Positions 1 through 64,000 of a DNA stretch of 64,000 bases are shown one piece after another (positions within the stretch are counted from its first letter, which is position 1; every line of letters begins with the position of its first letter). Source of the DNA: Apophysomyces variabilis (taxonomy: Eukaryota > Mucoromycota > Mucoromycetes > Mucorales > Mucoraceae). The position numbers and the translations under genes were made by a program. The stretch covers positions 62,001-126,000 of the forward strand of contig MZZL01000394.1 of assembly GCA_002749535.1 (NCBI GenBank), in the 5' to 3' direction. The notes beneath the pieces were generated by a model. It saw only the letters and a list, made by a program, of their open reading frames with translations. It had not been told where the DNA came from and ran no database searches.

Positions 1-65
1 CTATCCGCGCTGGCCCTTCCGCACAAGTAGACATCTTTCGCACGAAATAGAATAAAGAAAAAGAG

Positions 66-2063
66 ATGCTGCAAAACGATCCCAAACAAGACAAGAATGA
101 TCAAGTCGAGGAGATGGAAATTGTCGAGGATGAGGAAACAAGACAGCTTCGACTTGAGAAAGAAAACGCTGCTGCTGTTGTCACCGGTATTTAAGCACGA
201 CATTCATTCAGCCAATGACTAATACCCCTATCCCAGAATTGAAGCGTAGTTTTACTTTGCTAGAACGTGCTGTAGAAACGCTTGAATCTCGTTTTACAAC
301 GCGTGTTTTGCGAGCTCTTCCAAACATCAGACGCCGTGTCACGCCTACTATCTTGGCCGAAACGATTTCGGAATACTATGGTTCCAGTAAGTTAACATGC
401 ATTCCTTTCTCGCTTTTTTACTGACATCTCCCATTTGCTAGAAGATGAGTTGTCGAAGCAAGCTCTGCTGAAGGTTTTGGGACAAGTAAGCGGGATGAGT
501 TTAACATAATATGAAGTCTGACAGAATGCTTGTTTGTAGGAAACCCAAAAAATGGATATCGACCAGGAATCTGGACCTGTTCTTCCAGAAGTCGACATGT
601 ATATTCATTTACTTGTAATCATCTATTTACTGGATAGCCAACAGTTAGATAAGGTATTTGGCTTTACGCACTATCTTTCAGCCCTCTAACAAAAGTGTGC
701 CTACATTTACAGGGAATAGAGCTAGCAAATGCAGTTGTAGATAAACTATCGTCACTCAACCGCAGAACCATGGATCAATTGGCCGCTCGCATCTATTTCT
801 ATCATGCACGTTTCTACGAACTAAACAACCGCCTGCAAGACATTCGAACGTGGGTCTACGAAAGCAATCCATGATCTGACAAAATTAACCTTTTGTATGG
901 CAGTATGCAATTGGCCGCTCACCGGACAGCAACTTTGAGACGAGATGATGAAACACAGGTAGAAATGCGGATATACTAGATTGAAGGGTAGAGAGTAAGA
1001 GAGACATACTCTGACACGGTTGATAGGCGACACTGCTTAATCTGATTTTACGCAATTACTTCAATCACAATCTGTATGATCAAGCAGACAAGCTGGTGTC
1101 CAAGAGCACATTCCCTGAAAATGCTAGTAATAATCAGGCCGCTCGTTATGCCTATTATCTTGGTCGAATCAAGGCACTCCAGCTTGACTACACTGCTGCG
1201 CACACTTATCTTACTCAGGCTATCCGTAAAGCACCTCAAAATAATGTCACTGCAGGTTTCCAACAAACAGTAAGTATAATGCAAGCCCTTTTTTTCAATG
1301 CAATAGCTGATCGTGTTCTATAGGTGCACAAGTTCTTTATCGTGGTTCAACTACTTATGGGCGATCTGCCAGAACGATCGCTCTTTAGAGAACCTATTCT
1401 GAAACAGGCTCTTCTGCCCTACCTATACATCACACAAGGTTTGTAGGACTTCCGTCAACAAACGGAACGATGCTAATGATCAATACAGCTGTTCGTATCG
1501 GTGATCTCAGCAAGTTCCACGAAAGCTTGACTCAATTCAACGCCGTCTTCAAAAAGGATAAGACGTACACCCTCATTCTTCGTCTGCGTCACAACGTCAT
1601 TAAGACTGGTATTCGCATGATCAGTCTTTCTTATTCCAAGATCTCACTGAGAGACATCTGTATCAAGCTGCATCTGGATAGCGAAGAGGATGCTGAGTTC
1701 ATTGTGTCAAAAGCAATCCGAGATGGTGTGATTGATGCTACTTTGGACCATAATCAGGGTTTCATGAAGAGCAAGGTAAAAAGAAAAGTGGAAAGTAAAG
1801 ACATTGCATATGCTTAATGCTTCATGCTATTGTAGGAAATTGTTGATATCTACTCCACAAACGAACCTCAGCATGCATTCCACCAACGTATTACATTCTG
1901 CTTGAATCTTCATAATGATGCTGTCAAGGCCATGCGTTTCCCTATGGATGCACACAGAAAGGAATTGGCAAGCGCGGAAGCGGCAAGGGAGAGAGAACGA
2001 GAACTAGCACAGGAAATTGCAGAAGGTGATTTGGATGAAGAAGGTGATTTGGGAGACTTTTAG
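66..2063 (+). CDS. RPN3: 26S proteasome regulatory subunit Rpn3 (PSMD3)
   Basis: Non-ATPase lid subunit of the 19S regulatory particle, needed for ubiquitin-dependent proteolysis in cytosol and nucleus. About ten short introns are inferred (first 187-236, GTATTT...CAG). The spliced protein has an acidic N-terminus, then TPR-like helices ([21 protein letters not shown]), then a PCI domain containing [20 protein letters not shown], and an acidic end [11 protein letters not shown], all typical of Rpn3/PSMD3. The start at 66 is the first ATG and flows in frame into exon 2 (GAATTGAAGCG across the splice). It is convergent with IMP3. Identity is firm; a few exon edges are estimates. Confidence 0.93.
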
Positions 2064-2349
2064 GCTCACAATCCAAACCAAATAAAGAAAGGAGAAGCTG
2101 AGGCTTCTTAATTGGATTTTTGTTCGTATTGTTTGCCATGCCCGACGTTGGAAAATTGTTTACAGCTCAAGAAAGGTTAATGGATGACAAAGAATATTAT
2201 CTGTTTTTGTAAAGCTGATGCGAAATGGAGAAATGGGAAAGTAAACGCTGTATGAAAAGAAGGATTCTTTCTACAATAGATCGAAGTCGTCTAACTAAGA
2301 AAGAGAAAGAATTTCAGGTGAATAAACTCGGTTGTATATATGAATATGA

Positions 2350-2950
2350 TCATTTTACCTTGTCGTTGTATTTGAGGATCTTTCTCTTGATCTTGGATGT
2401 ATCTACCCAAGTAACAAAGTCTTCCATGGTTCGAGTTACTAGGAAAGCCGGGTCGGTGATAGTCTGGGGTCCTACGCGAATGTGACCTTGTTCTACAAAG
2501 GTAACAGCTTCTTTTACTGTTTCTGCCATCTTGAGACGACACATGACGATGGGTAAACGACGTCGACAGAAAGCGGATACCGTAAGCTTGTTGCAGTCAC
2601 TGAATTTGCTGGTGGATGTGATCAGGCCCATGCTGTATAATTTATCTAACAAGGCTTTTTCTTGTTGTGCGCGGAAAGGATCACGGGCATCGAGCAATGA
2701 GATTCGGTTGGCAAGTTGCTTTACACTACCAGCCAATTTGTTATACCTAAGCATCGTTTTTTTTTTCTTCTGTCAGTATGCCAGCCAATTGCGATTGATT
2801 CCCAGTACTGATTTACTTGTGATAATCTTCTCGTTTTTGAAGGTGGTATCTTCTGATCACTTTGATTTCACGAACATCGTCGTCCTTTTTCCATTGAAGA
2901 AAATCGACCTTCTTCAAGAGTTTCTGCTCGTGATGTTTAAGTTGTCTCAT
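2350..2950 (-). CDS. IMP3: U3 snoRNP protein Imp3 (S4 domain)
   Basis: Nucleolar SSU-processome component that helps U3 snoRNA pair with pre-18S rRNA. Exon 1 (2817-2950) encodes the signature start [20 protein letters not shown] and [17 protein letters not shown]. One intron, 2747-2816 (GTAAAT...TTAG), joins HK to [15 protein letters not shown]. The second exon carries the S4 RNA-binding fold ([34 protein letters not shown]) and ends KYNDKVK. About 178 aa, the normal family length. The donor and acceptor frames agree (AA|G). Convergent with RPN3, with under 300 bp between stops. Confidence 0.95.
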
Positions 2951-3953
2951 GTCGATCTAAATGCTAGTGAAGCTGTGCAAGAAAAAAAATGGGTAATTGC
3001 CCTTCAGACAGACATAACAAAGCCACGGAGTTCCATTGGCTTGATTTGTGTGACTTCTGGGCACCCACAGCTACACTCTCAGCGTATCACTTCACGCATG
3101 TAAGCTTACAGAATGATCCTGTTGGTTATTTCCTTGAGTACGATACGCAAAGCTCTCTGACCATGGCCTCTGTCCTAGATCCAATACCAAAAACAAAACC
3201 GCCTGGAGGCAACGGCTTCAAGTTTCCTCGAACCTTGATTGATCGGCGCAAATTTTTTACTTACTCTTTTAGGGACCAGCATTAAATTTCCAAAAATCCG
3301 CACGTTACAATACTCCTTGACACACAATTGCCCTAGACCCTGTATCTCGTGGCCATTACCGTCAACTAAATTATCTTGCTCTAGCAAAAGAAAAAAAAAA
3401 GGAACGTCGGGATCATGTAAAATATGGATCTTTTCGCTGGACACATTCAATTTTTTTTGGCATGAACCCTAACTTTACTTCTGCATGATGACACTTCAGA
3501 ATATACATAGCGCTCTTTCTTTATAGCGAATCTGTACGTTTGATCGAATGTACTTATCTATATATGCGTGTGTGTGTGTTTCTTCTTTTCAACAAGACAT
3601 TCCGGAGACTGATGGATAGGATAGAGACTACCCCTATTTGAAGTAACCATTATCTCTAGCAAGATAGCCCATTTATTCAGTAAATGACTTCTACTGAGAA
3701 TTCCCCATAAAAGGGGGGACTGACCAGGATATAGTTCCACGCAAGGTTGCCATGATAGCAAAGCGTGGCAGCTCCATGGGAACACGCCGATGATGTTCAC
3801 GCCATAGGGTTTCGGATTCTTTGAAATGAAAAATTTTAGAGTCAGGGCGAACATTTAATTTAACTGCCTATTGGGTAGTGTTGCCACACCGACCTTAATA
3901 TAAACACAGTGGATTGAGGCACTCGTTCTAGGAACCAACCATTGTCCTATGTC
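2951..3953. other. Intergenic, with unassigned coding-like stretches
   Basis: Upstream region of IMP3 (minus) and BEM1 (plus). No complete gene was recognised. On the minus strand 3691-3863 is open and reads like protein (ends VPPFMGNSQ then TAG; includes FKESETLWREHHRRVPMELP), with no clear start. Another minus stretch near 3175-3360 follows a pyrimidine tract and TAG that could be a splice acceptor. A short GT-rich run lies near 3568. None can be tied to a family. Confidence 0.4.
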
Positions 3954-4240
3954 ATGTTTCGACGATCAAACACGTCCATCCTGTTCATGTCTTTTCCATA
4001 GTTGAGTCTACTCCAGTGGATGGATTACGGAATGACTCCAAAAATATTTCACCGGTCCGGCCCAAAAATAGTGACATTGCCGTAAATGCGCATGAGTTAA
4101 AGGAGAAGAAAGCAAATCAAAGTTGTTAGTGGTTGTACATGATTGGTTGGCTAGGAAAGACGAATCGGAAATGGGATTTGGGAATTCAATACGGTCAAGC
4201 ACCTTGACCATTTTTTTTCCTTCTTTTAGCTGTTAGCGGA

Positions 4241-5940
4241 ATGCTGCTTCCGAAAGGGAAAGTCAAACCTCCACACAGTCTTCGATCAGCTCGTCATTCT
4301 GTAGTTAAAAATAATATCTCTACGCCTGTTAGTGCTACTGTACCTCAACATGCTGCGATAGCACCTCCAAAAAAAGTCATCAAAGCTCTGTATGATTATA
4401 AGGCTCAAAATCCTCAGGAATTGTCATTCTCTCGGGGTGACTTTTTTCATGTCATTGGGAAAGAAGACGATCCTCATTGGTTTAACGCATGCAACCCTAT
4501 TACCAACTCACAAGGCTGGGTCCCGGCCCCATACTTTCAAATTATTGAAAAAAATGAACGCATGGATCACAGGCTGCAACATGGACATTATAACAGTGCT
4601 CGTAAGTAGAATGGATTTATCTCTGTGAGTGCCTGACGGATCTGATTATTTTTCTTTAGTAGAGCCTACAAACAAAATGCAGCCATTGTATGGTATTGTA
4701 CTTTATGATTTCAAAGCTGAGAGGTCGGACGAATTGCAAGCAAAACAAGGTGAAGCCATCGTTGTCATTGCCCAATCCAGTGCGGAATGGTTCGTAGCTA
4801 AGCCCATTGGTCGACTCGGCGGCCCAGGCTTGATACCGGTGTCCTTTGTTGAAATCAGAAATGCGCAGACCGGCCGAATGGTGGATGACGTTCATTCATT
4901 CGGTCGAAATTCTCCCACGATATCACCTCCTGTTGAAGCATGGCAACCACAGACGCAGGCATACAACCCATCGACTATGACAACCACCATCACTAGTAAT
5001 ACTTCTACCATTACCACTAATACCGTCGGCCAACGTCCACTTTCCGCCATCTCCACCGGAAGCAATCAGCAAATGGATCCGATTGATGAATATCTACAGA
5101 CGCGAATAGATGAAGCTGACCATGGCATGATACATGCGGATACCCATATTCCTGGTGATAAGGTGATATCGGCAACCATTGATTCATTTATTCCAGAAGG
5201 TGATCAATTTTGGTTTATTGTATTTGCTCGACTCAGTAGTGGACGTCATCGTGTTCTCTACCGACTTTATGAAGGTAAAAGAAAAGTTTCAATGACTGAA
5301 AAGCGCCTAGTAAATGGATCATATACTTATTTGGAAATGTTACCCTAACACATAAGACTTTTATGAATTTCAAACGAACATGCTTGAGGAATTTCCATTA
5401 GAAGCTGGTAAACTGGATCGGGATCGGATATTGCCGTATATGCCAGGGCCATTGTCAGAAGTAAATGATGAAATTTCAGGTACAGGCATCTTTTCGGTCT
5501 TTCTATCTCGTTGCTGATTGGCTGAGTTTTGCATATGGTTAGCTGAGCGACAACGCGATTTGAATCGATATTGTCAGGAACTACTAAGTCTTCCTCGTTA
5601 CCTAACCGAATGCTCCTTAGTCCAGAACGAATTGTTTGGTATCCATGATGGAGACTTTGAAACAGAGTATGACCCGAGGACGGGAGAGCTGCGGTCGCAG
5701 CCAACGACGATCAAGGTCAAAATCATGCATAAGGATGATATATTTGCAATGAAAATGCCCTCAAATACAACACTTGAACAGCTTCGTTTGAAGATTCATG
5801 ATCGCGTCGGGGTGGATGTTCACTTGAGGTATAAAGATGAATTGAACGGTGATAGTCTACCGCTCGTGGACCAAGTAGATATGGAAGAAGCTTTTTCCGC
5901 CGCTGTAAAAGTGGGGAAGTTGATTGTATATGCCGAGTAG
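4241..5940 (+). CDS. BEM1: Bem1-like polarity scaffold (SH3-SH3-PX-PB1)
   Basis: Scaffold that holds Cdc42, its exchange factor and PAK kinase together at growth sites; related proteins also serve NADPH oxidase. Domains in order: SH3-1 (KVIKALYDYKAQNPQELSFSRGD), SH3-2 (GIVLYDFKAERSDELQAKQG), a PX domain (SATIDSFIPEGDQFWFIVFA...LYRLYEDFYEFQ), and a C-terminal PB1 domain (IKVKIMHKDDIFAMKMPS...DVHLRYKDELNGD). Three introns fit: 4602-4659, one after LYRLYE, one after NDEIS. Just before 4241 the frame is open back to an acceptor-like TTTTAG at about 4228, so a short 5' exon may be missing; an ATG at 3954 (MFRRSNT) is a weak candidate. About 450 aa from 4241. Confidence 0.92.
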
Positions 5941-6957
5941 AAGAATAACCCTTTTTTTTTCTTGTCATTTATATTCTACTTAACGGATCCCTAATACAAG
6001 GGAAAGGAAAAACCTGTCTATCCCCTTTTTTTAAAGTTTACCTACAACGCTTCTATCTATCTACATATATACATCATTGTTGTCTTTCACAGAGACATAT
6101 ACGTTTTCTTCTTCAGTTAGCCGGACTGTTTACTATGCTAATAGGCAAAGAAAGAGAGAACGATAGTTCTGGACGTCTTGGAGCGTGGGAAGAGCAAAAT
6201 TGGGAAATGAAGCAACAGCAGGATATACCCTGTATGTCTCAGCATATCTCTGACAATTAGAGTTTTTTTTTCCTTTGTGTCGTGGAATTGTCTTTTCTCG
6301 TGGCCGCTAAACAGCGAGACAAAACTTGTAATGATAAATCAATTGCAAAGTGAAACTCAGTCAACGTGAAGTTAACACGAGAAGATATGTATCGTTATAC
6401 ATCCACGACGGGGCTACCATGACCAACAATATCTCACTCACTGTATCTCATTCGTTTGTACTTGGAATAACTGAAATTAACAAGGCCCGTACCATAAAGA
6501 TATCATGTCTTTTTCTTCTCTGCTTCTTGTTCTGGTGCGAGTCCAAATAGAAATTTTTTTATCCCTGATGCAATATTGGATGTGTTACCTAGGGTTTGTA
6601 CCCCGACGGGGGAGAAGAAATACAACTTGCCTTTGGAGCTGTTTTTTGTCCAGCGGGATTGGGTACGTATTTTAGGAACACACTACAGAGCAAATTTCAT
6701 TGTATGTCTTTTATTAACCTTTACTGTTATTCACGTTCTTTTTCTCTCACAATCAGCTTGATGCGGCTTCTGTCCGCAACGATTAAAACTGCAGTAAAGG
6801 GAAAAAAAAAGGCAAGTTCATTGCCATGGCCCAAAAATATATCTTTCCAAACTCAGCTTCCAGCCCAATGCCCTATTTTTTTCGATCAAAACCCAGCCCC
6901 TTTTGCCCGCTTTTTCATCTCTCATCTTTCATCTAACATCATCTCGCCCTCTGTACC
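5941..6957. other. Intergenic, BEM1 3' end and RDI1 promoter
   Basis: No recognisable gene. A 42-codon open stretch starts at 6136 (MLIGKERENDSSG) but has no follow-on exon I can identify. Several pyrimidine-rich tracts lie just before the Rho-GDI start, as is usual for fungal promoters. Confidence 0.5.
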
Positions 6958-8016
6958 ATGACAAACCATCACGAAGACGAAGATCTCACACCCTCCCAGA
7001 CTGCTGGTTACAAGCCGGGAGAAAAGAAGACACTTCAAGAATACGAAACTCTCGACGCGCAAGATGAGTCTTTGAAGAAATGGAAAGAATCGCTTGGTTT
7101 GAACAACGCAGGAGGTAAGGAAACAGAAAAAAATAATCCTGGAACCCATTCCTTGTTCTTGTGTCTGTACAAGGAATATTAACCATATAATTTTTATTTG
7201 CCGTCTAAGCAGCTGCTGGCCCCACTGACGATCCGCGTAAGGTAAGAAAGAAAGGGGGGAGAGAGAGCGAGAAACGCATAAATGCAGAGAGAAAGGGCGA
7301 TTAAAAATCGAGAAAAAGGAAAAGAAAGATAGCCAAATGCTGACAATAGGACGACATGTACATTCTAGGTGATTGTCGAATACATTGCTCTTGAAGTTGA
7401 AGGTCGTCCGGATGTCGTCGTGGATCTGTCTACACCTGGTAACGTTCTTTTTCCCTTTCTCCCCATACACGTGCTCATTTTAACTCCTCTTCAATTCAGA
7501 TGCTATCGAGAAAGCTAACAATACGCCTTTCTCTATCAAGGAGGGTGTTGAATACCGTATGAAGGTCAAGTTTAGGTAAGCTTTCCCTTTTTGCCGAGGA
7601 AAAAGGGTTTTTGAACTGGAACAATGCTTTCACTAGAATTCAACATGATGTGATCTCCGGTCTTAAATACCTCCAAGTCGTTAAGCGAAAGGGTATCCGA
7701 GGTAAGAAAAGAATGACAGTCGTTTTGCTTTGATGTTTTTTCGTCTAATTGCATGTCTTGCTCAGTTGACAAGACGGAAGAAATGATTGGCAGCTATGGC
7801 CCATCGCCTAATTCTTACGAAAAGAAATTCCAACTGGAAGAGGCGCCCTCTGGTATGCTTGCTCGTGGACATTACGAAGCAAAGGTATGCTTCAGTTTGC
7901 ATAAAGACGAACAAGTTTTGCATAACTAACTATTTTAATAGAGTAAATTTATTGACGATGATGGTGCCACTCATATGGAATGGAATTGGTCCTTTGACAT
8001 TAAGAAAGATTGGTAG
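6958..8016 (+). CDS. RDI1: Rho GDP-dissociation inhibitor
   Basis: Cytosolic chaperone that extracts prenylated Rho/Cdc42/Rac from membranes and keeps them GDP-bound. Spliced from about six exons: the flexible N-terminal arm (DEDLTPSQTAGYKPGEKKTL, EYETLDAQDESLKKWKESLG) and an immunoglobulin-like fold (VIVEYIALEVEGRPDVVVDL, IKEGVEYRMKVKFR, ISGLKYLQVVKRKGI, EEMIGSYGPSP, GMLARGHYEAKSKFIDDDG). It ends with the conserved WNWSFDIKKDW. About 200 aa, as in other fungi. It lies about 1 kb downstream of BEM1 on the same strand, so two regulators of the same GTPase switch are neighbours. Confidence 0.96.
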
Positions 8017-8634
8017 ACAGACTAAAAGAGAACAGAAGAAAGAAAGAAGAAAAGAACTAAAAAAAAAGAGAAACTCTACCATATTGTCTTCCTACAGCTT
8101 CCCCTTTTCCTCATCACTCACCACTTTTCTTAATTGAAAAAAGTCAATATTCGGCTTTTTCTTTTTCTTTTCTTTTTGTTTTACACTCTTTCACTCTGTG
8201 GAAGTAAATAAAGTATTCATGAAAGATAAGACTTGATCATTCTTAGAGTCAAAATTTCTCTGGGGGAAACCTGTTCATAGCTAACCTTCGTCATGGTATA
8301 TATACATCTAAACAAAAGGGATACTTCGAATGCATTCTTGATCCATCAACAAAAACGTGCTTTGGGAACAGATGTTTTTTTTTCTTCTGTTGTATGAGCG
8401 AAAAGAAAATAAATCGAGTGTCCAAACGAACATTGATAAGATTGAGTGTCATTGTCAACTCATGAGAAGTAAAGGGTTTTGACTAATGTTTATTCTTGCG
8501 TTACGGATGAAAAAAATAAGGGGGAGGGATGACAAGTAAAAGGACTAATTGGAGACTCTATGCTTCCTCCAAGTACCGGTATTCGAATCTAACCAAGGTA
8601 TTTTAGCACGCATTGTTTTCGATATAAAAACTTT
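8017..8634. other. Convergent intergenic region
   Basis: Between the stops of Rho-GDI (plus) and NOT3/5 (minus). T-rich and A-rich tracts fit two 3' UTRs; an AATAAA-like AAATAAAG occurs near 8206. No gene seen. Confidence 0.5.
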
Positions 8635-10978
8635 TTACCGGAATTCCGTCTTTTTACGTTGACACCATGCACCTTCATAGTCGAAATAGATGTAGGTGCC
8701 TTGCTCATAATCATCAGTTATAATTTTTGGCTCTTCATGCCGCTGAAACCATGTCAAGTATTTCTTGTGGAATCGCCATGACTGTTTTTTTAGCTCTCTT
8801 GCCGCTAAGTACCTAAATTGCCCGGGCTAAGTGCCAATTTACGCAAGCATAGAGAACTTACTGCTGATAGGTGCCTTGCTGGTAATAGAAGATGAAGAAA
8901 AGGGCGTCCATGTCAAACTTTTCGAATAACACTGGATTATCAAAGATAGCCAAAGGTTGTTGGGGATAATAACTTGGCGTCTGACACGGTGTTCTCGGCT
9001 CATACACCTTTGGTCTGTCAAAACATGATGTGAGATTGCTAGGCTTCATAGCTTGCTGAAGTTACCGTTCGGAATCGATAAGATCAGGAACATTTTGCAA
9101 GCTGGCATCAAGCATTTGATAAGTGTACATCATATCTTCGTCATTAAGGGCTAACAGAAAACAGACGTGAGTAAATTTCACCAGTTTACGGACAGGTACA
9201 AACCTTTAGACTTGACTGCTTCAAACGAGGGACCAAGATCTGCCAGAGACATAGGTAATAGGGGCTCGTATACGTCAGGGGGAGGTTGCGAAGACGGCTG
9301 TAGGGTTGAAATAGTCGACGGTGACTGCACAATGTTAAACTAGGAATGGAATAATGAGACTTACACTTCTTGCAGAGTATTGAGACGATAGCACAGAATT
9401 TGCACCAAGGGAAGAGTCCTGTGCGTGTGATTGTAACGGTTGCGGCTGTGGTCTTGATGGAGGCTCTTTATTCTGATCGGATACATAGGACGTACTCTTA
9501 AATTGATCCACAATCTTTGGAGGCTCAGCCCAAGCTGATTGTACCACAGGCTCAGGGTGCTTGATATCAGCGCCTGTTGTTTAATGTTAAATTAAGTGTT
9601 CTGCTGAATCCTTGAGTACCTTTTTCATCCAGCTTCTCGTTAGTATCTTGTGAAGACTGTGAAACCACACCTGCTGCTGCCGCCTGCGCATACTTCAGGC
9701 CAGCAGGAGGGATGGTAACAGGTTCAATTGGATTCTTTGCAACCGAAGTGTTCGAATAAGCTTTAATCGAAGTAATACTTGATGCTTTACTATCATCGTG
9801 AGATGGAGAATGCATCTCTAAGGGCAGAAAACATGGTTGACATTCAAGGTCAAAGTCAAAAAAGATTTCCTTACTTTTCGGACTGGTATTTGTCGATGCT
9901 TTGCTGCTGCTACGACCAGCGGTAGTCGATGATGTTGTTTGCGCCTAATATAGTAAAATAAGCATTGCATTATACAATTTAAGACAATGAACCTACATCT
10001 TCTTCCTTGTCTTGCTCTTTTTCTTTCGACGTGCGTTTAGAAACTGATTTCTCCTCTTCTTCACGTTCCTTGTCTGCTTTTCAACTTTATGTTAGAGATA
10101 TCTTGCTGTCAGTGGTTCTCACAGGTTACTTACCATCACATGGGGTGTGATGCTCGTCAGTTCCAATGTTGAACAATTCTTCTTCTTCTTCAAGATTGAG
10201 ATCGTCGTAGATCTCCTCGTCCTCTTCAAAGTCAGGTTCTTGATTGCATTCGACAAAATATTGCACGTTGTCTTTGATTTGCATCACCTGAAATAAAATA
10301 TTTTAGACTTTCTTTTCAACCGTGGCACCTTACGCGATCGGCTGCAAAATGATCGTTTTCCAGTAACCGAAGGATCAATTCCAAACGATTAATATGCCAT
10401 TTATGTCGTTCAAGCGTATGCTCTAATTCGTTCCGCCTCTCTACTTTTTGGTGATCTTTCTTTCCTTTCCTAGAGGTTCCTTGGAGGGTTTCAAGTTCGG
10501 CTTCTGCAGTTTCCATCTGCCGCGATAGTTCATCAACAGTAGAAGAAATCCATTCACAGGTGTCTGCTTTTTCTTTGTCTTTCGGATCTAGTCTTTCTTT
10601 TTGTAACAGTCCCTCTTTAGAATATGCCTTGGTCTTCATCTCTCTTTCTATTGCTTTGAACCGTTCCATTTGCGATTCAATCAGCTTCCGATTCTCGAGC
10701 AAAGCACTCTTGTCTTTGATCTCATTGAATGATAACCATGTCTTAATTTGATCGCGTAGACGTTGCAGCTTCTTGATTTCCTTTTTGAGATCTTGTTCAT
10801 ATTTCTCTTTCTGATTACTGTTGGTTGCTGATTGGATTTTGTCGAAAATCGCTTCGAAGCTGTCTACGCCTTCGCCAACCTTCTTCAAGACCCTATCGAT
10901 CTCGGCTGTTTTTTCTCAGGCGTCAACTAACAATAAGCATTTTTAGTAGCACGTACTTTGTAATTTCTTCATCGACAT
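8635..10978 (-). CDS. NOT3: CCR4-NOT complex subunit Not3/Not5
   Basis: Subunit of the CCR4-NOT deadenylase complex, acting in mRNA decay and codon-optimality sensing. The start MSMKKLQ at 10978 splices into [20 protein letters not shown], the classic Not3/5 N-terminal coiled coil (then [26 protein letters not shown] and [18 protein letters not shown]). The middle is acidic and Ser/Pro/Gln-rich. The C-terminal NOT box is present across the last exons: [52 protein letters not shown] and [19 protein letters not shown], with stop at 8635. About nine short introns. Not3 and Not5 are one gene in most fungi. Confidence 0.94.
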
Positions 10979-11785
10979 GGTTTCGTGGAATTAAACTAAG
11001 CTGTAGTAATGTGGAAGCCAAAAAAGTGTGTTTGAAAGTTGGGAACGTCTAGTAATCCGTACAAGTGACGTCATCATTTTGGTCTACTCGCACCAGTAAT
11101 CCGCACCAGGTACGGGATTATCTTTAACAAAGATGACGGAGTATATCGCTGTAATGAAGTATTTTACTCTTAGTTGTAAAAAATGTACAACAGTTACTGT
11201 GTGCTAAAGTCTTACATTCAGCAGCACTAAGGGGGAAATGAGGGAGACTAACTACAATTCGGCAGATCTTGAAATAAGATCCCATGCTGACAATACTGGG
11301 AATTAAGCGCTCATCGTAGATCATGCTTTGAATACATAATCGAGCAAGTCTGCACTGGCGGTGTCAGTAGCACCCTCTGAAATCCTAAGACTTTGACTGG
11401 GTCTGTTGTCGTCTAATGGTAATAGGATGTCAGTTTGAAAACGAAACTGGGTGAATGCAAATTACCTGAATTGCGTGTCCCTGTCCTTTCCACTATCCTC
11501 ATACAGAGAAGCATGTCGCTATTTTCCTTGATACATTAATCATCTATTTCACTTTGCATAAGCTATGTTAATTATGAGTTAATGGCGGATACTTACCTTG
11601 CGCAAAGTAGAGAATCAATCCTTGAATGGATCATGCTGCCATGAATATATTTCCTGAAGGCAAACGGGGAGGTCTTCTTTTCTTGAGGGAATACATCCCG
11701 GTTAAAGAGAGTTAAGGTGATGGGAAAAGAAGGGACGACATTTATGCTATATCTGAAACCAAAAAAAAAAAAAAAAAAAAAAAAA
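10979..11785. other. Intergenic up to the assembly gap
   Basis: NOT3/5 promoter side. A tRNA-A-box-like stretch occurs near 11408-11425, but no matching stems or B box follow. A run of 25 A residues (11761-11785) leads directly into the gap. Confidence 0.5.
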
Positions 11786-12174
11786 NNNNNNNNNNNNNNN
11801 NNNNNNNNNNNNNNNNNNNNNNNNNNNNNNNNNNNNNNNNNNNNNNNNNNNNNNNNNNNNNNNNNNNNNNNNNNNNNNNNNNNNNNNNNNNNNNNNNNNN
11901 NNNNNNNNNNNNNNNNNNNNNNNNNNNNNNNNNNNNNNNNNNNNNNNNNNNNNNNNNNNNNNNNNNNNNNNNNNNNNNNNNNNNNNNNNNNNNNNNNNNN
12001 NNNNNNNNNNNNNNNNNNNNNNNNNNNNNNNNNNNNNNNNNNNNNNNNNNNNNNNNNNNNNNNNNNNNNNNNNNNNNNNNNNNNNNNNNNNNNNNNNNNN
12101 NNNNNNNNNNNNNNNNNNNNNNNNNNNNNNNNNNNNNNNNNNNNNNNNNNNNNNNNNNNNNNNNNNNNNNNNNN
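11786..12174. other. Assembly gap (389 N)
   Basis: Unsequenced bases preceded by a poly-A run, so the scaffold probably broke at a homopolymer or repeat. Anything crossing it cannot be judged. Confidence 1.
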
Positions 12175-12563
12175 AATAATCTTGTGACACACGCAATGTG
12201 GTCTTTTTCAGCCTTTATGATTGTTCTGCTTTTTATAATAGATTAGCAGGGTTAGCTCGACATAACCTACTGGTTGACAGAGAATGGTCAGTTCCAAAGC
12301 ATGAAGGGCAAAATGGCATGATAGAAAAGGAAACAATTAATTCTTGTGAAGAGTGTAAAGATGAAGAAGCGTAAACAGAGGAAAGATACTATGATGCTTA
12401 CGCATACCTCTTTTTTCAAGGTACCTCTTTAATGCAGCAGTTTCCTTTCTCGCTAATTTTCAAATATGGAAACTACTACCTATGACAACCTGGAGTTCAT
12501 TTTGAAACTCTCTACAAATGATGAAGAAACGGTATTTGAATTGGTGAACAGTAGATAGAAGTT

Positions 12564-13010
12564 ACCTGCAAATGATAGTGAATTTAAGAAGTCTACAGGC
12601 ACTTGATTCTGATGTTCGCGTTCGACAACAGTATCAGCGCTGTTGTAAGCGCAGCTCACTCCTGGGAATAAATTGGTGATAGTATTGTTGATCATGTCTA
12701 CGTGGCGATTTTTCGATGTGAGGATAGCACGATCAGTAAGAAGTTGGGTATCAATGGGAGGGATAGCGTTGAGTACTGGGTGGTATATAGCGGCAATAAG
12801 GTTATCGACGTTTGACCCGGGTATGCACCACTGAGGGTTAAGGGGGATATAAGCAGGATCTGGAACTGCATAAATAAGTGAGAAAATGATGAGGTTTATG
12901 TGATAGAAGAGTACATAAATGGTGGGACACGGCCATCACCAACATTCAAAAGGAACTCGGCAAAGTGACGTTGTTGTTGGGCATGCAGATCAAAGCCATG
13001 AAGGTTCTGG
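12564..13010 (-). pseudogene. Helitron/PIF1-type helicase fragment
   Basis: Translated on the minus strand this reads QQQRHFAEFLLNVGDGRVP, then after a likely intron or decayed stretch VPDPAYIPLNPQWCIPGSNV, ATDRAIL-like LLTDRAILTSKNRHVDMINN and VVEREHQNQVPVDFLNSLSF. This order of motifs is that of the C-terminal half of PIF1-family helicases carried by Helitrons. Walker A/B and the Rep domain are missing, and the frame is lost after LSFAG, so it is a relic. The rest of the element may lie in or beyond the adjacent gap. Confidence 0.72.
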
Positions 13011-13029
13011 TAAATACAAATCAGAAATT

Positions 13030-13560
13030 AAAAATAAAGAGTGTATGTATATGTGCATGTGTCTCTCTAAGAATTAGGCTCAGCCCTTTGGGCCTTGCTT
13101 TCTTTTCACTGATTAACACAAAAAGACACAGTGTGTATATGTGAATATGTGCGCGTGGATGTCCGTACATGCACGCGTCTCTCCAAGAATTAGACTCGGC
13201 TCTTTGTGCCTCGCTTTCTTTACAGCGATTGAAACGAAAGAGACAGTGTGTGTATAAGTGCCTCTCCAAAAACTCGGCTCAAGAAAGAAACTGGTGGACT
13301 AATTACAGCGCGTTTGTGACAGGTGTGACGAAAGTACCCCTCGTGTAACGTACCTCCAAAAATTCCTTGCAACCCTTCAGGTTTTGCAATTGTAAAGCAA
13401 AAGACAGAGTGTATATGTCAGTGCACATATGCACGTTTCTTTGCAAGAAGTCGGCTCGACCCTTCGGGCCTCGCTTTCTTTCAGCCATTGAAAAGAAAAA
13501 AAAACAGAAAAAGAGTGCATGTGGGCTGTCTTTCGAAGAACTTGGCTCGGCCCTGCTTTG
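13030..13560. repeat. Diverged tandem repeat with hairpin cores
   Basis: Four or five imperfect copies of a roughly 80-125 bp unit. Each has a GTGTGTATATGTG-like stretch, then CTCTCCAAGAATT, then a GC-rich core such as GGCTCGACCCTTCGGGCCTC (near 13452), then GCTTTCTTT...CGATTGAAA. Cores occur near 13077, 13194, 13273 (truncated), 13452 and 13542. The core can fold as CCCTTCGGG hairpins. Copies differ by many substitutions, so the array is old. Confidence 0.75.
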
Positions 13561-15992
13561 TATGTTTTCAACTCCTCTCGTTTAATTGCTCGTGTGCACA
13601 ATACGCCTACTAAAACAGCTATTCATAGTAAAGCCGAATCCAATTGTCTGACAGCAACACAATATGCTGTTAAGGTGCGAAATCGACACACCAACTAATG
13701 ACAGAAACATACACCCGATTGTCTATAACACAATCAAATAACTGACCTCATTGTCGAGAAGAAGATGAGCAAAACCTTCTCAGGCATCACCATGAGGGAA
13801 AGAAACTTGGATAAACCTGCGGAAACTCTTTTATAAGCTTGAACGCTTGATCACGTTTCAGGATTTCCTCCTGAATCCTCACTATTCCTGAGAATTCCTG
13901 AATATTTAGCTTACTATAGCATCGGTATCCTCATGAGACAACAACAGGAACGAAATGACAGAGATTCGAAGAGATATAGTGGGAATGAAATGCATATACA
14001 GCCTTGGATAAGAAGGATTTTCTCCTATGGTTACTTTGACAAACTTACAAGTACCATTATAATCAGACCAACAAATGCCGCAAAGTGGAATGAAGAGAGA
14101 AACTTAAGCCGCTTTCAATTCAACTGGCCACTGATATCAAGAGCGACGATGCAAAGGTCACTGTACAAATTGCATCTTACGCACAGATAGGTTGGAATAA
14201 TACCACTTGAAACCATCCATATAGCATGAACCAGGTGCAGCACTTATAAATGAACTTTTCGACATGTACGGGAGAGGGAACCATATCGGAATATGTGAGA
14301 CCATCAAGGGGTTTCACAAGAGGTACGCCTTCAAGTTACCTTGTTGATGAGGGCAAGCCTGAAAATATGGTTGGCTTGTAACCCTGGGTTTAGGACTCTG
14401 ACAAAACATTCGCTTCCGCAGACCTGAAGTCCGCAATCATTCAATAAGTACTTACTTTTTTTACCTTCGAACTGTCTCCTAAACTTAAATGGAGAAGAGA
14501 TAACATATATCTACTTGCTTTCGAGAGGCTGGATATGAATACAAAGACAAGAAATAATCTATTACTAGTCGTTAAAAATAAAAAGGAAATCCTATGGTGG
14601 CCCGGGGTTAGGAACCCAACTGTGTTGAAACTGGAATGACTCCCAAGTAGGTATTCCATGACCAGCTTACCCGGTACAGATCTCAGTGCGCAGATGCTCT
14701 CTGATCTGCCACGAGAAATATCTAAATATACATTGACGCTATGTCAATTATTCGAAATCACGGTGTAGCTGGTCTGATCATTCAATTTTTACTTTTTAAC
14801 AGTAATGACTTTTTAAGTAGCATGTTTCATATGTAGGCATCGCTCCATACTACCTTAAACAGAGAGGCTTGATCGGATGAACTGCCCCTACGGATATCTA
14901 TATTAAACAGAAGGGAACATCTTTACTCTTTTTAAATTCTACTTGAACGTTTACCTTCGCGTTCTATTCTTACGGTGTCCCTTATTTCCATGGTCACTCG
15001 CCAACTTGACATGTAACGTCGATAATCACATAGAAAAGACAGTACCATGTTGGCTCTTTTGCCTTCTGTTGCCTTGTTAAACTAGAGCTAGAAAGCTCTA
15101 CAACTCATTGTAGCGCATTGATGTGGTCTGTTTTTTCTTTCATTCCATGAAATCTTTCTTAGAATAAACAAGGCAAACGTAATAACGAAATAAACGTGAC
15201 TATTGCATCGTAGTTTTGTAAATGTCCATAAATATAATACGCGCTTTTTGGTTATTCAAGAATAAGGAGTAGTCAAGTCTGCATATTCCCATGGATAAGC
15301 AGGCAGCAATTTTCCTCTTCCATCCGACTTCATATTGTCAAGGGTTAAAAGACGTTAATCATGTAACTCTCTTACTATAACGTTAAAGTTAAGAGACTCA
15401 CAAGCACAGGTTTTCAGCCTGTTATATTATTCTATTTCTTTTTAAAGATGATGTACTTACATAGTCAGCTTAACTAATCCATAGCTTTAGATAGGATCGG
15501 TAATTGACAATTCATGAAAATAAAGAATCATTCACTCTCTTTTTCTTTTCTCGCCTCGTTATTAGTTTCTTAGCTTGTGCTTTTGTAAAGATATATATGA
15601 GAATCAAAAAAGTGTCGTGTCTGCAAAATTGTAGTGACACAAACATTTTGGTCAAATCGGCCTTGGTCCAAAAACGGCAAACGTCTAACGCATCGGTCTT
15701 CATCACAAAACAGCAACATCTCCAGGAAGACCATGCTCAGCGAAATATTACATAATCTCTTGTCCGTTTATTTTACTTATTTTGAATGCTCGTCCGTCTC
15801 GGCATTGTTACAATTAGTTTTAGAAAAGATATAAATATCCATAGATTTGTTTGGCAATAAAGAACTATCCGTTTATTCTCTATCTCTCTTGTTACCCTTG
15901 ATCCCCAGTGGGTTTGACCTTTGCCAGGAAAAAAATACCGCGCACGACAAAAGCTCGTGTAACCATAACTCTGTAAAATTAAAAAAAGAAAG
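13561..15992. other. Gene-poor AT-rich region
   Basis: No gene recognised on either strand. Open frames here are short and show no family motif. Possibly decayed repeats. Confidence 0.5.
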
Positions 15993-16065
15993 CGCCCGGT
16001 GGGGGGCTCGAACCCCCGACATTTGGATTAAAAGTCCAACGCTCTACCGACTGAGCTAACCGGGC
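15993..16065 (-). tRNA. tRNA-Lys (anticodon TTT)
   Basis: Reverse strand gives GCCCGGTTAGCTCAGTCGG... with acceptor stem GCCCGGT/ACCGGGC, the D arm with A box TAGCTCAGTCGG, anticodon loop CTTTTAA within paired GTTGGA/TCCAA, and a T arm GGGGGTTCGAGCCCC (B box). 73 nt including discriminator G, no intron. Downstream on the same strand is a CTTTCTTTTTTT run suitable as a Pol III terminator. Confidence 0.96.
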
Positions 16066-19000
16066 TTCGTTAGTGACACGATGTGTTGTAATTTTTTCAG
16101 GCCGTACGCAGGACCAACATCAACATGGAATTGGCATTGAAATCACAGGAAATGTCCAGAGTATTCACGATGAACAGATTTACGTACACAACAATTACAC
16201 CGGTTGTAGTGCACCTAAGTGGGATGCACTGAGAGGGGGTGCGCGAGCGGAAAATGAAAACGACTGAACAATCCTGAAGTTAACAATGCAGTGTATAAAA
16301 CTGGGTGTAACACGTCGTGATAAATTACACATGACATCTGTCTCTCAAGTACATCCATGGACCTTACCTATCGACATAATTTTGTCTTTTGTATCTTTTG
16401 TTATCATCATTTTTCTATTAGTAATCTTAATATGTCTTTGGCCTTAGGACAAACTTAGTTTTCTTGAAGGCAATGGAAATAAATATAGTGGGATCTGATA
16501 GGAAAAACCACAGTGAATTTTACCACACCTTTTCTGCTTAATCGAACAAGTGGCATTCTACACTTAGATTGCACTTATTCAGTTGGTTGTCTTTTTTTTG
16601 TATCTTCCCTTTGTAAACCTCTTTATTGTTGTTTCGCTTTAGCTGTTGTTGAGTTATTGTTATCATTGGATCATTGGACGATCATTGAAACAAGTAACTA
16701 GCAATAGGCTTATTGTGTTCATATTTTGTATTGCCTTTTGAGATCCTATTTTATTGTACCCTTCTGCCACCAATTAGTATATCTATTTTATCGAGATCTT
16801 TTTCTTGTCTGTATACCTTTTCTAGTGTTGGTTCTGCTAACGTCTGTTATTATCCCTAACATGTACTTCTAACCCCCATACAAACACTGCACACGTCATT
16901 AGTTAGCCACTTGTGTGATAAATTTTCTGGCCTTACTACCTGAGTAAATACAACATAGAAAGAATGAAAAGATGGAGCTTTTGGGAGTAAGTATGAGGGA
17001 AAGTTTGTCTTGCTCTTCAAGAAGTACACGGCTAGGTACACCACACGTTGGCCTAGGTGCACGACCTTTGCTCTTAGTTTGGTGCACACCTGCCTTGTAC
17101 TTGCACCCCTCTTATGGACCTGGTTGGTACACCACAACCAATTATTTGTACACGCACATCCGCCTCAGATGTAATTGGTCATTTGGTATAACTTAGAAAA
17201 CATGACTGAATCCTTCCTCCCATTCTTTCCCAGTGATCGCATGCTTTTCCTAACCCATGTTCTTAGCGTTTATCTCCGTTTTGTATGGTTTCAATTTTAA
17301 GTTAGCTCTAGTAAATTCCCCTCTTTGGTCGAATAGTTTCAGAAGAAATAAAGACGTCAGGGAGGAAAAAAAAAGAAAAAAACCTCTTGGCAAAAAGGAA
17401 GAAAAGGAATCTCCTTGGCAAAACCTTTTGGACCTCAAAAACCGGAACTGTATTGTACTTGCAAACATCTTTTTCTGGATACAGTGAATTTGGAGTATCT
17501 TTGAGATTGCTTTTGAGAAAGGATCTAAGGAACTCATCTTTACTGCTAAGATCGTTTGAAGTGACATTGTTTATTTGGTGAACTCCCTTTGTTATCTTCC
17601 TTTTATATATTTTATTTTGTTCTCACTCTCTTCTACTACCCTTCGTTATATCTTTTCCTTAACCCAACCTTCCCTCAATTGTATTTCGTTTGAACAGTTG
17701 ATATTTTGCGAATTTATTATTCACACTTGTTGTTGTTGTACTTTTGTGTCTGGTACTATTTCATTTATTTCTACCCCCATCCTTCTTTTTATACTTACTT
17801 GTCACAGTACATAAGCACCGCACGTGTCATAGTAGCTAAGCTCAGAATATTTTAATATCACTTTCAAATGACAAAATGTCCTGAGAGCATTTACTTGCGT
17901 AAGCTTAGCTTTTGTTAGGCAAGCCTGAGCATTTTTTTTAAATTGAGGTATTGTTATAATAAAGTGGTTAAAAGTTCAATGAAAACATCTTACCTATTTA
18001 TATTTTATAAGGTCCTGTAAAACTAAAGGATTACGACTAAACTAGAATTGAAACTATTTTTCACTTAGGTTAATTAGCGAAATGCAGAATTAAATGTAGT
18101 TGAGTCAAAAGAAATGGCATGACCAAAATTCTAAAATCTATAGCTAAGTTATAAAGTATTGGTTTAGTCAATAACATATATATAAAAGAAACAGCTATAA
18201 TGTTGGAGAGCAACATTAAAATAATATTAATGTTGCTTATATAGTTTTCTAATTTATAGACATCATACAAATTAGTGATGACAAAATGGTATTCATTTCA
18301 TTGTCAGAGTGAATCAGTAAGATGCAAAACACACTTCATCTCAATTAGTCCTAGGCAAGTGAAAATGTCAGGCTAATTACAATGTAAAACCGTAATAATT
18401 ATATTTTCTGTAGAAAATGCGCTTTTTATTACAAGTATGCTATAGGCTTCATACTCCTTTCTTCTCTTATAAGACGGTTGTTAATACTCTTTTTACTTTT
18501 CCTTTTTACTTTGATTAAGTTTAGTTCAATTCTTCGGTTCGCTTTGGTTTTAGTAAAGAAGCAAGAAAAATCAACTATGCGGAACATAAGCAGTTAAACC
18601 CCTTTACAATGAACTTCAAGTTTAAGAAAATTACTGTACAATGGTTCTCCATAAGGTTTAACTGAACACTTACAAACCAGTTCAGCTACAACAGTATATA
18701 TGACAATGTTGTGGTTATGTCAGAATAGTTTTTGTTACTTTTTATTATCTAGTTTATGTTACAGTAAAAGTACTGATCATTATTTTGCATACTTAAACGA
18801 AGACAGCAATCTATGAGCCTGGAGATTATACAAAGTTAAGCGCCATGTTAACTGATCTCTTATGATGAGCGAAGTAGCGTTATAAAACGAAAAGTGAAAT
18901 GGTGTTCTATTAGCGAATGCTCATTTAGGAAACAGTCAATCAGAGTTTTGTTCGTAAGCAATTACCGTCCGTTCGGAATGATGGAACGTGTTTGGAAGTA

Positions 19001-20152
19001 TGACGTTTTGTAACTATCTGCGTTTATACAAATCCAGTAATGTTTCCAACACTTGTGCTCTCAGGCTGTTCAGTATATAGACCTCTCAAAGGTAAACAAC
19101 CTCTCGCAAAGACCCTCTTCAACTGCTATGCCTACATAGATTAGGCAGTTCTCAATTTGTTACAACTACCATTATTTTAATATGCGGCGCTTCCAACGGA
19201 ACATAGCAAAATAGTACAGAATGATAAACACTTCTGCCATTCTAGCAAGTCGATCAGTACAGAAAAAGTTTTTTTTCAGTCTCAAGTATAAATTACTTCA
19301 TGGTTATTCTGCATCTCGCCTATACTAAGGTACAAGTAGGGTGCTTTAGTGAGCTTATAACCAAGGCTTTATCCGAACCTAAGCCCTTGAAATAGGACCA
19401 TTAAAGAAGTCATTACTTCTTTAAAGTGCCCGCTAAGATTAAGTTATCTTCTATTAAAAGGCAAGAGATCCAAATCTACTACAGTGCATGTGCGCTCTAA
19501 GCAATCAGGCATGACGTTCTGATGATCCCACATGGCGTGTGCGAGAGTCACTTGTCGGCAATTGGATATGTGTTACACGTGTAAACGGAGGAAACAAGGA
19601 TGTTACACTATACGCCGATCTAGGAAAGGCATGGTTAGTATGGCGTGTTGCGAAGTCTAGGTCTGTAAAAAGGAATACCTGTCAATGTAAAATTACGGAC
19701 GAACGTTTTATGTACAAGACACATATTAATGCTAAATATAATAATCCTGCGTTTCTTCATAACGATTTTTTTCTAAGCGTCATATATCAGATTTTGACTG
19801 AACCGAATTCTATTGACTTTCTACCTTTAGTTTATTGACTTGCGTGGCAAAAGTCTCATTCAGTATTCTATGTTAAAAATAACGAAAATTTAATAAGACT
19901 ATACATGAGGTTAAAAAAAGCGTCTTGGACAGAACATGGATGGGGCTTTGCTTAAAAAGTACAGAAGCTCAATTACAAGTGTATAGGATTGGATAATTTA
20001 CCATTGAGAGTGTATCACGGTGTACAAACGTATTACCATCAAGTCAAAGATAGAAAAATACAAGGTGAGTCCATTAGCGGTGGTCGATCTTTTCCAACTC
20101 AGGTTAATTTGTGTAGTGGAACCTACCAAGGACATATACGGAACGTGAACAG
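16066..20152. other. Long gene-poor AT-rich region
   Basis: About 4 kb without a gene I can name. A plus-strand open stretch right after the tRNA (16073-16267, after a TTTTTTCAG acceptor-like site) reads like protein but matches nothing known to me. Around 17030-17150 there are imperfect GGTACACCACA/GGTGCACACC motifs in both orientations. A purine-rich block lies near 17360-17410. The remainder is low-complexity AT. Confidence 0.5.
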
Positions 20153-20159
20153 TATAAAA
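20153..20159 (+). promoter_or_regulatory. TATA box of the LysM gene
   Basis: TATAAAA lies 78 nt upstream of the ATG at 20237, a suitable spacing for a strongly expressed secreted-protein gene. Confidence 0.6.
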
Positions 20160-20236
20160 GAACCTCATCAAAGAAGCCGATCGAGTGATCAGCAACAACC
20201 TCTTCTCCTCCCTGCCCATTCCTTTCTTTCAATACC

Positions 20237-21082
20237 ATGAAGTTCACTCTTGCAACTACCGCCGCTCTCGCTTTGGTCAGCATGGTCTCGGCCATCCAGT
20301 CTCTTCCTGGCTGTGACACCGTTCACACTGGTAAATTGTTCGATCATCCTGGATTGAAGTAGAAGGTTTTAACCCTTCTTTTTTTCTTTTCCTCATTTAG
20401 CTATTGCTGGTGATTCTTGCAAATCTCTTGCTGAGCAATATGGCGTTGACGAGCAGAGTCTGTCCGTGTGGAACGCTGAACTTCTTGGTGGCAACAATTG
20501 TGCTAGCTTGATCCCTGGCAAGGAATATTGCGTCAAGGTAAGCCAAATCGGAACAAACTAACCAAAGACTGAAAAAGACTAACTTTTTCATGTATGACCT
20601 TAGCCTAGCTTGATACAGCCTAGCTTGAACACCTTTAGAGCACGCAAGAGAGCTGCTCATGAAGCAAAGAAGCATGGCAAGAAGCCCGCCAAGAAGGGTG
20701 CTAAGAAGCCTTCCAAGAAGCCTTCCAAGAAACCTGCTAAGAAACCTGCTAAGAAGCCTTCCAAGCCCACCAAGCCCACCAAGCCTACCAAGCCCACCAC
20801 TCCATCAACCTCCAAGAAGCCTTCTAACGCTGCCAACCACATCGTCCCTAACTGCAAGAAGTTCTACACCAGTAAGTTCGGGCTTTATTCATAAAACACA
20901 GACAATTGACTATTTCTTTTTTCTTTTCAGTCACTCCCAAGGATAGCGGCTGTGCTGACGTTGCTGCTAAGCACGGTATAACTCTTGACCAATTCTACGG
21001 ATGGAATAAGGGTCTCCACCACAAGGGTGAACACATCTGTGACAACCTGGATGACGGCAAGGCTTACTGTGTTGGCATCTAA
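20237..21082 (+). CDS. Secreted two-LysM protein with Lys/Pro-rich linker
   Basis: Likely extracellular or wall-bound chitin-binding protein. Residues 1-19 are a signal peptide (MKFTLATTAALALVSMVSAI). LysM-1 follows (GDSCKSLAEQYGV...LSVWNAELLGGNNCASLIPG), then a strongly basic linker of KKPAKK/KKPSKKP and PTKPTK units, then LysM-2 (CKKFYTITPKDSGCADVAAKHG, FYGWNKGLHH). Cysteines are spaced as in fungal LysM effectors. Introns: 20331-20400, 20538-20603, 20872-20930, all in phase. The second acceptor is doubled: CCTAGCTTG follows an AG at both 20603 and 20618, 15 nt apart and in frame. Whether it masks chitin or strengthens the wall cannot be told. Confidence 0.9.
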
Positions 21083-21835
21083 ACGTATCACCTCTTATTC
21101 GCATTTCCTGAATAAATTACACATTCCCATAATTTTCCGAGCAAACAACAATCACCGACCTTCATTTTTGATTTCTTTATGTGATACGCTTAAAACAGGT
21201 CATTAAAGTAGGAACAAAGCTTACTATTATAACTTTGTTTATTTGGCAGGAACTTCAAAACAATCCTCGATTAATTAATGTTCATCAATAATTTCCCTAT
21301 GCACCATAGTTTTTGTACTTCCTTTTTTCCTGCTGTTGCGAGATACTTAAAGATATCAAACACTGTTATGCAATGTCGTGCTTTCGTTTGCCATGCTTAG
21401 TCTTTCACACTATATTTTCATACCGCTGACGACGTTTGCTGTCAGAAGGGTAGAGTTAATTTAAGCCATGGTACATGAGCTGGATCAATCCTCATCAAAA
21501 TTGCTGAGTTCAGGTCTTCCGGCCGTTAGGTGAGTTTGCTCTAAACCTGGATTCATTACTGCTACGTACCTGAAACTGTCGTACGCATTTACACTGTAGT
21601 GACGAGCTTTGAGCAACAAAATATGGATAACATCTACCAAGTGATAAAGTATTTTTTTCTTGATTGTCGAAAATCCAAGGGTAACACTCTGCAGCAAACC
21701 ATGAAAGGATGTGTGTGCGGTCAATGCTGTTCAAAATAAATGCTTGTTCCTCATCTATCCTGGCCTGCGTTTGTTTGAATAACGGCTGCTTGCATTACTC
21801 AAAACCAAGCATGCTTTTTTATTTTGCTACAGATT
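21083..21835. other. Intergenic, convergent
   Basis: 3' regions of the LysM gene (plus) and the mitochondrial gene (minus). No gene recognised. Confidence 0.5.
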
Positions 21836-22920
21836 CTATTCTAAGGCCTCTTTCTCTAGCAGTTGATCGATATCCGTAATTCGCCAGCTCCAATCGTTAA
21901 TCGGTTCTTGAGTCTCTGGATCACGTCCTGATACCATCCGATTGGCAGGTTCAAAGTAAGGTGTCTCAAATCGTACAATTATATTTCGTCGACCTTCATC
22001 GTACAATATAACATCGTCCTCCTTAGAAACCTTGTAGACTACATCGGCGTCTATCTCGACATCAACGGCAAGCTGCGCACCTTCCATAAGACTTCTTGCC
22101 GTTCGAGCGCGGTAGTCGGCAAACGATTCTTCAGCCTCGTCCGCAACGGCTTTTCTTGTCCCCAGTGAAAGGGTCATCCATTCAACCACCTCATAGTTGC
22201 GTCTGTTCTCAAAGGATTGCGCGCTACCAAGTTTAACCCAAACATCTTGGTAATTCAAATCATAGATCTGTGGCAAGCTAATCATCACTTGGGCACCCTT
22301 TAATTCCTTTTTTGCCGCATCTCTAAACCGCTCCAAAACTTTCAGTCCAAACATCGACTCCAACTGGCTGCTGTCACCTTCGTCCGGATGACTCAAATGA
22401 TGCGACAATGCTTCCAGCGCGTGACGAGTCGCCATGCCAGCTTTTGGTTATAATACGTTAAGCGCGCTTTAAGAACTGATATGATCTATTTCCTTTTTAC
22501 CTCCTAATAAAAATTGCTCCGGGAAATAGCTATATCCTGTATTCAATTGAAGCATACGTGTGCCAAGCCATCGACTAAGTGCGTGCTGGACTCGTTTCGG
22601 TAGTAAGTTGAGCAGATTCCATGAAGGTGGTGCAATTTTGTAAGGATATGCCGAAATGCGTGGCGAATCTTTGCTTAATAACCAAGCTTTCCAATATGGT
22701 TCAGTTTAGTATAAAAAATTATAAGCTGACTGAGGAAGTGCCACTCACGAAAATTTCGCACATCACTGGTCGTTGTTTGATCTTCTTGTAAACGCGCTTG
22801 AGATTGGGACAGATAACGCACAAAGTGGGATGAAGGCGTTATACCATTCGGCACTGCTATTCGCCAGTGGCATCTATTGACGAGCTGGGAAGAGCAGAGG
22901 AAACGGGTAAATGATTGCAT
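21836..22920 (-). CDS. Putative mitochondrial protein, family uncertain
   Basis: Three exons: 22749-22920, a middle exon coding PWLLSKDSPRISAYPYKIAP and LPKRVQHALSRWLGTRML, and a last exon with MATRHALEALSHHLSHPDEG to LLEKEALE. All junctions keep frame. The N-terminus (MQSFTRFLCSSQLVNRCHWR...) is basic, Ser-rich and non-acidic, as in mitochondrial presequences. The C-terminal half (VWVKLGSAQSFENRRNYEVV, IIVRFETPYFEPANR, INDWSWRITDIDQL) resembles the Tim44-like/mL45/Mba1 alpha-beta fold in pattern, but I cannot match it firmly. About 320 aa. Inner-membrane or mitoribosome-linked roles are guesses. Confidence 0.7.
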
Positions 22921-23543
22921 ACTAAGGGCTGTGTGTTCTCAACAAGGGTTGCAGTGGTATGCGCGGCTAGTTCGCCTCGCCCTGCCAATAGCGTTGAATA
23001 TCGGAGATTAAATACGTTTCTTGCACGGCCGCTTACAATTTCATTTATGTACGGTTCATATATACGACTCTATTAGAATAACCAGAAAAATAGCATCGAA
23101 AAGAAATACCATGCAAATAGCCCTGTCGCATTGTTAAAATGGCTATATTTTGCGGCTACCTCCTGCGAAGGTACGCCCAAATATAGCCACCCGTCTACAG
23201 AGCTCGGTGAAAATGCCGCGTCTTATTGACTTTAATAGGAGAAATAAGAGTTTTGCCTTCTGGGTAAGCGAAGCTTAGAGGAGTCGATAGAAAAATCAGC
23301 GAGAAAACCTGTCTTCTTCCTTCACTGGTCCAGCAGTTCCAAAGATAGATACCCTCATTATAGGATAGCTGTAGCATATCATGGATTAAGAGGTTCCCGT
23401 AATTTAACGCTTTATATTTCGATGCTTCGCAATCTGACAGTTCGTTTGCTACTAGTTATGCGAATGGTTCTTATTTATCAGCGGTGATATACATAGAGAC
23501 CATCTAATTGCTGTTGTGATATTACAATACATAGATATATAAC
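22921..23543. other. Intergenic
   Basis: Between the mitochondrial gene start and the UHRF1-like stop, both on the minus strand. No gene recognised. Confidence 0.5.
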
Positions 23544-25393
23544 TTACCATTCAAGTAAGCTTTGCGAAGTTGAACGCGTAGAAAGCAAACCAATCGTTTG
23601 AAAAACATCTTCCAAGTGTCGATTATGACATAATGACTTGCGAGACAGGCAGTTCGGACAAACTTCAAATTGATCTCGAAGACAAGACTTGCAGAAATTA
23701 TAATCGCACCGAGCGCAATGCAATGACTCGCCTCGTACAAGAGGTATATTCAAGTCATCCCTATAGCGTGGCTCGGCTTTATGTTGGTTGCTAGCGTTAC
23801 AGAGAAGACACTGAAGTTCAAGTTGTGTGAGTGCGGTCTCAACAAAGGTGAGGTAGTCGTAAACTCCATTGACTTCTTGGAACGTTTTGTCGAGCACTCG
23901 TTTCCATATGCGTTTGTTCGCCTGATCCTCCATCAGCGCTCTTAGTAGTCGAATAGGAGGTCGATAAGAACTACTGTCGATGTCATCCATAGTTAACGCT
24001 TCCTCCACATCTTTGATATCTTTAGAACGCTCTTCTGCGTGATACGGAACACTCGCTTTCTTCCGATAATCTGGATTAGGCCCGAGATAGCGCAAGATTC
24101 CATGGAAAGATAACAGGGACCGATGACGCTCCTCATTTCTTTCTGTCGTCAGCATTCGCGGGCAATGATCTCGGATAAATCTCCTACGTAGAAAGGAAAA
24201 CAATGATGTTAGCTTTGGATTCAAAACTACCACGAATAAATGATACGAATCATTCGCGCTCCAAGGTGTGGGCGTGCTGTCATCGCGACGCATTGCAAAA
24301 CGCCATACTTTGTGACCCGTTACGCCCTTTTCACTCCAATAACGAGTGACTTTATAGATACCATCGTAGCGGTATCCTTCAGAAGGAGCAAATGTCTCTT
24401 TCGATGATTTTGAGGAATGTTTGGCAGACATATTACGTAAGTTTGCTCCGCGTACTACACGAACAGGATCTCCTCGTTTCCAGTTTTCGCCAGCATCGGC
24501 GCCTCGATGAATATTCAGGGGAGCAGAGCAGCATTTGGCCAATGTAAGGTTTGACCGTGTCAATTCTTGATCAAACGTTTGGACATCATTTGTACCCTTC
24601 CGACCACCAGATCCAGTATAAACAAAATCCTCTCCGTAGTCTTCGTCTTCAGGATATTCGCCTGACATAACAATAGATAGTACTGTTCCAAGATTTTGCG
24701 AACCATGGATGCCGGCGATGAGAGGTCTTTGAAAATGATCAGTAAGTAGGACATGGTTCAGAACCCACATCTCCAAACCTTGAAAACCAACCTATGTATA
24801 CCTATAGAACTCATAACTGCTCGAAAACTGGTTCGATAGCCAACAGGTACATGCGGAAGTGGTCCGGAACGGTTTTTTGCAGTAATGGTCACTCCCTGCT
24901 GAACTATTTTTTCAATGGCAACAACATCTGGATCAACACGAATTGTTCGCTGATAGCGACGTGAGGGCGATATCAAAACGATTCTATCGGTGTACTGGTG
25001 CCAAGAACTACCAACAGAAGCTTGTTTTAACATGGCCATATCATCGCCTTCATCGTCAGGGGTGCTGAGGGTCTTTGCAGGTTTAGGTACCGAATACGGA
25101 GCAGGTCGTTTGCTTTTAACATCCGTCCGCACTAGTACCAGGATTGGCGTCTGCTCATCGAAGTTGTAGTCCGCACGAAGGAGTTTTCCGTCGCAAAGCT
25201 ATTAGAAATTGTCAATTTCACCTGTTTGCTTCGGATCGGTTACCTCTTCTTGCTTATACCACAGCTTCGTTCGCTTTTCTTCGGTGTCTAGACGCATGGC
25301 AGCATAACTGCGTAATGATTCTATTAAGATATCCTCGCGATGCACTTTAGCAGTAAAGGATCCTAAACGATTATTTGTAAATGTGATACGCAT
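23544..25393 (-). CDS. UHRF1-like protein (UBL-SRA-RING)
   Basis: Predicted nuclear E3 ubiquitin ligase that reads modified DNA. Exon 1 (25244-25393) plus exon 2 make a ubiquitin-like domain ending LWYKQEELCDGKLL and TPILVLVR, as in UHRF1. The SRA/YDG domain spans exons 2-3: VPVGYRTSFRAVMSSIGIHR joins across intron 24727-24791 to PLIAGIHGSQN, then YGEDFVYTGSGGR, TFDQELTRSN, WKRGDPVRVVRG, EGYRYDGIYKVTRYW and WRFAMRRDD. The C-terminus is a RING-type finger (LQCLLC...CARCDYNFCKSCL...CPNC) followed by the UHRF1-like LEDVFQTIG. About 579 aa. No tandem Tudor or PHD finger lies between UBL and SRA, unlike animal UHRF1. The SRA loop after GSGGR is short and lacks a GNKR motif. It lies directly downstream of a CDCA7-like gene on the same strand. 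Confidence 0.9.
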
Positions 25394-25775
25394 GGCTGAA
25401 TGAGATCGAAAGATCGATGAGTAGCAAGCACTTTTTTGTTTGATGCGTTAAAATTTAAAGCGCGTCGCGAAGCTTTGTACGACCTGAATCGCGTCGCGCT
25501 TCCCAATCTGGATCCTTATCATACTAATGCATGATCAACTGTTGCTTCTGTGCTTTCTCTGAATGGTCTAATCAAACAGAACGCTGTATCTCTATTCAAC
25601 AGCGTTGCCAAAGCGTTGGGCACTCGAAAGGTGATGTAGACATCATGCTCGCTTATTCATGACTTATTTATGCAATGATGAGCTTATAGACAAATTTATT
25701 CAGATGTAATGCAGATGATTCATAAAGTTATGCAATGGTTGGTGAATGGTTTGATCCTTGTCATTGTTGAATTAA

Positions 25776-26889
25776 TTACGTATCAAGTTTTTGCCATTCC
25801 ATATTTTTGATCTTATCAGCCAACAGATCCATGAGCTTAGAATTTACTTGGATAACAACTTCCACCTTTCGCTCCGGACGCTTCTTAGAAATTGGCTCTT
25901 GATTCGGGTCCTCCTTTATCTTACGCTCCTCAACTGTTGCAATCCCATATTGACTGGCATATATGTAACATGGTTCAAAATTGGCATAGTGCTGTGGTGC
26001 AGCAGGTTGTAGACCTCTCTTTTTCCGGCAGATCGAGCAGAGACAATTCCCTCGGCATCTATATCCTACCTTTAGTTAAGCACAACTTAGATATCAATAT
26101 CACTTACGGAAAACACACCCAATTGCCATGTTGCATAGCTTCATCTATGGTTTCGCCTGGATTATGTTCAGATCAGTATGCATTTCTCTTTTACTTTTAT
26201 CAGTTCTGATCTTTACCGTATTTGGATAAACATGCCCGATCAAATCGCGTGGTACATTGCATACCATCTGGCTTAAGTGCTGTACATCGAATCTGCGCAT
26301 ATTTGTGCTTAACAGAAGAGCTTTGATGAGCTACGTTGCTTCTAATTTACCTTTAATTTCGTAGTTTTCTGTCTACAGATAGCTAATTAAAAAACCTATT
26401 GGCAATAGAAAAAGGCATCCAATCTGTACCTGCATTGATGACAAGAGTCACCCTCCGATGTATACTTCTTTCGCTTCATTTTCGTATCTGCCATCTTTAA
26501 ATCCTTGTTCTCGTCCTCCATTGTATAATAATATACTCGCTTTTCCGCACCGAATCGGGGTGACCGCTAAAACCACATAAATTTCAAGAAGGATCAATAA
26601 GTTGTGCCTGCCAATCTCGATAAGCCAGAGATCTCCAATTACTCTCAGTTTCTCCTGCTGATGGACTTTGTTGGATGTCGTTAATGGCCGTGCCTTGACC
26701 GGCTTGTAAGGTTTCTCAGTTATCATCTACAACATGTCAGATATCGCTGGCTGCACAATACGATCTAACCAAAATATCGCCTACTAGCCCTAAACTGGCT
26801 AACAATGACTGGTTTTCAGCGATTCTCCGTGCACGCTCTTCTTCATAGGAACTGATCGTCCGAGTAGTGGTAGTATTTATATGTTGCAT
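25776..26889 (-). CDS. CDCA7-like protein (4CXXC_R1 zinc finger)
   Basis: Seven exons, all phases consistent (26770-26889, 26643-26726, 26430-26566, 26351-26372, 26217-26292, 26108-26156, 25776-26058), give 256 aa. The N-terminus has SYEEERARRIAENQSLLASL, a motif common near the start of fungal members. The zinc finger reads SCHQCRQKTTKLKIRC, MQCTTRFDRACLSKYGETID, GNWVCFPCRGNCLCSICRKK, with the CxxC array and the CHQCRQKT and CRGxCxCSxCR signatures of CDCA7. The arginine of CHQCR is kept; the arginine before YGE in human CDCA7 is lysine here. In animals CDCA7 recruits the remodeller HELLS and supports DNA methylation. The gene ends 382 bp before the UHRF1-like ATG. Confidence 0.9.
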
Positions 26890-27247
26890 AGCAATTGTTC
26901 AGGGTCGTTGGTGTGCGGATTTTCAACGATTTCTTTTTTCTTTTCTGTCAAAGGTCCCAAATGTGACTGTTTCGTTAATTGCACGCCAATCATTTTCCGA
27001 AACCATTGCATATCTTGCTCTTCTTTCTGAAAAGTAGGAACTGACGTGACACAACCCGCTTTAGATCCAAGTGATTGACAGCATGCCCACCATGAAAATT
27101 TGGAGTGATATAAATACCGTATTGAGCAAAGAATAGATGACATTCTGCGTCTATAATCAATCGAAGAGTGTACCAAGGATGCAATACGTGGAAAGCAGAG
27201 TTAAGAGGGTAAGAAATTTTCCTTTTCACTTGCAAGGTTGAAAACAT
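26877..27247 (-). CDS. Small protein overlapping the CDCA7-like start
   Basis: Three exons with phase-0 junctions (27230-27247, 27118-27150, 26877-27026; introns GTGAAA...ATAG and GTATTT...TCAG) encode 66 aa: MFSTLQTQNVIYSLLNTKEE, then DMQWFRKMIGVQ and a charged tail with GPLTEKKKEIVENPH. The stop lies inside the first codons of the CDCA7-like gene in another frame (13-nt overlap). No family recognised. Consistent splicing supports it, but it could instead be a spliced 5' leader with an upstream reading frame for the CDCA7-like mRNA. Confidence 0.45.
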
Positions 27248-28035
27248 TAGAGTCACTGATGCGTAGCCGTAATAGAAAACAATTGATGCTTTATGATGCA
27301 TCAATGCATAAATAAGATGACGTGAATCGATGATGTTCTCGTATAATATATTCACAGACACAAGAAAGAAAAGCTCACAATTGCCTTTTTAGCAATAGAG
27401 ATCATATGAAATAAAGAAACATTTGCAAACCAAAGCAGAAAATAGCACTCTTTGATCTAATACTTAACGCATGCCTCTTTCCTTTAGCGACGCACAACAC
27501 GTATCCAGTGAACGTCTATTTCACCTTATTCCAACCTAAAATATTTTGAAATAGGACGCAATTGACTAAGAAAGACCCCTTTGTTTTCCGTGGCAGTTGC
27601 ACAATCTATCCATTTACTAACAGTATTATCAATCAGATTATATATAGAAGGGTTTAGATACATGATACAAATAGTGCTTCGGTTATGTATTAATCTATCT
27701 TCAGTAGGAAGCAGTAAAGGATAGAAAACATGGAATCCTTAGCCTATGATTTGATGCAGACAAAAATGGTGGATTACGAGCGGCTGGTCTTCGATAGCAA
27801 GCAGACGCAGTGATATCATGAATGTTCCGCGTAATTGCTAACGCCTTACATACTTAGTCATCTACAAAGAATTGTAAGCGGATAACATTAGTACTGTTTC
27901 TGTTTTGACCTACCATTCGACTCTTTGATAGAGGAAGGGGAGCAACGTGTATATGCACTTGAAATGATATCGCGTAACATAGTGTTCATCCATCTTCACA
28001 ACAATTAGTAAGAATATCCATTTCCCATATTTAAC
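27248..28035. other. Intergenic
   Basis: Between the small gene and the VPS51 stop. An open minus frame here (to about 27361) appears to be a shadow of the small gene. No other gene seen. Confidence 0.45.
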
Positions 28036-30617
28036 TTACTTATTATCTTCTCCAACATAAGGCCATAACGCGACTTGCAGTTGCTCAACGTCTAGTTGTA
28101 ACTGCCGGTAAACCCCTTCGCTAATCGGCATTTCCCGGGTAGTCTCATGGAATGCTTTCAATATTATCCGGATCAGTCCGCTACACGCTCCAGTTGGCGT
28201 CCGATCAATATTCCCGTACACATCCACACGTTCAGCAAACAGTTTGTCGATGTTATCCATCAAATCATTGTCCGAACGGAAGATGCCAAGTCCAATACCA
28301 GCTGGAGACGTTATCCCACCCAAACTCTGGGTTGATTGCGCAGGGACTGAGTATATTCCGTCATTTTTGGGAGGAAACGGATATTCGTTCTCTGTGTCAG
28401 ACTCGCCGCCATCAACCGACGTATGTGCTGATGATTGTGGGTAAACTGACTTCATCAGTTGGTCCGTAGATTGTAATTGTAGCAAAACAACATTCCAAAC
28501 ATCAGAAAAGGATTCCGTTGTAGTAGGCCAAGAGCTTTCAACAAAAGTGAGATAGAATTCTTGAATTCGTGCTGACAATCGATATCCATCTTGCATTATT
28601 TGTTCGTTCAATAGCCACTGTCCTTTGGATAGACAGTATTCAATAACCTCATTTGCATCTTTCAGCAGCGATTTATCCAGGACCTGCTTGACGTGTTGTC
28701 TATTTTCGGCATTTGCTTGGTAAAATAGCTCCGAGAAATGGTTGTAAATTAGTAAAACCATGGATTCGGCAATGTCTTGACAAAGTCTAGAATTCGTAAG
28801 CATAATGGTTCGTGTGAATAGTTGTCCTAAATCCCCTTGATTGGAAAGCTCCTGATATTATTTCAGCAAATGATTACCTAGAATAGCAGATTTTACTTAC
28901 AATAAGCATATCAACAAGGTCATGCCACATGTCTTTTAACCCTGTCTGTACACATTCTCTGAATTGTGGAAGATCTCCTTGCATACCATGATGCAGAATG
29001 GTGAGACAATGGTTATAGATGTGCTGTGCTAGCCAAGTCTCGCTATCATTGAGAAAAGTAGCCAAGGAAATATTGTTCTGATTGTCAGATGCCAATAAAG
29101 CTGACAATTCAAGAATACGTTCTACACGGAAGATAAGCAATCCAATGAATGAACGTAGGATCTCCTACTTTTCAACCCTTCGATGGCCGTACTAAAAATC
29201 TTGGCTACACATTGTGTTTCCCACGTTTTCATCCAGTGAGTCATTCTTTCATTCATATCTGTTATAGACAGCAAAACTGTTCCATGTTTTAATACAACAG
29301 TGTGTAATTTGGTCATTTGGCGCATGTGATCTAAAACATCGGGATCCGCTATCTCTCTCTATCGTCGAATTAATTCGAGCTGGATTAAAATAAGATGTCC
29401 TTACCGGCAACTCAATAACTTCAGAACAGAGGGCTAAGAATTTGCTAATCTCCGGTCCAATCTGTTGCATAAGCTGTTTCCTCGCTTTTTCGTTGTTCTT
29501 GACATTGATAACAGCATTTGCAACATCTTCAGAGTCATTTTCTGTTTTGGAGTTTATAAACAGTCGTTGATAATGACTGATGACTTCTTCCAATGGCATC
29601 AAACAAATAGTAACAAGATCGTCAATGTTTGTCGGAGAGCGCTTTTCGTTCTTTAGGATCGACGTTTGTCTGGAAAGCCGTTAATGACACATATTGATCA
29701 AGAACTGCAACTCACAAATCCAAATATACAGTGCATAGCAAGTCTCGATCTTCGTTCAGAATGACCAACAGTTTTATCTGCTCAGCAACCGTGCTCACGG
29801 ACGTTGCATTTTTGGCGCTTTCCCAAATATCGGCCTTGACTTTGTCCATGATATCAGCGCACTCTCGCTCTATGCCCTTGAATGCCGTCATATGTTGATA
29901 GCGTTCCAATAAGCGAGATGCTCGGGAATAATATTTAACAGCATTACTGTAATCACGGGTATTAAGGCAGCGATTCAAATGGTTTGGCAGTTCAAACATA
30001 AATTGAAGCCGTTTCAACAGATCGTGAACATTGCTCAACTGTCTGATCTTATTCCGGTTCGGCCCCAAGGTCTGGTTTATGCTCATGCATCGCTGTGATA
30101 TATTCGTCATATATTCGTTCAAGTGACTCATTTCCGATTCCATACTCTCGACGTTGGCTTTCATCTAACTGTAATCAGCTTGTTTTTCAGCTTTTCGCGC
30201 AAATACATACTTTTCGTATAGTGTCTGTCGCACTGATAAACTTGTTATAGTTTTCATAAACAAGCGTCTTCATGTCACCATCGATTTCCCTAATTTCTAA
30301 CAGTTTTGTTAATTGACTTCTCATATCCTTGCTGCTAGTTTTACCAGTCATCAACTTGTTATCTTCTTCAATAAGATCGCGTAATGGTTTCTCCTTCAGA
30401 AGTTTGGAAAAGTATTTACTACTATTGAACGTAGTGTCATCTATTCGGACATGTCAAATGACGTTCGGGCCATGGTAGTTCATTAAACCCTACCAAGGTC
30501 TAAAGGGCGAGGGCTAGTATCATTGCCACCACCTAGTCCATAATATTTCTTGAGATTGATGTTTCTTTCGCGCTGTCTAGTTGGTTTTGTCACTGTTGCG
30601 TCTTGCTGGTTTGCCAT
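28036..30617 (-). CDS. VPS51: Vps51, GARP/EARP tethering complex subunit
   Basis: Subunit of the GARP complex that tethers endosome-derived vesicles at the trans-Golgi. The start MANQQDAT at 30617 leads to INLKKYYGLG and PLDLDDTTFNSSKYFSKLLK, the conserved Vps51 entry, then SATDTIRKMKANVESMESEM, the Vps51/Exo84-type N-terminal coiled coil, and YYSRASRLLERYQHMTAFKG. The C-terminal part includes LIRIILKAFHETTREMP and VEQLQVALWPYVGEDNK at the stop. About eight introns, e.g. GTAGGG...AATAG after PLDL. An ATG further upstream (30731) opens a frame with no family match and is left out. Confidence 0.93.
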
Positions 30618-31613
30618 CGCGAAGAGAACTGAAACCAAATAAGGACACTGCGGGGAAACTGATATTGGGACGGTCTCTTTGTGGAACCAGATCATGCAAA
30701 TAGCTGCCAGATATACGGCAAAGATGGCCAATAACGTACTATGCTAATAACTGTATAAATAGACAGCGGTGACCAGATCAAGCTTGGAATGTGAAGAAAG
30801 ACCAGTGAAATGCATGGAATCCTACTGTACGAAGCGAGCAAAGTAAGACTTTACGAAGAAGTTTAACCAAATTATGTTCTTCAACAGAAGCCAAGTTATG
30901 TATTACAATAAAAATAGTATATATTGGACAGCAATGGAGTCTTGATGACTCCTTGAACAGACTAAATGTGTACCGTAGATAGTTGACATATCGGACTTAT
31001 GCTTACTGTGAGGTCAACTATGTGATGACAAAGCCGCTTGACAGTAAGATAGGACAAGGAAAGTTTACCTTTTTCATTCCGAATATGTACATAGTTTGAT
31101 TATGTATGCGGACCATCCATGCCTTCCGTCAATCTTTGTCATAAATAGCTATCCGCATTTATGCGCTATTATATAAGTTTCCCCTAAAGTAGCCGTACCA
31201 TTATGCTCTCTGTATGCGTAAGGATGCAGTGAACCGCATTGTTCTTTTCACATTTACTGCATCAAAGACAAATATGATGTGTAACCCCTCCGATTGATGC
31301 ATATACTCTTTGTTAGGTGACGCACTTAGTCCAGTGCAGTTGTAGTGTGTTGAATATTCCGAAATTTTGATGCTCCTATATCTGCATTATGCAAGGATGG
31401 AAGGCAAGTATTACATAACATAGTGCCTTATTTCACGACTTTATAATCCACAATATGACTCTTTTTATACGTGTATTAACTAACGCTAGCAGTATCATTT
31501 TTGTTCAGTCGTAGCTTAACTGAAGGCAGTGTAAAAGTAGCTTTTATTAATTAATTTAGACGCTGTCGCAGCAACATTACAAGGACTCTGAGATGATCAT
31601 GCAAATGATGTTG
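30618..31613. other. Intergenic
   Basis: VPS51 promoter side and the 3' side of the small secreted protein gene. No gene recognised. Confidence 0.5.
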
Positions 31614-32019
31614 TTAAGCGTTTTGTGTAATGCTGATTTTCTTTTCATTGTTGTTGATAATGCCACCGGCAAGAAGACCATTAGCCTAACTTTGTTATGA
31701 GCAACTTGTTCATCGCCTGCGTTCAAATACTTACAAGACCACTGCTTGAACCTTCATTGCCGACATTTTGAACAATATGTGTGATACTGGCTGTTTGTTT
31801 TTGGATGTGCGGGACATTGGGTCTTGGCTTTTGAACTTGTGGGAGGTTCGGCGCTGGTTTTTGGACTTGCGGGACACTGGGTGTTTGCTTGTGAGTTTCC
31901 GTGACATCAGTCGTTTGTTCTTGATGTTTATGGGCCTTTTGCCAAGCAGGACCCCAGGGAGCAGCTTGAGTCGCAACAGAAAAAATAGCAGCGACAGCGA
32001 CAAGTGAGGCCAACTTCAT
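31614..32019 (-). CDS. Small secreted protein with VQKPxPNxP repeats
   Basis: 118 aa from two exons (31735-32019 and 31614-31685; intron GTAAGT...TTAG, phase 0). The signal peptide is MKLASLVAVAAIFSVATQA with a likely cut after it. The mature part starts APWGPAWQKAHKHQEQ and has three repeats of about 13 residues around VPQVQKPAPNLPQ/VQKPRPNVPH. The second exon adds a less polar tail, ANGLLAGGIINNNEKKISIT. No cysteines. Function unknown; similar repeat-bearing secreted proteins are often wall-associated. A TATA box lies about 55 nt upstream. Confidence 0.75.
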
Positions 32020-32072
32020 GTTTGATTACGTTTGTTGTGTGAGAAAGGCAAACAAACGGAATGCAGATACCC

Positions 32073-32080
32073 TTTATATA
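32073..32080 (-). promoter_or_regulatory. TATA box of the small secreted protein gene
   Basis: TATATAAA on the minus strand about 55 nt upstream of the ATG at 32019. Confidence 0.6.
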
Positions 32081-34239
32081 TTGCCATGCCAGCATAAGAC
32101 AGATATTTTTGTCGACGTCGAAACGAATATTTAGCACAGCATAAAGCGCTCCTTAATCCAAAAAAAAAGAAGGAGAGAGATAACTTCCCAAATTACATAC
32201 TCTTGTTGCCACTTTGAGTTATTGTAAGCAAGTCGGTTATCAGCGAGCCAAAATAGACAAAGGGAGAATCAAAGACTGGCGAAGGGCGCTTCCATTTCTC
32301 AAAATAAACCGAAATAGATTAGAGAACTCCATGTTATAGAACTTTGAGGCCTCTCGCATGACAAGTCCCCCTTAGTGTCTAAAAAGCCAAATAGAACTTT
32401 CTAAGACGGTGCAAAGCAGCTTCGAGACTCGGCGATCCCGTAAATAGACCATTGAATGACTAATGTATCCTCGGACCCATCCCTTTCTCCTTACCACCGC
32501 TGGCGCGAGTAATCAGTATCCGTTTTCCCTCCGATAATCGTTCCCGTGAAGATCCGGCTCAACAAAAATGTAATGATAGTTCAATTCTATAGGCTTGGTA
32601 GCCACGTCCATCTACTTTACAAAGCAAAAGGAAAATGCAAAAAGTTAAACGTTGCTTTTCTGGTAAAAACGGTTGTAAATCTCAGGGTAAATGCAGTCAT
32701 ATTATCATTCACTACTGCAAACTGTCGTTGGCCTTCAGTTATACAGAACTAAAGGTTAATATCATTCAGTGAGCGGTATTACAACCATGCCTACCATTAG
32801 TCTAGGCAAGTGTCTGTTGATCTGTTGATTTTTGGTTTAAAGCCGGTATCGAACACTGTAGGGTTGTCATCTCCATAAGCAAGCAAATATATAGGCCCAT
32901 GCATTCGTGAAACACAGGGATGGATGCATAGAGACTACAATATAGAACGCCATGCACAAACCAAGAGCTGTTGCTCAGGATAGTTGTAGTAAGAGGTTTC
33001 TCGCTGTACTACAGTATCACTTCTGGCGCGCTTGATAAAACCCCTGCCTGCACATTACATGCTGGGGTTCACGTTGCTAAATGATAGTGGTATAAATTCC
33101 CAGTGACACGGAAATTAATAGGTTTGATTGACTGCAAACAAAGTTTGTTTTCGCCATCTCCTAGTGTAATGAAGATGTCATGCTTTTCAATTTAACTCCT
33201 TTGGCAAGGTGGCAAAACAATATAAGTCAGCTGCTTGATTCACCTATACAGGCTATTTTAACGTTCAGTTAGAGAGAACAGCATGATTGATAAGAGTAAG
33301 ATGTGATAATGAAGTATAGGCCGAAGAAAATCTAACAGGAGACAGTGTAACCTTTCTTCTAGTGGAGATACTTGCAGTCCCAATGATATCATGCAAAGAG
33401 ATTATAACACCCCGTCGCAAACAATTTTAGTGAGCCTAAAAAGGACATAAGAATGATGGTATATCATATAACAATCTCAGAACCCCAGGAGTGTTTTTAT
33501 TTTAGATGGTCTAATGATGCTGGAAAGGTTTATCCAGGGTGATCTGACCACTTTAACTCTCTGTATATTATCTGTACTTCTCCTTTACTATATTATGCAA
33601 GAATATTTTTTCTTTAATGACATTCTGTTTATTAACAATATTTTACGCTACTCTAAATAGATCCTGCGGTCATAGAAGGGTCAAGCTTACGTTTTCCTAA
33701 ACATGATTACCAAAACAATCACGCATTTTAATTGAAAAGATTTTTTTCTTTGTTGCTGTTGTTATTGGATAGAAAACGCACAGACTTGAGGGGTCCGCAG
33801 CTACGTTATGACCAATCCCCCTTTTGTATTCGTTCGAATAAACATCAGATATAGTGACAATAAGAAAATCCGTGTTATGCCAACATAAAGGGAATATATG
33901 TCTCCGCAAGCCCAAGTTGGCTCAGGAAAGAAAGAAGGGTGCGTGCTTGATGTATCATGTGTGAAAGAAATCTGTACATGATATACATAAGCTTGATCCT
34001 CTAATGGACAGGAAACCCGTTCGAGTAGCAACCGGTATTCACTCAGTCAAAATAAACAACTGCTAGTCTCACATAATAATTCTGTGGGCCTGTGAAAGCC
34101 ATGGCTGGATCTTTTCCAGAGCATAGGACGTTCCAGTAAAAACGGTATGATCTGCTGGATGATCTGTGGCTTGTTCCTCTCAGTAAAAGCTTCTGTCTAA
34201 TACGAGCACGTACTCCCTCAACATGTTTTGCTAGCAATA
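32081..34239. other. Intergenic, gene-poor
   Basis: About 2.1 kb between two divergently placed genes. No gene recognised; open frames are short and unconvincing. Confidence 0.5.
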
Positions 34240-35398
34240 ATGCGAACTTACCGATCCCTCAAACGAGTCTTAGCATGGAGTACAGCGACTGCAGTAGCAG
34301 GAGCATACTATCATCATTCACAGCTACAGCCTCGGAATAAAGAGGAAGATACCTTGAATGAGAAAAACGTACCATTGTTTGAATGGTCCAGCATTCCCCA
34401 AAGCATAGCTCATAAATACATTGCACCCTACCCAGAAACCGGAACGTTGTGGAACATGGGCCGAACTGCTGTTATGGGTGGCGTTGGCCTATTTGCCAAG
34501 TTCTTTTTGAAATATTTAGCAAATACAGAGGTGCACGGTCTTGACCGTTTTATAGACATTGTAGAGTGTGACCGTAATCGAGGGTTGATAACAGGTAAAG
34601 TAGAGTATACTTTTGTAATAGACGTAAGAAAAATGAAGCAAAAGAGAATGTGGTTCAACTCAAACAGAAAGTATGTGGAAACACAATATCACAGTATCTA
34701 ACCATCTATCGGTGTGGGACGATCCATTACTATGGGGTGTTTTGCCGACACGCGTATTATTTTCTATTGACAAGATGCGTTGGGTATTGGGAGCTGCAGA
34801 TATCTGTTTTACAACGAGGTAACAATAAACCATAGGCGAAGGCAACTAGATGCTGACATTACAACTGGAGAAAAGACCGAAGGGCCTTTTTTTCTCATGG
34901 GGTCAGGCCATTCCAACGATCCGCGGCATAGGTATTTTTCAACCTGCGGTGGATTTTGCAGTGCACAAGTGCAATAGCAATGGATGGATCCACATATACC
35001 CTGAAGGACGCGTTAATCAAACCGCAACCATGCTTCGTTTTAAGTGGGGTGTGAGCCGTATTATTATGGAATCCGAGCGTTGCCCATTGGTGATACCCAT
35101 CTGGCATGAAGGTAAGAATGCCAAAAGCAGATTTTCTCGGACCAGAAAAATTTTATTCAATCCACATATTATCCTAGGTATGCAACATGTGCGCCCATTA
35201 CGAGGCCCATTTGTTCGATTATTCCAACCTATTACACTGGTTTTTGGCGATCCGATTGACTTCCAGGATATTCTGAAGGCATGGAAAGCTGGTGAATTAG
35301 ATGATGCAGAAACGCGAATTAGAATTGCAACTACTATCTATACGGCCTTAGAAGAGCTGAAGAAAAAGACACAAATACTTCAAGCCACGCATGAGTAG
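34240..35398 (+). CDS. TAZ1: Tafazzin (cardiolipin transacylase)
   Basis: Mitochondrial phospholipid-lysophospholipid transacylase that remodels cardiolipin. Motifs in order: PETGTLWNMGRTAVMGGVGL, the catalytic HX4D box in VSNHLSVWDDP, VLFSIDKMRWVLGAADICFT, LFFSWGQAIPTIRG, and the substrate-site GWIHIYPEGRVNQT followed by LRFKWGVSRII and IPIWHEG. Introns 34595-34694 and 34819-34875 are both in phase; the second joins CFTT to RPKGLFF. The first true ATG is 34240. About 335 aa, ending ILQATHE. Confidence 0.95.
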
Positions 35399-35418
35399 AA
35401 ATCGTAATTTATTGTTAT

Positions 35419-37341
35419 TTACGCTGTTTGATGCTGTACAGCCGTAAGCGTGCTGGTTATGGTAGATTTTGCGGCTGATGATTGCGAAGGTGTGCTTTCC
35501 GGATGATGATCTGAGAAGGAGCAACAAGTATTATCGATAAGTAGTAACAGTCGGGCAATATGAATTCCGAGAAACAAGATAAATACGAAGAAATGCATGC
35601 ATATTTGGGTATAGGCAACGTATTCCCGTTGCCGATCGGTTAGGCTAGTGAAGTGGGAATAAAAGATATTTAGAACAGAGATCAATGCACGAATCCCAGC
35701 CACCATAGTCTCCAAGACGTTCATGGCACGATCCAAATAAGGAGAGCCAATGCATAGTAGCAGAAACAGTACACTTTCCATAACAGCGATCGTGATTACT
35801 TGCGCTTCGCCGTTCATTTGGAAAAGTCCAACCATACTGCCGACCAATGCTTTACAAAGTAGAGTAACAATGAAGAAATAGGTCGTTTTCTCTCGAAGAT
35901 TTCCATACAAACTTCCATACCGCAACAATAAATTTATGTCTGATGACACCAGACGACGAGGTTTCGAGCAAATAAGGTTTAGCGCTGTATGTCCATACAA
36001 TCCAAAAATCCCGAATACGAGTACAAATGCTGCGCTCAGAATGAGGTACCATGGAGAGGGTAGCATCAGTTGATAGAAAGATAAAGATACAAGCGGGCTA
36101 AAGAATAGGGTGACTAGCCGCAGATAAATTCCTGCGCGAAATCTATCTAATTAGAAACGTAGTTTCTCTGCTTGCTGCCGCTTTTTTTTTTTACTTGAAT
36201 TCCTTACCGAATGTAACATTGCTGATCTTTCTTCGCTGACTTGCGAATTGGTAAGGTCTTGATAATGCTAAGATTTCCCATACTACCCATAAAGCAAGGC
36301 ATACAACGGTAATGCCTGCAAGTAAAAAAGAGAAGACGATAATGCATGTCAGGAAGAAAACGCGGCTGTCGATATCCAACGCCTGCGACAGGTCAACCAT
36401 ATTTTTTGCCAGCGTAACAGCAACGTTTCCATTGCATTTGGCTGTTGGTGATCCTTTGTCACCATAGCATAGTCCCGAAGCGTTCATAAGGTGCTCTCTA
36501 ATCCAAGTGCTTGACAATAATAGCCAGCTCCAAGCGAAGTCGGCCGTAAAAAGCGAGTAAAATTGTGGATAATTAAGATTTAGCGCACCGGTGCTGAAAA
36601 CAAATTGAGCATAGAACACCACGTCGAACGCAGTAGAGATGTTATATTTTGCTGTTTCTGACGCCAGACCATAGTTAGAAATAGCCAAGAACAAATCTTG
36701 CTCATGTTTTCGCGCATTATGCAAGCGGCAGCAAAGGGATACGATGCCAGCCAGCAATGCAATGGAAATGGGCACAAATGAGAAGGCTATGCGCCATGCC
36801 GGGTTCTGATAGCCGATGGGAGCTGCCAATAAACATACAATGGAAGAGGTGTTATCCATTGTCATGTAGTATTGCGATGCGATATGAGCCAAAGGAAAAT
36901 TTATCGATGGTAACAGGAAACTCTATATCGATTGCAAGAAGGAAAAAACGGGGCATGTAAGACAGAGGATTAAAATAAAAAGGTAATAACCTTTTCAAGC
37001 TGTACGGGGCCTTGACGAATGCATTCGCTATCGCAATCAACGGACTCTATGTGTGTTGTCTTCCAAAAGCCAATTTCAATCGTAGAGACTTCGCGTATCC
37101 GATCTGAACATACATACAACTGACATGAGCAATTTTCTTCCTTGGAAACACACGCTTTTTAGACTGAACTTGGCGTAGACGGATAGTCGAAAGCGGGAAT
37201 TTGTCCTGTAATAAGCAACCGATAAATATGCGACGAGTCGTCATAGTATCGGTCGACACGATTGACGTTCATTATGTTATTAGCCATGCAATACGTGTAG
37301 TTGGCAGATGTACGATAAATGTCAAGCAACTGTTTGTCCAT
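35419..37341 (-). CDS. TRP-like membrane channel (Flc/Pkd2 type), in-frame stop
   Basis: Fungal TRP-like protein: an N-terminal lumenal ML-like domain followed by about nine membrane segments, as in the Flc/Pkd2 family thought to act in Ca2+ or heme/FAD traffic. N-terminal exon: MDKQLLDIYRTSANYTYCMA to PAFDYPSTPSSV. Next comes a Cys-rich stretch (ENCSCQLYVCSDRIREVSTI, ESVDCDSECIRQGPVQLEK), then membrane exons starting SFLLPSINFPLAHIASQYY, and after an intron DRFRAGIYLRLVTLFF to the stop at 35419. A TAA at 37159-37161 interrupts the frame between SSV and KACVSKE. A 15-nt GT...AG stretch around it would restore frame but is too short for a normal intron. A signal-peptide exon may lie upstream. 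Confidence 0.75.
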
Positions 37342-37436
37342 AATGACTAACGAGCAACTCAATGAAGAGAGAGGAGGCAAAAGAAGAGAATCGGTTTGTT
37401 TTTTAAAGGATTTTTACAAAGCTAAGTTAATCATGT

Positions 37437-37764
37437 TCACTGAAGGGCAGGGCATTCTCTGGCTTCGGGAGCGTCCCTTTGAATATGTCCTTCTGCATCA
37501 ATTTTCATCGGTCGGCCAGTCATTTTCTCATGTACACGGCTTGCTTGTTCGGCAAGTAGTTTCCTCTCTTCAACGCTATTAGCCTAATATACTGGTGAAT
37601 AGTCTGTATTGAAATAAGTTGGGTCAAAATGTGTGCTCGCTCACATGCTCAGCTTGAGCAATTGCTTGCTCAATTTGTCTTTCGTGCTTTCTATCCATAG
37701 TTCGGTTCTGTTGATTATGCAACATCGTATTCCATTTATATAGAGCACTGTTTGTTTCAAACAT
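37437..37764 (-). CDS. Small charged coiled-coil protein (88 aa)
   Basis: Two exons (37645-37764 and 37437-37583; intron GTGAGC...TTAG, phase 0) give MFETNSALYKWNTMLHNQQN, a helical charged stretch DRKHERQIEQAIAQAEHANS and VEERKLLAEQASRVHEKMTG, and a tail with EGHIQRDAPEARECPALQ. A three-codon upstream ATG (MAA) precedes it, and a further open stretch in the same frame (NVKVLKREKAEPTAAP, about 37790-37880) might be another exon. That stretch recalls SUZ-type motifs, weakly. No firm family. Confidence 0.5.
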
Positions 37765-37977
37765 TGCGAATTATGCAGCCATTACAGCTGTGTCGGCTAA
37801 ATTCAATATCGCATAAACCGGTGCAGCTGTTGGTTCGGCCTTTTCTCGTTTTAAAACTTTTACATTAGGGAGCAGGTGCATCTGATAACAAGACCAATGA
37901 CGTATGGAAAAAAAATTGGAAGTGAAGCCTCGTCTAAAAAGAACATTAAAAACGCAGTAATAGCATAGTTGAGCAGT

Positions 37978-38170
37978 TTAGCCTATGGTCATTCCGCCTG
38001 AATAGCCAGATCCATCGTGCGTCAGGTGAAATGTGGATGGGTTCTCGTTACACCAATTGTTTACAAGTGATACGGCTTGTTTAATGATCTTTCCATTCCC
38101 AACTTAAAAGTACGAAACCAGGATGTCGAGATGTTAGATCTGACCCTCGTTTCAGATTTGATCCGGCCAT
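37978..38170 (-). CDS. Microprotein (49 aa)
   Basis: Two exons (38119-38170 and 37978-38075; intron GTTTCG...CAAG, phase 1) give MAGSNLKRGSDLTSRHPAVS, then NNWCNENPSTFHLTHDGSGY and SGGMTIG. Composition and the glycine-rich end look like a real protein; no family recognised. Divergent from the amino-acid permease, sharing a promoter region of about 300 bp. Confidence 0.4.
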
Positions 38171-38476
38171 GGCAGCACTGCATCAGTCTACAGACGAGCG
38201 TGCAATAAATGAAATGTCTTATGAAACATTCTATGGAAATTAATGAAAACGTCAACACGCGTACAAGGTTATCGACATAACAGTAAGTTCTTCTTGTGTC
38301 TGACTTTAGTTAACAATTCAGACTAAGGTTGAGACACTTCGTTTTTTATTTATTGCCACTGGATGAACGTTAAGCCGTAATTGATAACAGATCACTTTTT
38401 GTTTTCGGCATTTTTCCTTTTTTCCGCAATTGCGAGGCTGCAGAATTCATTCGTGTTTGCCGATCTATATCACAGC

Positions 38477-40935
38477 ATGGAGAAGAAAATCAAACAATTG
38501 ATGAAAAAGGATGCATCCACTAGTACGCAAAACGATAGCGCACCACCATATGGCTCTGATAATGACGGTTGCAAAGTATCAGCAAACGGACAGACGAGTA
38601 CGGAATGATCTAACAGAATCTTGTCCATGCTAAACTATATCCCTGTATAGATGAGTTTACAATTTCTTCATCTGCGGATAATCCTCCGCCATCTTTCGCA
38701 GAATCCGAATTCCATCATATTCAAAAACGTCTCTCTGACAGACGTAAAAGGAATGTACTAAAATGGTCTTCCGTGCCTTCGCGTTATCCTAACCTTGACA
38801 CGGCTTGGGAATTTGCAGGGTAAAGATCGATCCATATCATGGCTGTAATCTGAACAAAATCACAATAGTTGGGGAAGCACATATTATCTGGAATTGGAAC
38901 CAAGTGACCTTCAACAATACGCCACTACAAAACAGTCCAAAAGCCTTATTGGTCAATGGCGAGCAACTTCCATTGCAGGAAATGATCTGGTTGCCTCTGT
39001 ATTATATTCCGTTGGGCCATGTCTTATGCAAGCAGGAAAATATGGACCCATATCTATGTTTTTAGTAGTTCTTCTCATGTATCCTATGAAACGTATTATC
39101 ACAGAAGTGAGCACCTCGTTACCCCTGAATGGTGGTGAGTTCGTCTACAACACTTGGATAGTTCAGAGCGTGCCCTCTCAATTTCGACCCTAGGGACATA
39201 TAGTGCGATGCTGAACACAACTTCAAAATGGGTGGCTTCAGTTGCAGCATGTTTATGCATCCTTGATTATCTAGCTACATGTGTTGTATCGGCATCGACA
39301 GCATCTGCATATCTGGCCGCAGAAGTAACATTACCCAGCGCTATCACGCCGTTTATTATCACCATCATTATCCTGGTTGGTTTCTCGCTTATCTGCTTGC
39401 TGGGTCTCCGAGAATCATCCTCCTTAGCTCTTTCCATCTTTACGCTGCACGTCATTACAATGATTGTGGTGATAGTGACAAGTATTGTAGCTTGGGTTAA
39501 GCAAGGTAATACAATTCTTTTGCAGAATTGGAAGGAGCCAATTCCTGAGGGTACAAACCCTGTGCGTATGATATTTCAAGGATTCTGTATTGGTCTCTTG
39601 GGCGTCACTGGCATTGAGGTAGGTTCAGAGATAAATATCCAATTTTAGTAGAAGATAATTCTTATGCATCCTCCAGTCGGCGGAAAATTACATTGAAGAT
39701 ATGAGGCCTGACACGTTTCCGAAAGTAATGAACAACATGTTCGGGCTCCTTTCTGTCCTCAACACGCCCATGACTTTGCTAGTGACTGCATTGGTGCCAA
39801 TGTCCATGGTTCCCGATAATTCGTCAACAATAATCTCTCTGTTGGGCCAGTACGCTGCAGGTGGCAACCGATGGTTAAGAATATGGATTATGATTGACGC
39901 AGTCATTGTCCTGTGCGCCGGCGTATTGACAGGTCTCGTAGGTGCCGTCGGGCTTGTTCAGCGTCTGGCAAGGTAGGCTAACAATATGATTAATCAAAGT
40001 TTAGGATGTGGTAACTAAGCGCATCTGTTTATTCTTCTTAAGTGATCGTATTCTGCCAAGGTTCTTTCTGGTGCGAAATTCGTATACTGGATCCTACCAG
40101 TACATCATCATTACTTTTCTCATTCTGAATATCATATTATATTGCATTGTTGGAGGTGACACTACTTCCTTGTCAGGTGTATTTGCTGTGGCGTTCCTTA
40201 GCATCTTATCGACTTATGCCGTTGTCAACATCCTCATGAAGTACAAACGCGGGCGTTTGTTACGCATAATGAGAGTGAGTCTACCCATATCCCTCGCAAC
40301 ACTAGGCATCTTGGTCACTGGTCTCGTTGGAAACATAGTGATTGCTCCAAGCATTGCAGAGTACTTTATTATCTATTTCCTTGTGGTACTGGTCATTGTA
40401 CTGATTATGCTGAAACGTGGCTGGTTATTCCGATTGGCATATTGGCTTTTCGGAGAAATGGCTGTTGTCCATCGTCTTTTTCCGAATTTCTCACAAAAAA
40501 CACAACTATCCATTCAGCGTCAGATACAAGCGTACCGTAAGCAGCCATTCGTTTTCTTTCTCAAGACAGATGAAGCACATGTAATGAACAAGGCCATTCA
40601 GTATGTGAAAAAGAATGAAGATGCAGCTCACGTCAAATTCGTCCACATCTACAATCGGGTTGAAGATATTCCGGAGGACATGGAATTTAATCATCGTATG
40701 CTTGATGAAATTTATCCAAAGATTCAGATTGATCTGGTAAGACAAAAACAGTTAAAGAAGGACCAAACCTGACCAATGTTAGATGTTCATCCAAGGGACA
40801 TTCGATCCAGCCACGGTGGATACCATCTCGCGCCAGCTCGATATACCTAAGTCATTCATGTTTATGACATGTCCCGGCAAAGACTTTTCTCATAGATTTG
40901 GCGACTTTAACGGTGTGCGCATCATCATGTTGTGA
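38477..40935 (+). CDS. APC-superfamily amino-acid permease with soluble tail
   Basis: Plasma- or organelle-membrane transporter, probably for amino acids or polyamines. The hydrophilic N-terminus (MEKKIKQLMKKDAST) leads into SLIGQWRATSIAGNDLVASV, the first helix of this fungal APC group, then ITEVSTSLPLNGGTYSAMLN across intron 39135-39193 and SAMLNTTSKWVASVAACLCI. The conserved GLLGVTGIESAENYIEDMRP also spans an intron. Ten to twelve membrane helices in total. After the last helix about 140 soluble residues follow (FLKTDEAHVMNKAIQYVKKN, HVKFVHIYNRVEDIPEDMEF, PATVDTISRQLDIPKSF), ending GVRIIML. The tail has an alternating alpha-beta look, perhaps UspA-like. Six introns are inferred. Confidence 0.88.
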
Positions 40936-41009
40936 TCATGTTTTCATTTCATTTGTACTGCTTTTATAAACCCAAAAATTACTAGCGGTTTTTTTTTTAT
41001 TACGCACTG

Positions 41010-41458
41010 TTAGTTAATCTTCAGAAGCTCAACCTCAAAGACCAAGGTTGCATTAGGAGGAATGACACCAGGGATACCACGGGGACCGTAGGCATAATCA
41101 GGAGAGCAGATCAACTTGGCTTTTTGACCAAGAGAGAGCTGGGGAACACCTAGAACCATTGCAAGCAAATAGATGAGACGGGATCATTTACCAAACCTTC
41201 AGATATTACCTTCATCCCAACCCTTAATAACTCTTCCGACACCAATTTTGGTCACGAAGGGTTCACCGCGATCACGAGAGGAATCGAACTGAGTTCCGTT
41301 TGTCAAAGTACCAACATAATGCATGGTGACTTCGTCACCTGGCTTGGGGAATTTGTCTCCATCTCCGGGGGAAATAGTTTCAACACTTTTTAAAGGGTAT
41401 ATGTTATCGTACCGCATCTTCTTGCCTTCATATCAGCCAAAACTTACGTGACACCCAT
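41010..41458 (-). CDS. FKBP12: FKBP12 peptidyl-prolyl isomerase
   Basis: Cytosolic proline isomerase and receptor of FK506 and rapamycin; drug complexes inhibit calcineurin or TOR. Three exons encode [81 protein letters not shown] and [20 protein letters not shown], about 108 aa. Ligand-pocket residues (the F-DSS-D region, VI-W of VIKGW, Y of DYAYG) are intact. Splice phases agree (GAAG|GT). Confidence 0.97.
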
Positions 41459-42473
41459 GATAATTACAAAGAATAAGGGAAAAGAACAGTACGCGCGTCG
41501 ACTGGAGAAAAAATATACTAATTTTTAGAACTCAGAAAAATGAAGTCATGTACAGGCTGTTACCGTAAATGATTGGATCGGACTTAAAAATCTGTTGAAG
41601 GGTAAGGGGTGCAAACTAAAGTCTGGGACTTTACATAATTATTAAAATTGGCGTGAATTTAGGTTAACTCGAGCGAGGGTGGCGGGAAAAGAGCTTGTAG
41701 AGTTTTCCTTTGCTTTACTTGTCTTAACACACTTTTTACTCTTAGCTGGGAAACCCGTTGACTTTATTATGTGAAAGTTTTATCTATTATTTTTATTGCT
41801 AGCGGGCCTCCCCGAGGCTCCGCTGCTTTCATTAAAGCTACAAACGGCACAGGCAAAAGGGGCCCCGAATCTCCGTGACTTTCCTGTCCGGTTGGCCGAC
41901 GCAGCTTGGGTAATCTGGCGCGAGCCAAACTAACGCCAAAACTGCGTGACTCCGGATCAGCCGTCCCACTTCAAAACGGCGAATCGTTCGGACGTCTTGC
42001 TCCGGCTGGTGTACTCGATCTCTGTGATCTACTGTTAAAACAGGTTTTAGGCTCGGTGCGCCTAGTCCATGAAATCCTGTCGCACTACCTGAACGCTGTT
42101 AGCTCGCTTCCGTGCATTGATAGCCTAACGAGATATGGTAGACTTACAGACAAATGAACGCATTCGATTGACTAGTATTATGTTTTTTTTGTCCATTGCA
42201 ACCCTCTCGGGAAATCAGTATTATCCCCGCTATTGAGTCCTTTGTCTCGCACTCATTGGTGCAGTCGATCATAGAAAGATATGTCGTTTCTCCTGCTTAA
42301 ATATCGAAATTAAGATGATGATGATGATTGTAACAGACCGTATTTTATTCATGGTGTAATAATGATTCTTAAAGCTGTTAATGGCAAGCATCTTTAACTT
42401 CAGTCAGACGACCTTAAGCTAATCTGGCAGCCTGAAAGATAAAAAAAAAAGGCATTGAGGGCTTGGCAGAAAC
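41459..42473. other. Intergenic with GC-rich island
   Basis: Most is AT-rich, but about 41790-42160 is clearly richer in G+C than its surroundings. It begins with an inverted repeat (GCGGGCCTC...GAGGCTCCGC near 41804-41825) and holds an 83-codon plus-strand open frame (from 41906) rich in Leu (LAPAGVLDLCDLLLKQVLGS). The composition shift suggests an inserted or repeated element; no family was recognised. A short ATG trinucleotide run (ATGATGATGATG) lies near 42315. Confidence 0.5.
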
Positions 42474-45400
42474 TTAACCAGTCTGCAATTTTCTTAAGTT
42501 CATGGCAAGTTCCCGGTATGCTGTTGCCTTTGATCTGTCGCGTTCTACACCAATGCCATGTTCATAACACCAGCACAACCCAAGCAAAGCAATGTCCAGT
42601 CCTGATTCGACTAAACTAAACAAAACTTCAATGCCAAAAATTGGATCAGATTGTTGGCCGGCCCAACCATTCAAGTGATACATTGCTACCATGCATTTGG
42701 CATATGTATCGGAGTTTGCAGCAACACTAAAGGCCTTAAAAGCAACCTGCCGATATTGATGTGCTTCCAACGGATTTGCTGTCATGTTCGCCAACATGTG
42801 GTTAACCCTTCCAATGGCCGAGTCTGCCTCAGAAACATAAAATCGGTTACTGACGTACTCATACCAACGTAGCGCTTGGTGCAGATTGGTCCCGATGTCC
42901 TTGTTGTAACCTTCTTCGTAATATATTCCAACCTTCATGGCAGAACCTGCATCTCCAAATATGCCTCCGGTAGAGTAATACATAAATGCGATACTGTGAT
43001 CCTGCGGTATCGAAAAAGTGTCTGTTGCTAATCCCGTACGGTAGAGATCGCCCAATTCTCGATATGCCTCCAAAGTAGGTAAAAGTGCCGCTTTTTCGTA
43101 TATGTCCAATGCTTTTCTGTACTCTTTGATGCTCCAAAAATACTTCGCTAACCTTATGCAAGCATCTCGTTCTCCCTGTTCAGAAGATAACTGCAGGTAT
43201 TTAATTGCCTCTGTGATATTGACCTTGACGCCAAATGTACCATCCATATAAATCGCTCCTAACTCATACTGCGCCCTCGCACTGTTTTCCAAAGCTCGTT
43301 CTTTACAAGACTCGTAGAGAATATTGTTGGCGTGCTCAGGAGTAATAGGATATTCAGACCCTATGTATGCTGTATATTGATTTATATGCTGAATAGTCCA
43401 CCCAGGCGATTCGTCTATTGATTGGGACATTTTATTGGCTAACAAGCAATTTGCGTGGGAGTCGGAAAAGCATAGGTATAGTCGCTGAGACTTGCTGATG
43501 AATATCTGACTTTCGAACATGACAATGTCTTTGTTATGAACGTATTTAGGGCTATAGTCAGTCCTTTCGTTGCCGTGTGGTGCGCTATGTTCAATCGTAA
43601 ACTCCGAACAACTTTCCTTGTTGGGTTCCTTTTTCAAAGGTGATATTTCTGTATCCGCGGCAGCATCTAAGGGATACCGTACAACCTTCCTATAGGTAAC
43701 AAACATTTAGCTGTTGTAGAAGTGAAGAATTTATACCATAGGATATCAAGCTCCGAATCCTTGGATTGCTCTTGAAACTTCGTGTATATGCCGGGTTGAC
43801 CTTCGAATGCTGTGCTTTGTATACTTTCGCTGGCACGAATATATTTGAAAAACTGGTTATGCGGACGGCGCGAAGAAGGCACCACTCTCAGTCGGACGAT
43901 ATCCCCATATTTCACATAAGAGCTATTTGCATCATAGCTGCCGTTCTCAACATGCTTTGGTAGAAGTCTAATAAAGCGCACACTTTGCATAGCTTGTTGA
44001 CCAGTGCGATTGTCAGCCGTTTCATTGATAGGCAAGGGTGGTTGACCATCTGTTTCTTCAGGCTGCAGAAAATGATTATGCACACACTCTTCATCGTTCT
44101 CGAGCTTGCGGAATTTCCATTGGCTTCCTACTGTTTTATACAAGGAAACACCCCACTGACAAGCGCTTCCACAGTTTCGCTCAAATTCAAGCTGTTCCTC
44201 TGTTAAACCGCTACGTGAGCAATAGACACAAATAATCTATTGTTATACATGGATTAATCACATTGTCACCTCAGAGAACGCAACATACTTCGTCTGTTAT
44301 TTTAGCTTCCACAACAGAAATCCCATAATCGCCACAAGCAGCGCGACAAAACTCCATTGCTGTAATGCTATCTGAGAACGTCCGTTCTGTAAGTTTTTCG
44401 AACAATGCCTCTGTCTAGAAATCACGGTAAGCTCGCAAATTTTTAATCTAGCGAGACATACAGGAACATGGATAGCCTGCGATACATTGTTGTGTTCTCG
44501 CTCGGAAATCTCTTTGTACGCCGAAATTTTCAACAGGTAGTTGTAGCGCACACGCTCATCTGATAAAAGCATGTTTTCGTACGTTAACTGAACCTTTTCG
44601 CGCTGTTTTCTGTCTAAAAATTCGTAAATGGGTCTTAGACCTTGATATCGAATGATAACTTGGTTTTGCTTGATCGTATTTATCCAATCATTAACGTTGT
44701 TCCACATTAGACAAATCGAATCGCCACCTTGAAGGTCGGAAGAGAGAATGTCAGATTTGGCTTATTCTCGTATACACAACCGCACCTAAAGCTGTCCACA
44801 TGTCACTGGTGGCAATCGATTCTCTGGCTGCATTCGTTACGATTTGTCGAGAGAGCTCACGTCCAGGTTTTACACCGATTTCATGCTTTTGCATTGGGAC
44901 GACATCCATATTTCCCTGTTCAGGGACTTTGACAAATTCTTTGCACTGCTTTTCGCCTCTATTGGGATTACTATGCTTGACGGAGTGTTGGTACTGATGC
45001 CTTGATGGAGTACGGAGCGCAATTCGACCTCCTACAGTACGTTGTAAATCGAGCTTCTACTCTTTAAAGAAAAGTCATACCAATTCTTATGCTGGAGGGA
45101 TAATAGTAGCCAAAACGATGAAAGACTTCTTGCAAAGCAAAGTAGGTGTCATAGTCCTGTCTTCCCACCTGCAAGGCTTCCTTTACAGCGTTCTTAAATT
45201 TTTCTGTTGGTTGAATAAATTCGTCGTATAGATGCAACTAATCGTTCAGTCAGTTTGGTTCATTTAAATTTCTCTTGCAAACCAGCCACCTCTTTATACG
45301 TCACGTATACAAAGTGGTACGCGTCGTCTTTATCATCATTTGACTTTGTATGAGCAGTACCGTGCTCTCCGTGTACATTTTTTGAGCCTAACACGAACCC

Positions 45401-47729
45401 ATCGTTTCCGGGAAAATCCTGATCTGACGCAATATCCAGGGCTGCATACTTGTCCGCATCTTTAGAGCTAATTCTATCTTTCTTGAGCTGGTCTACATTG
45501 GGTTCATCATGAAAGTCTCGTAGCATGATTGATATCAGAGGCTCTTTGTCGTTGACGAGCTCTATTGCTTGTTCCTCTGCTTGTGTGCCGTAAAAGCCTA
45601 TCGCCCTCGGAATCTCCGGAAAAGTTTTGCGAAAAGATTCCCTTTGATTATATAGTCCAAGCACTTCTAAACGTTGCTTATCCTCCAATAAATCGTACAT
45701 CGGCTTCAATGCTTTAAAATGAACACGCTGTTGACAAGTTTTAACAGATTCGATCCATTCGTGCAGCGCTGTAAATACAGAAGCTCCACCTATTGGCACA
45801 ACAATAGGTAAGTGACTACAGTTGCTGTTTCGGAGTTTAGCTTCTATACCTATTGTATGGATATTCACGCTGATATCAATTATAGGTTTGTCTTTTAGAC
45901 TGTCGACTAATCTTTGCGCTGCTTTTATTCCATCTTCAACTGACCATGGACCAATCGGATCATGGAGATTGGCTTCACATACTATCCGACCGCCTAACGC
46001 AAAACTATTATAAGAGTTGGTCACGAAATGCTGACAGGTTACCAAGTGATATGGACGAGGGATAATAATATCCGAAATGCTTAAACACTTCTTCGAGTCC
46101 TTCGTACTTGTCTTGATCGGTTTTCATGCTCAGTGCCTGTGTTACCGCTTTTCTGAAGCTATCGGCAGCCTTGGTATACTGTGGGTCAAAATCTAACTAT
46201 TGCATGTAGAAAGAGAAATGAATCAGTAGGATAGACAACATTTCCTTTAGTTTTCTGCATAAGTGATTCAAGCAATATAACTAACGAATCCGAACTAAAA
46301 CCGAAACTAGGTGATATGTGTTGCTTAATGCAGTTTGCCTCCCCGGTACCATTTCTTTGTCTTTGATTAGATTTCTCACCTCTCCGTACACAACATACAT
46401 AGCAAAATACTTCACTGCGCGTGTAGAAGGCTGCAATTCACCAGCGTTCAAGCGCGAATGGTGTTCTGCTGCTGCTTGAGTAAACCCATCAACCGTATCC
46501 GAATTATCGTTGAAATTCAAAGGGAGAAAAGCATGCGTTTCCATGTTTGATCCGAGAACCGCATGGCGTACCATACACTCGAGGCGTGGCTTTCCTCCAA
46601 CAGTTACAGGTCTGATAAGTTTGCTGATATCACGTTCGTTTGCCAATTCCACCACGTCCACCCCAGATGTTTTCCCGTCGAAAAACACGCCATTTGCCAC
46701 GCCAACCTTCATCCGCTTGTTCGCTACGCATATCAATGCATTTTCTGAGCTAATATTGGCTTCAGGCAAATGATCATATATGTGGTGATAATTTCTGTAC
46801 ACACGCTGTATCTCTAAACTGACATCATCTTTGAGCAGCTCATATATTGGATTAATATCGAGTGGAGTGATAAGGATCTGACGGTTTTCTGTGCTAGCCA
46901 ACCATCCGTCAATATCACGATCGTTGTAGAGAAGACTGAGATCGCCACCTGCAATAACCGGGTTTGTTACTAAACCCTTATAGCCGTCCTTTAGTTCTCA
47001 CCAGAAGCTTCCCAGTACAGGTCTTTAGCGAACACCTCTTCGATAACCTGCTTCTGACTTCCCGTCAAAGCTTTGGTACATCGGTACGTAAATTTGCCAC
47101 CTTACACAACTTGAGTTTATTGCTTGTCTGTATGTGTGCTTACCAGTCATAATCCAATATGGGTAAAAATAACCAAATAAACTAAAGACTTTCTGCAATC
47201 TGGTATATTTTTCCCTGTCACTCGGTGCTTTCAATGCATGAGATATCGCATATTCAAGTTCTGTTGTTGCCCTCAAAGTGTTGGAAGGGAAAAACACCTA
47301 TTGAATCATTTAAATAACCACCAACAAAATACGTTTATATGGCTTACATGTTTCCGAGGTACCCAAAGTTCCCACTCCTTTACATCACTTTGACTATTGC
47401 TAATCTCGCTTTTCACAGCTGCTGCAGCCGAGGTTTTAAATCCTTGGGTTCCCGGTAACGGTAGTTTTTGCGGCTCATACCAGCCCTCGTCTGGCGTTAT
47501 TAACCTGAGATCCTTAGCGCCAACAAAACCGGTGGAAAGCTGGAACGCGCCACTGGGATAAAACTGAATGTTTGCAACATTACGTATTTCTACTGCTTCC
47601 TTTTCAGCTTGCTTCCCATTTGCATAAACTCCGCATAGCTGGATGTCGAAGCCATCCTTTGAAAAAGGAAACTATATTAACATTGTCACTATATTGTAGG
47701 TTTCTTACAATGAGTCTGTTCTGTTCCAT
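42474..47729 (-). CDS. Triple-MACPF, zinc-finger, Sel1-repeat fusion protein
   Basis: Reading splice sites shows one gene of about 15 exons, roughly 1,500 aa. Start MEQNRLI at 47729, then DGFDIQLCGVYANGKQAE. MACPF signatures [FY]-G-x-x-Y-x6-GG occur three times: FGYFYPYWIMTGG, FGYYYPSSISLGG and FGYYYPSSIRIGG. Each is followed by a GG(D/A)S-type motif and W(I/L)xS...PIYELL helices (DGWLAS, HEWIES, NDWINT). Units are joined by in-phase introns, e.g. YVVYGE|LDFDPQY (donor GTGAGA) and YVTYKE|LHLYDEF (donor GTGGCT). After unit 3 comes TEALFEKLTERTFSDSITAM, CVYCSR, SACQW and WKFRKLENDEECVHNH, which resemble a FAR1/FLYWCH-type (WRKY-GCM1) zinc finger. Then beta-rich segments, and Sel1 repeats (ARAQYELGAIYMDGTFG, AYRELGDLYRTGL, LLGLCWCYEHGIGVERD). 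No signal peptide seen, so probably intracellular. Separate genes remain possible if the linking introns are wrong. Confidence 0.72.
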
Positions 47730-49491
47730 GGATATTTTTTTTCCTTTTCAGAAAGAAGTTGGCTTAGGTCCTTGGGCTTTTCGCGTTATTTATTAATTCG
47801 GACTTTAGAGCTTAAATTTAAGTTCTGGAAGATGTTCAAGGCCTGACATCCTTTTTTGGCAGGGCCAGGTGTGGTATGTAAATCATGCCTGTTAGTAGTA
47901 TAGTTATATGGCACGCTCTGCACGCTGTCTCGATCAGCATAGCTGCTAGCAGAACGGGGCATGTCAGCGATGAAAGCGACAGTTATCAGCAAAACCTTGT
48001 TGAGGTTTGTTTGTAACCAACGTGATTCAAATGTTACAGGACACAGATAACACACTAAGAATTCTAACATTCTCACTAGGTAACAATAGAATCTTAAGCT
48101 AACTTTATACCCTATCATATCAAAAAGCTAAAACTTTGTTACTAGGATGTTTAAACTTGCCCGGATGATTTACAAAGAATATCAGCTCTTCCTCATGGGC
48201 GTAGAAACCTGAAATTTATTTGCCAAGTGGCACTAGTAGATAAGATGTTGATTAAGTAGCTGTTGCTGTGAACGCAAAACAAGTCTTAGTTGCTTACTTT
48301 GACTGCAATGTACTAACAATATTACCTTGGAAACAGTACAAAGCTTCGGTATTCAGAGAACAAACGAGGGCTTGTTCTACTGCGCAAAAGCTATCTTCTG
48401 CACAGACTGAATAAGAAAGTATAGGGTACTACGAAGATTTGATTTTTCAATAAATCTCAGTCGAGAAACTACCATAGTAGTACAGTGATATTGGGAAGAT
48501 CGCACCTACCCAGGACCTAAGCAGGCGAATTTGGTTTGGTTGACTCATTCGATCCCAAATTCCGGTTTTCGCTGCCCTTTTAACATCACATTATCCAATC
48601 GCATCTCTTATCAGCCCAGTAGCAAAGACGGAACCTAGCTTATGTTCATTAAGTAGGCGTCACATTTTCCTGCGGCAGAACCCTGGTTGGTTTAGGTCTT
48701 CCTGTACCTGGCAGTTCCAATGTGATCGGGTCCGTGGTCCCAGACAGTGGTTTGTGGCCCATATGTTTACAAAGCAACTTTTCTGCTGAAACGCTGTGTA
48801 ATCTCGCACGGTGGCCGCATTTGTGGCACCAATTGCAGTAACGAGGCATACTAGTCCATGTCGTCTACAATGCCTTTTTCTTTCCATCCTTTTCCCATGC
48901 ATCGCGATTTCTTGTCTGTAAAAATGGCAGGAACCGTGTACCGCGTAAAGACTGTAAAGTTTATATGAAGCGACTTACATGAGAAACGATGAAATCTGCA
49001 TTAGAAAAAAGGATAAGAAGACCACGATTACATTATCATCCTACAAACAAACTATAACCTTTTCTGAGGGCAAACCCATAAATTATTTCTTGCAGGAACA
49101 TGGTAATATGAGCCGTAGTAGATTCACAGCATGCCTGTAAGAGGAAAATGACAGTTCTGCCATTTTGACCTATGCTCTTAAATTATCAACGCAAGCCATA
49201 CGCGTAGCTGGAATGGTATTAAATCGGGGTTTGTGATTATGGCAGATAACACTAGGTCTTATAAAAGCAACGCCTAAAACAGAAAAAAAGAATAGGCTTC
49301 AATGCGTTTACAAGGTAAGCAGTATCTGGTTACAGAGCTAGATTTTCGGTAGCAGACATTGTCAAATTATTCGCCTCAGAGAATTTTCAAGCAGCGCTAG
49401 GATATCTGGGCATGGCGCGAATCCGACAGGCTAGGGATGCCCAAATACGAATTCCGAAACACCAAGAAAGATTAAAGCTTCATCAAATCGA
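47730..49491. other. Intergenic with coding-like relics
   Basis: No intact gene. At 47786-48000 (minus) an open frame includes a hydrophobic, signal-like KVLLITVAFIADM followed by a polar tail, without a clear start. At 48649-48960 (minus) a zinc-knuckle-like stretch (RYCNWCHKCGHRARLH) is preceded in frame by a TAG, suggesting a decayed retroelement-type gene. Confidence 0.45.
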
Positions 49492-50508
49492 ATGTCGCGT
49501 GTGTCCTTGAAAAATCCTCTTGCATCGCTGGAACAATTGGAAAACACACCATCGCGTCGTGATGGTATTTCTGAGGAACTCGAGGAAGACTTGCGATGCT
49601 TTGGTAGCGAATTGATCCAAAGCGCAGGAATCCTGTTGAAGCTGCAAGTTCAAACTTTCGCCCAGGGTACTATTACTAAAACGCATTTAGACCACAGGTT
49701 GTAATGGCCTCTGCCCAAGTCTTGTTCCAACGATTCTTTTATATGGCTAGTCTAAAGTCATTTGGCATTGTGGTAGGTGACTTTTAGGATGAAAAAAAAA
49801 GCTTTCATAGATTATAACAGCATGGTTAGGAGATTGGCATGGGGGCGCTCTTTCTTGCTTCTAAGGTCGAAGAATCAGCTGCACGTATGACATATCTAGT
49901 GACAGTGTATGATTATCTTTTGAGACGTGTCCGAGATCAACCAACATATCCTCCGTTAGATTCTTTCTCTCAGGTAATGAATTATGACGGAATGCGTCAT
50001 AACCACCAGTACTTACGTGATCATAGAGGGCTTACGATATGAAGAACGAGCTAATAGCTGCTGAGATGCATATTTTAAAGCAGCTTGGTTTTAATGTTCA
50101 TGTTCAACTGCCTTATGGGTTGATGATCAATTATTTGCGTATTCTTGATCTAGAAGACCATGAAAAAGTAGCAAGTAGAGCATGGAATTATTTGAATGAC
50201 GGGTAAGATTCAAGCTTGAGTGCAACGCCTACTTACATCTATCTAATCTCACCGATAGCCTGAGGACGAACATATATGCTACACACCCACCAAATACAAT
50301 TGCATGTGCTGCTATCTGGCTGGCGTGTCGAGATGAACAAATTAAGCTGCCTATTACTGCTGGAAATGCATGGTGGTTGCTGTTTGATGCTGATGAAGTT
50401 GACTTCAAAAATGCAGCTGGGCAGATACGACGATTGTACTACCGTAACTTGGATCGTAAAAGGCTTCCGCTTTATGCAAGCGAAATGGATGCTTGGTTAT
50501 CTCGTTAA
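49492..50508 (+). CDS. Cyclin L (CDK10/11 partner)
   Basis: Nuclear cyclin linked to CDK11-type kinases, transcription and splicing. The start MSRVSLKNPLASLEQLENTP leads to DGISEELEEDLRCFGSELIQ and AGILLKLQ, the cyclin-L entry. The first cyclin fold is spread over exons (VVMASAQVLFQRFFYMASLK, GALFLASKVEESAARM, AAEMHILKQLGFNVHVQLPY) and the second over NIYATHPPNTIACAAIWLAC. It ends DAWLSR with no Arg/Ser-rich tail, so it is shorter (about 290 aa) than animal cyclin L. Four introns, e.g. after KLQ and after FGIV. Confidence 0.88.
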
Positions 50509-50754
50509 ACGTAGAACATAGAAAACAACAAGACCCGGACTCTTCATACAATTGCAAATTTTCCTTTGTATACACATATTATCGTCATATGCATTACACT
50601 TACACTCTAGCACTCATTTGAACGGACATGTTCACGCATCTATACATCCCATATCTATTCCGCACGTGCATGCACAATGTTGCTGATTTGTTGATTCCAT
50701 ACTTTTTATTGCGATAGAAAAGTACGTTTGAATTACAGCAAGAAACAGAAAATA

Positions 50755-51606
50755 CTACGTTTCATGGAGCTTTTTTTCCTCTTCGATTGATGGCATATCT
50801 AGTTGGACGTGGTTTTGTAACGTAGCAAGTGAGGAGGATGGTTGCATCGCCCGATTCTCGACGTCGTTTTCACTGTAGGGACAGGGGTGAAGATATGCAC
50901 TAGGGTAGGGGTACTCCTCATCGACGGCAGCACCCGTTAGGTCTAGTTGAGCCTCATACGGCTGAATAGGCCGATGAACAAAAGAAATTCTCTTTTTCTC
51001 GTCTAATACACCAGCATTATCCACTAAGGTTTCGCTAGGCGAAACGCGATCGTAACATGATAGATCGCCAAGTACACTGACAGTGTACGCTAGTTGGGGC
51101 GCGTACTGTTGTTTGGTCGGTGAAGGCGGAGACTCCATCATGTATGATTTTTCTTTAGGCGTATAGGCTGGCGGAGGTTTGGTAAAGGTCATGCTGCTGT
51201 CTGTAGCCCAACTATACACATTGGTTCCCCATCCTCGCCGTCCTCGTCGTTCCACAGCTGGAGGTACGACTGGCTGTCTTTTACGGAACAAGAGCAAACC
51301 GGTGACCAATAACGTTAAAATACCCAATAGACCTAAAAGAGGTCCTAACACTGTGGAAAAGTCGTCGCGGCTATCACGAGATGCATTGTCGGTGGTTGAT
51401 ATGGAAAGACTGGGGCTGGTGGCAACAATAGTGCTACTGCTATCGCTGGATTGGGGAGCAATTAAAGTACTAGTGCTAAACGTAGTGGTTGCGGTATATG
51501 AAGTAATAGGACGTGCCATGTGGTATTCGAGCGTGGGTGAGGCAATGGGTACGTGTACATGGTGGTTGATAATGTGCCCTTTTACTTTTTCGCTAAAGGA
51601 CGACAT
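50755..51606 (-). CDS. Single-span membrane protein with Ser/Thr-rich ectodomain
   Basis: Intronless, 283 aa. Residues about 35-85 are rich in Ser/Thr (SYTATTTFSTSTLIAPQSSD), a probable O-glycosylated stalk. One membrane helix (TVLGPLLGLLGILTLLVTGL) is followed by basic FRKRQ, then a long cytosolic tail with Pro/Tyr motifs (KPPPAYTPKE, EEYPYPSAYLHP). This layout is like fungal stress sensors (Mid2/Wsc class), but no WSC or other domain and no clear signal peptide is present. PPxY-type motifs could recruit Nedd4/Rsp5 ligases (inference). Convergent with cyclin L. Confidence 0.7.
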   Translation of the reverse strand: MSSFSEKVKGHIINHHVHVPIASPTLEYHMARPITSYTATTTFSTSTLIAPQSSDSSSTIVATSPSLSISTTDNASRDSRDDFSTVLGPLLGLLGILTLLVTGLLLFRKRQPVVPPAVERRGRRGWGTNVYSWATDSSMTFTKPPPAYTPKEKSYMMESPPSPTKQQYAPQLAYTVSVLGDLSCYDRVSPSETLVDNAGVLDEKKRISFVHRPIQPYEAQLDLTGAAVDEEYPYPSAYLHPCPYSENDVENRAMQPSSSLATLQNHVQLDMPSIEEEKKLHET

Positions 51607-52214
51607 GAGGTTTTCTTTTTTTTTTACTTGATTATGGAAAAAGTGTTCCCCTTAATGTTTTCAGGGGATAAAGAGATTCGAAGAGAAAAGAAGAAAGGTG
51701 GAAAAAGATACTTCGTCCAAAGGATGCAACGACGAACAGCAAGACGAAGCTAAACGACTCCGTCTCCCCCTTAATCTATAGATGCCTCCGAGCTCAGGGA
51801 ACTGCGTTTAAGGTATACTTGCAGACTATATTTAATTTACTTCCTTTTCTTTGTTCTCTTCTTGATAACGAACTGCTGCCGTAATGTTATGTTTGCTTTC
51901 TTTCAAATGTCTGAACCATGTAAAGAACTACAAGTGAGTTGGGGAGAGGAACATCGACAAAAGTTGTCATATGCATGTGTCCTGGAAAATGACAGCATCC
52001 TATGGAGACTGGCTCGTCTGTGGCCCAAACAAAAATAGCGGGGTTCTCCCAAAGACTGATAGAGGCAAAATATTTATCCTTATGTCACATTGTTGCCTAA
52101 GAAGCTTTGGTATCTGAACTCTAAAACTCCTCTGTGACTCAAATAAAGCGTTAAAATTGTTTCTCAGTCTCAGAGTACCTGTTTCTCTTACCTGAGGCAT
52201 AGGTCCTGATAACT
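51607..52214. other. Intergenic, 3' side of the Fanzor-like gene
   Basis: No protein gene seen. This side would hold a guide-RNA region if the Fanzor-like gene is active. Confidence 0.45.
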
Positions 52215-52231
52215 CCTGTCATAGCGACAGG
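52215..52231 (-). other. Hairpin downstream of the Fanzor-like gene
   Basis: CCTGTC-ATAGC-GACAGG forms a perfect 6-bp stem with a 5-nt loop, about 150 nt past the stop codon on the transcribed strand. TnpB-family nucleases take their guide RNA from sequence just 3' of the gene, so this is a candidate structural part. A 6-bp stem alone is weak evidence. Confidence 0.3.
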
Positions 52232-52382
52232 TCCCGGTTCTCTCAACCTTCATTGTCATAAGAACTATTATCGCAAGGGCAGAACTACTACTTACTCTTC
52301 ACAGAGCTTCCGAGAAGAATTCACGCACCTTTAACGTCAGGACACATGATGAATACGCAATAATTATTTGATAGAAGCCGAC

Positions 52383-55300
52383 TTACCAAAAATTGGTGGC
52401 GCCGGGAACAAACGGTTTTCCAGCCGAGAATATGCTGGGGTCAAATGGGGTCAACGTGCTTCTGTTTGCTGATAGGATGTTACTGGCAGATGCCAGACCT
52501 ATTGCTACAGCCGCTTGAACATCTCTGTTTTGCGTGGCATGGCCGGACTGGTACGCCGGACAGCAGGGGTTTACGCATTGTGAGGCACCGTTTACTCTCA
52601 CAGTCTTCCACTGTCTGCTCTTTCTTCGCCGTGCTTTAGCTCGTTCAACTCGTTCAAAACAGTAGACGCATAACTGGGAACTTCTGTGTTCATTGGTCAT
52701 GGATACAGGCACATATCGGCGATGACGTTTACGGAGCCATTTTCCCCCTCGTTTTAAATGTCCTTTCAGACGTAGACCGACTCCAGTTCCTTGAGTGCCG
52801 ATGGCCATAATCGGTAAAGCCTTTTGGCGCCCATCGGTCTGTGTCGTCGCTGCAGCCTTAATAAACTTGCGCTCTTGGGCGGCCACTTGATCATAGATGC
52901 GATCCGTATACAGTTTTTGTGTGCGCTTTTCATGCTCTGCCCGATTCGAATGATAGAAAGCTCGCAATTCTCTTCGGCAGTTCCTCTTTACCTACATGTA
53001 TGTTATTATGAGTTAGAGGCAGAAGGAAGCCGAAGGATAATACCGCTTGCGACTCTAAAACTTGCTCCACCGTGGTTGCTGAGGCGGATGATCTTTTCGA
53101 TAGCGTCTTCTCTGCACTGATAACCGCAGGGTTATTCTAAAGACAAAGTGAGTCAACCTAAAACTTAGCGGCTATCTTTATCATACCTTTTTCCTCCTCT
53201 CTCTTTTTTTGCGAAAACTCCTACATAAGGTTTTCTCCTCCAGATAACCAGCTGTGATTCTCATCGGCTTAGGAAGCGTAGACATTTCTTTAGGAATAGA
53301 CACAGGCGTCTGCCCGTCACCAAATTGGCGATTATACAGGTCGAAATGTAGACGAGCGCGTTCCATAGTGACCGGCACCGTTGTCGCCAAAGTCCTCAAG
53401 CCATAGTCCGTTCCGCCAAAAGTAATAGTCTTCTTGGGATCCTGCTTGACTTCTTGATGCAGCTCTGAGATGTCCAGAAACTCTGTATTGGCTTCGCAAC
53501 CTGGGCGATTCCAACTCGCAACTTTACATAGCTTAGTCTCCTGTTCTTGTTCATCATCTTTTGGTTTCGTCTCTTTGTTCGTTTGTTGCTTCTTCAGAAT
53601 ATCCAGCTGCTATAGTTTCGTTTATTTTCTTGTTTAGCTAATGCATATGATATTCTTCACTTACCTTCTGATATATGTATCGCAGTCTTCGTTGATCCGC
53701 GAGCTGTGACCTTATCTTGCTTAGTTCAGATTGGCTCTTTGCGCGCTCGAGTTTAGCCGCCTTTAAATCTTTATATATGTCGGTCTGTTTCTGTTTCGCT
53801 CTGGAATCATAGATATCGAATTTCTCACTCTTACGCTTATCGCGGACTTTTCTTCGAGCTACGTCCTTGCTTCTCCGATAACTCTCCATTCGGCTTTCGA
53901 CGACTTCCTCCCTCTGCCGCAACGCGTTTTTTATCTGCTTTTCAGCCGACTCCAGAGCTTTCACCCTCTGTTTTGCATCTTCTAATGAGCATGTAATATT
54001 GGCGATGTCTAAGCCGGATTTATCTTCAAATTGACTACTTGCGCTATCTGCACGCTTTCCTTTCGACTTTTTCTTTCTTTCTTCGTAGTGAGAAGTATCT
54101 ATAACCCTCCCTTTTTTTACATCACCGTCAATCACGGCCATTTGATGAGGTGTAATGGTGATTCGCCACCGCGGTTCCAAACCTCGAGTATTGCAAATAT
54201 GCTTAACTTTTTCTTGATCAAAGAAGGAACCAATCACAGCAGATTTGTTCGTACGAGCTTCTCTGATATTGTCGATTGTGCTTCCATCTTCTTTGTATAG
54301 ATTGAACTTTGCAGAATTGGAACCAAACATCTCATACATGGACGCCGCATCGAGAGGTAGAGCATGGATTGAGGCAGGGCTGATAGTTGGGCAGATATTT
54401 GCAGTGAACTTGGAATATCCTGTCGCATGAAGAATCGCATTTGATAACAAAACAAATCGCAAACGAAGAGATATTGCGCTGCTTAATCGACCTTTCGGCA
54501 CGTATGGTCTAAGTGCGTTTGCAAGTTTCACGACGATATCTATCTCGACCTTCTGGAGCTCATCGTTGTCGTTCCATATATCCGACACATCACTAGCTTG
54601 TACGTTCCCGTCGATGTCTGTTGACAGCAGTAGTTTCTTGGTGATAGCTTGGATTCTTATCAACCTTCTTCTGCTGGGTTCTTTCTTCAGTGTCTTTATC
54701 TCAACTTCTTCCAACTCGTCCTGTGCCTCTTCGATCGCTGTTTCTATCGTCTCTTCGATTCCTTCATCATCCATGACACTGATATCGGCTGAAATAGCTA
54801 ACTTGTCCATATCGCCTCTTGCCTAATTGACGTTTGTTCAGCTCATATATCAACGTTATGACAAGTAATTCTCACCTCTTCATCTTTTTGATGTGGCTGG
54901 TTATCAGCCTTTTTAGGCCTGTACTTTTCCTTTGCCTGTTTCTCCAGTCGTCTGATTGCTTCGACGCATGACTTCTTCCGCTGCAAAAGATTGGCTCTTT
55001 GATTCCCATCCATTTCTATTCCCAAGCGCTTCTCCAGCCGTCGCAAACTTTTGCGTTCTTGTTTTAGTCTACCTTTTATCTTGCGTCTGCGCCATTCTTT
55101 TTTTCTCCGCATCGTTCTGGAGCTCTCTTCCCGCTGCTTTTCCTTTTCTTGTAGTTTTTTCTCGGTAATTTCCTGAATCTTCTTTTCTCGTTCAGAGGCA
55201 AGATTGATCCTGAGCAGGATACGAAGCAAGTGATTAATTGATTTGTGGAATAATCCGCCTGCCCACATGTTCTGCAGGTCTGTGGCATACTGCTTCAACT

Positions 55301-56366
55301 GGAAGTGCATGACGGTGCTTAAGCCTGCAGGTGGTTTTGGCAAGTCCTTCAAGCCTTGGTGCTGTAAGGAAGACCAGAAAGATTTTCCTTGAGCTTTGTA
55401 GCTTTGTCTTCCAAAATAGTCTGAATGAAGGAACTGTAGATGTGCTTCGGTAAAGAGGTTTAGGAATTCGTCATTGTGTTTTTTCGGCAAAGCTTTTACA
55501 TAATTCTTGATGTTATCAGGCATTGGGGCCACAGCTATTGCCAATTCTGAGTTCAAAAGTTCTGGATGTCGAATCCACTCTTCATGTATGACATCCAAAA
55601 CATTAAATGTCTTGCCATCTTGTTGATAGTGCGCTTGCTTTGACTCTGCATCCAAGACTACCGAGCCGGATGCGTACTTGAGCATGGTTGCATGTACTGC
55701 GGTTCCCAGCTCAGAAGCGTAGTTGGTGGCCTGTTCGGATGTGATAGCAATGGTCTCAAGAAATGTCTGCTTCACTTGATTGTCAAGGTCTTCTCGTAAG
55801 ATTTTTGATAATCTAACGGAACATGTTCGTATTATTTCTTTTTCCTCTTTACTGTCGTCATTCACAGTAACTTCTTTGCTGGAACCAGCTTCTTCTACTT
55901 CTCCGTGCTCCTCAAGTCTCGCCCGTGCTTCCGCCACGGCGTCATTGAAATGAGCTGCAGCGTAATCTCTCCAAAGCTTGCCGATTGATGCTGGCTCAGG
56001 ATAGTGAAAACAGAGGGTTCTACGAATCGTTCCCCGTGTTACATTTATTGAGTCATCGGCTTGCTCGAGTGAAGTTCTTGGGACACGATCCGCTTTCTCT
56101 AAACGCGTTCGTAGCTCTTGCAGGATTTTGTTGGTTTTTGCTTGTTTTTCAACTTCTGACTGAAATCTCGCTTTCTTTGCCGTGTTTTTCCTTGGTTTAT
56201 CCTCAAGTTCTTTTGAAATGATTGTAACTAACTGGTTCTGAAACACGTCGTGCAAGGCTTCAATCGCCTTGTCCAAGGATATATTTGATTGAATTACTCT
56301 CTTTCTTTTGCGTTTGTTTTCTCGTATTTGCGGGTGCGGTACTTGCATGGCTGACAAACGGAACAT
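52383..56366 (-). CDS. Fanzor-like RNA-guided nuclease (eukaryotic TnpB)
   Basis: Five exons (54876-56366, 53665-54822, 53187-53609, a 31-codon exon, last exon to 52383), all phase 0, predict about 1,257 aa. The first ~880 residues are helical and highly charged (HFQLKQYATDLQNMWAGGLF; KKEWRRRKIKGRLKQERKSL). RuvC-I is TFGGTDYGLRTLATT (Asp about 951). A RuvC-II-like block IMAIGTQGTGVGLRLKGH precedes VSMTNEHRSSQLCVYC, where Glu about 1156 sits in the NE(H/Y)R(S/T)S motif used as the alternate glutamate in Fanzors. A zinc finger follows (CVYC...CVNPCC), then RuvC-III NRDVQAAVAIG (Asp about 1212). All three acidic residues and the finger are kept and no stop is seen, so it may be active. Its N-terminus is longer than in typical Fanzors. 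Introns suggest long residence in the genome. Confidence 0.82.
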
Positions 56367-57267
56367 GTTTTGTTAGTTCAGTTTATGTACATCTCATTCA
56401 ACGGGAATTCACCTCAAACAACGAAAATATTGTTATCATAAGAGAAAGAGCAGTGTAACAATTTCAGTTGTCAATTGGTGAAGTCAGTTCGGCATGATGA
56501 TCTTGTAACTAGTCTATTTTTAGATGAGCAACTCTGACTGGATAAACATTTGAACAAAGAAGTTTCAGGTCTTTTATGTATAGTCATTTGAGGAGGAAAC
56601 TGAAAATGCATAAAAGCCAAGGCACAGGACAGCAGAAAATGTTATAATCATTCGTAGGATCAGCTGCAAATGAACCAACAATTAATCTCTGGTCGACTCC
56701 AGCTACGAACTTTCTTCTAATAGTATCAGGTTATGGTATTCAAGACCATGATTAACCTTCATGACTCTGACATTGTATTCAGATCATTGAGTTAGAGTAC
56801 CGGTGCCTGTCTGAGATATAATTACCAAATCATTAACACATGAACTTGTCTGATTCATCCCTGCTGTATTATCTCACGATCGTAGTTCTTATCATATCTA
56901 TTCAGATATGGAATATACCAAGTATTGTACTAAAGTATCAACCATATTTTAGCCTGGTTATCACTCTACTGTTGTCCATTCTATCAGAATTCGACAGAAG
57001 AGATGATTTCCCTCTGGATCTCACTCCGCTTGAGTCTCAGGACTGAGGGAATACCCACTCGGTATTTCCACTGTGCTTTTCCTATTTGTCTGCGTGTTTC
57101 TAACTTTTATTTGCAGACTGGGATTCAAGTTTTTGCGGAATCCAAAAAAAGCTTTTGCATGATTGGGTGAAAATATTTGCGGTCAGACTACTCTTCTTTG
57201 CGTACAGTCGTGTCCATGTTCACTATTTAGAGATAGTTTATTTCAAACCACAGCAAGACGAGTTTAC
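56367..57267. other. Intergenic, 5' side of the Fanzor-like gene
   Basis: AT-rich; no gene recognised. I found no clear inverted repeat matching the 3' side. Confidence 0.45.
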
Positions 57268-57597
57268 TTAAAGAAGTGGTTCTCTATTTTTTTTTCTAAC
57301 GAAAAAGCTCTCAGCGTGTCTGATCCATGCTTGATAGTCTGAGCGGTTTACTTTTCGCGCTTCTTGAACAATACGTTCTTGAAGGTTATAGTCACCTTGT
57401 AAGGGCTCCCTTCTTACCCTAGCCTTCACTTTGGCCCAAAACTCTTCTATTGGGTTGAGAAAGGGAGAGTAGAGAGGAAGATAGAGACCTTTGTATCCTC
57501 TTTCTTCGACCAACTGATTAACCTTGACTGGTGTATGGATGGGTACATTATCCATGACAAGATAATAACCGTTCATTCCGTGGCAATCCAATCTTTT
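57268..57597 (-). pseudogene. Tc1/mariner (IS630-type) transposase C-terminal fragment
   Basis: Encodes the last part of a DDE_3 transposase: MNGYYLVMDNVPIHTPVKVN holds the second catalytic Asp, YLPLYSPFLNPIEEFWAKVK the third acidic residue (Glu). It ends VRKKNREPLL. The N-terminal DNA-binding part and the first Asp are absent from this frame; an acceptor-like TATTAG precedes it. Minus-strand fragments that look coding continue to about 57880 but are broken. Confidence 0.78.
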
Positions 57598-58505
57598 GTG
57601 ATTGCCTAATAGACAAAGTTTAAAATATAATAGAAGAAAAGAAGAGCATAACTACATGCAGGGAAAATAAAAGTGGAATATAAGGCAATACAATTGAGCA
57701 GAATCAGAACTGGGGTACATTGCCCTGACAGCTTCTAATACCATAACTGACAGAAACGGATATGATATCGTCAATGACGTACAGAAACGAACGAAGAGGG
57801 TTTATTTCCTCTACAGATGTTCCATTCTGTTCAAGACCTTCTATCAGACTGAGTCCATTTTTACTCTTGGGAGGATTGTTGTCTTATCTCTGAATTGTTG
57901 TCATCTATAAGACATCCATCGATTTTCTTATCCATGACTGTGATTCTTGGTTTCAGTAATCACGTACTATTTAAAAGCGAAAGGACAACACCTTTTCAAT
58001 TCTTTGGCTCTGTTCTCCAAAAACGTCCCCGGTATGTACTTTGCATTGATCATATGTACAGAATAACTGATGTCCCTATTCTGTATCCTTTAGCCTGCAT
58101 GGCCTCTGTCCCGAACCACCTTGGTTGTGCGAGTAAGCTCCCTGCACTCCACTCGGTAAGTGAAAAAGAAATCTTGTCTGTTTATGCACAGTGTCATTCA
58201 TTATCTTCTGCTTCCAAGTCCTCGCCAGGTGTTGCATCGCTTCAAGTCCTCTGCAGTGCGTTACATTATACTGGTCCCTACCTTTGGGTAGGATTACCCT
58301 TCGGGGTAAGTAAAAAAAAAGTCGTCAAGCTATCCTTCCATTTACTAACCATGAACGTTCTTTTACGCTGCTCGAATGAATTTTGTGTCCACGAAAGGAC
58401 CAAGTTGAGGTAAATAAAATATATTTCCCGCATAATCCATTTACTAGTGACGCATATTTATATCCCTTTTGGCGCAAACTTGATCCTTGCATGGACGCAA
58501 AATTT
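57598..58505. other. Transposon-derived debris
   Basis: Contains broken open frames on both strands, including a 172-codon plus-strand frame (57895-58413) opening with TTG and lacking any family motif. Its 3' neighbour on the plus strand is an inverted copy of a retroelement coding tail (next entry). Confidence 0.4.
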
Positions 58506-58563
58506 ATTGTATGTCGTACCTAACACAATCCCCGTTGACTCCACTCGGACATCGGATGTGGTA
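58506..58563 (+). repeat. 58-bp inverted duplicate, left copy
   Basis: Matches 59519-59576 in reverse complement with a single mismatch (CATCGG versus CATCCG). On this strand it would encode YVVPNTIPVDSTRTSDVV, the same tail that ends the minus-strand protein at 59516-60178. It flanks the gag-like gene. Confidence 0.9.
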
Positions 58564-58631
58564 ATTTCTTCGTATCGCCAGAGAAAATCGTGTTGACAAT
58601 GTGTGTGCTTGCATGTACTTGGTGGATTGGT

Positions 58632-59405
58632 TTAAAATAAAATTTTTCTGTTACCTCGGAATTGGAAATTTCGTCCTCTGTTTTGGCTGCCTCTACCATA
58701 GGAATATCCTCCTCTGCGATAGTTTGTGAACGTGGATTTCCCAATAATTGCAGCTTCATATCTAGCATGGTCGATTTTTTCAACGGCTTCCTCAGAGAAA
58801 GCCAATTTCTTTTCCCCGCCCAGTTCTTCTTCAAGATGTTTGATTATTTCTGGCAACTTGAGAGCTTTAACTGCCAGTTGCTTTGCCTCTCTGTCCATTT
58901 GTTTGGCGGTGGCATAGCTAAAGATGGCCAACCTACGTATCTTCTCGGTGGTTCTAAGGAGGTCTGCTTCATCGGACGGATCGCCTCCCCTTTCTTGTAT
59001 GAACTGTAGTTCTTCAAATACTTCTGTGGCGGCTCTTGCGGCCGCTCGTAGTCTGTCTGCATCTTTGTATTTGGAAGTGACAACCTGATAGGTGTCCACA
59101 TTGAACTTTTTAAGCTGAGGGATGAAACCCTTGTTAATAGTCTCTTGTCTTGTCCAGTCTCCGCCTTCGTACGTTCTGATATCACGGACATATCGTTTGA
59201 GATTTGTGGCGAAGTCAGACTGGGAAGTTTGCTCCATCTCTTCGTGGATTTCTTCTGGCAAAATGGCTCTATTTCCATGTTCTGTTCTTGCCTGCTCTTC
59301 CAACCTGAATTTTCTTGCAAATTCGGCAGACAGTAATTGAAATTGTTCTTCTGAGATTGGGATATTATGGATTTGATTGGTTTCCACATCTTGGATACTT
59401 GTCAT
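58632..59405 (-). CDS. Gag-like retroelement protein
   Basis: 257 aa, no introns. Mostly helical and charged (MTSIQDVETNQIHNIPISEE; DFATNLKRYVRDIRTYEGGD; EVFEELQFIQERGGDPSDEA), ending in an Arg/Gly/Tyr-rich RNA-binding tail (YRRGGYSYGRGSQNRGRNFQ). This layout is like the first protein of DIRS-type or related fungal retroelements. No reverse transcriptase or recombinase lies in the window next to it, so the element is incomplete or a solo unit. Confidence 0.55.
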   Translation of the reverse strand: MTSIQDVETNQIHNIPISEEQFQLLSAEFARKFRLEEQARTEHGNRAILPEEIHEEMEQTSQSDFATNLKRYVRDIRTYEGGDWTRQETINKGFIPQLKKFNVDTYQVVTSKYKDADRLRAAARAATEVFEELQFIQERGGDPSDEADLLRTTEKIRRLAIFSYATAKQMDREAKQLAVKALKLPEIIKHLEEELGGEKKLAFSEEAVEKIDHARYEAAIIGKSTFTNYRRGGYSYGRGSQNRGRNFQFRGNRKILF

Positions 59406-59515
59406 AGTTTACCCACGTTGCGCGGCTAGAAAGAATCTAGAGTAGTAGGATAGGAAATATTTTTTATTTTTATTGGAAGTTAAAACTACGAATAAAGTAG
59501 CGCGGCCAGAAGGGT

Positions 59516-60178
59516 CTATACCACATCGGATGTCCGAGTGGAGTCAACGGGGATTGTGTTAGGTACGACATACAATCGCTTTTTGCACGGTATATACACG
59601 TACTGAAAGTGCGATGAAGTACTTTCCGGCGCTTGGAAAAACTGGCTGGCAAGAAGGGCAGGCTTAGTGGCAGACTTTAGTTCTGGCGGAGTTGGTGTCC
59701 GCTGAGAGGTAGCAGGTGGCGATGGCGAATATTCACTGGGCTGTGGGGCAGAAGCAGCATCTTCTTTGGGAGATGTGGGAGGTGTTTGAGCTGGTGGTGT
59801 GGGCTTTGGCTTGACTATTGTCTTTGGCCATGAGGAAACGGTGGGAATGGGACGTGGCTCGGGTTTCACTGGTGCTATTTGTGTAGGCACTGCGCGGGAT
59901 TGACTAGTCTGTGTGGAGATGGGAACGATCGACTCTTTAAATATCGAGTGAATAGTGAGGCGTGGTTTGCATGGGCAGTGGGAGGGGCGGCTTTTAAGTT
60001 CCTTGACACGGGCTGTAAGGGCTTCGACTTGTTTTTGTTGATGGGCAAATGCTTTTTTGTAGAATTCGCGGTCTATTAGGGCCTTGCGTAACTGTTCTCG
60101 AAGCTTTTCGGCCTCTGTGGGCGGTGGTGCTCTGAAGATCCAAGCTTGGTCCTTGGTCTGGCTCAGGCATGCGAGCAT
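59516..60178 (-). CDS. Coiled-coil, proline-rich retroelement-associated protein
   Basis: 220 aa from ATG at 60178. An N-terminal coiled coil (EAEKLREQLRKALIDREFYK, QQKQVEALTARVKEL) is followed by a Pro/Ser/Thr-rich region (KPKPTPPAQTPPTSPKEDAA) and a short ordered tail (FQYVYIPCKKRLYVVPNTIP). It lies 110 bp upstream of the gag-like gene on the same strand, so the two look like one element. A second ATG in another frame at about 60206 reads MSRKNNNRQHARMPEPDQ; a frameshift near the start is possible. Confidence 0.5.
   Translation of the reverse strand: MLACLSQTKDQAWIFRAPPPTEAEKLREQLRKALIDREFYKKAFAHQQKQVEALTARVKELKSRPSHCPCKPRLTIHSIFKESIVPISTQTSQSRAVPTQIAPVKPEPRPIPTVSSWPKTIVKPKPTPPAQTPPTSPKEDAASAPQPSEYSPSPPATSQRTPTPPELKSATKPALLASQFFQAPESTSSHFQYVYIPCKKRLYVVPNTIPVDSTRTSDVV
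59519..59576 (-). repeat. 58-bp inverted duplicate, right copy
   Basis: Reverse complement of 58506-58563 with one mismatch; forms the 3' end of the reading frame 59516-60178. Confidence 0.9.
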
Positions 60179-61457
60179 GCTGACGGTTGTTGTTCTTACG
60201 ACTCATGGCTTGCTTTCTTTTGTAACAACACAAGACGCGGACGAGGGGCTAGCGTAAAAAATTGTTCAATAAACAGTATAACGCCATCAAGCTTACTGTC
60301 TTAGCTTCTTTCCTTCGTTCTAACAGAATAGGGTAATGTTTATCTCTGTAACGAGCATTCAGTTTTATAAAAAGATAGGAAGGTGCTGTTGTCAATGACT
60401 CTGGCTACTCTAAGTACCAGAAGATTATCGGTTTATATGGTGTACATCTCAGTATAGTTCATAGAGTATTTAACAAAGAAATAATTAAGCAGAGAAGGAA
60501 GAAATGTTACAATATGGTATTAACACAGATTTTCGAGCATTTTGTTGTAAAGCCATTGGTATCATGAAATCAAACTGCTAGTCATACATAGTGCAAGTCA
60601 TGTAGAAATCCCGAAAGGATGTAGGCACATTTGCCGTGTTTAGTCATTGGTTGTTTCTACAACACCACGCCTAGAAACAAGGAGATTTGAGTTCTCGCAC
60701 TGTTTCTGATGGTAATGGTATAGGCTGTCTGCTGCCCTGATGTCCCAGATACAAAATTCGCCCTCTGAAACATTGGTATCTGCTAATGGACGTGAGAGAG
60801 GTTGTACCAAGAAAACTGTGCTTATCTACCACAACTCTTGTTGTTCTTGAAATGCTTTTATGTCCAGGATTTGATGGAATTAATAGATCCTTTCAGTACA
60901 GAGAGGGCCAATTTTGCTGTAAACAATCAACTTCCGCTGCCCTTTTTCATGTCTGTAACCGTTGTTAGTGTGGAGATGCATAAAATAATAAAATGCTGAC
61001 AGATCCGGCAAAACGTTTTGGCTTGTGACCTTCTCATGCTCCCCTGATTGTCCATGAGCATTCAGACTTAATCAGTATCCTTTGTCCTGGCGGGCCGTTT
61101 TTTATGCATTCAGGCACAAAAAAGAAGTAGGGTAAACAATGTATAGCTGGTAACTCAATCCTTCCTTGTCAAAAGGTTTAGGACTTTGGGGTACAGTCAA
61201 AGTTTTGAAGGTCGCGTGAAACTCTACCAACGGTTTTTTCCTCCTTTATCAGCTTAAGCACAGGAAGCCAGCGCATCAGCAGATTTGCAATTCTTAAACT
61301 TCGTCTTGACCGCTATAATATGGGCTCCACAACCAATACATCGAACGATGACGGTGAACTGGGTTCCAGTCCATCGACAGATTCCACACCAGGTACATTC
61401 TTCCTTCTTTTTCTCACGCTTTATGAGATCAACATGCTCACCACGACGTAACCACGT
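60179..61457. other. Intergenic, possible zinc-rich minus-strand frame
   Basis: Mostly featureless. A minus-strand frame at 61254-61529 has paired cysteines (CTWCGICRW...RCIGCGAHII) and ends SADALASCA; it overlaps the first exon of the Ino4-like gene, so at most one of the two frames is coding there. Confidence 0.4.
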
Positions 61458-61904
61458 ATGCAAGTTGGCAGCAAGCGCACGTCGTCTAGCCAACAGAATA
61501 GCGCACGCAAAACACGGAAAGCACCGCATGAACTACTGACCGAGGCTGAAAAAAAGGCAAACCATATCGCCTCCGAACAGAAACGACGACAAAACATTCG
61601 GATGGGATTTGATCAGCTGATAGAAATCGTTCCATCACTACATCAAGGCGCTCGAAGTGAAGCGCTTGTATTACAGCAATGTAAATCGTGTCTTCATTTT
61701 CACTAACCATTTGATTAACTATATTCGATTTTGGTAGCTGTGGAACATATAAAGTACTTATTATCTGTTAAAGACAGCCTGAAGGACCAAATCCGGGAGC
61801 TGCAGCAACACCTAGGCGAAGCGTAAGTTTGATAATGACAAAGAAATAATTATCCAATAGATACTAACTCTAAAAACAGTTGTGACGATGATAATGCAAG
61901 TTGA
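61458..61904 (+). CDS. Ino4-like bHLH transcription factor
   Basis: Three exons: a basic N-terminus (SARKTRKAPHELLTEAEKKA), a bHLH domain with basic region NHIASEQKRRQNIRMGFDQL (H-x3-E-x2-RR DNA-contact pattern), helix 1 and loop LIEIVPSLHQGARSEALVLQ, then across an intron QQSVEHIKYLLSVKDSLKDQ, a short coiled coil and the end CDDDNAS. Splice phases agree (CAAT|CT; GAAGC|T). About 115 aa, the size of yeast Ino4. In yeast Ino2/Ino4 drive phospholipid genes; here the partner is unknown. Additional upstream exons cannot be excluded. Confidence 0.85.
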
Positions 61905-62435
61905 ATTGGGCTTAATTTACCAAGAACGGAAAGGTCTCACCTGTCTCTTTCATTAGTCTTCGGAGGATGATGTGATTTTTTCGTCCTACTGACGATCTCT
62001 CGCTTTATATTGGACCACATTTTAATTGTTCAACAACACTACAATTTTACTCGGCATTCCTTTCTTCGCGGTACTCTTGGCACGGGTTCGGATTCTGGTG
62101 TCGTTGTGCAAAAGAATTTTGTCACCCTTCTTGAAGATCCCGTGGTACGAGACTAGTAAATCTGCAAAACTCATTCCGATAGGTAGAATAACTCGATTTT
62201 TAATCAACGAAAATAACCGAGGCGCAGAACTCTGTGAAAGAATAACGCAAGTTATACTCATTTAAGGCTTCGTATGAATGAATAATAAATATCATCTTGA
62301 GCAGAAATCATATTGAGCTATGACAGATTACGGGCTGATAGTCTTATAGAGAGCATACTATATATTTCTTATACAGTGTTTCCCGAAAGTAAAGTGGCGC
62401 CAGGCGGAAATCGATATCGCGCTGACCCTAGTACA
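61905..62435. other. Intergenic
   Basis: No gene recognised. Overlapping short frames on both strands near 62022-62265 have no family motif. Confidence 0.45.
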
Positions 62436-62789
62436 TTAGCAACATGGCTGCAGATGAGTTAGCTTGTGGGCAATGTCTTTGGTGACCTCTACCCAGAAAT
62501 TCGTGCTGGGGGCTGGCAACGATTCCATAATAAAACGTTGAAAATGTGCACCGAAGGTGGTTAATTTGTTGTACGGTTCCACAGAATTGATATACAATAG
62601 TTTTGGATTGCCGAGCAAACAGGCAGCGAGTACCTTTGACAAAGCAAATCTGTAGCACGGATTGACCCTCCAATCTCCGTTCAACAGCTGGATAATATCT
62701 TCGTTTTGGATTTTATACTCGAAATGCTTCATGGGATTATCGAGGGTGGATCGTGCCAAGGCCCTTTGCGTTTCTTATTTCTCATTTTT
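62436..62789 (-). pseudogene. Unassigned decayed gene fragment
   Basis: The minus strand reads CAEFVDKNEK, then TAA, then ETQRALARSTLDNPMKHFEY, IIQLLNGDWRVNPCYRFALS and TTFGAHFQRFIMESLPAPST, ending LTHLQPCC. Protein-like composition over about 115 codons with a stop near the start suggests a dead copy of a repeated gene. Family unknown. Confidence 0.45.
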
Positions 62790-62963
62790 ATCAACAAACT
62801 CGGCACACTTATCGTCTGCCCTTTCTCATTTTTCGATTGCTGAAATTACAAAGAGCACGCTTGGCTTGAGTAGAATTTGTTGACACGTGAATTTGACAAG
62901 GAATCACTGGTTGCCATGGCAAATACTTGCCTCTTGGTGATATAAATTGCAAACCGCTCCATG

Positions 62964-63640
62964 TTATGTGTGCGGAAGACACTGCTCATGACCTTTCTGT
63001 CGTTTTGTGATTTGTGCTGCAGGCTGCAAGCCTCTGTCACACGTGCCTATAACATAACGTCCTGTTACCGTTCCTCTGCTGATACGCACAATGCCATCAC
63101 CTCGCTTTGGTCTTCTTGTTGGCTGGCATTCGTGCGGAAGTCTCAGGCTGCATTTAATCAAGCCTACAATACAAATCACATCGACGATGGTAGTTTCATG
63201 TGTTCGTCTCTGGGCACTTGAGCTTTGCAAGTGAACCCTTCTTTGACCAGGTCATCTACTTTTCATGTTGACAATGAAAGGCAGATACGTTAAAGAAGAC
63301 GCAGTTTCCTTAAAGTTCATGTCCGTTTTTTTTCACCTTTGGATTCAATATAGGCACTCTTTACTTTTTCCTGCACTGCCCCTTTCTACAGGCTGTAACT
63401 AAGGTTCTCTGAGAGATCGGTTGCAATGTTTTCTTACAGATTCAGGCACAGTGCTCTTGGATTCCTTAAGTCCTGTGTATACCTGCATTCTTTGTTCTAG
63501 AACCTGTTCTAGACGGCTGACTGGTTCTCATCAATGCAATCTAGAATGACTTTTTTATGCTCCTCAATGAGAAGACATAGGCAACCAGTCTTCCAACGTT
63601 TTCCGAAGGTGTCTGGGTCTCTCGTACTGTTGCGCCGCAT
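62964..63640 (-). pseudogene. Decayed Tc1/mariner transposase
   Basis: Broken across frames with several stops. The upstream part (about 63500-63640) reads FGKRWKTGCLCLLIEEHKKV, like the HTH-linker of fungal mariner transposases, then stops and frameshifts. The downstream part (62964-63230) reads TTIVDVICIVGLIKCSLRLP and GDGIVRISRGTVTGRYVIG, the central DDE region between the first and second catalytic residues. The C-terminal NPIE region is missing. Different copy from the fragment at 57268-57597. Confidence 0.68.
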
Positions 63641-64000
63641 CTTTGTGCCGTATGAACGTCGATTTCCAATTATTTGCAGTAGCAGGAGCGCTTAAATTCA
63701 TCTCAAATGAACAATCTCACTTTATCCCAACTCACGTATAGTATGAAATTACGGCTTGACCGATGGTTCTCTCATTGCAACATCGATTTCAGTCTTCAAT
63801 ATGCGTAGCTTCTGTTTCCATATTTTGTTTTTAACATAGTTCAGACAAACACTGTGTACGAGAGCCCAGCGTTTCAAGACCATACTACTCTTCATCAACA
63901 ATATGACCATAGGCTCGGACCTGCCATACTCATTGACAACAGTTCCCTTTTCGTTTTCATACGTAAATTGAATGCTCGTTATGGCAAGAGGTATACGTAA
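63641..64000. other. Window end, minus-strand coding-like stretch
   Basis: The minus strand is open from the window edge to about 63745 (TYENEKGTVVNEYGRSEPMV, KRWALVHSVCLNYVKNKIWK, ending REPSVKP then TAA). Probably the end of a gene lying outside the window or a transposon relic; family unknown. Confidence 0.4.

Follow-up and report, generated by a model that had tools for sequence, protein, structure and literature searches.

A giant Fanzor-like nuclease gene with a DYG RuvC-I motif on recently moved elements of Apophysomyces variabilis

Most Fanzor1 proteins are 600-700 amino acids long (PMC11423790), and they reach up to about 800 residues (Yoon et al., PMC10711439). SpuFz1, the Spizellomyces punctatus Fanzor1, is a chain of about 600 residues whose locus is described, in the passage cited, as spanning roughly 2.1 kb with inverted repeats (PMC10432273). 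PpFz1, the Parasitella parasitica Fanzor1, has an extra ~100 residues that are inserted in RuvC and bind cyclophilin (PMC11423790). Within the Mucorales, the Mucor circinelloides element MCi-2 is present in 11 copies that hardly differ across 6 kb of their 3' part, where a Fanzor is encoded. As reported by Bao and Jurka 2013, MCi-2 has no terminal inverted repeat (TIR), displays 11-12 bp TSDs with ATAATTNNNN(N), and in one subfamily, MCi-2A, holds a partial Crypton transposase (PMC3627910). We compared these systems with a locus in the window analysed here, a stretch of 64,000 nucleotides from the Apophysomyces variabilis genome, whose positions are used throughout.

Rebuilding the gene yielded five exons on the minus strand (56366-52383) that encode 1,257 amino acids with zero internal stops and are separated by four introns of 53, 55, 50 and 52 nt, each GT..AG and in phase 0. 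Exon 1 (54876..56366, residues 1-497) is predicted to be mostly helical and is highly charged; the second half of exon 2 (53665..54822, residues 498-883) aligns with the start of a Mortierella homologue. Exon 3 (53187..53609, residues 884-1024) encodes RuvC-I as GTDYGL, with TDYGLRT starting at residue 950 and the D951 codon at 53408-53406, and is followed by exon 4 (53044..53136, residues 1025-1055). Exon 5 (52383..52991, residues 1056-1257 and the stop) encodes NEHRSS from residue 1155 with E1156 at 52691-52689, a zinc finger (52670-52560) with its halves CxxC at 1163 and CVNPCC at 1194, and RuvC-III as NRDVQAA from residue 1210 with D1212 at 52523-52521. Thus, the open five-exon gene with RuvC-I, a shifted glutamate, a zinc finger and RuvC-III that the initial annotation had described was recovered with all its elements present.

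The mobile unit exceeds the interval described first (52383-56366), extending from 52109 to 57067 on the minus strand (4,959 bp; family A). A count of related copies, as that annotation had proposed, revealed 12 near-identical copies of the element in the genome (12 matches for exon 1 and 12 for exon 5). Nine other full copies are 99.80-100% identical to the copy in the window, and the 1,257-residue protein is intact in all ten full copies, differing at no more than two positions (0-2); two further copies were compared in part. Left and right flanks are different at all 12 sites. The family A element has moved recently. The copy had been considered intact and possibly still active; family A probably specifies a working Fanzor-type nuclease. 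In addition, the genome contains seven old non-autonomous derivatives (L077-L083) with one common internal deletion, at element positions 876/4378. Their reading frames are broken, and the deletion-joined frame is open when built from the parent.

The 5' end of the element (57049..57067, minus strand) reads AAATACCGAGTGGGTATTC, with AAATACCGAGTGGGTATT at 57067, and is palindromic, its arms being AATACC and GGTATT. The 5'-terminal AAATACC is found at 10 of 12 copies; L052 and L037 deviate. The 3' end (52109..52121, minus strand) reads GAGTTCAGATACC, with CAGATACC at 52109, and the base following it is G at 11 of 12 sites and A in the window. A repeat search of the element uncovered no convincing terminal inverted repeats, in contrast to the SpuFz1 locus and similarly to MCi-2. 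No TSD was detected across the 12 flank pairs, unlike in MCi-2, and no empty insertion site was seen. MCi-2, compared by its description and not by protein sequence, may belong to the same branch. Abutting the 5' end of the element lies a Tc1/mariner-like repeat (57070-60279), of which the genome has many partial copies and into which a different repeat is inserted at about 58509-60249.

A second family in the same genome, family B, encodes 1,287 aa in its assembled copy. Its exon junctions (494, 867, 1057 and 1088) fall exactly at residues corresponding to those of family A (497, 883, 1024 and 1055) in all four cases, and identity between the two families is 38, 44, 50, 29 and 59% in exons 1-5. 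In exons 1, 2, 3 and 5, pN is 0.42, 0.39, 0.34 and 0.29 and pS is 0.83-0.89, so that in these four large exons synonymous differences are saturated and nonsynonymous ones are not. The common junctions in so diverged a family, together with a pS that is saturated while pN is not, indicate that the gene model is not a product of chance. The gene has been under purifying selection between families A and B. Matches to family B were found at 15 places for exon 1 and at 15, partly different, for exon 5. Exon 1 is inside a 510-aa open frame in seven of eight loci, L048 having a stop in exon 1, and exon 2 is inside a 387-aa open frame in seven of eight, L041 having a 2-nt deletion in exon 2.

These data bear on the possibility that the nuclease is a passenger of an element spread by another element's enzyme, its copies being open merely because they are young. 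In its favour, intact frames in copies as similar as those of family A are by themselves little evidence of function, and deletion derivatives without a working gene multiplied too. However, A and B are at synonymous saturation and yet both are conserved and open in most copies compared, and the acidic triad is kept in relatives where it is covered, except in protein P0002 and locus L087. We consider it distinctly unlikely that the nuclease is a passenger.

The ~880-residue N-terminal part had been suspected to be a separate gene or a fused second domain. Family B has identical intron positions in this part and retains 38% (exon 1) and 44% (exon 2) identity, indicating that the 880 residues belong to the gene. 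The idea of a fused domain fared no better, given the conservation in family B and the fact that neither exons 1, 2, 3 and 5 nor P0001, the closest protein match, contain a Pfam domain that passes its cut-off. The AlphaFold model of exon 1 has a pLDDT of 56.6, too low for a fold to be read. Closer to RuvC-I, a long coiled coil is predicted at about residues 776-883 (53665..53988, minus strand), on the basis of an alignment and of the model of the relative P0007, in which helices 89-134 and 137-187 have a pLDDT of about 87-92. By eye, L088, a DPG-type Fanzor of the same genome, also displays a coil-like stretch upstream of RuvC-I, a further point against a fused domain. Family A differs from SpuFz1 in its length of 1,257 residues and in the long coil predicted ahead of RuvC-I. 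It differs from PpFz1 in that its extra part precedes RuvC-I, whereas that of PpFz1 is within RuvC.

Protein searches before the profile search matched P0001 only (EC973_007782 of Apophysomyces ossiformis; 1,285 aa, two substitutions across the shared part). The profile search, which could find only proteins of about 190-610 residues, returned ten relatives, from Apophysomyces sp. BC1015 and BC1021, Mortierella alpina and unnamed metagenome-type proteins; nine of them were compared and P0010 was left out. Judged by these sequences, the branch extends to Mortierella. GTDYGL is present in six of seven aligned sequences covering RuvC-I (the window, B, P0003, P0004, P0006 and P0007), the seventh, P0002, having GTNYGL. 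Likewise, a further family in the same genome, L089, has GTDYGL as RuvC-I; its RuvC-III is NRE (L087). Among Fanzors, DPG at this position is described as "near exclusive", hence not absolute (Yoon et al. 2023, PMC10711439). The presence of DYG instead, in A, B, L089, P0003, P0004, P0006 and P0007, places the protein outside the DPG signature, and we therefore file it as Fanzor-like. The departure from DPG in RuvC-I is a feature that the initial annotation overlooked.

Other features agree with Fanzors. The glutamate lies six residues ahead of the zinc finger (E1156-HRSSQL-C1163), the shifted position that Yoon et al. 2023 describe for Fanzors, and is kept in all eight aligned relatives covering it. 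The Fanzor pattern as given by Bao and Jurka 2013, D-X(125,275)-[TS]-[TS]-X-X-C4 finger-X(5,50)-RD, is matched by D951, S1159 S1160 QL C1163, C1166, C1194, C1199 and R1211 D1212. SpuFz1 is the best PDB match by profile, and shares with family A the shifted glutamate, the long zinc finger (CTNPNC as its second half) and an NRD RuvC-III. In a structure model of middling quality (pLDDT 68.4, pTM 0.52), the RuvC/TNB part of the Mortierella homologue, whose fold characterizes the Fanzor1/TnpB superfamily, resembles that of SpuFz1, the best Foldseek match. The clustering of D951, E1156 and D1212, for which the initial annotation had proposed a structure prediction, was thereby assessed indirectly, on this homologue and without distances. 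A search of the PDB with the DPG Fanzor piece L003 gave no match. GTNYGL together with NRG in P0002, and NRE in L087, would suit a catalytically dead, domesticated relative used only for binding. For families A and B such a role is highly improbable, as the three acidic residues are intact in 10 of 10 full A copies and in the assembled B copy, and the gene is multicopy and mobile.

The TNB domain model used in surveys, PF07282 (Cas12f1-like_TNB), gave no match at E <= 0.1 for exon 5 of A, exon 5 of B or P0001; seven of 12 branch sequences match it at E <= 1, the best at 0.0011. In the genome, PF07282 matches at least 73 places (150 of 164 candidates scored), and none of the 27 exon-5 places of the two families (12 A and 15 B) is among the 73 matches listed. 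Surveys resting on PF07282 would therefore pass over both families. Canonical Fanzor pieces, by comparison, match it in seven of seven cases (L001-L004, L006, L007 and L008). NCBIfam gave no relevant match for the branch.

The canonical DPG Fanzors L003 and L005 and the DPG family L088, all in the same genome, resemble family A in the shifted glutamate, the CxxC finger and RD, and differ from it in DPG. L088 is multicopy, has the same finger type, is 30% identical to A, and scores 24.6 bits against PF07282, barely under the cut-off. Together with about nine like places it makes up a third multicopy Fanzor family, with frames mostly of 274-299 residues and several equal scores. That one genome also contains DPG Fanzors with such a coil-like stretch hints at an origin from Fanzor1, and most simply DYG would have arisen inside Fanzor1. 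A bacterial TnpB clade with DPhiG and the shifted glutamate has been described (Yoon et al., PMC10711439); an independent origin from such a TnpB was set aside, since L088 combines DPG with the coil-like stretch. Searches for viral and prokaryotic relatives gave 32 and 19 pattern matches, none of which was confirmed by tblastn. Among the Fanzor papers listed by literature searches, none describes a DYG branch in its title or the beginning of its abstract, which is weak evidence of absence.

Past the coding region, a 60-nt block (52188..52247, minus strand) contains the hairpin CCTGTC-GCTAT-GACAGG, the candidate core of a guide RNA (wRNA), for which a wider candidate extends over 52257-52109. 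In the seven derivatives the best kept 60 nt are 52247-52188, in 3' noncoding sequence, with an identity of 0.914, a value reached by 14 of 5,000 column shuffles; a nearly identical stretch is free of gaps. Identity without gaps is 0.910 in the block, 0.848 in the 5' noncoding remnant, 0.807 and 0.798 in the coding remnants and 0.832 in the 3' UTR, so that the contrast is moderate. An RNA model for which A was combined with nine sequences, either derivatives or old copies, and B was left out, gave six matches at E <= 10 over 14 sources. One was the window; the other five, weak ones (E 0.59-1.5), were in the 3' UTRs of the five family B loci included, each of which was matched. None of eight canonical Fanzor loci was matched by this model.

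A genome-wide count of the hairpin letters GTCGCTATGAC gave 50 sites, compared with eight for the reversed control. Thirty-six of the 50 sites are on the same strand as, and between 400 bp inside and 1.2 kb past, one of 50 picked Fanzor places, and one more belongs to C112, a copy of family B that lacks an exon-5 match. As most are copies of two young families, the sites represent few independent cases. Thirteen other sites are not near any of the picked Fanzor places; the reversed control leads one to expect ~8, though some of the thirteen may be RNA copies that stand alone. Compensatory changes affect two of six stem pairs, all from family B alone. In predicted stability the 3' RNA does not exceed its shuffles (z -0.98), and it has no match in Rfam. 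On moderate evidence, we regard the 3' hairpin block as a guide-RNA candidate shared with family B.

The 60-nt block is flanked by possible splice sites. P0001, the NCBI model of another family A copy, begins at the second methionine and gains 34 extra C-terminal residues via three further introns in the 3' UTR of the 1,257-aa model. Introns GTAAGT..AAAG, GTAAGT..GAAG and GTAAGA..TGAG reproduce this splicing exactly, and it runs through the block, as it would if the block were no guide RNA but belonged to the mRNA, as an exon that lengthens either the coding or the untranslated region. Such a role is rather unlikely: family B has the same hairpin letters with compensatory stem changes, its 3' sequence, which by eye has a similar GT..AG|GTGCGT arrangement, hits a stop within or just past the hairpin when similarly spliced, and the block is best kept in derivatives whose reading frames are broken. 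The first of these introns would be a fifth intron in the window (52329..52386, minus strand), where the GTAAGT donor overlaps the stop codon of exon 5, as in P0001. Either the C-terminus of the 1,257-aa model or the longer one of P0001 may be the real one, and alternative splicing at this stop codon could switch the C-terminus of the family A protein.

Cryptons encode a tyrosine recombinase and integrate via a short shared core without a TSD. Family A has no NDC10_II match and no recombinase relic and the relic of family B is broken, so neither qualifies as an autonomous Crypton; their ends are compatible with one. In family B, a short core is framed by the termini GTTATAC and GTATAAC as inverted arms, the arms of family A being weaker (GATACC/GGTATT), and eight of 14 family B left flanks end in ATGT, the others in related letters, ahead of ACT (a degenerate motif). 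NDC10_II is matched by the 5' region of two family B copies, at one and the same position, and each of eight copies compared contains the relic stretch. In an hmmscan of the relic from four copies, the L048 piece passed (33.2 bits against a cut-off of 26.3) and the three others did not, and Pfam found nothing in four short pieces of it. These element ends and the decayed recombinase suggest mobility by a tyrosine recombinase, and the elements may move like Cryptons without being autonomous ones. The genome contains 41 NDC10_II matches, several with long open frames, one of which could move family A in trans.

Helitron 3' ends follow the CTRR rule. A different mover, for example a Helitron-like or a serine recombinase, has a smaller though appreciable chance of being right. 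The lack of a recombinase relic in family A is in line with it, as is the 3' hairpin CCTATTATAGG of family B, 14 nt from the end, which is reminiscent of Helitrons in that CTR comes after it in most copies. The short core between inverted arms that results when the ends are joined, the degenerate motif in the 5' flank of family B, the decayed NDC10_II relic in B with the 41 matches in the genome, and the partial Crypton transposase in MCi-2A (Bao and Jurka, PMC3627910) argue instead for a Crypton-type enzyme.

We propose, with a probability of roughly two in three, that family A encodes an intact, divergent Mucoromycota Fanzor-type RuvC nuclease (~1,260-1,290 aa in families A and B, with DYG and the shifted glutamate) on a recently active non-autonomous element, and that it works as follows. 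A structured RNA would be made from the 3' end of the element, its 3' tail reading into flanking DNA. This RNA would guide the protein to an unoccupied insertion site beside a short target motif, predicted to be AAATACC adjoining a target whose first base is G. Cleavage there, and repair from the copy bearing the element, would keep or spread the element, while movement itself would be carried out in trans by a Crypton-type tyrosine recombinase. A wider proposal, offered tentatively and as a rather less likely one, is that these are overlooked, Mucoromycota-specific giant DYG Fanzors with a long coil, missed by the domain model and residing on tyrosine-recombinase elements, in which a guide RNA from the spliced 3' end would serve full and gene-less copies.

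Many Fanzors in Mucorales are borne by transposons, and in this respect the locus is ordinary. Less ordinary are the length, roughly twice that usual for Fanzor1 in both families, the DYG that alters a near-fixed catalytic motif, the near invisibility to a domain model that matches neither family, and a young family with gene-less relatives having the 3' block. A very young burst, of 12 copies with the gene intact in the ten full ones, coexists with old gene-less derivatives that keep the hairpin block, and thus a single system would allow tests of the guide RNA, of the target motif and of a part played in the element's spread. Such a system bears on the question of what Fanzors do for their eukaryotic elements.
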